IMG/VR virus record: IMGVR_UViG_3300042554_000903
Coordinates: 1 to 36,457 of that record
Reading direction: 5' to 3' (one strand)
DNA: 36,457 bases
Source: a virus
Under the pieces are notes generated by a model, which saw nothing but the letters and a program-made list of their open reading frames with translations, ran no database searches and was not told the DNA's origin. Both the position numbers and the translations under genes were made by a program. Positions 1 through 36,457 of this stretch are shown in pieces. The number at the start of each line of letters is the position of its first letter. The stretch's first letter is position 1.

Positions 1-8
1 GAGTAGGA

Positions 9-1922
9 CTACGACGCCTCAAGGGCTGACAAACGAGCTTCCATTGCTTCGATCTGTTCCTTTTGACGCTTGATCAGGTTCAGCAGGTGAGGCACGAAGC
101 GGTCGTAGGCAACGCCTTCGGGTTCAGGCTCACAGGGCGTTTCAATTACGGAACCGCTTTCGCCGTAGGTAATGTCAATCGTTTTCCAGTGAACAAGACG
201 TGGGTCAATGGCTGCAACTTCTTCTGCAATAAAGCCCCAGTAACTATGTTCTGGACAGTCCGCCTCACAAGTAGACCGATACCAAACAGGCCGACAATTT
301 AGAAGAGCATCAGCGTATGAATCTTGAAGCGTTTCTATGTCGGTTTTATACTTTTTAGACGATGTGCTTCTACGCATACCGCCGGTGGCATCGACATTAA
401 CATTGGCAGCATTAGCTGTAGTGAAGTTGTAAACGCCAGGCATGTCAATGAAGCCATTCTGGCTAATCCTCATCCGCTCCGTCGGGCTGCTCGCTCCGTC
501 GGCGGTAGTGGAGAACACTAGGCGGCCCGGCATGTCATTATTGCCAGGTGTACCATCTACAATCGCCTCAATAGATGCGCCAGCTCGGAACTCGTCCCCA
601 TCAGCACCAGCAAAAACAACTTCGCCTAGAGAATCACCGCTAGAAACGGTCGTTAAACTACCAACTGAAGTACCCCTGCTTTTTAGTAGCTGAACTGACG
701 GCCCATTGGTTGTATTTTGGAATCGAGACAGCGAGATACCTGTATCGCCAGTATTAGCAAAATAAGCATTTAAGCCGGTGTAGCTAGTGACATTAAGACC
801 AGAGTGAGTAGACGTGCCAACTAAGAGCCTGCCGCTGGCGTCGATCTGCGCCCGCTCTGCGCCCGCTGTTTGAAACTTTAGGAATCCAGATTCCTCGTTG
901 GAGATGAATGCGTTAACACCGTTGTTGTAGATAAGCAATCCGTCGGACGCAGTTGCACCGGTGGAAGTATTTGTGAGCTGAATAACGCTAACGGCATCAC
1001 TTGCGTTTATTTGTAACTCATAATTAGGCGCAGTAGAGCCAATCCCTACGCGGCCTTCAGAATCAATACGGACTCGTTCATAAACATTATCTAAGTTGGA
1101 AGTCGCGGTTGGGTGAGTATAAAAACGAAGATCCGTGCCCCAGTTGCTTGTTGTTATGCGAGTTGAGGCGATGCCTGCCAGCAAAGCACCACTGTCAAAC
1201 CAAATACCATTTCCATAATTACCAGTGGGAGAGGCGGGATCGGAAACAGTTATTCCCTGAGCATTGGCACGAGTTACAGTAGTGCTACTTAAGTCTCCGC
1301 CGGTTTGTCGAATTGTAAGAAGTGTTGCGCCGCCATTGACAGGGCCAGTAGTCCCCAGACCTAAGCGGCCACTGGAGTCCAGGCGCATGCGCTCATTTGT
1401 CGGAGTCGAAGTCCCACTAACGCCTCCATCACTATTTGTGCAAAACACCAGCGGAGCGTTAGATGCCGACGCGATATAGAAGCTGTCAGATCCAAGACCA
1501 ATGTGACCATTTGAAAGATTATTGCTCCTGAAAAGCAACATCCTGTCATAGGTGCTTACTGTATTTGTGTTTACAACATTAAATCGTGAGGACGTAAAGC
1601 CGTTATCTGTTGTGATTACGCCGGAGCTATCAACAAACAACCGCCCAGTGCCATTAGTCGAGATGGCTACTTGGTCTGCGCCGGGGGAATAAATGCCGGT
1701 GTTAGGGTCGCCGGAGAACTTCAGAGACGGAGTACCAGCACTACCAAGAGCAAGAGCAGAGTTCGATCCATTCTCACGCATTTGCGGATAACCACCCGCT
1801 TGAGCACCGTCATGAACGACAAGTACTTCTTTATCAGTATCAACAGTAACTTCACCAACAGCACCAGTGAATGTGCTGTGTTGTGCCGTAGTACCCCTAC
1901 GACGTTGAATTTGAGTAGTCAT
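9..1922 (-). CDS. Tail fibre protein with C-terminal S74 chaperone/peptidase domain
   Basis: A 637-residue receptor-binding or fibre-tip candidate. The N-terminus (IQRRRGTTAQHSTFTGAVGE) matches the short motif that opens many phage fibre and hyaluronidase-like proteins. The middle holds many degenerate repeats of the type 'DSSGRLGLGT', 'DSEGRVGIGS' and 'DASGRLLVGT', typical of beta-rich trimeric fibre shafts. From about residue 520 it reads as a peptidase S74 intramolecular chaperone: S521 and K526 in SSKKYK fit the Ser-Lys dyad that cleaves the chaperone off after trimerisation, and GFIAEEV is the usual S74 motif. A predicted coiled coil ends the protein (about 603-637). It starts just after the gp17-like fibre gene with a 2-nt gap, so the two are probably co-expressed. 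Family assignment is from motifs; the receptor is unknown. Confidence 0.88.
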   Translation of the reverse strand: MTTQIQRRRGTTAQHSTFTGAVGEVTVDTDKEVLVVHDGAQAGGYPQMRENGSNSALALGSAGTPSLKFSGDPNTGIYSPGADQVAISTNGTGRLFVDSSGVITTDNGFTSSRFNVVNTNTVSTYDRMLLFRSNNLSNGHIGLGSDSFYIASASNAPLVFCTNSDGGVSGTSTPTNERMRLDSSGRLGLGTTGPVNGGATLLTIRQTGGDLSSTTVTRANAQGITVSDPASPTGNYGNGIWFDSGALLAGIASTRITTSNWGTDLRFYTHPTATSNLDNVYERVRIDSEGRVGIGSTAPNYELQINASDAVSVIQLTNTSTGATASDGLLIYNNGVNAFISNEESGFLKFQTAGAERAQIDASGRLLVGTSTHSGLNVTSYTGLNAYFANTGDTGISLSRFQNTTNGPSVQLLKSRGTSVGSLTTVSSGDSLGEVVFAGADGDEFRAGASIEAIVDGTPGNNDMPGRLVFSTTADGASSPTERMRISQNGFIDMPGVYNFTTANAANVNVDATGGMRRSTSSKKYKTDIETLQDSYADALLNCRPVWYRSTCEADCPEHSYWGFIAEEVAAIDPRLVHWKTIDITYGESGSVIETPCEPEPEGVAYDRFVPHLLNLIKRQKEQIEAMEARLSALEAS

Positions 1923-1924
1923 AA

Positions 1925-3385
1925 TTAAACAAGAACACCGTAATCAGAAGTTGTACCAACAGCATTTGTAATCAGACCCCAATCAGCAAGGTACTGAAGG
2001 GTCAACAAAGCACTTGCCGAATTAGCTGCACTAGACGCACTAGTTGCCGCATTTGAGGCAGAAGTCGAAGCATTGCTTGCCGATGTACTTGCTGCAGATG
2101 CACTAGAAGCGGCAGCAGAGGCACTGGAAGCAGCGTTAGAGGCAGATGTACTGGCAGCACTTGCAGACGCAGCAGCAGCCGACTGACTAGCAGCCGCAGC
2201 AGCAGCATTGCTATCTACAAGAAGGATTTCATTGATGTTGTCAGAGATTGTCTGTGCAACATTACTACCAACTACCCAACGTACAAAGGTGTAGCTATGA
2301 AGAGTAGAGGTAGACAACACCTGCATACCGCAGTTGCTAATCGGGCTAGTACCCGTGATACCAGTGATGGTCACTGCAGTTGAGTTACTGGTCGTAGCAT
2401 TTGTAGAAACACCGGACCCATTCCAGGTAAGTCCAGTGGCATCCGTGACTGCTACCAGAACACCAGCATCCGGTGAGCCGCCAGCATCAACAATGCCAGC
2501 ATTCGGGAAGGTAACTTCAGAGTTGACTACAACATAGGCACCAACATCATTGATCAGGTCAATCAGTCGGTTGTTGATTGCAGCAGTGGTAGGAATCGTT
2601 GTGTCATTAGACACCCATGATTCATTCGATGCGATTGTTTCGGTAGTCTTGTTCCAACGCTGAGCATCAATCTCAGTTTCAGTGTAATAACGGTTATCGA
2701 GCTGTCCAGCGTTGAGTTCAGTCTCGGTGTAATAGCGATTGTCTAGCTGGCCTGCATCAAGCTCAGAAGCGTCGTAAACGTTGGCTTCCAGAGCGGCCTG
2801 TGCGGCAGCAGTAGCATTAGCAGTGTTGAGAGCTGTGGTGGCGTTAGCAGACGCAGTGTTGGCTGTGTTGACTGCAGTCGTTGCATTAGAGCTGGCTGTG
2901 TTGGCGGTAGACACAGCCGCACTAGCGTTGCTAGAAGCTGTGTTAGCCGTGGCTACAGCAGCACTGGCGTTGGTAGAAGCAGTGTTAGCCGTTACAGTAG
3001 CTGCATTGGCCGTGGTTACAGCGCTGTTTGCCGTCGTTGTCGCAGCATTAGCAGTGGCAATAGCAGACGTAGCATCTCGGTTTGATTCCTGCGTCACATA
3101 TAGGTTCTGAGTGAAGTTATCATTCAGATCCTGAGAACGAATAGCAGAACCCGGATAGAACTGAGCAGCAAGAGCCGCGTCATCAGTTACACGGTAGATC
3201 CGAATAGCAGCTCCATTAGCAGGTGCTGTATTGAATTGGATCGTGGTAGCGTTGGCTAGGGTGTATGCAGTTGTAATTGTGCCATTGACACTTACTTTGA
3301 TGTCAGTGGTCTCAAGATATGGGAAGGTAAAAGAAAAGAGGACGGTAGCTCCGTCCCCTGTATAGGTATTCTGAGTGACAGCCAT
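1925..3385 (-). CDS. T7 gp17-like tail fibre protein
   Basis: A 486-residue fibre. Residues 1-100 (VLFSFTFPYLETTDIKVSVN, GSAIRSQDLNDNF) match the T7 gp17 N-terminal domain that docks fibres to the tail tube. Residues 110-190 are Ala/Thr/Ser/Asn repeats of about 14 residues (ANTASSNASAAVST and variants), probably a triple-stranded rod. The motif LDNRYYTETE follows twice at about 214-238, a tandem element seen in many phage fibres. A globular segment (about 240-390) and another Ser/Ala-rich rod (about 395-465) follow. The gene lies 2 nt after gp16, the T7 position of gene 17. It lacks an enzymatic tip, which may be supplied by the S74 protein encoded next. Confidence 0.9.
   Translation of the reverse strand: MAVTQNTYTGDGATVLFSFTFPYLETTDIKVSVNGTITTAYTLANATTIQFNTAPANGAAIRIYRVTDDAALAAQFYPGSAIRSQDLNDNFTQNLYVTQESNRDATSAIATANAATTTANSAVTTANAATVTANTASTNASAAVATANTASSNASAAVSTANTASSNATTAVNTANTASANATTALNTANATAAAQAALEANVYDASELDAGQLDNRYYTETELNAGQLDNRYYTETEIDAQRWNKTTETIASNESWVSNDTTIPTTAAINNRLIDLINDVGAYVVVNSEVTFPNAGIVDAGGSPDAGVLVAVTDATGLTWNGSGVSTNATTSNSTAVTITGITGTSPISNCGMQVLSTSTLHSYTFVRWVVGSNVAQTISDNINEILLVDSNAAAAAASQSAAAASASAASTSASNAASSASAAASSASAASTSASNASTSASNAATSASSAANSASALLTLQYLADWGLITNAVGTTSDYGVLV
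2816..3055 (-). repeat. 42-bp-period coding repeats in the tail-fibre rod
   Basis: Successive units encode ANTASTNASAAVAT, ANTASSNASAAVST, ANTASSNATTAVNT and ANTASANATTALNT. The period is 14 residues (42 bp), or two heptads. The DNA copies are diverged, so the repeat is old or under codon-level drift. Such arrays can expand or contract and so change fibre length. Confidence 0.75.
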
Positions 3386-3387
3386 TA

Positions 3388-6300
3388 CTACTTAGAAATA
3401 GAAAGGATGCGCTCTAGGGCGACATCGGGGCGATTCGACTTCTGAAGAGCTTCTGTTGCATTGCGATTAATGGCCGCATTACGTAGCTCTGGATACTGTT
3501 GATAGAGTTGAGCTTCAGCAACACGCTGAGCTTGATTGAAGATTTGCTTAATACGACGGTAGAACTCGGAGTTCTGCACATCAAGACCACCTTGAGGATC
3601 GGAATCCTCGCCAGTAGCGCTACGGATGCCAAGATCACGGATCTTTTGGTAGGTCTCCATTTCCTTCCTGATTGCAGGCTCTTTGAACAACTTCTCAAGC
3701 TGTGCTTCAATGTTCTGCTGACCAATCAGGTTCTGGTAACGAGACCGAGTTTTAGCGTCAAGGCGATTGCCGTTACTATCAGTGGACAAGGTGCGGACAA
3801 CATCAAAGCCACTCTCACGGAGCATGCGTCGAGTAGGGTTATCAACAAAGTTGATCTGAAGCGGAGAGACCGCATTAAACAGTCGGACCATCGGATCGAA
3901 CTCCCGGACTACAGAACCGTCAAGGATGTCGAACTTCTTAGGAAGAAGATCTTTAACCATCGGGTTCCGGTTTGCGATGGTCTGAAGCCCTTTACGGAAG
4001 TCAGTATCAAGCTCACGCATTCCTGGGTTCATGATGTTCGCAATTTCATTACGAGCACCAGCCCAAGGGAGTTGGTTGTTGATCAGGTTGCCAGCCCACA
4101 CAGAAGATTGTGCCGGGTTCAGCGAAAGAACTTCATTGAGAGGACCAAGGCCAGCAAGGAAAGATTTGTTGCTGACGTTCATGCCAATGAGGTAGCCAAG
4201 TTTGGCGTACCAGTTCTGCATTGCAGATTCACCAAGCAGATTGGCGTTATCTCCAATGTCAGCCACCATCGACAGGAATGACGTGAATGGCTCAAGGGAG
4301 TCGTAGCTCAGCCATTGATCACCAAGCTTGATGGAACGTGGTCTCCAACCAGCTTGAATCCAAGCATTGCGTTGTTCACGGTCAGCAGGACCATTACCTG
4401 TAAGGCCACCGCTGAAATAAAGGCCAATGGCAGAGCCAACAGTGAGGTAGCCAGCAGCAATACGGCCACGCATCATCGCCTGAGCTTCAATGAGCTGTGC
4501 AGGATTGGTGATGCCGTAAGGTGCAACACGTTCTAAGTTGTCAGCAGTAGCACCTAGAACAGTCTTTACCTCTTCGTTAAAGCGAGCAAGTACAGGAGTG
4601 TGCTTCTGAACAAGTTCAAGAGCGTTCCAACCAGTTCTCATGAACATGAAGAACGGTCGGACAAGCGGTTGGTTCTGAACAAAGCTTTCAATACGTGAAA
4701 TGTTCGGGCCAAGAGGAAGCTTCAAGCCAGCTTCATCAGCCATACGAATAGCGTATTCAGATTTAACAATCTGTTTCTTGTAATCGAAGACCTGATTGAT
4801 GAACTCCTTCTCGTACTTATTGACGAGTTCACCCATGTTCTTACCACCAGTCTCATCCCATGCCTTGCTGAATGCTTGCATCTTGGCATCCATGCGGCCC
4901 ATGATCACACTTGTGCCAGCATCAATAGCTGACATAGTGGTCATCGGGTACTTAACTCCAATCCAATTATTGAAGTCATAGAGTGTAGTGGTTAGGTGAT
5001 ACATGAACTTCTCGTTCACGGTCCCCTGCTTTTCAATAACTGCACCAACGTTCTTCCACTGATCGGTCATCGTCAGCGGGATACGCTCATTAGCAAGATA
5101 GGGGATGTCCGGAAGGTTATTCTTGCCCGCCACAAAGGCTTTGTTAGCAATTGTCCAAGCCTCACCAATGGACTGGAATGATGTCTTCATTAGAGACATG
5201 CCCATTGCGGTAGCCTTCACATCACCACTCAGAGCGCCACCAAGGACGACTGTCATGGGCCTCATGAAGGTCGTGAGAGTGTTACCCATAGCAGCCCTTA
5301 TAATGGTCTTAGGGCCGCTTAGAACGCTGTTATACATGATGCTGGTGAGGGCATCGATGAAAGCACTTCGCTTGCCGCCCTTCAGAGATTCCCAGCTAAA
5401 GATCTGATCCTTAGCAAACTTGTACATCTCATCAAGAGCTTTGACATTACCATCAGCAATGGCAAGTACATCAAGGTAATGACGCATCATCTCAGGATCG
5501 TTCTTAAATAGATCCTTCAGACCAGTGACAAACTTCTTGACATCATCCTCCTTTTGACGGATACCAGCAGCAAAAGCAGCAGGGTCAGTCTTAAGACCGT
5601 TCAGCTCAAAACCACGAACATACTTAGAACGCCCAGTCTCCATCAGCATGAACTCCATACGGTTCATGAGAGCTTCAACCTGGCGGTCATTCGACATGAT
5701 GCCGTCGATAGAACGTCCAGCCTGTGCAAGGTCGCTGATCTCACCAGCAGTTGTGTTGATGAGCATCTCAACAGCACGGTGATCGATCAAACCCATGAAC
5801 CGTGACTCGCCGGTCAAGGGATCACCACGTTTCAAGTAGTTATCAGATTCTGCAACAGCTTGCTTGAGCTTCTCGATGTCAGAAGGATCTTTGATTACTT
5901 CATCAAGAATGTCGATGTAGCGAGCAGTTGATAAGGCTTTGAGTTGTTCGACATTAAAGCCACCCATCACCTTTGCCTTACCTTCAACACTCTTGGCGTT
6001 ATTCAACTCAATTTCAAGGTTCTTAGCTACTGATTCAATGACCTTACGTCGAGCGGGATCAAACTGAGAAAGACGCTTTTCAAGGGCAGCTTCTGTGTAG
6101 ACAGAAGGGCGGCGTCCATTACGCAGGATGCCGTCAGTCTCCATCTTGTATGCATTGACAAGAGACTTGTAATAGCCGCCTTTACCAGCAGGGCTAAAGA
6201 GGCCCTTGTCTGGTCGGTCATAGAGGGGTGAGTTAACCCAAGCATTAGGTTCTAGACCATCAGGATCATCGTCAATAGCTGTCTTTACCTTCTCATCGAA

Positions 6301-7383
6301 GTTGGCTTGACGACGATCTGCACTATCCTTGATCTTAGCTTCAGCAACAGCGTTAGGGTCAAGAGTATCGTGGATTTCCTTGTACTGCTTATTCAGATCT
6401 TTGCGAGCCTGTTCAAGAGCGTTGAACTCAGGATCAGTTTCACGAAGGAATGAGATCTGATCTGCAGTCAGTTTGCCATCAGGATTAATCTGAGATGCCT
6501 TGGCAGCAAGACGCTGCTGTACGTCGTTGAGTGCTTTCTCGGTATCCTGAAAAGACTTGAGAGCATCTTCAGCCGGAACCTTAGCTTCCTTTGCAGCTTT
6601 AGCAGCAGCTCTCCATCCGAAGAGAACATCAGTAATAGCACCAAGACCGAGACCCTCGACAACGTTCTTTGCCTTACGTTCAAGCGGGGTGTCGTTCTCT
6701 TCAGTAACAAGCCAGTCAGGAAGCCATGGCATCAACTTGTTGGCTTCGGTAGAGAGTGTTTCTCCTTCTGAGTAAGAGCTAGTGAAGTCTGCTGCAGCAC
6801 CAATGATGGCACCTTTGGTAGCGTCACGGACAATACGACCCTTGACAGTACTTGCAGAATCAGCGGCAAGTGCTTGACTGAGACGATTAGTCCCAGGTAC
6901 ACGAGCAGCTTTAGCCCCCTTTGCAGCACCACGAAGGATGCCTGTAAGGATTGCATACTCACCAACACCACGCAGAAGGTTACCCCACACGGTGCGGTTC
7001 ATAGGCTCAACTTCGTCAGCGACTTGAAGCCATGTTGGTTTGAAGTCAGGGTCTAAGAGCTGTCCAGTCAGTGTTGCTTCAGCAGTCGCACCAATACCTT
7101 CAACAGCATCGATACCAGCACCAACAACAGCAGTGCCGACTTCTTGAATGGGATTAGGAGGACTTGCCTGATCAGCAGCAGCTATGGTTCGATCCTGTTG
7201 CTGCTGCCGCTTCTGAGCCTCTTGGGCTTGGATCTCAGCAGCTTTTGCTTCTTGTTGCTTGCGATACTCTTCATCATCATCCAATGAATCAAGAGCAGCT
7301 TTATCCGCTTCTGCTTGTTGTTGGCGCAGAAAGTCATAAGATGAGCTTTTCTCAGCCCATGAAGGATTGTATGATGAAGTCAT
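3388..7383 (-). CDS. T7 gp16-like internal virion (core/ejection) protein
   Basis: A 1331-residue protein, close in length to T7 gp16 (about 1318 aa), in the gp14-gp15-gp16-gp17 order. In T7 the gp16 product is ejected into the cell at infection and helps form the DNA translocation conduit. The N-terminus is Gln/Ala/Glu-rich and likely helical (about residues 20-70); a Gly/Ala-rich hydrophobic stretch follows at about 80-110. Unlike T7 gp16, I see no lysozyme-like (SLT) domain at the N-terminus. A matching domain lies in the neighbouring gp15-like protein instead. Several hydrophobic Gly/Ala segments (for example GRIAAGYLTVGSAIGLYFSG) could be membrane-active. Identification rests on size and synteny more than on motifs. 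Confidence 0.85.
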   Translation of the reverse strand: MTSSYNPSWAEKSSSYDFLRQQQAEADKAALDSLDDDEEYRKQQEAKAAEIQAQEAQKRQQQQDRTIAAADQASPPNPIQEVGTAVVGAGIDAVEGIGATAEATLTGQLLDPDFKPTWLQVADEVEPMNRTVWGNLLRGVGEYAILTGILRGAAKGAKAARVPGTNRLSQALAADSASTVKGRIVRDATKGAIIGAAADFTSSYSEGETLSTEANKLMPWLPDWLVTEENDTPLERKAKNVVEGLGLGAITDVLFGWRAAAKAAKEAKVPAEDALKSFQDTEKALNDVQQRLAAKASQINPDGKLTADQISFLRETDPEFNALEQARKDLNKQYKEIHDTLDPNAVAEAKIKDSADRRQANFDEKVKTAIDDDPDGLEPNAWVNSPLYDRPDKGLFSPAGKGGYYKSLVNAYKMETDGILRNGRRPSVYTEAALEKRLSQFDPARRKVIESVAKNLEIELNNAKSVEGKAKVMGGFNVEQLKALSTARYIDILDEVIKDPSDIEKLKQAVAESDNYLKRGDPLTGESRFMGLIDHRAVEMLINTTAGEISDLAQAGRSIDGIMSNDRQVEALMNRMEFMLMETGRSKYVRGFELNGLKTDPAAFAAGIRQKEDDVKKFVTGLKDLFKNDPEMMRHYLDVLAIADGNVKALDEMYKFAKDQIFSWESLKGGKRSAFIDALTSIMYNSVLSGPKTIIRAAMGNTLTTFMRPMTVVLGGALSGDVKATAMGMSLMKTSFQSIGEAWTIANKAFVAGKNNLPDIPYLANERIPLTMTDQWKNVGAVIEKQGTVNEKFMYHLTTTLYDFNNWIGVKYPMTTMSAIDAGTSVIMGRMDAKMQAFSKAWDETGGKNMGELVNKYEKEFINQVFDYKKQIVKSEYAIRMADEAGLKLPLGPNISRIESFVQNQPLVRPFFMFMRTGWNALELVQKHTPVLARFNEEVKTVLGATADNLERVAPYGITNPAQLIEAQAMMRGRIAAGYLTVGSAIGLYFSGGLTGNGPADREQRNAWIQAGWRPRSIKLGDQWLSYDSLEPFTSFLSMVADIGDNANLLGESAMQNWYAKLGYLIGMNVSNKSFLAGLGPLNEVLSLNPAQSSVWAGNLINNQLPWAGARNEIANIMNPGMRELDTDFRKGLQTIANRNPMVKDLLPKKFDILDGSVVREFDPMVRLFNAVSPLQINFVDNPTRRMLRESGFDVVRTLSTDSNGNRLDAKTRSRYQNLIGQQNIEAQLEKLFKEPAIRKEMETYQKIRDLGIRSATGEDSDPQGGLDVQNSEFYRRIKQIFNQAQRVAEAQLYQQYPELRNAAINRNATEALQKSNRPDVALERILSISK

Positions 7384-7385
7384 AA

Positions 7386-10300
7386 TTAGATGTCAGCGTA
7401 GATTTGAGAAGCAATCCACGATGGGTCACGTTTGCCTCGTGTTGTTTCTTGGATACCAGAAGGACCAGAGAGATGTTCAATGTGGATGTGAGGGCCAGTA
7501 GAACGGCCAGTATTTCCAGACAATGCAGCAACCTGCTTTGCACCAATGCGTTGTCCAGGTTTAACCTTGACCTTAGAAAGGTGTGCGATACGGACGACAT
7601 TGCCGTCTTGTAGGCGAACATCGACGAATCCACCATACCCGCCATTGTCTTTGTCAGGGCTGCCGACTTGCAGAATAGTTCCAGGTTGTTTGAAACTTAG
7701 CTTCGTGCCTACACCTGCACCGTAGTCATTACCTTCATGGGGTTTTCTACGGAAGCTTTCCTGCTGCATAAAGCTGGAAGTCTTAGGGAGCTGTGACAGT
7801 AGACGCTGAGCAGGAGCAGACATCAGCCGAGAGTCACGCCAAGCAGAAGTAGTTCCACCAGTAGCAGCACCTTCCATCAGCCATGCACCAGCACGATTAC
7901 GATGCTGAGAGCGCATGTTCTTGATGTGTTGGGTCAGTGTTCCGTTGCTATCGGCACCAATGACTCGACCTTGAGCACGTGCTCGACCTAGATAGGCAGG
8001 CGCTTGGACCGCTTGGTACAGCATCTCCAGACCATCACCAGGCTTGATTCCAGCATCCTTTAGGTAGCGAGTTACGGCTTCAGCCATCTGCATGGCGTTC
8101 ATCCCCTTCCTCACACCGTACTTCTGTTGGTTATAGGGGGAGAACTGAATCCAGCCAAGATAGTTGCCACCATCTCCACCCATGATGTCAAGTCCACGAC
8201 GATAACTACCAGAGACAAGAGATCCAGCAGTTTCGTAGTTGATGAAAGTAGCGACATCAACAGGATCAACACCAAGGTTAGATGCGATGTATTGGATAGC
8301 CTGACGCTCTTGACCAGGGCCTACAAGGCCAGCCCCAGTAAGTGCTCGACTTGTACGTGCAGCAGTAGGTGTACGGTCCAGAAGCTCACGAAGTCGTGGG
8401 CTCATCGAAGATTCGACAACACGCTGAACGTATGGGCGTTGACGTGATGGAAGATTAAACTTATTTAGCTGTGCATCAATGATCGCAAACTCGCTCATCT
8501 CCTTCCCACGAGGAAGAGCATTCTGGATAACACGAATACTGTCAGGAATAGGAGAGTCAGGATTGACAAGAGCTTCTGCCTCCTGTCGTGTGATCAACTC
8601 TCTGTTGTAGACAGCAGCCTGACCACCATTGGATACTTGCGAAATGATTCCAGAGACGCGGTTGCGGGCAGCAGCCATTCCACCCTTGCCACCAGATCCA
8701 CCAGCACCCCAGCGATAGAACTCCTGATCACCAGGATTAACGCTGTAGGTTCCGTACGGCTTGGACGGATCTGAATTATCTTGCTTGATCTCTGTAATAA
8801 TGTCCTGAGCAGCTTTTGAATAAGCAACCTGCGGTGACATGTTCGGTCCACCGCTCTGCATATAGACGCGAGCACGTTGATCAAGTTGAGCTAGTGCATG
8901 AGCCTCTGCAAAAGCGTACGAAGGGTTTTTAGCCCCTCCGGTCCATTTGATGGCTTGAAGCAGAGCGTCTTTGATGCCCTTACCGTACTGCTCCTTTACT
9001 GGAGCGAGTTCAGTGGTTCGCTGCTTGTCCTGCTCCTTAGCTCTGGTTAGAAAATCACCAACAATGTCAGGGGAATACTTTCCAGAACGAAGCTCAGCTA
9101 CAGTAAGCTCTTCTTTGGCGTACAGCTCATCTAGATGTGCTTTCTGCTCAGCAGCAGTTCTAGCTTGAAGCGTAGAGTTTTCTCGATACTGAAGGAGACG
9201 CTGGTCAACCTTTCCATTAAAGAGCTGTCGAGACTTTTCAATAACCTGATCAACGATTGCAACATCAGCACCATTAGGTGTGGCGTTTAGTTCGTTGATT
9301 GCCGTATCAGACCAGTTCTCCAGACCTTGAGATTCTATTCGATCTTGCAGATCTTCATCTGCTGCTGCTTGTGAATCAATCTCCCTGAAGGCCTTAGTGA
9401 ACTCAGCACGGCGTGCAGCACCCCAAGGAACCCCAGGCAGGTATGATTCTGATTCACTGAACGCTTCGATGGCAGCCTTATTACCAGTCTTGACAAGATG
9501 ATCAAGTACTGCAGTAAAGGCACCTAGAGGCGTGAAGCGTTCACCAGATTGCGGATTGCGTAGATGCCTGTACGCTTTGAGAGTATCGTTGATTGCAGTT
9601 ACTGGGTCAGTATTGAGACCAGCATCAAGGCGGAAGTTTGCCTCCGATAATGCATTCTCATTCTCAGCACGTTCAAAAGCAGTACGCTCTTGATCCAGCA
9701 GCTTCATCTCAGCTTGACGCATTGCAAGAAGAGACTTTGAGATCAACGCTGGATTGACATCAAGCAGACCTTGTTGCTTAACAAACTGTTTGAAGAGTAC
9801 CTTGTTTACAGCAGCACGTTGATCTGGACCCATGTGGGTCTTAGGCGTGATGACTTCTACCTGACCAGTATCTGGATTGACAAACTGAACCTGTGTCTGG
9901 TCGTCATTCTGATAACTATCCTCAAGGTATTGAGAATACATTGGAACAGCCATGTCAGCCATAGCCATGGCACGACCAACACGCTGAGCTTTGGATAGCT
10001 TACGGACAGCACGTACTGTCTCAGGTGCAGCTCCAGTATCTTGAAGCCCATCTGCAGTTGTCTGAATCAGCTCATCTGACTGCCTTAACTGAGCAAGACC
10101 AGCTTCTGCTTTTGCTACTTCAACCGGATCAGGTCCGTTGACAAGCGTATCAACATAAGCTTGGGCCTTTTCATCTTCATCCTTTTGCTTCTTCCAGTTG
10201 ACCACAGCCTGAGCAATGGTTCCAGAAAGCGGAGCGAGGACACTGAGTGCAGTAACTTGCTTATCGAGGTTGGCTGCAGATAGTCGGGCATCTTCAACAT

Positions 10301-10577
10301 TCTGCCTCATCCGCTGCTGAACAGCTTCCTGGTAACGCTGATTACTGCGTTGCATGAACTCAAAGTTACCAGCTCTATTCTGTTGTTCAAGTTGCTGGGC
10401 ATTTTGCATCCCAGAGAAGTAAGCATTCCGTGTTTCACGCTCAGCACTTTGGTTTTCCCTCATTTGCCGTAGCATTGAGTTGCCTTGTTGACCTATTGCA
10501 TCAACGCTGGCAGTGCTGAGCTGAATCGGATTGAATCCTCTATCGCGGGCGTACCCTTGATACCTGATTTGCTCCAT
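7386..10577 (-). CDS. gp15-like internal virion protein with lysozyme-like and M23 peptidase domains
   Basis: A 1063-residue protein in the T7 gene 15 position. The first ~700 residues are helical and Gln/Ala-rich, as expected of a core protein. Residues ~750-900 resemble a phage transglycosylase/lysozyme-like fold: E782 in NYETAGS is the candidate catalytic Glu, followed by GGNYLGWIQFSPYNQ at about 803-817. Residues ~940-1063 are an M23/LytM metallopeptidase domain with its zinc and catalytic residues in place: H947 and D951 (HEGND), H999 (AHLS), H1030 and H1032 (GPHIHIEH). The protein should therefore cut both glycan strands and peptide cross-links during DNA entry. T7 gp15 (about 747 aa) has no such domains. 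The next gene starts 2 nt after this one ends. Confidence 0.9.
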   Translation of the reverse strand: MEQIRYQGYARDRGFNPIQLSTASVDAIGQQGNSMLRQMRENQSAERETRNAYFSGMQNAQQLEQQNRAGNFEFMQRSNQRYQEAVQQRMRQNVEDARLSAANLDKQVTALSVLAPLSGTIAQAVVNWKKQKDEDEKAQAYVDTLVNGPDPVEVAKAEAGLAQLRQSDELIQTTADGLQDTGAAPETVRAVRKLSKAQRVGRAMAMADMAVPMYSQYLEDSYQNDDQTQVQFVNPDTGQVEVITPKTHMGPDQRAAVNKVLFKQFVKQQGLLDVNPALISKSLLAMRQAEMKLLDQERTAFERAENENALSEANFRLDAGLNTDPVTAINDTLKAYRHLRNPQSGERFTPLGAFTAVLDHLVKTGNKAAIEAFSESESYLPGVPWGAARRAEFTKAFREIDSQAAADEDLQDRIESQGLENWSDTAINELNATPNGADVAIVDQVIEKSRQLFNGKVDQRLLQYRENSTLQARTAAEQKAHLDELYAKEELTVAELRSGKYSPDIVGDFLTRAKEQDKQRTTELAPVKEQYGKGIKDALLQAIKWTGGAKNPSYAFAEAHALAQLDQRARVYMQSGGPNMSPQVAYSKAAQDIITEIKQDNSDPSKPYGTYSVNPGDQEFYRWGAGGSGGKGGMAAARNRVSGIISQVSNGGQAAVYNRELITRQEAEALVNPDSPIPDSIRVIQNALPRGKEMSEFAIIDAQLNKFNLPSRQRPYVQRVVESSMSPRLRELLDRTPTAARTSRALTGAGLVGPGQERQAIQYIASNLGVDPVDVATFINYETAGSLVSGSYRRGLDIMGGDGGNYLGWIQFSPYNQQKYGVRKGMNAMQMAEAVTRYLKDAGIKPGDGLEMLYQAVQAPAYLGRARAQGRVIGADSNGTLTQHIKNMRSQHRNRAGAWLMEGAATGGTTSAWRDSRLMSAPAQRLLSQLPKTSSFMQQESFRRKPHEGNDYGAGVGTKLSFKQPGTILQVGSPDKDNGGYGGFVDVRLQDGNVVRIAHLSKVKVKPGQRIGAKQVAALSGNTGRSTGPHIHIEHLSGPSGIQETTRGKRDPSWIASQIYADI

Positions 10578-10591
10578 TTAGATACCTTTTC

Positions 10592-11458
10592 TTAAGTGAA
10601 TGAACCACCAAACATCTTGTATGCTTCAAGTCCAGAGGTGACAAAGTTGTTGGCAATTGCGAGACCTGAAGCGGCGGGCATTGTGTTGACACCCTTCTTC
10701 GGCTTCGGCGGCTTCTTAGGCTTAAGCGGATCGAGAATCGTTGCACGAGGCATTGCCAAGGGTGCAATCGGATCAGGAGCCCTCAGAGGCTTGAGCATGC
10801 GACGAGATTCAGCAGCAAGATCAGCACCGTAGCGATCAAGAGCAATCTGGCGAGAAGCAGCATTCGTCTCTCGTTGTGCGCTCAGAAGGCTCTCTGCAGC
10901 AATAGCCTGGTTACGACCATAGCCTGCAAGAACAGAACCAAGGCTCTTTGCAGCAGATCTACCAGACACACCACGTGCAACAACAGCACCTTCTTCTTGT
11001 AGCATCTTAACCAACATGTCTTGTTGATCAAAAGCCATACCAGTTAGAATCTCTTGGTATCGACGATCTTCGTTGGCTTGAGCTTGCGCCTGAGCCATTG
11101 CATTGAAGCCTTTCTGCAATCCGTAGATACGCTCAGACTCGTTGTATTGACGTACTTGGTTAGCGTAGTCAAAGTCACGAATCGCTAGATTGTACTTATA
11201 GTCATTGAGAGCCGTCTGCTCAAGATACCGGAGATTGCTTTCCTGGTTCTGACGAGCAATGTTTGTCTCATTAACTCTATACCTGTACTCACGCCGTGTA
11301 GTATTCCAATTATATCGATAATTCTGTTTGTCGTACTTATACTGCTGATTGATCCTTTCTTGCTCTCGACGGCGTGCTTCATTCTGAGCGCTTGAGCTAG
11401 AGATAGCGCCAAGCCCACCGAGAACCACACCACCAATAATCTCAGTAAGACCGGCCAT
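10592..11458 (-). CDS. T7 gp14-like internal virion protein
   Basis: A 288-residue core protein, assigned by position directly after gp12 and before gp15/gp16, and by composition. The N-terminus (residues 5-22, GGVVLGGLGAISSSSAQ) is a Gly-rich hydrophobic segment. A long charged helix rich in Arg, Gln, Asn and Tyr follows (about 25-140). The C-terminal third has a Pro/Lys cluster (KPKKPPKPKKG). In T7, gp14 is ejected first and lies in the outer membrane as part of the DNA channel; the hydrophobic N-terminus fits that role. Its ATG overlaps the gp12 stop codon (TAATG), which suggests translational coupling. Confidence 0.82.
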   Translation of the reverse strand: MAGLTEIIGGVVLGGLGAISSSSAQNEARRREQERINQQYKYDKQNYRYNWNTTRREYRYRVNETNIARQNQESNLRYLEQTALNDYKYNLAIRDFDYANQVRQYNESERIYGLQKGFNAMAQAQAQANEDRRYQEILTGMAFDQQDMLVKMLQEEGAVVARGVSGRSAAKSLGSVLAGYGRNQAIAAESLLSAQRETNAASRQIALDRYGADLAAESRRMLKPLRAPDPIAPLAMPRATILDPLKPKKPPKPKKGVNTMPAASGLAIANNFVTSGLEAYKMFGGSFT

Positions 11459-13860
11459 TACGCCCTCCTATAGAATCGTGGTGAATAAGATCCTTCCCAC
11501 ATCATCGAAGTAAGAGAGATCGGGAATGGTGAATCACTAAAGACCTTCAAATCAAAGTTTGAATTACGTTGATGAATAGGTAATGTATACACAGTCTGTT
11601 CGTTCAACGGAACGTCGTTTGCCAAGTAGTAGTCAGCATCTTGGATGGATTGAACGTCGTACCATTCAGACTGACCTTTTGCTTTCAGCTTGAAGCCAAC
11701 GTTACTTGAAAGACCAACTGAAAACTTCACCCGAGAAACCGTGAGGTTTGCTGTGTAGTCTGCTCTGTTCTCTCCAATCTGGTAGTACAGTGTCGGAAGT
11801 TGGATGTCAAAGTCATACTTGAATCCCACATACACAGTAGATGCAAGTGCTGAGTAATCATCACCAACAAACTCAAAGTAAGGACCAGTTAAATCGCTAC
11901 CACGAGTGGGCGTCACAGTGAAGCCAGACTCACCAGTGTTGGTTGGGTCAGCAATTATCACAGCAGGGCTTAAGGTCGTGATGTCTTTATACCGGAGGTA
12001 GCAACGATTAACCTTCGTAGTAGCGTTGTAGGTGACGCTAGAAGGCGTTGCATACTGATCCAGGCATAGTTGCACCACCTGACCGCTATCGGCTCTCAGA
12101 ATGGCATCATCGGGGGTCTGAGTGAGGTTTGCTTTGCAGAGGGTGTACTGACCTGACTGGTAGGTGACGAGGTACGTGTCATCACTATCGGCAGTGAAGA
12201 ATTGGACATTACCTTGCATCTTCCAGTTGAACCATGTCTGCATCGCAGTCTCTTCACCAACCGTGTAAGTCCTGAAGAAGTACACGTACTGGGAAGACGG
12301 ACCATACATTGCAAAGAATGAGTTCTGAGGAGATGCAACCAAATCTGCTACAGAATCAGGAACCCACTCAGAAACCACTCGACCAATATCAAGAACATCG
12401 GGGTTCTCCATCTGACCACGAGTAGCCATGGCGTAGATACGGGTATAACCTGGAGACTTGCTCAGGAATACCATGTTCGTACCAACATCTACTGGAGCGA
12501 TCAGCTCCTCATTCTCGTAGTTGGAGATGGTCCTGATGACTGATGTCTTTGGAGTCAAGATGCCATCATCAGAGAACATCAAGAACTGCTGACTCTTACT
12601 GAACAACACTAGACCCTGAGCAGCAGGTAGTACTGAATGCAGAACAGCAGGTCGCAGGCTTGAGCAACTGATGTCAATGGGGTCGTTGTCAGCTTGGGTA
12701 AGTGCAGAGACGTGATAGAAGTTGTAGAACTCACCACTTTGACTCATTGACACATTGTCACCAGTCAAGAAGCCAAGGCGGTTGTTGTGGAAGAACACCT
12801 GTTGGATCTTTTTGCCAACAAAGCTTGGATGCTCATTGGTTTCATCGTCACCAACAAGACGCTCTTCCCAAGTGATGGGTCGAAGTTCAAAGGTGTTGAG
12901 TGCTGTGTTCACCAGCTCATGTGGCATGGTGGAGGCAGTTAGACCTTTGGATACGTTTGGGGCTACGGTCTCCTGCCAACTACCTTTACCAGAGACACCG
13001 TTCTCTGCAATGAAGGTGGCGTAGTAGGAATCCTCTTTGGCAACAGTATTGTTGATCTTGATCACTCGACCCTGAACGCTTTCAGCAGGCAGTTCAGAGA
13101 AGTTGTTGGCTTCGTCTTGGAAAGCTCTCAGCTCTTCACCGCTGATACCACCACGAGCTTCGATGGTGAATGCAGAGGAACCAGAAAGTTCAATGCTACC
13201 CTTGCACTTAGTCTTAGTGACACCAGCAGGTAGGGAGATGTTCGTAAAGATCTGATCGAGAATGTCAGTTGCATTCAAGACCTTATTGGTTGTTGTATTG
13301 GTATTCGCAGGGTCTTCTGTGTTCTTTGTGGTGAAGCTATAAGCTGCAGCAGACCCAACCTTGACGTAATACTCAGAACCGTACTCAGCACTGTAAAGAC
13401 GGATGGTTGCCTTCGACTTAGCAGTGAAGCTTGGTGCTGCCTGAGTTGTGACGGTGACTTTGTTGTTGGCAACAATGGTTGTATCTTGTACCGTCAGAAT
13501 CTGAAGGCTGTCCTTTGCGTTGGAACTGCCATAGGTCAGATAGCTGCTACCAGAGTTGGTAACGGTGACTGTCGCTGTTGGGTTGTTGACATTCCAGATC
13601 TTAATGCTAGTTCCATAAATCACACCGATGTACTTCTCAGCATCATCTCGGTTGATGTAGAACCACTTACCGTTCTGGAACTCGTTTGTCGTAGACGAAA
13701 GATTGCCCAACCACTTGGTGCCAGGACGCTTTGACAAACCATAGGTCGGATCAGCGTAAGCATTGATTGCTTCTCTGACTTGACCTGGAAGTTTCTTGTC
13801 ATCAGGTTGCCTTGAGACACCACCAAGGAAGTTAGGTATTTGTTGAGTTACACTTGCCAT
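11458..13860 (-). CDS. Tail tubular protein B (gp12-like nozzle)
   Basis: An 800-residue protein, the same size class as T7 gp12 (794 aa). The start (TQQIPNFLGGVSRQPDDKKLPGQV) is the conserved N-terminal signature of T7-type tubular protein B, also present in cyanopodoviruses. The protein forms the tail nozzle. It follows gp11 with a TGATG start-stop overlap and is itself coupled to gp14 by TAATG. No frameshift or truncation is visible. Confidence 0.93.
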   Translation of the reverse strand: MASVTQQIPNFLGGVSRQPDDKKLPGQVREAINAYADPTYGLSKRPGTKWLGNLSSTTNEFQNGKWFYINRDDAEKYIGVIYGTSIKIWNVNNPTATVTVTNSGSSYLTYGSSNAKDSLQILTVQDTTIVANNKVTVTTQAAPSFTAKSKATIRLYSAEYGSEYYVKVGSAAAYSFTTKNTEDPANTNTTTNKVLNATDILDQIFTNISLPAGVTKTKCKGSIELSGSSAFTIEARGGISGEELRAFQDEANNFSELPAESVQGRVIKINNTVAKEDSYYATFIAENGVSGKGSWQETVAPNVSKGLTASTMPHELVNTALNTFELRPITWEERLVGDDETNEHPSFVGKKIQQVFFHNNRLGFLTGDNVSMSQSGEFYNFYHVSALTQADNDPIDISCSSLRPAVLHSVLPAAQGLVLFSKSQQFLMFSDDGILTPKTSVIRTISNYENEELIAPVDVGTNMVFLSKSPGYTRIYAMATRGQMENPDVLDIGRVVSEWVPDSVADLVASPQNSFFAMYGPSSQYVYFFRTYTVGEETAMQTWFNWKMQGNVQFFTADSDDTYLVTYQSGQYTLCKANLTQTPDDAILRADSGQVVQLCLDQYATPSSVTYNATTKVNRCYLRYKDITTLSPAVIIADPTNTGESGFTVTPTRGSDLTGPYFEFVGDDYSALASTVYVGFKYDFDIQLPTLYYQIGENRADYTANLTVSRVKFSVGLSSNVGFKLKAKGQSEWYDVQSIQDADYYLANDVPLNEQTVYTLPIHQRNSNFDLKVFSDSPFPISLTSMMWEGSYSPRFYRRA

Positions 13861-14468
13861 CAGCGATACAATGCCTTATACGGTTCATAGCTGTTGTAGT
13901 AATTGGCTGCACGAGGATGACCAAAGAAGGTGTAGTCTCCTTGGTTGCATTCATACTCAAGAGCCATTGCACGGGTGTATGCTTCTTTCTGTTGGAGCAT
14001 CTGGTACTGAGTGCTGTCACCAACAATCCGTGAGGACGTAATGCTCGCTGCTCGTGCAACGATGTAGTCTTTGATGGGTGTCGGAAGATCGACCCAATCA
14101 AACAACCACACCACATCACACAACACCTGTTCGGTGAAGGTGAATGAGTGAGCAGTACGGTCATACAGCTTCCCACTACGACGTACAACATCCCGATCCC
14201 TGTAGCTAGGAGTCAGATCGAGTTGGAGTACGTTGTTGGGAATGAGAATCTGGTTATTGTTGTCTGGAGTGAACGGGTATTCATACTCCCGGTTAAAGGT
14301 CCATCCTTCTGCCTGAACCTCCCGTGACACCTGTTGGAGGGTGTCGTATGCAATCGCAACGTCCGGGTTGGTTTGAGTAAGGGTGGTTACAGGCGCCTGA
14401 CCAACTGACGCCAGAATTTCATTAACAGCTTGAAGCTCGGTCTGAGCGTTAGTGGTAGGGAACGGCAT
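13860..14468 (-). CDS. Tail tubular protein A (gp11-like gatekeeper)
   Basis: A 202-residue protein, close to T7 gp11 (196 aa). The N-terminus (ELQAVNEILASVGQAPVTTL) and the segment VSREVQAEGWTFNREYEYPF match the conserved tail tubular protein A pattern. It forms the adaptor ring between portal and nozzle. It is the first gene after the strong terminator at 14494-14521, so it depends on read-through or a separate promoter. No Shine-Dalgarno sequence is obvious before the ATG. Confidence 0.93.
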   Translation of the reverse strand: MPFPTTNAQTELQAVNEILASVGQAPVTTLTQTNPDVAIAYDTLQQVSREVQAEGWTFNREYEYPFTPDNNNQILIPNNVLQLDLTPSYRDRDVVRRSGKLYDRTAHSFTFTEQVLCDVVWLFDWVDLPTPIKDYIVARAASITSSRIVGDSTQYQMLQQKEAYTRAMALEYECNQGDYTFFGHPRAANYYNSYEPYKALYR

Positions 14469-14493
14469 AACAGAAATGTTGTATGCGATGGAT

Positions 14494-14521
14494 AAAAAAG
14501 AGGGGAGACCGAAGCCTCCCC
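14494..14521 (-). terminator. Intrinsic terminator after the capsid gene cluster (T-phi-like)
   Basis: On the minus strand GGGGAGGC pairs with GTCTCCCC around a UUCG tetraloop (8 bp including one G-U), followed directly by TCTTTTTT. This is a textbook Rho-independent terminator. It lies between the capsid cluster and gp11, the position of T7 T-phi downstream of gene 10. It should boost transcripts ending after the capsid genes and attenuate tail-gene expression. Confidence 0.9.
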
Positions 14522-14528
14522 CAATAAG

Positions 14529-14708
14529 TCAGACGTTAGCGATGTTGCACTCAACGCCAGGATAAGCAGTACGCAGACCCTTGGTGGTCGAAGCCACAGC
14601 AGAGTCAGCGACAGCAGAACCATAACCAAAACGAGTCTTGGCTACAGAAATACGAACGGCATCAGTGGTGCAAGCACCGTTGTTGCCAGCAGCTACAGAA
14701 GCAGCCAT
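14529..14708 (-). CDS. Small conserved-type late protein, 59 aa
   Basis: It reads MAASVAAGNNGACTTDAVRI onward and ends CNIANV. The ATG is preceded by GAGG nine nt upstream. It sits between capsid and terminator with another short ORF, so it will be made at capsid-like levels. The Ala/Val/Thr/Gly-rich composition and the position suggest a capsid decoration or accessory protein, but I recognise no domain and this is inference. Confidence 0.72.
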   Translation of the reverse strand: MAASVAAGNNGACTTDAVRISVAKTRFGYGSAVADSAVASTTKGLRTAYPGVECNIANV

Positions 14709-14723
14709 GATGTTTTACCTCAA

Positions 14724-14921
14724 TCAGGGAGTAGGAGCGACGTAAGGCAGCTTGCCATCTACGTCATCAGTCTTCACCTTGTCGAGGCGAATGCCCTGAC
14801 CCGAAGCCACAGTCCGACCAAACTCCACGGGAGTCAGCGGGTTCTGGGTTTGCGAGTTGGTAATACTACCAATGGCATTTCCTTCAACAAGGATCACCGA
14901 AGTGCCAGGAACAATAGACAT
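14724..14921 (-). CDS. Small late protein, 65 aa
   Basis: It reads MSIVPGTSVILVEGNAIGSI onward and ends KLPYVAPTP. AAGGAG lies eight nt before the ATG, one of the best ribosome binding sites in the window. The gene starts 15 nt after the capsid gene stop. The predicted beta-rich, Gly/Val/Pro-containing sequence and capsid-linked position fit a virion accessory protein. No family is recognised. Confidence 0.75.
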   Translation of the reverse strand: MSIVPGTSVILVEGNAIGSITNSQTQNPLTPVEFGRTVASGQGIRLDKVKTDDVDGKLPYVAPTP

Positions 14922-14936
14922 GTGTCTTGCTCCTTA

Positions 14937-15956
14937 TCAGGAACGAGCAGACTGCAGCTCGATAGCGCAGGCAGGGTTCAGGGTGCCGCAACCCATGGCA
15001 AGACGACCCACGATGATGTCACCTTGATACATGGTGCGAACGTCAGAACCAGTGGTCTGCACTTGAGGACCAATGGCCTCAACCACACCAGCAGCATCTT
15101 TGTGGTAGATCAGACCGCAGTGGGTGCTGAAGTTACCGGAGTAATCGTTGTTCTCACCGTTCACAGCAGCAACAGTACCGGCCAGGAAGGGCAGGTTGTT
15201 GGAACGCTTGATGGGGATACCAGCGATCTCATAGAGACCTTCGCCGGACTGCAGGCTACCGGAGTTGTTACCGAAGTCACGGTTCAGGATGTTGCTGTCA
15301 ACTTGGCTCACCAGTGCGTAGTACTGACGAGGGGACAGCACAGCCATACGACCCTGCTTGGGCAGGTTCTTCTCATCCATGATGGAAGCAGCTTCAAAGA
15401 AGGCATCCACCAGAGCTTGAGCGTCGTACTCTTTCTGCACACCCAGTTGGATGATGCTACCGCCGGGCTCAGGGCCAGGAGCAGCAGTGATCGGGTGAGC
15501 TTCACGAGCAGCCTTAGCGATCTGACGGAAGATCTTCTTGTCGTAAGCCTCAGCCAGAGCGTGGCCGATTTTAGCGGCGATCTCAGAACGCAGGCTGTAG
15601 TGGGCGAGAGTCTCATCCAGGTCATAGACGAACGCGCTGGAAACCAGCAGGTCGTCACAGACGATGGTCTTCTCAGCCACCGGAGGATCGCCAGAACCCA
15701 GAATCGGAGTACCGGGTTCGTGGTACGAAGCCTCCATACGGCCCGTGAAGATGAACTGCATCGCCTTTCCATTTTTCAGGGTACGGCTCTGCACAGTGCC
15801 TTTGGCGATAGTGGCGCTTTCATACGCCTTGAACATTTCGCCAGAGAACAGTTTCAGATAAGTTGCATACTTGGTATCGTAAGCAGTACCAAGAGCAAGA
15901 GGGGTGGCCGACGTATTATTTACGCGACCAATAGAAGTTACGGTAGTGTTAGCCAC
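14937..15956 (-). CDS. Major capsid protein (gp10-like)
   Basis: A 339-residue protein, near T7 gp10A (345 aa), placed after scaffold and before the T-phi-like terminator. It contains segments typical of T7-group capsids: AYDTKYATYLKLFSGEMFKA near the N-terminus, LDETLAHYSLRSEIAAKIGH, and QYYALVSQVD near the middle. The start is GTG (GTG GCT AAC ACT). The leader upstream is pyrimidine-rich with no clear Shine-Dalgarno, which is odd for the most highly expressed gene, but no better in-frame start is seen. An 18-bp palindrome lies 31 nt upstream of the start. Confidence 0.95.
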   Translation of the reverse strand: MANTTVTSIGRVNNTSATPLALGTAYDTKYATYLKLFSGEMFKAYESATIAKGTVQSRTLKNGKAMQFIFTGRMEASYHEPGTPILGSGDPPVAEKTIVCDDLLVSSAFVYDLDETLAHYSLRSEIAAKIGHALAEAYDKKIFRQIAKAAREAHPITAAPGPEPGGSIIQLGVQKEYDAQALVDAFFEAASIMDEKNLPKQGRMAVLSPRQYYALVSQVDSNILNRDFGNNSGSLQSGEGLYEIAGIPIKRSNNLPFLAGTVAAVNGENNDYSGNFSTHCGLIYHKDAAGVVEAIGPQVQTTGSDVRTMYQGDIIVGRLAMGCGTLNPACAIELQSARS

Positions 15957-15986
15957 AATAGTAAAGAGAGAAGTTTGTGTTCGTTC

Positions 15987-16004
15987 TCTCTAAGCGCTTA
16001 GAGA
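15987..16004. repeat. Perfect 18-bp palindrome in the capsid mRNA leader
   Basis: TCTCTAAGCGCTTAGAGA is a perfect inverted repeat centred about 40 nt upstream of the capsid start codon. As RNA it folds into a 7-bp stem with a GCGC loop. It could stabilise the mRNA 5' end, be a processing site or be an operator; the sequence alone does not decide. Confidence 0.8.
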
Positions 16005-16282
16005 ATCACATGAATCAACATGTGTTCATTAAAGTTGTTTTTGATGTCGTCTCTCCGACTGTCATGACTAAAGGTTGTCTCCCGTAGGAGGCCGATAGTC
16101 AATTCTTCCATCGGGAATCGAACCCGAACTCTTCGGCATGTCGCCTATGTCCTGACCACTGGACTATGGAAGCAGATGGACCAGCCGTAATACGCCTCAT
16201 AAGGACGTAACAGAGGGCTGGCCTCTATCACACATGTGACCACATTGCTGTGGATTTCAGCCCGATTAGTGCTTTACGGGAA
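16005..16282 (-). promoter_or_regulatory. Late intergenic control region upstream of the capsid gene
   Basis: This is one of the larger non-coding gaps in the late region and sits where T7 has promoter phi10. It holds the tRNA-like element, a CTCC-cgta-GGAG hairpin (16079-16090), the 8-bp palindromes GTCATGAC (16061-16068) and CACATGTG (16231-16238), and AGAGG-gctgg-CCTCT (16212-16226). The minus strand near 16267-16281 reads TTCCCGTAAAG; its CCCGTAA matches, from memory, the 3' part of the Syn5 RNAP promoter (ATTGGGCACCCGTAA). TACGGGAGACAAC on the minus strand at about 16074-16086 resembles the start of T7 phi10 transcripts. A phage promoter here is inferred, not shown. Confidence 0.45.
16103..16173 (-). 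tRNA. tRNA-like element with a degenerate anticodon arm (possible pseudo-tRNA)
   Basis: Minus-strand sequence folds into much of a tRNA: acceptor GCTTCCA/TGGAAGA (6 of 7 pairs, G-A mismatch at 1:72), D-arm GTCC-AGTGGTCA-GGAC, and a perfect T-arm TCGGG-TTCGATT-CCCGA. Only 21 nt separate the D- and T-arms. The best anticodon stem there (TAGGC/GCCGA, one mismatch) closes a 5-nt loop GACAT, not the usual 7-nt loop with U33, so no anticodon can be assigned. CCA is not encoded. It may be a decayed tRNA or a tRNA mimic used for RNA processing. Confidence 0.55.
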
Positions 16283-16426
16283 CTATTTCTTAGCAGTTTT
16301 TACTGCTTTCTTAAACTGTGCCGCAGTGGGCGCACCACTCGATCCAGGCTTTCGCATCTTCTCACCAGAACCATTCTTGATGCGAAGACGCTTGGCGTGG
16401 ATGTTGGCGTAGAGACCGGGTTTCAT
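16283..16426 (-). CDS. Small basic protein, 47 aa, conserved type in marine phages
   Basis: It reads MKPGLYANIHAKRLRIKNGS onward and ends AVKTAKK. This sequence type (MKPGLYANIHAKR with GSGEKMRKPGS) recurs, as far as I recall, in cyanophages and other marine phages beside structural genes; no function is known. It is strongly basic. Its ATG overlaps the stop of the Gly/Lys-rich peptide gene (TGATG). It is the last gene before the tRNA-like and late control region. Confidence 0.8.
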   Translation of the reverse strand: MKPGLYANIHAKRLRIKNGSGEKMRKPGSSGAPTAAQFKKAVKTAKK

Positions 16427-16479
16427 CAGCAGCCTTTCTTGCCGCCGCCACCCTTACCACCTTTACCTTTCATGATCAT
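16426..16479 (-). CDS. Gly/Lys-rich micropeptide, 17 aa
   Basis: It reads MIMKGKGGKGGGGKKGC. Both ends overlap neighbouring genes by TGATG-type junctions, which is the main evidence for translation. A second in-frame ATG gives a 15-residue version. It could be a nucleic-acid-binding tail-like peptide, but a chance ORF is not excluded. Confidence 0.5.
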   Translation of the reverse strand: MIMKGKGGKGGGGKKGC

Positions 16480-16652
16480 CAGGTCCAGGCAGCACCACCG
16501 GCTTGAACCTTCACACCTTTCGGGCTCAGTTCAGTCAGGGTTTGATTGGCTTCGCCGTAGGCACTAATGAATGCCTGGCTGTTGGCAGTAGGGGTGACGT
16601 ACTGCACAGTCACCGAAGAGACTTTCGGATCAAAGGGATTTGCTTTTGCCAT
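16479..16652 (-). CDS. Small late protein, 57 aa
   Basis: It reads MAKANPFDPKVSSVTVQYVT onward and ends VQAGGAAWT. The start at 16652 is chosen because it lies 1 nt after the stop of the RlpA-like gene; a longer in-frame ORF would overlap that gene. It sits in a chain of tiny late ORFs. The Ser/Thr/Val/Gln-rich composition suggests a small beta-structured virion protein, but no family is recognised. Confidence 0.65.
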   Translation of the reverse strand: MAKANPFDPKVSSVTVQYVTPTANSQAFISAYGEANQTLTELSPKGVKVQAGGAAWT

Positions 16653-16653
16653 G

Positions 16654-16959
16654 TCAGTTAATTCGTTGAATAGTGACTTGACCAACACCCGCACTTCTCA
16701 ACCCAATTGCCTCAGCAGCAGCACGACTAAGGTCAATATCACGACCATGAACAAAAGGTCCACGATCATTGATACGGACATTAACGCAGCGTTTGTTTGA
16801 GGTATTGCAGACCCGCACCTTTGTTCCAAATGGAAGGGTGCGGTGTGCTGCAGTCATGGAATGCATGTTGTAGATCTCACCGGAGGCGGTGCGATTACCG
16901 TGATATGGATAGCCATACCATGATGCAAGAGAAGCGAGAGTGAGTGTCAGAGTAAGCAT
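16654..16959 (-). CDS. RlpA-like double-psi beta-barrel protein, candidate cell-wall enzyme
   Basis: A 101-residue protein that is almost entirely an RlpA-type DPBB domain. Conserved motifs in order are ASWYG (about 12-16), HGNRTASGE, MTAAHRTLPFGTKVRV (about 35-50), VRINDRGPFVHGRDIDLSR (about 61-79) and AAAEAIG. The RlpA family includes lytic transglycosylases acting on peptidoglycan; the conserved His of AAHRTLPFGT and Asp of NDRGPF are present. A short hydrophobic leader (LTLTLTLASLA) precedes the domain, a weak signal peptide at best. No other endolysin is evident, so it is a good lysis candidate; a virion-associated wall enzyme is the alternative. It lies in the late cluster between scaffold and capsid. 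Confidence 0.85.
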   Translation of the reverse strand: MLTLTLTLASLASWYGYPYHGNRTASGEIYNMHSMTAAHRTLPFGTKVRVCNTSNKRCVNVRINDRGPFVHGRDIDLSRAAAEAIGLRSAGVGQVTIQRIN

Positions 16960-17015
16960 GAGTTCATTGCAAAGGACTTTTATATTGCTTACTCTTCTTT
17001 ACGTTTAGAAGGCCA

Positions 17016-17312
17016 TTACTTGCGCTTCTTTGTAGATCCAGTCAGCTTGGATGAAGCAACGCTACTCACAGGCTTAGCAGGTAAGCCAGGCGTCCTACTG
17101 CTAATTGGCAGCTTTGATCCACCAATTGGAAGGTTAGGTCCACTTATTGGGTACTTTGGTCCACTTATTGGGAAGTTGGGACCGCTAATTGGAAACTTTG
17201 GTCCGCTGATCGGAAGCTTGGGGCCACTAATTGGCAGACTAGCGCTACCAATATAAAGACTACTCCTGGGAGAATCTTTGATCTTTTGACCTTTTAGTGG
17301 TTTTAGTTGCAT
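17016..17312 (-). CDS. Heptapeptide-repeat protein (LPISGPK repeats), 98 aa
   Basis: The N-terminal segment (residues 1-25) is basic. About seven copies of a 7-residue unit with core PISGP follow (LPISGPK, FPISGPN, YPISGPN, LPIGGSK; about residues 26-73). A Ser/Pro/Lys tail ends TGSTKKRK. The repeats lie on a 21-bp tandem DNA array. No enzyme motif is present. Pro-Ile-Ser-Gly periodicity suggests an extended or beta-helical rod; position between scaffold and capsid clusters suggests a virion or assembly role. The opposite strand is also open because of the repeat, so coding is supported mainly by strand and operon context. Confidence 0.6.
   Translation of the reverse strand: MQLKPLKGQKIKDSPRSSLYIGSASLPISGPKLPISGPKFPISGPNFPISGPKYPISGPNLPIGGSKLPISSRTPGLPAKPVSSVASSKLTGSTKKRK
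17101..17247. repeat. Seven tandem 21-bp repeats
   Basis: Units start at 17101, 17122, 17143, 17164, 17185, 17206 and 17227. The core on the plus strand is CTAATTGG or CTTATTGG followed by a variable A/G-rich part and GGTCCA or GGACCG. The variation is mainly at codon third positions and one variable residue, which supports selection on the protein repeat. Confidence 0.9.
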
Positions 17313-17326
17313 TAGGCTGCCTCATT

Positions 17327-18088
17327 TTAGAAATTAAGATCAGACATCTCAAGCTTCGCGGCTACATCTGCACGGTACGCAGGATCATTGTCGTAGCGAG
17401 GATCGCTCATGGCACGCACGAGTTCAGCTTGACTACGGAAACCTTGAGCCTGTGAAGTTGGTGCTTTACCAGTCAGCATCTGACCGTCATAACCTTGAGC
17501 TTCTTGGAACCTAAAAGCAAGAGCATTCACAGCGAAGTAGCAGGCAAGAGGATCACCCCTTTCCATTACTGCGTCGTACATGTTGATCTCTTGCTCAGAT
17601 AGCGATTCCTGAGCCCAGGCCATCATCTGACCGTACTGCTGTTCACCACCAACAAGCCCTTGGAGGTTACTGACATCCTCAGCAGTGATGGTTTCAACTG
17701 CACCACCTTCCTCAACCTGTGAGCGATACTCCAGGTACATCTGAGCAAGGTCAGTAGGATCCATATTCTGCAGAGCCTCAAGGGTCTCTTGCGAATACTC
17801 ATCCTGTGCTTCTTGCCATAGACGTTCAAGGAAGTCAACATCAACTTCTTCGTCTTGAACCTCTTCTTCTTGTTGAGGTTCTTCTTCAGCAGTGTCAGCT
17901 TCGCGATTACCAAGCTTTCGTTGCAGCTCAATATAAGCTTGTTCTAGATCCTCAGCATCTTTGAACTTACCAGCAAGCAGTTGTTGCTGTTGTTCTTCAA
18001 GAGCTTCACCCACTTGAAGTGAGTCAAGTTCTTCTGCAGAGAATTCACCGTCTTGAGCTTCAGTCGGGTCGTACGTCAGTGTAGCCAT
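17327..18088 (-). CDS. Scaffolding protein (gp9-like)
   Basis: A 253-residue acidic, Glu/Gln-rich protein located between portal and capsid, as T7 gp9 is. The N-terminal half is very acidic (TAEEEPQQEEEVQDEEVDVD at about 70-89). The C-terminus is predicted helical with several basic residues (FRSQAELVRAMSDPRYDNDP), as in T7-type scaffolds. It would nucleate procapsid assembly and then leave the shell. Its start overlaps the upstream 75-residue ORF by 29 nt. Confidence 0.88.
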   Translation of the reverse strand: MATLTYDPTEAQDGEFSAEELDSLQVGEALEEQQQQLLAGKFKDAEDLEQAYIELQRKLGNREADTAEEEPQQEEEVQDEEVDVDFLERLWQEAQDEYSQETLEALQNMDPTDLAQMYLEYRSQVEEGGAVETITAEDVSNLQGLVGGEQQYGQMMAWAQESLSEQEINMYDAVMERGDPLACYFAVNALAFRFQEAQGYDGQMLTGKAPTSQAQGFRSQAELVRAMSDPRYDNDPAYRADVAAKLEMSDLNF

Positions 18089-18287
18089 TAGTTGTGATTA
18101 CTTTGAGATTACCAAGACCAACTCGTTCAACACGATTGGGAACACCTACTGTGGGTTTGCCGATCTTGGTGCGTGGTGCGTATTTGTTGCCGGACTCATC
18201 AAAGAGTTCACGATCCTCAGCCGATAGGGGCTGGGGCACCGGCTTGTTCTTCTGGCGCTGGGGCCGCGAGGGGACTGCCTTGTCCAT
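18060..18287 (-). CDS. Small protein overlapping portal and scaffold genes, 75 aa
   Basis: It reads MDKAVPSRPQRQKNKPVPQP onward, then LSAEDRELFDESGNKYAPRT and a Val/Gly-rich end. GGAG lies eight nt before the ATG, a plausible ribosome binding site. It overlaps the portal C-terminus by 71 bp in another frame and the scaffold start by 29 bp. The non-overlapping middle has ordinary protein composition, so I take it as real. No family is recognised; position suggests an assembly accessory factor. Confidence 0.6.
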   Translation of the reverse strand: MDKAVPSRPQRQKNKPVPQPLSAEDRELFDESGNKYAPRTKIGKPTVGVPNRVERVGLGNLKVITTNGYTDVRPD

Positions 18288-19830
18288 TGATCATCTCCAT
18301 TGCTTGTGGGTTTTTACTTGGATCCATCAGTGGAGTTTTAGCCAACTGACCAATCTGTTGAGTAAGCATCATGTCCTTCTGCATACTCATATTCTCCATC
18401 TGTTCTTGCTTCATCTCATCAACACTCTTGACTAGGTTCAGAACATCGATGCCTTGAGCAGCAGCCAGACGTTTGATCACCTCATCACTGTTGATGTATT
18501 TCGCAAGAGCTTCAGGCCCCATCGTTTGTGCAATGGTCTGAAGGAACGAACCAAGACTTTCTCTATCTTGTCCTCGACCCAATGCATTAACACCAGCAAC
18601 AATAGTAGGCTTAACAATGTCCTTTGGTAGACGTGGAATCTGTCCAGTCTTTTGGAACACATTGAGCTTACGGTTAAGATACGGAACAAGGAACTCAGTC
18701 GTCAGCAGACTGAAGAGTCCACCAAGCTGTTGTTCCAGTTCCATTTGAGTCATCCGTACTTCTTCTGCAGTAGTCCTTTCGGACTGCCTAACTGAGAGGA
18801 TGAGGAATGCTTCAGACAACCGACGTTCCAACTGCTGCATCATTTCAAATGCAGTTCGGAAGTCAGCAGTCTTACCAACCTGGATAACACCAATGTCATC
18901 AGGTCGGCCTTGAACGATTGCACCGTTGCCTGCCTGGGCCAGCGTGGCCGGTTTGGTGGTGCTTGAGGGTGACACTACGAAGACAACCTTAGCGGCTGCT
19001 GCAGAGCCTTCTACGAGTGCCTGAGAGAGTGCTTCAAGGGAGCGTAGATCTCCGATGAATTCCTCTACCCTGCCTCGTCCGTAGACTTCACCATCAACAG
19101 TATTAAATCGAAGAACAAGCCAGGGGTTCGCCTCGATGGGTGCTTTACCCATTGACCCCGGAATGATCTTGTCTTCGTATTCTTGATGCCAGACAAACCT
19201 GTTGTTGTCTCGACGGATGTGAGTGTAGATGTCGGCTTCATCATTACGTTCTGCCTCAGTACCGGCCACATCATTGGGCACAGCCATGGGAAGAACCTTC
19301 ATGAGAAGCTTCTTTGAGATGCGTTCTTTGGTGACTATTTCAAGCACATTACCGTTGCCATCTCTTTCTACAACGTAGCGATTCAAGGGGTACAGCTTAA
19401 GTTGCTTCTCTCCCATGAAGATCAACGCATTACCTGTCACCACCAGATGCTTCAGTGCTTGGTGTACAACGACACGATCACTGGAGGCAGCAATGGATTC
19501 AAGGATAGTACGTTCGATCTTTGCAAAGGAGAGATCAAGCTCAGACTTTGCTTCGGGAGGAAGCTCAGTACCCAATGCACTGTCATTTACCTGAAGCTTA
19601 AAGAAGCTGGTTTGAGGAGGCAGTAGTGCCAGCATCAACTTAGATGCCAGAGTGACTACCCCCTTTGCACCAACGCTTTGCCATGGTGTAGGTAGATGAC
19701 GTGCTCCTTTGACCCACTCCTCTTCACCACGATTGAGGTAAGGAAGGGTAAGGTCAGCAGCTTGTCTTGCTACGTTTAGAAAGTTTGAACGGTCACTTGC
19801 TAAATAGTCATACCGTGATTTGGCTGACAT
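18217..19830 (-). CDS. Portal protein (head-tail connector, gp8-like)
   Basis: A 537-residue protein, the size of T7 gp8 (536 aa). The sequence shows the T7-type pattern: RYDYLASDRSNFLNVARQAA near the N-terminus, LTLPYL with a WQSVGAKGVVTLASKLMLAL segment at about 50-70, and SVRQSERTTAEEVRMTQMEL at about 350. The C-terminus is Met/Gln- then Pro/Ala-rich, so probably flexible. It forms the dodecameric ring at the unique vertex. It begins 2 nt after the upstream Gly-rich protein gene. Confidence 0.93.
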   Translation of the reverse strand: MSAKSRYDYLASDRSNFLNVARQAADLTLPYLNRGEEEWVKGARHLPTPWQSVGAKGVVTLASKLMLALLPPQTSFFKLQVNDSALGTELPPEAKSELDLSFAKIERTILESIAASSDRVVVHQALKHLVVTGNALIFMGEKQLKLYPLNRYVVERDGNGNVLEIVTKERISKKLLMKVLPMAVPNDVAGTEAERNDEADIYTHIRRDNNRFVWHQEYEDKIIPGSMGKAPIEANPWLVLRFNTVDGEVYGRGRVEEFIGDLRSLEALSQALVEGSAAAAKVVFVVSPSSTTKPATLAQAGNGAIVQGRPDDIGVIQVGKTADFRTAFEMMQQLERRLSEAFLILSVRQSERTTAEEVRMTQMELEQQLGGLFSLLTTEFLVPYLNRKLNVFQKTGQIPRLPKDIVKPTIVAGVNALGRGQDRESLGSFLQTIAQTMGPEALAKYINSDEVIKRLAAAQGIDVLNLVKSVDEMKQEQMENMSMQKDMMLTQQIGQLAKTPLMDPSKNPQAMEMINGQGSPLAAPAPEEQAGAPAPIG

Positions 19831-19832
19831 TG

Positions 19833-20591
19833 TTATTTGTTAAGAGCATTACCGTATTGCAGTCCGCGACCAAGCAGACCAGTACCACGTCCATAAATAC
19901 CAAGTTGGCGAAGACGTGATTTAGCACGATTGAGTTTGTTGGCACCAAGAGCACCAAGTCCTCCACCAGCCATCATGCCAGGACCAGGGTCAGATGTTGA
20001 AGCGACGGGATCTGTCGTCACAGGATCTTCTGTAACAGGATCCTGTACGGTTTGATCGTTATTTACCTGATTTGGCACATAACCTACACCACCAATTGGG
20101 TTCTTGATTACCTTTTTATCTTGTTCAGGTAGTGAATACTGCTTACCAAATCCGCGAACGGTTTCACGTCCACCAGGTCGGATAGCTGTACCACCCATCA
20201 TGAACCTGCGATCCGTACCAGGAGTCACCGAGCCATAACCACTTTGAGGATTTTGGTAGCCGCCACTTGCGCGAGTTCCACGCATACCTTCTAATGCTTG
20301 ACCAATCCTCCCAGTGCCAAAGGTAGGCTTCTGGGTTAGCCCGTAGAAACCACCATAAGCAGGCCCAGCCTCCTTAATGAGCATGTTAGCGGCACCAGAA
20401 TTAAGATTAATACCTGTCCTCTCGTTAGATTTCAGGTTCTGGTTAACCGAGTCAAGCCGTTTGACAACAGTCTGCGCCGATGCACCAGTTGACTTGGTGA
20501 TGTTATTTAGTTCTTGCTTGGTGATGCCACCTACACCCGCTTGCCGAATAGCAAGCTTGACGCCTTGATTTTTTGATTCCTTCTTAGCCAT
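19833..20591 (-). CDS. Gly-rich putative virion protein upstream of portal, 252 aa
   Basis: The N-terminus is basic (MAKKESKNQGVKLAIRQAGV). Residues 20-60 could form a small helical domain. The middle is rich in Gly, Arg and Tyr, and residues ~180-200 carry a DPVTEDPVTTDPV repeat. A Met/Gly-rich hydrophobic patch and a basic Leu/Arg C-terminus (AKSRLRQLG) follow. Position just before portal resembles the T7 gene 7/7.3 region, whose products are virion or host-range factors. I do not recognise a family; a structural or tail-assembly role is inferred. Confidence 0.7.
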   Translation of the reverse strand: MAKKESKNQGVKLAIRQAGVGGITKQELNNITKSTGASAQTVVKRLDSVNQNLKSNERTGINLNSGAANMLIKEAGPAYGGFYGLTQKPTFGTGRIGQALEGMRGTRASGGYQNPQSGYGSVTPGTDRRFMMGGTAIRPGGRETVRGFGKQYSLPEQDKKVIKNPIGGVGYVPNQVNNDQTVQDPVTEDPVTTDPVASTSDPGPGMMAGGGLGALGANKLNRAKSRLRQLGIYGRGTGLLGRGLQYGNALNK

Positions 20592-20766
20592 TGTTTTCTT
20601 CAGTGAGACGATGGTTGATCCACTCGACCACTGAACGTTGGCCAGAGCGGTACATTATTAAGTTTGTCGGATCATCTGGATGTGGATTGACTGAAGGAAA
20701 GTTGTCCTCCAGTTCTTGTAAGATTGATTGAAGCTGCAAGCCTGATGTTTCCAGCAGGCTAAGCAT
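20584..20766 (-). CDS. Small hypothetical protein, 60 aa
   Basis: It reads MLSLLETSGLQLQSILQELE onward and ends NHRLTEENNG. The start at 20766 gives an 8-nt overlap with the RNR beta gene; a start at 20790 would add eight residues. The C-terminus overlaps the next gene by 8 nt. Predicted helical, acidic, with RSGQRSVVEWINHRL near the end. Function unknown. Confidence 0.65.
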   Translation of the reverse strand: MLSLLETSGLQLQSILQELEDNFPSVNPHPDDPTNLIMYRSGQRSVVEWINHRLTEENNG

Positions 20767-21472
20767 ATTGTGGGAGGTTGGGGTTTGCATGTTCAAAGAA
20801 CGCAGGCATCCGAGCACGTTGTGTTTCGATCAACCCTTCTGCTTTACCTGCATACATCAAGCTATCACTTTGATCAAGCCAGAACTGTTTGTCCAGGTAC
20901 TTGTTCTCGGATTTCTTGAGAGGTTGCATTACCCAATTAATGGTTGCCTTCCTGAGGCGATCAAGAGAAGGAGATACAGTGAGACCAAGCTCACGACATA
21001 CCAAGCTATTCGTTGCCACATGAACTTGCTCGTCACGACTAATGTCCGCACTTACTGTTCGGAGACCAGCGTCACCATTAAAGCGGAAGAAGGGGAGTAG
21101 AACGAAGAAAATTGCACGCTCGGCCACCATTGCTTTGAGGACCGTGTGATCTGGATGCGCCGTCCAAGCATCGCGGAGTCGCATTGCTTCTGCTTCAGCA
21201 ACTGGGTCAGTGCCGAGAGCTTGGGCGATGTAACCGAGAGCCAGGTCGTGGTTCTCTTCGTCTTTGATGTTGGATCGCAGTAAGTCCCGCGATAGCTCTG
21301 GAACTTCATTCTTCAATGCATCGTTAATAAAGTCGCCAACAGGAAGTTCCATGTGGCGAAGGGCGAGAGCCCGGAAGATGGTTTCCTCCGAGCCCTCAAC
21401 AAGTTGACCCGCAGTGGTTTGCACTGGTGTCCACTTACGTTTTCGATTAGATAGTTTCTGATAAGGGTTCAT
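20759..21472 (-). CDS. nrdB: Ribonucleotide reductase class I beta subunit (NrdB-like)
   Basis: A 237-residue ferritin-like protein, shorter than E. coli NrdB (376). Metal ligands are recognisable: E72 and H75 (DEENH), E118 (AERAIFF), and E148 and H151 (RDEQVH); E42 may be the remaining carboxylate. In E. coli NrdB the radical Tyr122 is four residues after the first His ligand; here that place is Leu79 (HDLAL). It should thus lack the usual tyrosyl radical. I recall such beta subunits being proposed for marine cyanopodoviruses on re-annotation of their supposed class II enzymes. The start at 21472 overlaps the alpha stop by ATGA, so the subunits are probably coupled. Confidence 0.88.
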   Translation of the reverse strand: MNPYQKLSNRKRKWTPVQTTAGQLVEGSEETIFRALALRHMELPVGDFINDALKNEVPELSRDLLRSNIKDEENHDLALGYIAQALGTDPVAEAEAMRLRDAWTAHPDHTVLKAMVAERAIFFVLLPFFRFNGDAGLRTVSADISRDEQVHVATNSLVCRELGLTVSPSLDRLRKATINWVMQPLKKSENKYLDKQFWLDQSDSLMYAGKAEGLIETQRARMPAFFEHANPNLPQYA

Positions 21473-22890
21473 TCGCCGCAATTACAATCTGGAGCTTGGT
21501 GCTGGCTAGCGCCAACAGGGTCGTCATTAAACAACTCGTCCAGGTAATCGTCGATGTCAGATTGAGACAACGCAGCGTATGCGTCTGACTTATCCTGAAC
21601 ATCTCCCATTACCTGCAAGCTATAATACAAAGAGGTTTGGGGGCTGTTCAGCCATTCCTCAATAAACCGTTCATCGTAAGTAACAACGTCGCTCCACGAA
21701 TTAAAACTATATCCGTGTAGCAGATTTGTCAGACTAAGAAGACGGACAATACCGTTAGCTACTTTGAAGTAATCATCCCAGCCAACTTCAGACGCGATCT
21801 CAACAGGACCGTAGTCAAAGCTCTGGACGCCAAATGTACCGCTATCACGATCTACTTGACGGGCAATGGGAGGAGCGATCTCAGGGGTAGTGGTGTACCC
21901 ATCGAGATCCATGTACCGGTAACTGCACGAGGCAGTAGGAGCAATGGCAAAGGCACGCACCATCTTGTTTGCCTTGGCAATCTCTGCAGCCTCACGGATA
22001 CCAGCGTGGATCTCGTGAGCCAGTACCGCAGCAGGAGTCCGTTCATGAGGTTCGTTGTTCACAATGTGCATCAACGCCTCACCAAACTCCTTGTAGCTCA
22101 CGCCTTGTTGACGGAGCAAGTTGGAAAGCCCAAGCATTCCGAGACCGACCTGGCGATCAACCTCTGGAGTGAGGTATTCACCGCTGTCTCCAACACCTGT
22201 TTTTGAGTGGAGGTGACACAGTTCGGACATTCCACGTGAAAACGCAGATCGAATGTCATCAAGTTCGCATGCCCCAAGGTTGACATGTTGCAGTAGACAG
22301 GTGCCCCGTGTTGGCAAGTACACCTCCAGGCAAACATTTCCGTAGATACGTTGTCCATGCTTATCGACTTTTGTTTTGTTGAGCCAAACGTCGCCGCGTT
22401 TGATGGCAAGAATCAGAGCTTCCTTGACTTCGTTCGTGGTAACATTCCACCAATGGTGGTTGATGTTGACGCAACGCTTAACCCAAGGCAGCTCAGAACG
22501 GGAAGCTGTGATGAACTCAAGCACATCAGGATGGTTGAGATCAAGATGACATACAACAGCTCCATTCTTATAGACCCCACCACGCCTCAGGATTTCGTTG
22601 AGGGTGGAGTAGATCTTGGCGAAGGACACAGGGCCAGATGCCACAAGACCCTTGCCATTCTCAGATCCTTTGCTACGAATCTTGGAGAGGTGTACCGCAA
22701 CGCCCGCTCCATAGCGTAGAGCATGACTAACGAATCTCCACGAAGCTTCGATTCCATTTGGTCCTTCCATTGTGTCTTCCACCACGAACACGGTGCAGCT
22801 CACAGGTAGACGAGATGTCGGATCATCAATCCAACTTTGTACACGGCCAGTACGTGCGATGAGTTCTTTTTCCACAGTAGTATTAGACAA
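21469..22890 (-). CDS. nrdA: Ribonucleotide reductase alpha subunit (NrdA-like), compact
   Basis: Catalytic alpha subunit making deoxynucleotides. Seen in order: LPVSC (reducible Cys, E. coli C225), RYGAGVAVHLSKIRSKGS, NVCLEVYLPTRGTCLLQ (N437, thiyl-radical C439, E441 and C462 equivalents), APTASCS, and a C-terminal CNCGE that fits the redox tail served by thioredoxin or glutaredoxin. No ATP-cone is present and the N-terminus is about 170-190 residues shorter than in E. coli NrdA, so allosteric activity control is probably lost. The start is uncertain: TTG at 22890 overlaps the upstream stop; GTG at 22875 is the alternative; an upstream in-frame extension to 22947 is unlikely. The beta gene follows, favouring class I. 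Confidence 0.9.
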   Translation of the reverse strand: MSNTTVEKELIARTGRVQSWIDDPTSRLPVSCTVFVVEDTMEGPNGIEASWRFVSHALRYGAGVAVHLSKIRSKGSENGKGLVASGPVSFAKIYSTLNEILRRGGVYKNGAVVCHLDLNHPDVLEFITASRSELPWVKRCVNINHHWWNVTTNEVKEALILAIKRGDVWLNKTKVDKHGQRIYGNVCLEVYLPTRGTCLLQHVNLGACELDDIRSAFSRGMSELCHLHSKTGVGDSGEYLTPEVDRQVGLGMLGLSNLLRQQGVSYKEFGEALMHIVNNEPHERTPAAVLAHEIHAGIREAAEIAKANKMVRAFAIAPTASCSYRYMDLDGYTTTPEIAPPIARQVDRDSGTFGVQSFDYGPVEIASEVGWDDYFKVANGIVRLLSLTNLLHGYSFNSWSDVVTYDERFIEEWLNSPQTSLYYSLQVMGDVQDKSDAYAALSQSDIDDYLDELFNDDPVGASQHQAPDCNCGE

Positions 22891-23263
22891 GATCAATGAG
22901 TGAAGGTTCAAAGTAGTTAGGCCCTTTGAGGATCTTTCCGTCCTCACGACGTATGGGCTTGCCGTCTTCCCCGAGCTTGCTCATGTTGCTGGCATGCACA
23001 CGGTTGAACGCCGTCTGCAGATCCCAACCAAATGCTGCAGCCATCTGATGACACACGTACACCAGATCAGCAAGTTCCTTCAACAGGTGCTCACGTGCTC
23101 GCTTATTTGTGATGTCCTTAAGCAAATCAAGATAAGCATGAGCTACCTCAAGGTGCTCCTCATCGATCAAATTCTGCTGAAGCTTCAAAGAGGAAATCGT
23201 CAGACCGAGCGGCAGCTCGTACGCTGTCCGAAACTCGTACGCTGCTGTTTCGTAGAAACTCAC
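22883..23263 (-). CDS. MazG-like nucleoside triphosphate pyrophosphohydrolase
   Basis: About 126 residues with the all-alpha NTP-PPase signature: EExxE in DEEHLEVAHAYLD, then ExxD in KELADLVYVCHQMAAAFG, and the characteristic RVHASNMSKLGEDGKPIRRE end. Such enzymes cleave NTPs or dNTPs to monophosphates and pyrophosphate; cyanophage versions are thought to adjust nucleotide pools. The start is uncertain. GTG at 23263 gives a protein beginning at the conserved FYETAAYEFR segment; TTG at 23275 is also possible. Either way the gene overlaps the DUF3310 gene by about 100 nt. The neighbouring RNR supports a nucleotide-metabolism module. Confidence 0.82.
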   Translation of the reverse strand: MSFYETAAYEFRTAYELPLGLTISSLKLQQNLIDEEHLEVAHAYLDLLKDITNKRAREHLLKELADLVYVCHQMAAAFGWDLQTAFNRVHASNMSKLGEDGKPIRREDGKILKGPNYFEPSLIDLV

Positions 23264-23441
23264 GTTCGTTTTCAAGGTAGTGGATTGCTTTGGTGAGATC
23301 GTCAATGGGGTCTGCTGTGGGTTTCTTTCCACAACGACTGATGTATTTGATTGCATTACCAAGATGGAAACTTAGTTGTTGTTCTCGGATGAAGTCTCCG
23401 ACTTTCCAACTTGATCCGTAATGCTCTGGACTAAGGGCCAT
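23160..23441 (-). CDS. DUF3310 family protein (T7 gp1.7-type)
   Basis: A 93-residue ORF whose first ~60 residues fit DUF3310: HYGSSWKVGDFIREQQLSFH, LGNAIKYISRCGKK, and DDLTKAIHYLENE. The family includes T7 gp1.7, reported to be a nucleotide kinase, so a role in nucleotide supply is plausible. The last 30 residues overlap the MazG-like gene in another frame and look less conserved. The start overlaps the upstream small ORF by 70 bp. Confidence 0.83.
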   Translation of the reverse strand: MALSPEHYGSSWKVGDFIREQQLSFHLGNAIKYISRCGKKPTADPIDDLTKAIHYLENEREFLRNSSVRVSDSVRAAARSDDFLFEASAEFDR

Positions 23442-23578
23442 TGCTTTACTAGGTTTGATACGGTATTAGAGAGAACAAAGTTTTGATGTTGCAATGCAAG
23501 GAAGACAGTGATGATGTCCTCCTTCTTTGCATCAGGCAGCAGATCCTGCAGCCGTCTCATCTTGAACTGTTGTTCCAT
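23372..23578 (-). CDS. Small hypothetical protein, 68 aa
   Basis: It reads MEQQFKMRRLQDLLPDAKKE onward and ends SETSSENNN. The start at 23578 is preferred because GGAG lies six nt upstream; longer in-frame versions reach further into the exonuclease gene. Predicted helical, with a Ser/Asn acidic tail. It overlaps the exonuclease C-terminus (47 bp) and the DUF3310 start (70 bp). Function unknown. Confidence 0.68.
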   Translation of the reverse strand: MEQQFKMRRLQDLLPDAKKEDIITVFLALQHQNFVLSNTVSNLVKQWPLVQSITDQVGKSETSSENNN

Positions 23579-24326
23579 CGTCATCTCCAGAACGGGAGGT
23601 GGGGGTCCAAAGGATTGGCTCATTGGTGTCGAAGTTGTAGTCGGTGTACTGGAGTATCCGCGCGAGACGTGCATTAAGAAGAGCATCATCTTCGGTCATT
23701 CCTCGTTCTTCAAAGGTTTGGACTACTGTTTCCCAACAGCACCCGTGTTTATCCAGTAGTGCATCAGCACGTTTGATGCCAATCCCAGGAGCACCTGCGT
23801 AACCATCCGTCTGGTCACCACTCATGGTTTGAATCAGATGCCAACGATCTCCTTCTTCCTTGGTGATTTCAATCACAGGATTCTTGAGATCAAACAGCAG
23901 TCCTGGTATCTGTCTCATGTCCTTATCAGGTGAGCAGATAATCAGCTCGTTCTCTGATTCAATTGGATCGGTGGCGTAGATACCAAGGGCATCGTCAGCC
24001 TCTAGGTTGTCAACGACCATGGTGACGTAGTTATCACCACACCAATTGAGTAGGCGCTTGTACCCGCAGGGCTTCTTCCTATTTCGATGACCCTTGTAAT
24101 CCGGGAAAATTTTTTTCCTGAAATTCTTTGGGCTACTGAAGAAAAGGATGAAGTCATCGAACTGACCCATGCATTCAGCAATGGACATCAGCTCCTTCTG
24201 GAACATCTCCAGCACTTCCGAGAAGCGGCTTGTGACAACGATTACATCATCGTTGAAGTCGATCTCATCTTCACAAGCAGCACAGGTTTTGTACGCGAGG
24301 AAGTCAGCGTCAATGAGCAGTGTCAT
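23532..24326 (-). CDS. 5'-3' exonuclease (T7 gp6-like, FEN/PIN fold)
   Basis: A 264-residue flap/5' exonuclease. Acidic metal sites are visible: D6 and D8 (LIDADFLAYK), NLEADDALG at about 109-117, SPDKDMRQ at about 132-139, and SGDQTDGYAGAPGIGIKRAD at about 169-188, the helix-3-turn-helix DNA-binding signature. In T7 this enzyme removes RNA primers, degrades host DNA and aids recombination. The C-terminal ~20 residues are acidic and Ala/Gly-rich. Its start overlaps the preceding small basic gene by ATGA. It sits after the polymerase as in T7 (gene 6 after gene 5). Confidence 0.93.
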   Translation of the reverse strand: MTLLIDADFLAYKTCAACEDEIDFNDDVIVVTSRFSEVLEMFQKELMSIAECMGQFDDFILFFSSPKNFRKKIFPDYKGHRNRKKPCGYKRLLNWCGDNYVTMVVDNLEADDALGIYATDPIESENELIICSPDKDMRQIPGLLFDLKNPVIEITKEEGDRWHLIQTMSGDQTDGYAGAPGIGIKRADALLDKHGCCWETVVQTFEERGMTEDDALLNARLARILQYTDYNFDTNEPILWTPTSRSGDDDGTTVQDETAAGSAA

Positions 24327-24463
24327 TTACCTTGCCCTCGACGTAGCTTCTTAGTGCCCTTGGGGAGTGATCGTGTTCCGTTGCCTTGACGTGTGTGCTT
24401 GAACTTGGCACGTGATTCAAATTGTTTCTTGGCTAGGTTTGTTTTGGATTTGGTTGGTGGCAT
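24323..24463 (-). CDS. Small very basic protein, 46 aa
   Basis: It reads MPPTKSKTNLAKKQFESRAK onward and ends KKLRRGQGK. About one third of residues are Lys or Arg, suggesting nucleic-acid binding. It ends with an ATGA overlap on the exonuclease gene. Its first 47 nt lie inside the 3' end of the HNH ORF in another frame, as expected if the HNH gene inserted just upstream. Small basic ORFs between polymerase and exonuclease are common in T7-like phages; function unknown. Confidence 0.72.
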   Translation of the reverse strand: MPPTKSKTNLAKKQFESRAKFKHTRQGNGTRSLPKGTKKLRRGQGK

Positions 24464-24875
24464 CTAAATACTCAAGAGCTTTTTTAACAATGGACGGGTC
24501 GTCGTAGAACTTTCCTAGCCCTAGGTTGCATCTATCACATATGTATCCTCTAAACACCTTTTTACTGTGACAATGATCTAAAACCCACCGTTCCGTATAC
24601 ATGTTGCATATTGGACAGTTTCCTGGTGGAGGAGCCGGGTGTTTACTTTTTAGCTGATCACGCAAATGAGTTGCCTCACGTATACATTGCCGACAACGCC
24701 TATCAATGCCGTCCTTGTTATTTTTATGCTTAGGGAAAGAGGCTACTTCCTTACCTACGCCGCAGATTATGCATTTTCTAGTGGGTGTCTGCCCAAGTAC
24801 TTCCTTTACTAGATTCGGCTGCAATAGGAATTCGCAACCCGTAATATTCGCCAGCGAGAGCTGCTGACAATTCAA
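24417..24875 (-). CDS. HNH / endonuclease VII-type homing endonuclease
   Basis: The conserved part is residues ~85-140: CPICNMYTERWVLDHCHSKK, then RGYICDRCNLGLGKFYDDPS, the DH-x-H and paired CxxC pattern of recombination endonuclease VII/HNH proteins. A second Cys cluster precedes it (CIICGVGKEVASFPKHKNNK, then CRQC), so two zinc sites are likely. These enzymes usually nick or cut DNA and spread the gene. The true start is unclear: the open frame begins at a TTG at 24875 inside the polymerase gene; a TTG near 24824 is another choice. It lies between polymerase and exonuclease and overlaps both flanking ORFs. Confidence 0.88.
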   Translation of the reverse strand: MNCQQLSLANITGCEFLLQPNLVKEVLGQTPTRKCIICGVGKEVASFPKHKNNKDGIDRRCRQCIREATHLRDQLKSKHPAPPPGNCPICNMYTERWVLDHCHSKKVFRGYICDRCNLGLGKFYDDPSIVKKALEYLDATNQIQNKPSQETI

Positions 24876-26088
24876 GATTAAACATTAACGTGTCCGCATG
24901 AGCGGGGTTACATTCAACCTGAAGCTCATCATGAACAAATGCCAGTTGATCAGCTTCAATATTCAGTTGTTTAATTTGGTCGTTAGCGATGACCATCCAT
25001 CGCTTTGCAATGACACCAGCTCCTGATTGCAGGAGATAGTTCAAAGCTTTATGGGGTCCATCAACAGCGATACGCCGTCCATCAATTGAATTGATGTGGC
25101 CAACTGATTGAACCTTTTTCTTGACGGCCTCAACAAGATCGCTAAGACCTTCAATTGCATCAAGATACGCTTGCCGTATCTCTGCCCCTTTCTTCTTTGC
25201 TTTATCGGGTGAAAGCTGAGGGTCGTATGAAAAGCCGATCTTTTCGTTCCCAGCCCCATAAAGAAAAGCATAGGTAACGGTTTTGACGAGCTTACGACTA
25301 ATGCCAATCTTGTCGGCATTAACTTGGTGGATATCCCCATTGAGAAGGATTTCACCATAGCGGCCACCGTCATACTTACTAAGGTAATGCGCGAACATCC
25401 GCAACTCGATGCCGCTAAGATCGGCCCCAACCATGCATAGTCCTGGAGTTGCAGTGAAGAGTCGTCGGAATCGTTCATCAGATGGGACTTGGGCCAGATT
25501 TGGGTTTCTATGGGCACATCGGTGAGTGTTAGTAGAGACAGAACAGTTGTGGTGGATTCGGCCCTTTCTGACAAGCTTTAGCCAGGCGTTATTGCCGTCT
25601 GACAACATGCCAAGTTGCTTAGTCAGTTCCAAACACTGAAAGAATTCCAGTGCAATTGGAGTACCTATGTCCTTTAGAACTACTTCGTCAATAGTTGCTT
25701 TTCCAGATTCTGTGAACTGGGTTGGTTCCCATCCATAGAACTGCTGCATGATCCAAGCGATGTGATCTCGCGAGGTTGGGCTAAGATCCTTGAGGCGCGT
25801 AAAAGCGCATCCAGGTATATATCCCTTGGTCTTGTTAGAACGACGAGGAGTAAACTCGCCTCCCGCAACGAAAGGGTGCCGCTGTCGAAGAGATCCTTGC
25901 AGCGAGTCAAATGCAGATCGTAGTTCTGATTCCAACTCATAAGCGGATCGTTCGTCGAAGTACCAGCCATGCAACTGTTGTTTAGTGAGGATTTCTGCTA
26001 CTTGGTGCTCAAGCGTGACCCATTGCGGGACTTCTGTTCCAAGTCCTCCTTTGCTTGTTGTTGGATCTTCTTTTGGAAGTGATTCCAT
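24778..26088 (-). CDS. DNA polymerase I-type polymerase domain (C-terminal part of split gp5-like polymerase)
   Basis: About 436 residues from the ATG at 26088. Family A motifs: motif A MVGADLSGIELRMFAHYL (Asp near 223), motif B RKLVKTVTYAFLYGAGNEKI (near 265-284), motif C AFVHDELQVE, and a C-terminal STWADTH equivalent to the T7 gp5 end. The region matching the T7 thioredoxin-binding loop is about half as long, with several basic residues. The exonuclease domain is in a separate overlapping ORF upstream in the -1 relation. An in-frame TTG at 26121 would lengthen the N-terminus. It should act with the exonuclease ORF as the replicative polymerase, either as two chains or after frameshifting. 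Confidence 0.92.
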   Translation of the reverse strand: MESLPKEDPTTSKGGLGTEVPQWVTLEHQVAEILTKQQLHGWYFDERSAYELESELRSAFDSLQGSLRQRHPFVAGGEFTPRRSNKTKGYIPGCAFTRLKDLSPTSRDHIAWIMQQFYGWEPTQFTESGKATIDEVVLKDIGTPIALEFFQCLELTKQLGMLSDGNNAWLKLVRKGRIHHNCSVSTNTHRCAHRNPNLAQVPSDERFRRLFTATPGLCMVGADLSGIELRMFAHYLSKYDGGRYGEILLNGDIHQVNADKIGISRKLVKTVTYAFLYGAGNEKIGFSYDPQLSPDKAKKKGAEIRQAYLDAIEGLSDLVEAVKKKVQSVGHINSIDGRRIAVDGPHKALNYLLQSGAGVIAKRWMVIANDQIKQLNIEADQLAFVHDELQVECNPAHADTLMFNLELSAALAGEYYGLRIPIAAESSKGSTWADTH

Positions 26089-26564
26089 AGTTTGTGTGTG
26101 ACTTGTAAGTCCTGTACGCAATAATCCTCCATGTCTTGTGACCAGGTTTTCCAGTCAGTTTGTTTAGCAAAGCCACCTTTGTATTCACCCAATCTGTAAC
26201 CGTATGCCTCTAAGGAATGTCGTCCGTAGAGTTGGAGTGGCATGTGTTTCCAGTTCCTAGCGTTGTCAATCTTAAGCAGATCAGGATGATACAAACGACT
26301 AAGAATAAGAGTGTCAATGGTTCTTGGTGGCGTGAACCACGGATAGAACTTTTGAATGACAGGGATGTCGTAGTTGATTACATTCTGACCAATGATTGTC
26401 TCAGCACCTTCCAGCATCGTGATGGCACGAGCGATAGGTTCTTGAGTGCCTTCATCGTTGAAGACATAAACCTCATTGTTACCAAGGTCTTTGATAGCAA
26501 CACAGTGGATCGTGGTAAGGTTTTCGTACAGGCCGTCAGTTTCGATGTCGAAGAGTAGGTTCAT
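25998..26564 (-). CDS. DNA polymerase 3'-5' exonuclease domain (N-terminal part of split gp5-like polymerase)
   Basis: 188 residues. Exo motifs: DIETDG (D6, E8), IIGQNVINYDIPVI (D66), and EDYCVQDLQVTHKLW (D152), matching T7 gp5 D5/E7 and D174. HSLEAYGYRLGEYKGGF also matches T7 gp5. Similarity stops at about residue 160, exactly where the ATG of the polymerase ORF occurs in another frame; the last ~28 residues (KKIQQQAKEDLEQKSRNGSR) look like a non-conserved tail. The start overlaps the upstream gene by ATGA. It could form a non-covalent holoenzyme with the downstream chain. Confidence 0.9.
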   Translation of the reverse strand: MNLLFDIETDGLYENLTTIHCVAIKDLGNNEVYVFNDEGTQEPIARAITMLEGAETIIGQNVINYDIPVIQKFYPWFTPPRTIDTLILSRLYHPDLLKIDNARNWKHMPLQLYGRHSLEAYGYRLGEYKGGFAKQTDWKTWSQDMEDYCVQDLQVTHKLWNHFQKKIQQQAKEDLEQKSRNGSRLSTK

Positions 26565-26737
26565 TTGAACAGCTTCTTCCGAAGGTCTTTGTAGACCAAG
26601 GCCTTTTTCATAAAGGCATCTTCCTCTTCATCAAGAATCTTTCGGAGATCATCGAGAAGTTGTTCGATGTTCTCCTCGTCGAGATACTCACAAACAGCAC
26701 CACGAAGGTTCCGAATCTTGAACTCTTCAGTAGACAT
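26561..26737 (-). CDS. Small acidic protein, 58 aa
   Basis: It reads MSTEEFKIRNLRGAVCEYLD onward and ends LVYKDLRKKLFK. The start at 26737 gives an 11-bp overlap with the upstream ORF; a longer in-frame version would cover much of that gene. Highly helical and acidic in the middle, basic at the end. It is coupled to the polymerase exonuclease gene by ATGA. Function unknown. Confidence 0.72.
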   Translation of the reverse strand: MSTEEFKIRNLRGAVCEYLDEENIEQLLDDLRKILDEEEDAFMKKALVYKDLRKKLFK

Positions 26738-26897
26738 CGTTAGGGCTCCAGTGTGGGTTGACTCCGTAGTACTCAGCAAGCACTTCAAACAATGCTTCAG
26801 TAGTGATCACAAAGCCTTCACCTTCAATCTCACCACGCTTATGCATGGCTACGAGCTCTTCTTTTGTGCAGATGATGAGTGTTTCGGTGTCATGCAT
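26727..26897 (-). CDS. Small hypothetical protein, 56 aa
   Basis: It reads MHDTETLIICTKEELVAMHK onward and ends NPHWSPNDVY. The ATG overlaps the end of the upstream 57-residue ORF and its stop overlaps the next gene, a typical chained layout. Residues 7-45 look like a helix-rich small domain. Function unknown. Confidence 0.7.
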   Translation of the reverse strand: MHDTETLIICTKEELVAMHKRGEIEGEGFVITTEALFEVLAEYYGVNPHWSPNDVY

Positions 26898-27063
26898 CGA
26901 TGGTTTTGGCGGGGTACTTGATCACAGCCTCTAGTTCCTGAAGCGTGTCTGCCCGGTAGGGTTGTGCTCGTTGCACCATTTCTGGTGAAGGCGGGTTGGG
27001 TCGCTTTAGGAGCGATTCGTAGTTAGAAGTCCGTTGTTGGGTCGAACTCTTGTTCGGGTTCAT
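26890..27063 (-). CDS. Small hypothetical protein, 57 aa, overlapping the helicase end
   Basis: It reads MNPNKSSTQQRTSNYESLLK onward and ends VIKYPAKTIDA. The first 14 codons overlap the primase-helicase 3' end in another frame. No Shine-Dalgarno is evident, so the start is uncertain; the open frame extends further upstream, and a later ATG would give 29 residues. The C-terminal part has plausible composition and overlaps the next start. Confidence 0.5.
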   Translation of the reverse strand: MNPNKSSTQQRTSNYESLLKRPNPPSPEMVQRAQPYRADTLQELEAVIKYPAKTIDA

Positions 27064-28612
27064 GCTCGATAAAACGGCAAGTGTTAAGGTCATAAATAAG
27101 GTCACAACAAGGGCCAACTTCTCCGCTGTAGCGATTTTTGAGTACTCGTACAGTTGTTTTGGAGTTGGTTTGTTGATTCCGTTCAAGTGCAATAACGGCA
27201 TCACTCAATTGCGCAATGCTGTGTGATCCTCGTAACGAACCAAGGCTCACTCGTGCTCCTTCTTCGTGGCTTTGATCACCACTAGGACGACGCAAGTGAG
27301 AGACAAGGAACAATGAGATCCCAGTCCGTTCCACAAGGGAGCGAAGCTTGGTCATTGTCTGATCGATAACGCGACGTTCATCTCCGTCAAGACCACTCAA
27401 CAAAATGCTGAGGTGATCAAGGAAGACGATCTTTACGTCAAGACCTTGGGCAAGATACTCCACACGGTTATAAATAACATCGGGATCAAAACTACCGAAG
27501 CCATCAAAAAGATAAAGCGGCCAATGTCCAAGGGTTCTGGAGTAGACATCTGTTAGTTCAGTGCGAGAGTGTTCACCAATGTGGTAGGACTTACCTTCAG
27601 CAACGGACATCAGTCCGAGAGCTGTACGACGGTTCGATTCTTCAAGTGCTAGGTAGCCAACACGCTCACCCTTGTTGAGTAAGTGTGTGGCAAGTTCTCT
27701 ACAAAAAGAACTTTTCCCTGTCCCTGATCCAGCGGTCACGGTCACCAATTCGCCATTTCTAATGCCGTGAAGCTTTTCCTGTAAACCTTTGAATGGATAC
27801 TCATGGAGTCCGTCATCGTTAGGTTTAAGGATCTGCTCTAGAAGACTCTTCGCTTCGACAATGCCATCTGGGCGGTATGCGGAAGCGTTCCAGATTGCCT
27901 CTTTAATCGCTTGTGCCTTGCCAGCCTGGAGTGCATCGGAAGCATCCTTGAAATCTGGCAAGTGAGCGATCTTAACTTTGCCTGGTGGCAATACCCCTGC
28001 CGCATCCTTCGCAGCTTGACGCCCAGGATCGTCCATATCAAAGAAGAGGACAATCTCCTCATAACCCTGGAGCCACTCAAGCTGCCTTTGAATCGCACGC
28101 TTGGCCGAATTGGCACCATCCGGTATTGATACCATCGGCCAATTCCCCGAGTAAGCTTGATAACACGAAAGCGCATCAAGTTCTCCTTCGGTGATAACCA
28201 CTCGCTTTCCAGAACTTGGGAAGAGCTGCTGTCCAAAGAGTTGTCCATCTGGGTTTGATCCATCCCATCGGAATTGTTTATCAGGGGTTTTTACCTTGGC
28301 ACCAGTACATGTTCCATCCTTTGAGAAGTAATGGAAGTAAAGTTGATTGCCTTCTCGATGGACTCGATACTTACGGCAAACCTCTTCACTGATGCCACGT
28401 TTAGGTAGTGGTTCAGGTGTTCCCTTTATTGGGAATGTCATTCGTGGTTTTGACGATGTGACGTTGCTGTATTCACCAGCTTCCCAATGGCCGCACCCAA
28501 AGCAGTAGCCGTGACCGTCGTCGTAACGAGCAAGATTGTTTCGACTACCACAAGAAGGACAAGGTTCATGGGTTAGATACTTACTTGTTTCTGTATCGGG
28601 AGATAACAGCAT
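27023..28612 (-). CDS. Primase-helicase (T7 gp4-like)
   Basis: 529 residues, close to T7 gp4A (566). The zinc finger has C18, C21, C37 and C40 (CPSC and CFGC). TOPRIM motifs are ITEGELDAL (E142) and FFDMDDPGRQA (D192-D195). The RecA-type helicase has Walker A AGSGTGKSS (about 294-302), Walker B VFLDHLSILLSG (about 396-407) and the VSHLRRPSG motif (about 438-445). The C-terminus is acidic and ends in Phe (EFDPTTDF), like the T7 gp4 tail that contacts DNA polymerase. It makes primers and unwinds DNA at the fork. Overlaps the upstream ORF by 32 bp. Confidence 0.95.
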   Translation of the reverse strand: MLLSPDTETSKYLTHEPCPSCGSRNNLARYDDGHGYCFGCGHWEAGEYSNVTSSKPRMTFPIKGTPEPLPKRGISEEVCRKYRVHREGNQLYFHYFSKDGTCTGAKVKTPDKQFRWDGSNPDGQLFGQQLFPSSGKRVVITEGELDALSCYQAYSGNWPMVSIPDGANSAKRAIQRQLEWLQGYEEIVLFFDMDDPGRQAAKDAAGVLPPGKVKIAHLPDFKDASDALQAGKAQAIKEAIWNASAYRPDGIVEAKSLLEQILKPNDDGLHEYPFKGLQEKLHGIRNGELVTVTAGSGTGKSSFCRELATHLLNKGERVGYLALEESNRRTALGLMSVAEGKSYHIGEHSRTELTDVYSRTLGHWPLYLFDGFGSFDPDVIYNRVEYLAQGLDVKIVFLDHLSILLSGLDGDERRVIDQTMTKLRSLVERTGISLFLVSHLRRPSGDQSHEEGARVSLGSLRGSHSIAQLSDAVIALERNQQTNSKTTVRVLKNRYSGEVGPCCDLIYDLNTCRFIEHEPEQEFDPTTDF

Positions 28613-28787
28613 TGATCAGCTTTTCGTAAATGTCAGCGGAGTTCTGGAAGTACGAATGCCAATCATTTAATGCTTCAGCAAAACAAGTCACAACTTCATC
28701 AGGTGTCAATTCACCAAGCTTGATTGCCTCCTCTGCTTCACACAAAGTGTCAGCAAAATATTCAGTGATGCGCTCTTTAGGAGTCAT
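28581..28787 (-). CDS. Small acidic protein, 68 aa (related to the upstream 49-aa protein)
   Basis: It reads MTPKERITEYFADTLCEAEE onward and ends NAVISRYRNK. The stretch LTPDEVVTCFAEALNDW resembles SSPNDIVEGFEDALDSY in the preceding protein, so the pair may be a tandem duplication. The ATG overlaps the upstream stop by 4 bp. All-helical prediction; function unknown. Confidence 0.75.
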   Translation of the reverse strand: MTPKERITEYFADTLCEAEEAIKLGELTPDEVVTCFAEALNDWHSYFQNSADIYEKLINAVISRYRNK

Positions 28788-28933
28788 TGTTGAGTGTGGA
28801 AACGTTGGATCAATTCTTCGTAACTATCCAATGCATCTTCAAAGCCCTCAACAATGTCATTCGGTGAGGAATGCTTGTCAAGGGCCATGATTAGATTGGT
28901 AGCCAGATCTTTGATCAGCTCTACATCAGCCAT
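28784..28933 (-). CDS. Small acidic protein, 49 aa
   Basis: It reads MADVELIKDLATNLIMALDK onward and ends IQRFHTQQ. The start at 28933 overlaps the endonuclease I end by 13 bp; the longer in-frame start at 28987 lies deep inside that gene and is less likely. It shares a helix pattern with the next protein. Function unknown. Confidence 0.7.
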   Translation of the reverse strand: MADVELIKDLATNLIMALDKHSSPNDIVEGFEDALDSYEELIQRFHTQQ

Positions 28934-29274
28934 TCGATAGGGATACTGTGGAACACACACCATTGGAAGCCGTGTTTCTCGGCCCATTTGGCGTACGTAG
29001 TTTTTGATCCTTTGTAGATCTTGTTATAGGGCGATTGAAATACAAAGCGAATGTCAAGGTCAGGATTTTGATCCTTAACTGCCTTCATCTTTCGACGATC
29101 CTCTTCGGTCAGATGACCTTTCACCTCAAGATAAATTCCATTTGGCAAAAGAAAATCAGGGCAGTAATTGTGTTGAATCTGATAAGCAACCTTGGTGCAT
29201 TCATACTCGTACTTCACGCCCAGGTTGGTGAGAAGATCAGCGACCTTCTCCTCCAACCCAGAGCGGAAAGTCAT
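28921..29274 (-). CDS. Endonuclease I / Holliday junction resolvase (T7 gp3-like)
   Basis: 117 residues that match T7 endonuclease I closely. The catalytic set is in place with T7 spacing: E8 (SGLEEKVADLL), D40 (CPDFLLPNGI), E50 and K52 (YLEVKG), plus DIRFVFQSPYNKIYKGS. It is shorter than T7 gp3 (149) at the N-terminus. It resolves branched DNA and contributes to host DNA breakdown and packaging. It sits between SSB and primase-helicase, as gene 3 does between 2.5 and 4 in T7. Confidence 0.95.
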   Translation of the reverse strand: MTFRSGLEEKVADLLTNLGVKYEYECTKVAYQIQHNYCPDFLLPNGIYLEVKGHLTEEDRRKMKAVKDQNPDLDIRFVFQSPYNKIYKGSKTTYAKWAEKHGFQWCVFHSIPIEWLM

Positions 29275-29504
29275 TAGAACTTCAGATCCTCCAGCTCAAT
29301 ACGGCCATCGACTGAAACCCATAGACGGTAAGGATTGCCATCAACAGTGACGAAGTTTTCAGCCTTAATGCCATTGAAGTAGTCGCCTCGCTTTAGCCCA
29401 AGCTCGATAACAAGCTTGCTCCTGCGATCACGCTTCTTTTCTAACTTGTCTTCGTCAGCCTCAATCTGTTGCTGTAGCTTCAGCAATTGGTTGAGTGTTG
29501 CCAT
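29274..29504 (-). CDS. Hypothetical protein with N-terminal coiled coil, 76 aa
   Basis: It reads MATLNQLLKLQQQIEADEDK, continues as a charged helix to about residue 40, then KRGDYFNGIKAENFVTVDGN and a beta-like end. The start is the second of two adjacent Met codons, giving a TGATG overlap with the SSB stop. Its stop is coupled to the endonuclease I start. Function unknown; the position suggests a role in DNA replication. Confidence 0.78.
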   Translation of the reverse strand: MATLNQLLKLQQQIEADEDKLEKKRDRRSKLVIELGLKRGDYFNGIKAENFVTVDGNPYRLWVSVDGRIELEDLKF

Positions 29505-30073
29505 CAAAAATCGATGTCAGTTTCAGTTGCAGGGGCCGGGGTCACGTTTGGATCCTCAGCCTTGAATCCCTTGGTTTTACCAAAGAGTTCAGCAACATCT
29601 TCAGCATCCATGTCACCAGTATCTACACCAGCGCTGCTGGAAAGGCTGATGATCTGAATACCTTTCAACTTAAGACTGGTGCCGTATGTAACACCATCCT
29701 TGAGGATGTAGGGCTTCTGGAAGAACGCAAGCTTCACAGTACTTCCGCTATAAACCGGAAGCGCTGAGTTATTGATGACCGTACCCTCACTATCGACAAT
29801 CGTGGGGCAGTTGTCCTCATTCCAAGAGAACTTGACTTTGTACTTACCATCGGAAACTTCTTCCCATGGTTCAGGCTTCAGCGTTGCACGCTTTGGGTTC
29901 TTCAACTTGGATTCACACCACTTGAGAACTTCAGTGCGGTCTGCTTCCAGTTGTTCGATCAGATCATCAGTAAAGACAGTAGCAAGAGAGTAACCAAACT
30001 TGCTGGGCTTCATCACAGCCTGATAACCTTCAAGGACAACAGGCTTTTCGGTGACGATAGTTTTGGGGGCCAT
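29504..30073 (-). CDS. Single-stranded DNA-binding protein (T7 gp2.5-like)
   Basis: 189 residues with an OB-fold-like core: GYQAVMKPSKFGYSLATVFT near the start, KYKVKFSWNEDNCPTIVDSE in the middle, and VKLAFFQKPYILKDGVTYGT, which resembles gp2.5. The C-terminus is acidic and ends DIDF; the terminal Phe in an acidic tail is the T7 gp2.5 hallmark that contacts polymerase and helicase. Its ATG overlaps the RNAP stop by TAATG. Confidence 0.9.
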   Translation of the reverse strand: MAPKTIVTEKPVVLEGYQAVMKPSKFGYSLATVFTDDLIEQLEADRTEVLKWCESKLKNPKRATLKPEPWEEVSDGKYKVKFSWNEDNCPTIVDSEGTVINNSALPVYSGSTVKLAFFQKPYILKDGVTYGTSLKLKGIQIISLSSSAGVDTGDMDAEDVAELFGKTKGFKAEDPNVTPAPATETDIDF

Positions 30074-32406
30074 TAACAGAAAAAATAGGTGGATTCAAGA
30101 ACGGAATCAAGATCGAGATCACCAATGATCGGCGGCTCAGTCTCTGCTCCGATGGCTTCAGCAAAATCCAGAAGTGGATTGCTGGATGAAAAGATTTCGC
30201 AGTAGGTTTCCCTGACTACGTGATTCAATGTGCCCATATCAGTTGCCCGACAAAGCACTGAATCGTGGATCACCGTGAACGGTGCATTGAACTTCAAGAA
30301 TGCCAAATGTAGTATTGAGGCATCCGCGCTATGAATGAGATTGGGAGCTGTGCTGGACTTATGACCAGCAACATCTGGTCCTTCGTGACCTGTAGTTAGG
30401 TTCACTTCACAACGACCAAGGATCTGCAAAAGTACAGTCGATACTTTCCTTTTGCGTCTGTTCTGTTTAACAACAAAACCTGATGGCGTCTCCCAAATAA
30501 GGTGATCTACGCCGCGTTTGAACGCTGCGCCAACTTCTTGTTTGATCCAATCCATGACACGCATTGGACCGGGGACAACCTCATACATCGCTTCTCTGAC
30601 TGCATTAACAATCAGAGTGAGTTCTTCTGGTGTGAACTCAGCATCCTTTTCCTTTAGAGCTTCACGGATGTAAGCCCTGTTGGAATGCTTGGTGGCGTTG
30701 TATGGAATGGTCATCACTGTTCTCTTTGTGACCTTCCGATCAAGGAGAGCAGCTAGGTGATCTGGCAGCTTTGGCTTAGCCGTTTCTGCCACAACTTTGT
30801 ATGCATCCTGTGGTGTATCTGACGGAAAGACATTGACCAACTTTGCAGTTGATTGATCTCTCGCCATACCAGCCAGGATCTGTAGTCCTGAGCACGTAGC
30901 GTCAATAGCAACTGGCAGATTTGTCCAACTTCTTGTGCATTCAATGACACAAGCGTTGTACTCCTCACATGCAGCGAGGAACTGCCACGGCTCATCTGCT
31001 GCCTCCCATTCAGCTATCTCCACAAGTGGAGCGTTAGCCACACGAGAAATCAGGTCTTGGTTCTGGAGAACCCAATCCTGACGTTCTTGCATCGTGGCTT
31101 TGTCTAACCCATAGGTTGTTGCCACTTGGAATGCCAGCCAGGCTTCCGCTTCATCCGTCATGAACGACGGCTCAGCAAACTTCAGTAGAGACTTACCGAA
31201 GTCAGTGTCTTGTGGGGTGAGAAAGGCTGGGATCGGATACGTTCGACCTCGATAGTCAAAGGACCACGGGAGATAGAACTTGTCTTTCCCCTTGAAGATC
31301 TTGACGGTCTCCATGGTCATTCGTGTACGGCAGGACCGTTTGAATGACGCAGCGTTGTGGTTTAACACCTCTGCTGCTTGCCGTCTGTACTCGTGCCTAG
31401 CCTCTTCGTTCTCCGCAATGTCGAACGGTTTGTTGGGGAGGGGTAGCTCAATGATCGGCAAGAACTTACCGACCTTGTACTGGCGCTCCATCAAGGTCTC
31501 AGCCACGTCGACGATGAACTCGTTGAGCGTGTAGGCAACCTTCTGGAGCTTGTTCAAAAACAGGAGTGGCGTGTTCCCCTGTACTAATCCGTTATCGCCC
31601 CTGCGGACCATCTCATGCCCATGCATAACCTCGTTGAGGAGGTAGCCACCAGCCTTGATGGGACTCCAATCTCGTGGTGGGACCAACATGGGCCAAGCCA
31701 TTGGGGCAAACATCAGCGCGTCTTGCATCAGCTCCTCCTTTTGCATGGCAAAGAGAAGGCTGGGGACAATCAAGGTGCAACGCTTTTTGTCCTTGATGAC
31801 CATGTGTTTGTCAAACCACTTAGTGGCCTTCATCACACAGTCAAGAAGCCATCCTCCGAGCTTCGCTCGTATGGTCGTTGTCCAATTGTCCCAGTGATGC
31901 TCGTGCCGATTCATCATCGTGCGAGCCACCGTGGCCTTCTGCTGGGTGCCACAGGCGCTGTGCCAGTACTGCCGCTTGATGCGGTCATACAGGTCAGGAT
32001 CCTGAGCCTCATACCAGCGGAGCTGACACTCCTGCTCAAGGGCCTGGCCAATGGCTGTGATCACATTGGCGATCTCATTGGCCCTGTCCTTTGGACTAAA
32101 CACCTTATCGAAGGTCAGCTTCAACGCAATGGCTGCTGCTGCCTCCGGTTCGATCTCAGCGAGGTACTGGTGGATGGTGGTGAACTCGACGCCGTTCTTG
32201 CCCTCATGGATGCGCTTGAGGGTGTCCTGTATGACCCGTGACACCTCTCCAAGGGCTGCCTGGATACTTGCGGACCCATAGACCGTTGCCGACCCGTAGG
32301 AGCGCTCCTCCAGCTTGCGTGTCTGATCGAGAAGGCGTTCCCGCCCGTAGGCAATGGCCCTCTTTTCCAGTTCGATTTGTTGCTCGGTGAGAGCAGGTGA
32401 AACCAT
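30073..32406 (-). CDS. Single-subunit DNA-dependent RNA polymerase (T7 gp1-like)
   Basis: 777 residues (T7 RNAP 883). Catalytic elements: WSFDYRGRTYPIPAFL at about 381-396; motif A VAIDATCSGLQ with D502; motif B KRTVMTIPYNAT with K561 and Y569, spaced as T7 K631 and Y639; HSADASILH at about 692-700; motif C VIHDSVL with D715. It ends YFFC where T7 ends with FAFA. It transcribes the middle and late genes from phage promoters. It is the first gene after the terminator at 32474-32503, so it should be read from a promoter in the 67-nt gap upstream or by read-through. No strong Shine-Dalgarno is seen. Confidence 0.97.
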   Translation of the reverse strand: MVSPALTEQQIELEKRAIAYGRERLLDQTRKLEERSYGSATVYGSASIQAALGEVSRVIQDTLKRIHEGKNGVEFTTIHQYLAEIEPEAAAAIALKLTFDKVFSPKDRANEIANVITAIGQALEQECQLRWYEAQDPDLYDRIKRQYWHSACGTQQKATVARTMMNRHEHHWDNWTTTIRAKLGGWLLDCVMKATKWFDKHMVIKDKKRCTLIVPSLLFAMQKEELMQDALMFAPMAWPMLVPPRDWSPIKAGGYLLNEVMHGHEMVRRGDNGLVQGNTPLLFLNKLQKVAYTLNEFIVDVAETLMERQYKVGKFLPIIELPLPNKPFDIAENEEARHEYRRQAAEVLNHNAASFKRSCRTRMTMETVKIFKGKDKFYLPWSFDYRGRTYPIPAFLTPQDTDFGKSLLKFAEPSFMTDEAEAWLAFQVATTYGLDKATMQERQDWVLQNQDLISRVANAPLVEIAEWEAADEPWQFLAACEEYNACVIECTRSWTNLPVAIDATCSGLQILAGMARDQSTAKLVNVFPSDTPQDAYKVVAETAKPKLPDHLAALLDRKVTKRTVMTIPYNATKHSNRAYIREALKEKDAEFTPEELTLIVNAVREAMYEVVPGPMRVMDWIKQEVGAAFKRGVDHLIWETPSGFVVKQNRRKRKVSTVLLQILGRCEVNLTTGHEGPDVAGHKSSTAPNLIHSADASILHLAFLKFNAPFTVIHDSVLCRATDMGTLNHVVRETYCEIFSSSNPLLDFAEAIGAETEPPIIGDLDLDSVLESTYFFC

Positions 32407-32473
32407 GCTTGTCTCAAGAAATGTGTGCAGTTAGTACCGGTAAAAAGTGCTATCCACTAGTGGAGCGACCTAG
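32407..32473 (-). promoter_or_regulatory. RNAP upstream gap with perfect palindromes
   Basis: The gap between the int-side terminator and the RNAP start contains TCCACTAGTGGA (32453-32464), a perfect 12-bp palindrome, and TACCGGTA (32435-32442). Expression of the RNAP commits the phage to lytic growth, so palindromes here are operator candidates. No convincing -35/-10 pair is seen. Confidence 0.45.
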
Positions 32474-32503
32474 ACAAAAGAAAAGACGGGGACTAGCCCC
32501 GCC
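32474..32503 (-). terminator. Intrinsic terminator between integrase/attP and RNA polymerase
   Basis: On the minus strand CGGGG-CTAGT-CCCCG forms a 5-bp GC stem, extendable across one mismatch by AAG/CTT. It is followed by TCTTTTCTTTTG. It should end transcripts coming from the early region and int. Confidence 0.82.
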
Positions 32504-32533
32504 TTGACTCACTAATGCAGTGCTGAGAAACGC

Positions 32534-32574
32534 GAACCTGAAACTAGCGCGTCTACCAATTCCGCCACATCCGC
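32534..32574 (-). other. attP core: 41-bp copy of the 5' half of tRNA-Leu (CAG anticodon)
   Basis: On the minus strand the sequence begins GCGGATGTGGCGGAATTGGT and continues through the D-arm and the anticodon loop TTCAGGT. It matches the first ~41 nt of bacterial tRNA-Leu(CAG) apart from minor differences; E. coli begins GCGAAGGTGGCGGAATTGGT. After TTC the similarity stops and no 3' half follows, so it is not a tRNA gene. P-SSP7 likewise carries a ~42-bp tRNA-Leu match beside its integrase. The site lies 139 bp downstream of the integrase stop. Confidence 0.88.
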
Positions 32575-32713
32575 AAGTGGCACAAGGTCAACTGGCGCAG
32601 TCGATTTCAAGGAAAAATCGAGTCGTCAGACCCTGTAAATCTCGGTTTTGGACTCACCGAAACGGCGGCTCAAACCCGATGAAAAGAGCGTATCACAGCA
32701 CCGCTAGGAGCGG
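32575..32713. other. Non-coding attP arm region between integrase and the core
   Basis: No ORF of note. It contains an inverted repeat TCGATTT/AAATCGA around 7 nt (32601-32621) and ACCGCT-agg-AGCGGT (32700-32714), the latter directly after the integrase stop. These may be integrase arm sites or RNA hairpins; no U-tract follows, so they are not clear terminators. Confidence 0.4.
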
Positions 32714-33790
32714 TTAGATCCGAGCCATTGCAGCTAGTTGTGGCATCTGGGCCAGCAATTGTTGCAAAGCATTAACCTGGTTGAGGAGCTGGTCATAGGA
32801 CGGTTGAGCCGGCTCAGGAGCAGGTTGGGTTGCCCGATTGAGCTGATGGTTCAGCGCATCCTGTGCCTGGTTGCGAGCCACGTCCGAGATCTTGCAATAG
32901 CGGAGTGTGGTCTCAATCCGTTTGTGGCCCATCAAGTCTTTGATGGTCAACGGCGGCACACCAGATTCATTGAGAAACGTGGCGTAGCTATGACGCAGTG
33001 AGTGGATCACATGTTTTTCATCAATCCCCACATATTTGCGGATCTTGTTGAATGAGCGTCGTAACGAATCAGCACTGCCGAAGTCATCTGCAAAGATGTG
33101 CTTCTTTGGTGGCTGATCACGTGTCCTTTCAATCATGAACGGAAGGATCCGATCCTGAATAGGAATCACACGCCAGTTCTTGGCCTTGGTGATGAAACCG
33201 TCACGCCCACCTACGTGGATACGCAGGTTAGGGATGTCAACGTCCATCACTCTGAGCTTTTGAAGCTCACCCAGGCGCATGCCAGTCAATCCCAGCGTTA
33301 GGAAGATCTCCCCAATCGCCGGGTAACCAAAGACATTGCATGCAGCCTCATACAACTGCTCCATCTGTGACATCGTGAACCACGTCAGACGTGACTCCGA
33401 ACCAGTGAACATCTCCAACGCTTCAAACGGAACCTCGTCAATAAAACGATGCCGTTTGCAGTGATTGACGATAGTTCTAATGGTGTCGATGACCTTGTTA
33501 GCAGTCTCTTTTGATGTCCAGTTACGTTCATCTTCAAGCTCAAAGATTAGCTGAGTAACGCCAGCCTGATCAAGCCTAGAGATAGGGTAACTAGCGCCTC
33601 GCAACTCAAGTACATGATTGACTTGAATGGTGCGAAACATCGAAGGCTTTGCAATGTCACGCGGCCTTTGATCTTTAGGTAACTGTTGAATACGTTTCCA
33701 CTCATCAACAGCCTTGCGTTCACGTACCCATGATTCACGAGTCTTGAACGTGTACTCTGCACATTCACCAAATGTGCGACTAGGTGCCAT
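32714..33790 (-). CDS. int: Tyrosine recombinase / integrase
   Basis: 358 residues from the start at 33790, chosen because AGAGGA lies seven nt upstream and it overlaps the MarR-like gene by only 11 bp; the open frame extends 13 codons further. Catalytic residues: R172 (LTGMRLGELQKL), H263 and R266 (HSLRHSYATFL), H289 (MGHKRIETTLRY) and nucleophile Y298. The N-terminal ~150 residues hold a SAM-like core-binding domain, and the C-terminal ~40 residues are Pro/Gln-rich with a short helix. It should recombine the nearby tRNA-Leu-derived attP with the host tRNA-Leu gene. Stable lysogeny of such phages is rarely seen, so its use in nature is uncertain. Confidence 0.95.
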   Translation of the reverse strand: MAPSRTFGECAEYTFKTRESWVRERKAVDEWKRIQQLPKDQRPRDIAKPSMFRTIQVNHVLELRGASYPISRLDQAGVTQLIFELEDERNWTSKETANKVIDTIRTIVNHCKRHRFIDEVPFEALEMFTGSESRLTWFTMSQMEQLYEAACNVFGYPAIGEIFLTLGLTGMRLGELQKLRVMDVDIPNLRIHVGGRDGFITKAKNWRVIPIQDRILPFMIERTRDQPPKKHIFADDFGSADSLRRSFNKIRKYVGIDEKHVIHSLRHSYATFLNESGVPPLTIKDLMGHKRIETTLRYCKISDVARNQAQDALNHQLNRATQPAPEPAQPSYDQLLNQVNALQQLLAQMPQLAAMARI

Positions 33791-34130
33791 AGAGAATCCT
33801 CTTGATTGTGAGAGCAAAGCGTTCACCACGGGGTGTCAGAGACAAGATGTGGCGAGCAGCCATCAAAGGGTCTGGTTCCTTTTTGATTAAGTTAGGGCCG
33901 GGTTTTCCGAACCTATCCCAATCCGAAAGCGTGTCCGTATTACGACTTGCACTAGCAGAACTCATCTTAAGATCTTTCTCAAGATCAGTCTGTAGCACAC
34001 GTTCATGGATTGCGATGTATAGAAATGCTGCGATAGCTTGAGCCGGTAGACTCTTTTTAAGGGCCCTAAACTCAGCTATCACCTCTAAAAGAGGTAACAA
34101 GTCTTCATCAACAACCTGCTTGAGGACCAC
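33780..34130 (-). CDS. MarR-like winged-helix transcriptional regulator
   Basis: 116 residues starting at GTG. SLPAQAIAAFLYIAIHERVL, TDLEKDLKMSSASASRNTDT and LSLTPRGERFALTIKRIL follow the MarR-type order: helix, recognition helix-turn-helix with Ser/Ala-rich turn, wing and C-terminal helix. It directly precedes and overlaps int, so it probably controls int or the early region. Operator-like repeats lie 48-97 bp upstream. The start is not certain because no Shine-Dalgarno is present; an in-frame stop lies a short way upstream. Confidence 0.8.
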   Translation of the reverse strand: MVLKQVVDEDLLPLLEVIAEFRALKKSLPAQAIAAFLYIAIHERVLQTDLEKDLKMSSASASRNTDTLSDWDRFGKPGPNLIKKEPDPLMAARHILSLTPRGERFALTIKRILYGT

Positions 34131-34177
34131 TTTCGTCGGGATCAGACCACTCCCAAACTAGCTCAAAACACCCCATT

Positions 34178-34227
34178 GCTGCACTAATGGAGGATTTTGT
34201 GCAGCTTAAATTCAGCTTTCGTGCAGC
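34178..34227. promoter_or_regulatory. Phased operator-like 7-mers upstream of the MarR-like gene
   Basis: GCTGCAC at 34178-34184, its inverse GTGCAGC at 34199-34205, and another GTGCAGC at 34221-34227 are spaced 21 and 22 bp, about two helical turns. The first two form an inverted repeat with a 14-bp centre, suitable for a dimeric regulator. The binding protein is inferred. Confidence 0.4.
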
Positions 34228-34280
34228 GAAGTGCTTCTGCCAGCCGCAGTAAAATCCGATGTAGGAAAAATAAACGAGGG

Positions 34281-34448
34281 TCAAGCTTCCAAGGCGACTT
34301 GTAGAGGGTTAATACAATAATACTGGCGTACCAACTGGTCAAGTGGTGTTTCGTCATACCGGGCGCAATATGCAGAATAGGCATAAAGCGACGGATGCAC
34401 CGTGAGATCATTAAGATCCTCCGGTTCGCATTGGTCAATGGTCAACAT
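34281..34448 (-). CDS. Small acidic protein, 55 aa
   Basis: It reads MLTIDQCEPEDLNDLTVHPS onward and ends NPLQVALEA. Its ATG overlaps the stop of the 98-residue gene (TGATG). The composition is protein-like, unlike the Arg/Leu-rich ORF in another frame of the same stretch, which I reject. Function unknown. About 150 bp of non-coding DNA with the operator-like repeats follows. Confidence 0.65.
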   Translation of the reverse strand: MLTIDQCEPEDLNDLTVHPSLYAYSAYCARYDETPLDQLVRQYYCINPLQVALEA

Positions 34449-34744
34449 CATTCGGGAAGGTAGTTAATCGTTCCGATAATGGAGTTGGTCAAGATTGTGA
34501 CCTCATCATCAGACAAAGCATGATCTCGTATGCGGTTGTGAGCCTTTGACTCCAGCTTGTATGCATACTCTTTCAGTTTGTTCTGCTTGCGGTCATAGAC
34601 ACGAACAACAGCACAGTAAGGATCAGGAAGATGCCATTGCATGACTTCCTCCATCACTTCCTCAACTGTTGCTGTTTCGATGTCGTTGTCGCTTAGGTTG
34701 TGCACCTCCTCCCATTCGTTGGGAAATGGATCTTTCTTGGCCAT
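34448..34744 (-). CDS. Early hypothetical protein, 98 aa
   Basis: It reads MAKKDPFPNEWEEVHNLSDN onward and ends TNSIIGTINYLPE. Residues 15-40 are acidic (TATVEEVMEEVMQWHLP), the middle is YCAVVRVYDRKQNKLKEYAY, and the rest is helical. The alternation suggests an alpha/beta fold. It precedes the 55-residue ORF with start-stop overlap. Position in the early region suggests a host-takeover role, which is inference. Confidence 0.78.
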   Translation of the reverse strand: MAKKDPFPNEWEEVHNLSDNDIETATVEEVMEEVMQWHLPDPYCAVVRVYDRKQNKLKEYAYKLESKAHNRIRDHALSDDEVTILTNSIIGTINYLPE

Positions 34745-34868
34745 ATGATGGGAGCTTAAAGCATCGTTCTAGTTCCTGGATTGATTCCAGATCACCTTCG
34801 CAGTCAACAAGGCATGCATTGAGCATGCAGAATTGACGGCTTAGGCGTTGTTGTAGCGGTTCAGGCAA
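34662..34868 (-). CDS. Possible small early protein with TTG start, 68 aa
   Basis: It reads (TTG)PEPLQQRLSRQFCMLNACL onward, with AAGGA nine nt upstream of TTG. The first ~40 residues look protein-like (LVDCEGDLESIQELERCFKL). The last ~27 overlap the 98-residue gene and are low-complexity, which weakens the call. Confidence 0.33.
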   Translation of the reverse strand: MPEPLQQRLSRQFCMLNACLVDCEGDLESIQELERCFKLPSYGQERSISQRMGGGAQPKRQRHRNSNS

Positions 34869-34910
34869 GGAGTTGAGTCCTTGTGTGTACGGCAGCCTTT
34901 TGCTGTCGTG

Positions 34911-34955
34911 GAAGAAAAATAAGAGGGGGCGTTACTTCACGCGCCACAACTCCCC
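34911..34955 (-). terminator. Probable intrinsic terminator after the RHH gene 3' region
   Basis: Minus strand: GGGG and GTT pair with AAC and CCCC across one mismatch, with a 14-nt loop, followed by TCTTATTTTTCTTC. The stem is imperfect but the U-rich tail is good. Confidence 0.5.
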
Positions 34956-35087
34956 TTGGGCGAGGATCCACTCTCAACAGCGGTGGATCGGTGCTTCTTA
35001 TGTAGCCGTGGTGAGGGCTGCTCCGGCATTCGCTCGGGATCGCTCCCGATGCATCAATAATGCCGCAGCCCTCCACTTCTGCAACGC
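34911..35087 (-). ncRNA. Candidate structured non-coding RNA or 3' UTR downstream of the RHH regulator
   Basis: The stretch has no good ORF but folds strongly. Hairpin 1: GTGG, AGGGCTG and CGGCATT (35008-35030, with 2- and 3-nt bulges on one side) pair with AATGCCG, CAGCCCT and CCAC (35059-35076), 18 bp in all. It encloses TCGGGA-tcgc-TCCCGA (35034-35049). Hairpin 2: GATCCAC/GTGGATC (34965-34971 with 34983-34989). Then the terminator at 34911-34955. On the minus strand this begins 11 nt after the RHH stop codon, so it may be a long 3' UTR or a separate RNA. The symmetry also allows a DNA cruciform role. Confidence 0.35.
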
Positions 35088-35261
35088 TTACCGGCCAGTC
35101 CTTGGATCGTCACACAGGGCACGCTCCACTAGGTACGCCACAAGGTTGGACATGCTGCGTCCCTCCTTCTGTGACCGCTCCTCCACACGCTGAAAAACCA
35201 CCCCGCTCAACACCACTGTGAGCCGTTGGGTGGTAGTGCGCTTGTACTTGCGTGCGTTCAT
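35088..35261 (-). CDS. Ribbon-helix-helix (CopG/Arc-type) regulator, 57 aa
   Basis: It reads MNARKYKRTTTQRLTVVLSG, then VVFQRVEERSQKEGRSMSNL and VAYLVERAL. This fits RHH: a basic beta strand (RLTVVLS), helix 1 (VVFQRVEERSQKEG), the turn (RSMSN) and helix 2 (LVAYLVERAL). These proteins dimerise and bind short palindromes. The ATG at 35261 is chosen over an in-frame start at 35339, which would begin beside the terminator. A GTACA-tg-TGTAC palindrome lies 48-59 bp upstream, so autoregulation is plausible. AAGGA is 18 nt before the ATG, a rather long spacing. Confidence 0.8.
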   Translation of the reverse strand: MNARKYKRTTTQRLTVVLSGVVFQRVEERSQKEGRSMSNLVAYLVERALCDDPRTGR

Positions 35262-35308
35262 GAGAACTTGGGTGCGTCCTTGTGATGTCGTAACGTTTTT
35301 CCCGCCCG

Positions 35309-35330
35309 GTACATGTGTACTGGCTGTCAA
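35309..35330 (-). promoter_or_regulatory. TTGACA with overlapping palindrome upstream of the RHH gene
   Basis: Minus strand TTGACA (35330-35325) is a perfect sigma-70 -35 box. Four nt downstream is GTACA-CA-TGTAC (35320-35309), a 12-bp palindrome, where a repressor would block RNA polymerase. No good -10 box is found at 16-19 nt, so the promoter is unproven. Confidence 0.4.
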
Positions 35331-35337
35331 TGGGCAC

Positions 35338-35371
35338 AAGAAAAGGCCCCAGGGGAAGAACCCCCAGGGCC
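35338..35371 (-). terminator. Terminator after the GP88/DUF7227-like gene
   Basis: Minus strand: GGCCC and GGGG arms pair with CCCC and GGGCC (5 bp, a 2-bp mismatch, then 4 bp) around a 5-nt loop, followed by TTTTCTT. It lies 66 nt downstream of the stop at 35438 and just before the RHH control site. Confidence 0.65.
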
Positions 35372-35437
35372 ATGTGCCTTGGCTGCATCCGCGCTGGCCG
35401 GAGTGCTGCCGTATTCAGTTCTTCAGAGATCCTAGCA

Positions 35438-36127
35438 TCATGCGATGGTAGCCTCTACTTTCTTTGCTTGTGTGCCGTGCGCTTTGAATGCAACAACGCA
35501 GGATCTATCGGCTATTGAGCATAGCTTACACTCTGCACAGTTTTTATCGCTCCATTGTGCGGGGCAGACAAGGAACTTAACGCCGGCATGTTCCCACGTC
35601 TTGCGTGATTCGTTCTTGGGAACAATGCACACGCTAGGGATTCCTTGTTTGTGCAATTCAGCAGCGTGAGACTGGCTGTGTGCTGATGCATTAACAGTCA
35701 TTCCCATCTCTGGGGCTTGCTTAACAATCTCACGGTTCCCGTAGTGTGTGAGATCGTGGTGAGTGTAGGTCCAAGCTATTAGCTTACGCTCGGCGCATGC
35801 ATTAGCAATCAAACCGAAAGCGTAGATGTTGATAATACCTTGTGAACTAGGTAGATCACCAGCCTGATTATGTCGCATACAGCTACCCTCTGGCAGTGTT
35901 TTGATTGCTGACACAAACGACTCAATATCTGTACCCCTAGGTTTCTCTCTGTATGGGCCATCGGATACCGCATCCCAGTGTAGTTTGAGCGGCCCTGATT
36001 CTGCATAACAACCGCTACCCTTTAATGGGCATGTTGCAGGGCAGCTATCCCTAGACGTTGTTGATACTGCAATCGGGCCAGTCTTTACGTTGCTGGATTT
36101 CTTTGTCAGGTGATACCAGTGTGCCAT
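35438..36127 (-). CDS. Cys-rich GP88/DUF7227-like early protein
   Basis: 229 residues. N-terminal SRDSCPATCPLKGSGCYAES (about 26-45) and HNQAGDLPS (about 85-93) match a family found in many phages (GP88 or DUF7227 type; exact family from memory). A second Cys cluster is C-terminal (CPAQWSDKNCAECKLC, then C about seven later), so two metal or Fe-S sites are possible. The core ITYT/HHDLTHYGN and SAHSQSHAAEL segments are conserved-looking. The biochemical role is unknown. It is transcribed early, ahead of the RHH regulator, and ends in a terminator. Confidence 0.72.
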   Translation of the reverse strand: MAHWYHLTKKSSNVKTGPIAVSTTSRDSCPATCPLKGSGCYAESGPLKLHWDAVSDGPYREKPRGTDIESFVSAIKTLPEGSCMRHNQAGDLPSSQGIINIYAFGLIANACAERKLIAWTYTHHDLTHYGNREIVKQAPEMGMTVNASAHSQSHAAELHKQGIPSVCIVPKNESRKTWEHAGVKFLVCPAQWSDKNCAECKLCSIADRSCVVAFKAHGTQAKKVEATIA

Positions 36128-36154
36128 GGTTACTCTTTGCAGTAGTGGAGGAAG

Positions 36155-36298
36155 TTAGCTAAAAACAACACGCCAGAAGTAGAGATCCTCATCATCAGGT
36201 AGATCATCCTGAGCGCGTCTGTGTGTGCGGATCTCTCGCAGTTCCTGATAATCTTCTGTCCAGGGAGCTTCGTCAGGGAACAAATAAGGGTGGTTCAT
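36155..36298 (-). CDS. Small early protein, 47 aa
   Basis: It reads MNHPYLFPDEAPWTEDYQEL onward and ends DLYFWRVVFS. Its ATG overlaps the stop of the upstream gene (TAATG). Acidic, aromatic-rich. Small proteins of this look are common in cyanophage early regions; function unknown. Confidence 0.68.
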   Translation of the reverse strand: MNHPYLFPDEAPWTEDYQELREIRTHRRAQDDLPDDEDLYFWRVVFS

Positions 36299-36457
36299 TA
36301 GAAAGGGTTGCTCCAGGTGTTTACTTGCTTGTCAGTAACTAGTCCGTCACGATGTAGCGTATCAATGAAGTTAAGCCACGCCTGACGCTTCATTGTGCGA
36401 TCATGATCGTATGAACGTCCGACGCATTCTCTAAACTCGACTAGTGCTTGTGCTTTT
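36298..36457 (-). CDS. Small early protein, 5' end outside the window
   Basis: The visible 52 residues start KAQALVEFRECVGRSYDHDR and end LVTDKQVNTWSNPF. The reading frame is open to the window edge, so the gene begins beyond 36457. MKRQAWLNFIDTLHRDGLVT and the TWSNPF ending resemble small proteins of T4- and T7-like cyanophages (from memory). Function unknown. Confidence 0.65.
   Translation of the reverse strand, partial: KAQALVEFRECVGRSYDHDRTMKRQAWLNFIDTLHRDGLVTDKQVNTWSNPF

Follow-up and report, generated by a model that had tools for sequence, protein, structure and literature searches.

The window, a viral contig of 36.5 kb (36,457 nucleotides), carries all of its main genes on the minus strand. 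Among them are tail and capsid genes and the genes for a DNA polymerase, a primase/helicase and an ssDNA-binding protein which, like all genes outside 32.7–36.1 kb, were identified by their translations and by synteny with Synechococcus phage S-SRP01. This freshwater T7-like (Autographiviridae) phage from Singapore is the sole phage record with a DNA match around the element described below. The genes flanking the element and those further downstream are:

upstream of the RHH gene, minus strand: DUF7227 protein gene
35088-35261, minus strand: gene for an RHH (Arc/CopG-like) regulator of 57 amino acids, directly upstream of the RNA element
34662-34868, minus strand: small ORF (MPEPLQQRL...), directly downstream of the RNA element
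following the small ORF, minus strand: gene for a 98-amino-acid protein (phrog_9569)
following the phrog_9569 gene, minus strand: MarR-like regulator gene (phrog_9665)
33829-32714, minus strand: integrase gene (int; Pfam Phage_integrase)
32406-30073, minus strand: T7-type RNA polymerase gene, named from translation and synteny with S-SRP01

The RHH protein matches Pfam RHH_5 (E 1.4e-9) and a PHROG Arc-like repressor (E 6e-5). The element between its gene and the small ORF was found in 22 IMG/VR contigs and in the isolate S-SRP01, always at the same place and in the same orientation. Wherever the contigs extend far enough, gene order and orientation are constant (DUF7227 gene, a palindrome at 35371-35345, RHH gene, RNA element, small ORF, 98-amino-acid protein gene, MarR-like gene and int, followed by an attP-like tRNA-Leu match at 32574-32534 and the RNA polymerase gene). 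The small ORF is encoded in 19 contigs, and the RNA element directly precedes it in 19 of 19. Since the RHH gene is damaged by an internal deletion in S-SRP01 and frameshifted in contig 3300020220_000127, with the RNA element retained in both, the latter is not a mere tail of the RHH gene.

An earlier note on this DNA had described three hairpins on the minus strand between 34911 and 35087, namely a bulged stem enclosing a tetraloop hairpin, a 7-bp hairpin and a terminator-like end with a U-rich tail. All of them were found at these positions. Together with the parts recognised from the relatives, the element comprises:

35013-35074, minus strand: 5' bulged stem (18 bp) with outer GGGCTGC/GCAGCCC, enclosing P1
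35034-35049, minus strand: P1, a variable hairpin with a loop that is often GCGA (as here), missing or reduced in C alleles
35005-35027, minus strand: P2, with GCCG/CGGC in allele A (the one present here), GCAGG/CCTGC in B and GCCGG/CCGGC in C
34965-34989, minus strand: P3, a 7-bp hairpin (GATCCAC/GTGGATC) with a nearly invariant 11-nt loop (CGCTSTTGAGW)
34957-34961, minus strand: invariant GCCCA linker
34924-34956, minus strand: P4, a terminator-like stem (GGGG/CCCC here) with the conserved loop GTGGCKYGTSARTNAAC
34910-34922, minus strand: U-rich tail TTATTTTTCTTCC after P4, present in all relatives
34890-34908, minus strand: P5, a CGACAG/CTGTCG-type hairpin after the U tail, the pairing of which survives sequence change
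34866-34883, minus strand: P6, a hairpin adjoining the UUG/GUG start of the small ORF

The minus-strand stretch 35087-34911 was calculated to fold with a minimum free energy of -75.5 kcal/mol, compared to -58.6 kcal/mol (sd 4.7) in dinucleotide shuffles (z -3.57), none of 200 shuffles being as good, in line with its earlier description as strongly structured. Most weight had previously been given to the 18-bp stem. This stem is present here, but its outer part is limited to this phage and one near-identical contig, the relatives having GAGACGC, GAAACAC and other sequences at this position, and the conserved core of about 120 nt (P2, P3 and its loop, GCCCA, P4 and its loop, and the U tail) lies 3' of it. 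The z values for single-sequence folds of the relatives are only -0.1 to -2.3. With a phage-specific outer stem and such modest values, the real evidence for the element is covariation and not fold energy. Every relative has a pyrimidine- or U-rich run after P4, and the contig at locus L008 contains an extra textbook hairpin inserted immediately before the U tail. The conserved structure extends past 34911, as P5 (CGACAG/CTGTCG, CGACAAG/CTTGTTG and other variants) and P6 reach to the next start codon. P6 includes a Shine-Dalgarno-like AAGGA inside the hairpin in one clade and is formed by other hairpin sequences in other clades.

Covariation was analysed in 14 distinct cores. P3 and P4 were paired in 96–100% of cases and were both recovered by RNAalifold unprompted. 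Compensatory changes in homologues had been named beforehand as the test of the structure, and seven pairs, three in P3 and four in P4, have both partners changed in one or more sequences, which establishes these two helices. For P3, P4, the two-pair base of P3 and a possible GCYA/UGGC contact taken together, 98.8% of the cells were paired (88.5% in shuffled alignments) and 24 cells had double changes (8.4 shuffled), counts that are inflated by kinship among the sequences and compared with shuffles that ignore the tree; by eye, there are about three independent events in P3 and four in P4. The covariation score for the same set was 0.353, compared to 0.154 in shuffled and at most 0.165 in slid controls, and was reached by none of 500 shuffles. 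In P3, GATCCAC/GTGGATC is replaced by GAGCCAC/GTGGCTC at loci L038, L039, L049 and L063 and by CCAAC/GTTGG at L036, while the P4 stem reads GGGG/CCCC in allele A, GCCGG/CCGGC in B and GGGAG/CTCCC at L011. P2 shows a single compensatory pair across the three alleles. The GCYA/UGGC contact, considered as a pseudoknot, is always complementary yet nearly invariant and overlaps P2, and is therefore unsupported. Among the wobble cells in P3 and P4, 13 are G.U and 3 are A.C. As G.U far outnumbers A.C, the pattern points to an RNA made from the minus strand; the DNA cruciform or origin-like site also proposed in the earlier note is not borne out.

The stretch had been called non-coding, and a coding role can be dismissed. 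No frame stays free of stops across the stretch in all relatives, the stops occur in shifting frames, and the indels are not in multiples of three. Within the P4 loop (34949-34932, minus strand), alleles A and C contain a very short frame reading UUG/AUG-UGG-CGY-GYG-AAR-stop (M-W-R-V/A-K), in which UAA changes to UGA and AAG to AAA among relatives and which has a good AGGAGG-N6-AUG start at L036. It is not retained in allele B, and it is possible that it is a minigene or that it arose by chance.

The core occurs in divergent alleles, A and B being about 74% identical. Locus L004 (allele A) and locus L007 (allele B) have flanks that are 97% identical downstream and 88% upstream, whereas L007 and S-SRP01, which both carry allele B, are 95% identical in the core and only 78% and 73% in the flanks. 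Overall, the core is 92–97% conserved between phages with flanks of 73–78% identity. L063 and L039 are mixed, with a 5' part of type B and a 3' part of type A. Divergent alleles within phages that are up to 97% identical in the flanks show that the core moves between phages as a module. Chance mosaicism of an element under strong constraint could explain this exchange, as could selection for different specificities.

Outside this group the element was not encountered. No family in Rfam 15 reached its gathering score in the window and five relatives except for a tRNA, and no match better than E 1 was obtained for the region of the element in the window, which agrees with its earlier naming as a candidate for an undescribed element. 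A search for the hairpin motif in 84,980 species genomes gave nine matches, all of them at chance level and devoid of the flanking element, and the element was not found in a plasmid search. With a covariance model, only noise was obtained in the early regions of S-TIP37, S-TIP28, S-CBP1, S-CBP2, S-CBP3, S-CBP42, P-SSP7, P-GSP1, S-RIP1 and the lake phage DSL-LC07. In the early regions that were sampled, marine T7-like cyanophages lack the RNA, even where the genes around int are the same. With a broader motif pattern, the true homologue on contig 3300044641 (L036/L081) was found again, together with one new contig, which was a chance match. The element is a genuine, conserved and structured RNA that lacks an Rfam family; its function, discussed in the following, is what we infer.

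The reading favoured here, tentatively and at slightly less than even confidence, is that the stretch forms the central part of a structured leader acting in cis, a conditional attenuator of the operon of small ORF, phrog_9569, MarR-like, integrase and RNA polymerase genes. It is suggested by P4 and its U tail, the short promoter-poor gap behind them, P5 and P6, and the strict synteny. Transcription from the RHH gene would first yield P1 to P3 as an ordered domain with invariant loops. The polymerase would next reach P4 and the U tail, which resemble an intrinsic terminator and lie upstream of a gene, termination itself being predicted. Alternatively, P4 would fail to form and read-through into P5 and P6 would follow, P6 covering the next ribosome-binding site. 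The choice might be set by the folding of P1 to P3 or by a ligand or factor binding their invariant loops. The gap between the U tail and the start codon of the small ORF measures only about 40 nt and holds P5 and P6. No recognisable promoter was found in it, so that expression of the genes behind it probably requires read-through; the P4–P5 stretch may contain a hidden promoter of cyanobacterial or phage type. In allele A, pairing of CACGGCUACA with UGUGGC-G-CGUG of the P4 loop could serve as anti-terminator. Constrained folding indicated that this alternative (S3:S4), which occupies the P4 loop, is preferred in allele A, while B alleles prefer P2, P3 and P4 together. Since S3:S4 is strong in A alleles but has no more than 4 bp in B and C, a switching mechanism common to all alleles stays putative. 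The large P4 loop, the replacement of the GC-rich P4 stem at L036 and the single compensatory pair behind P2 count against the leader.

A trans-acting phage small RNA ranks close behind the leader, though taken by itself it is rather doubtful. The transcript of the RHH gene would end at P4 and its 3' part of about 120–170 nt would remain as a stable RNA, through release or protection, with conserved loops that would act on targets or proteins of the phage or the host. The terminator-like 3' end with its U tail, the strongly conserved single-stranded loops and the conservation of the core relative to its flanks are all compatible with this, and alleles swapped as a unit are expected of a specificity determinant. 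However, the element always occurs with the same ORF downstream, its conserved hairpins continue beyond the U tail as far as the start codon that follows, and no promoter of its own was recognised. The small RNA or 3' UTR suggested in the earlier note is possible, but a leader acting in cis agrees better with the strict synteny with the small ORF and with P5 and P6, conserved hairpins that extend to its start codon. The two readings are compatible, because a leader that has been terminated can function in trans as well.

In T7 early mRNA, RNase III sites are located between the early genes, and a plain terminator with an RNA-processing or stability element of this kind, acting without conditional regulation, might be considered here as well. 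The hairpins likewise lie between early genes of a T7-like phage, this phage has a long bulged stem, and partial termination alone would account for P4. Such a role is nevertheless improbable, as the long stem is not conserved and the cyanophage RNA conserves loops as well as stems, the invariant CGCTSTTGAGW, GCCCA and GTGGC...AAC exceeding the needs of a processing site or terminator. An element acting as DNA (cruciform, replication origin, attachment site or repressor operator) is very hard to maintain despite the inverted repeats and the nearby genes for an integrase and a DNA-binding protein, given the excess of G.U over A.C variation, the chance-level occurrence of the hairpin motif in species genomes and the location of the attachment site elsewhere.

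The tRNA-gene identity next to int, which led us to reject the RNA element as attachment site, falls at 32574-32534 (minus strand), between int and the RNA polymerase gene, where the sequence matches the 5' half of a tRNA-Leu (GCGGATGTGGCGGAATTGGTAGACGCGC...) and is likely to represent attP. The match downstream of int is shared with P-SSP7 and S-TIP37, and its core GGCGGAATTGGTAGACGC follows int in P-SSP7, S-TIP37, S-CBP1, S-CBP2 and S-SRP01.

Terminator-type riboswitches and attenuators resemble the proposed leader in that an ordered domain with invariant loops is followed by a terminator hairpin and a U run ahead of an operon. In contrast to those in Rfam, cyanophage and cyanobacterial motifs included, the cyanophage RNA matches no family, and a ligand for it is hypothetical. 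In the immI region of P22, the RHH repressors Arc and Mnt occur together with the sar antisense RNA, and P1 and P7 have the c4 RNA. These systems are similar in placing a small structured RNA beside a small RHH regulator, and allelic RNA differences can set specificity in them. The resemblance is an analogy only, and no antisense target was found for the cyanophage RNA; with nearly identical flanks in A- and B-allele phages, there is no co-varying neighbouring target. The nearest functional analogue for a nascent-RNA control of early phage transcription may be the put RNA of the lambdoid phage HK022, a nascent antiterminator RNA of about 70 nt with two stem-loops, which binds the zinc-binding domain of the RNA polymerase beta' subunit and suppresses distant terminators (PMC9378689). 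Like put, the cyanophage RNA would be a structured element of early phage transcripts that controls terminator read-through, but it is longer and has its own terminator-like end, which sets it apart from the described architecture of put.

According to Shitrit et al., the T7-like cyanophages studied carry integrases and integrate without lysogeny, and no repressor homologue was found (PMC8776855). With regard to how these phages control the choice of integration, the freshwater sister group, both in the isolate S-SRP01 and in uncultured phages, has an RHH gene of the Arc-like type and, immediately in front of the integrase and RNA polymerase genes, an RNA that is supported by covariation. The two are candidate regulators in this group, the RHH gene being broken in the sole isolate. 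A more far-reaching version, in which a new phage RNA-switch class and the RHH repressor decide on expression of the integrase/RNA polymerase operon and the exchangeable A and B alleles set the input or immunity specificity, is speculative and unlikely. If it is true, such a switch would supply some of the regulation that has been reported as missing in T7-like cyanophages integrating without lysogeny. In any case, a structured RNA without an Rfam family is added to a virus group with few known.

Several features were observed upstream of the RHH gene. The palindrome at 35371-35345 (minus strand), in the gap behind the DUF7227 gene, is a strong 11-bp terminator-like hairpin present in all relatives with differing loops. 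At 35295-35271 (minus strand), CGTTACGACA...CAAGGACGCACC is likewise found in all relatives with a 3-nt variation in spacing. The sequence CGTTACGACATCACAAGGACG was rejected as a T7-type promoter, since it recurs in the genome no more often than expected by chance and its spacing shifts by 3 nt among phages. A GTAC-N4-GTAC palindrome at 35320-35309, a possible operator of the RHH protein, has variable inner bases, is kept in phages sharing the RHH type and is missing from others. In S-SRP01 (MW015080, 5648-5812, locus L080), an annotated CDS of 54 amino acids, which shares sequence with the terminator and with the leader of the broken RHH gene, is probably spurious. A lone tRNA gene of the window (16102-16174, minus strand) was called as Cys with the anticodon ACA, which is odd for a bacterial or phage tRNA-Cys.
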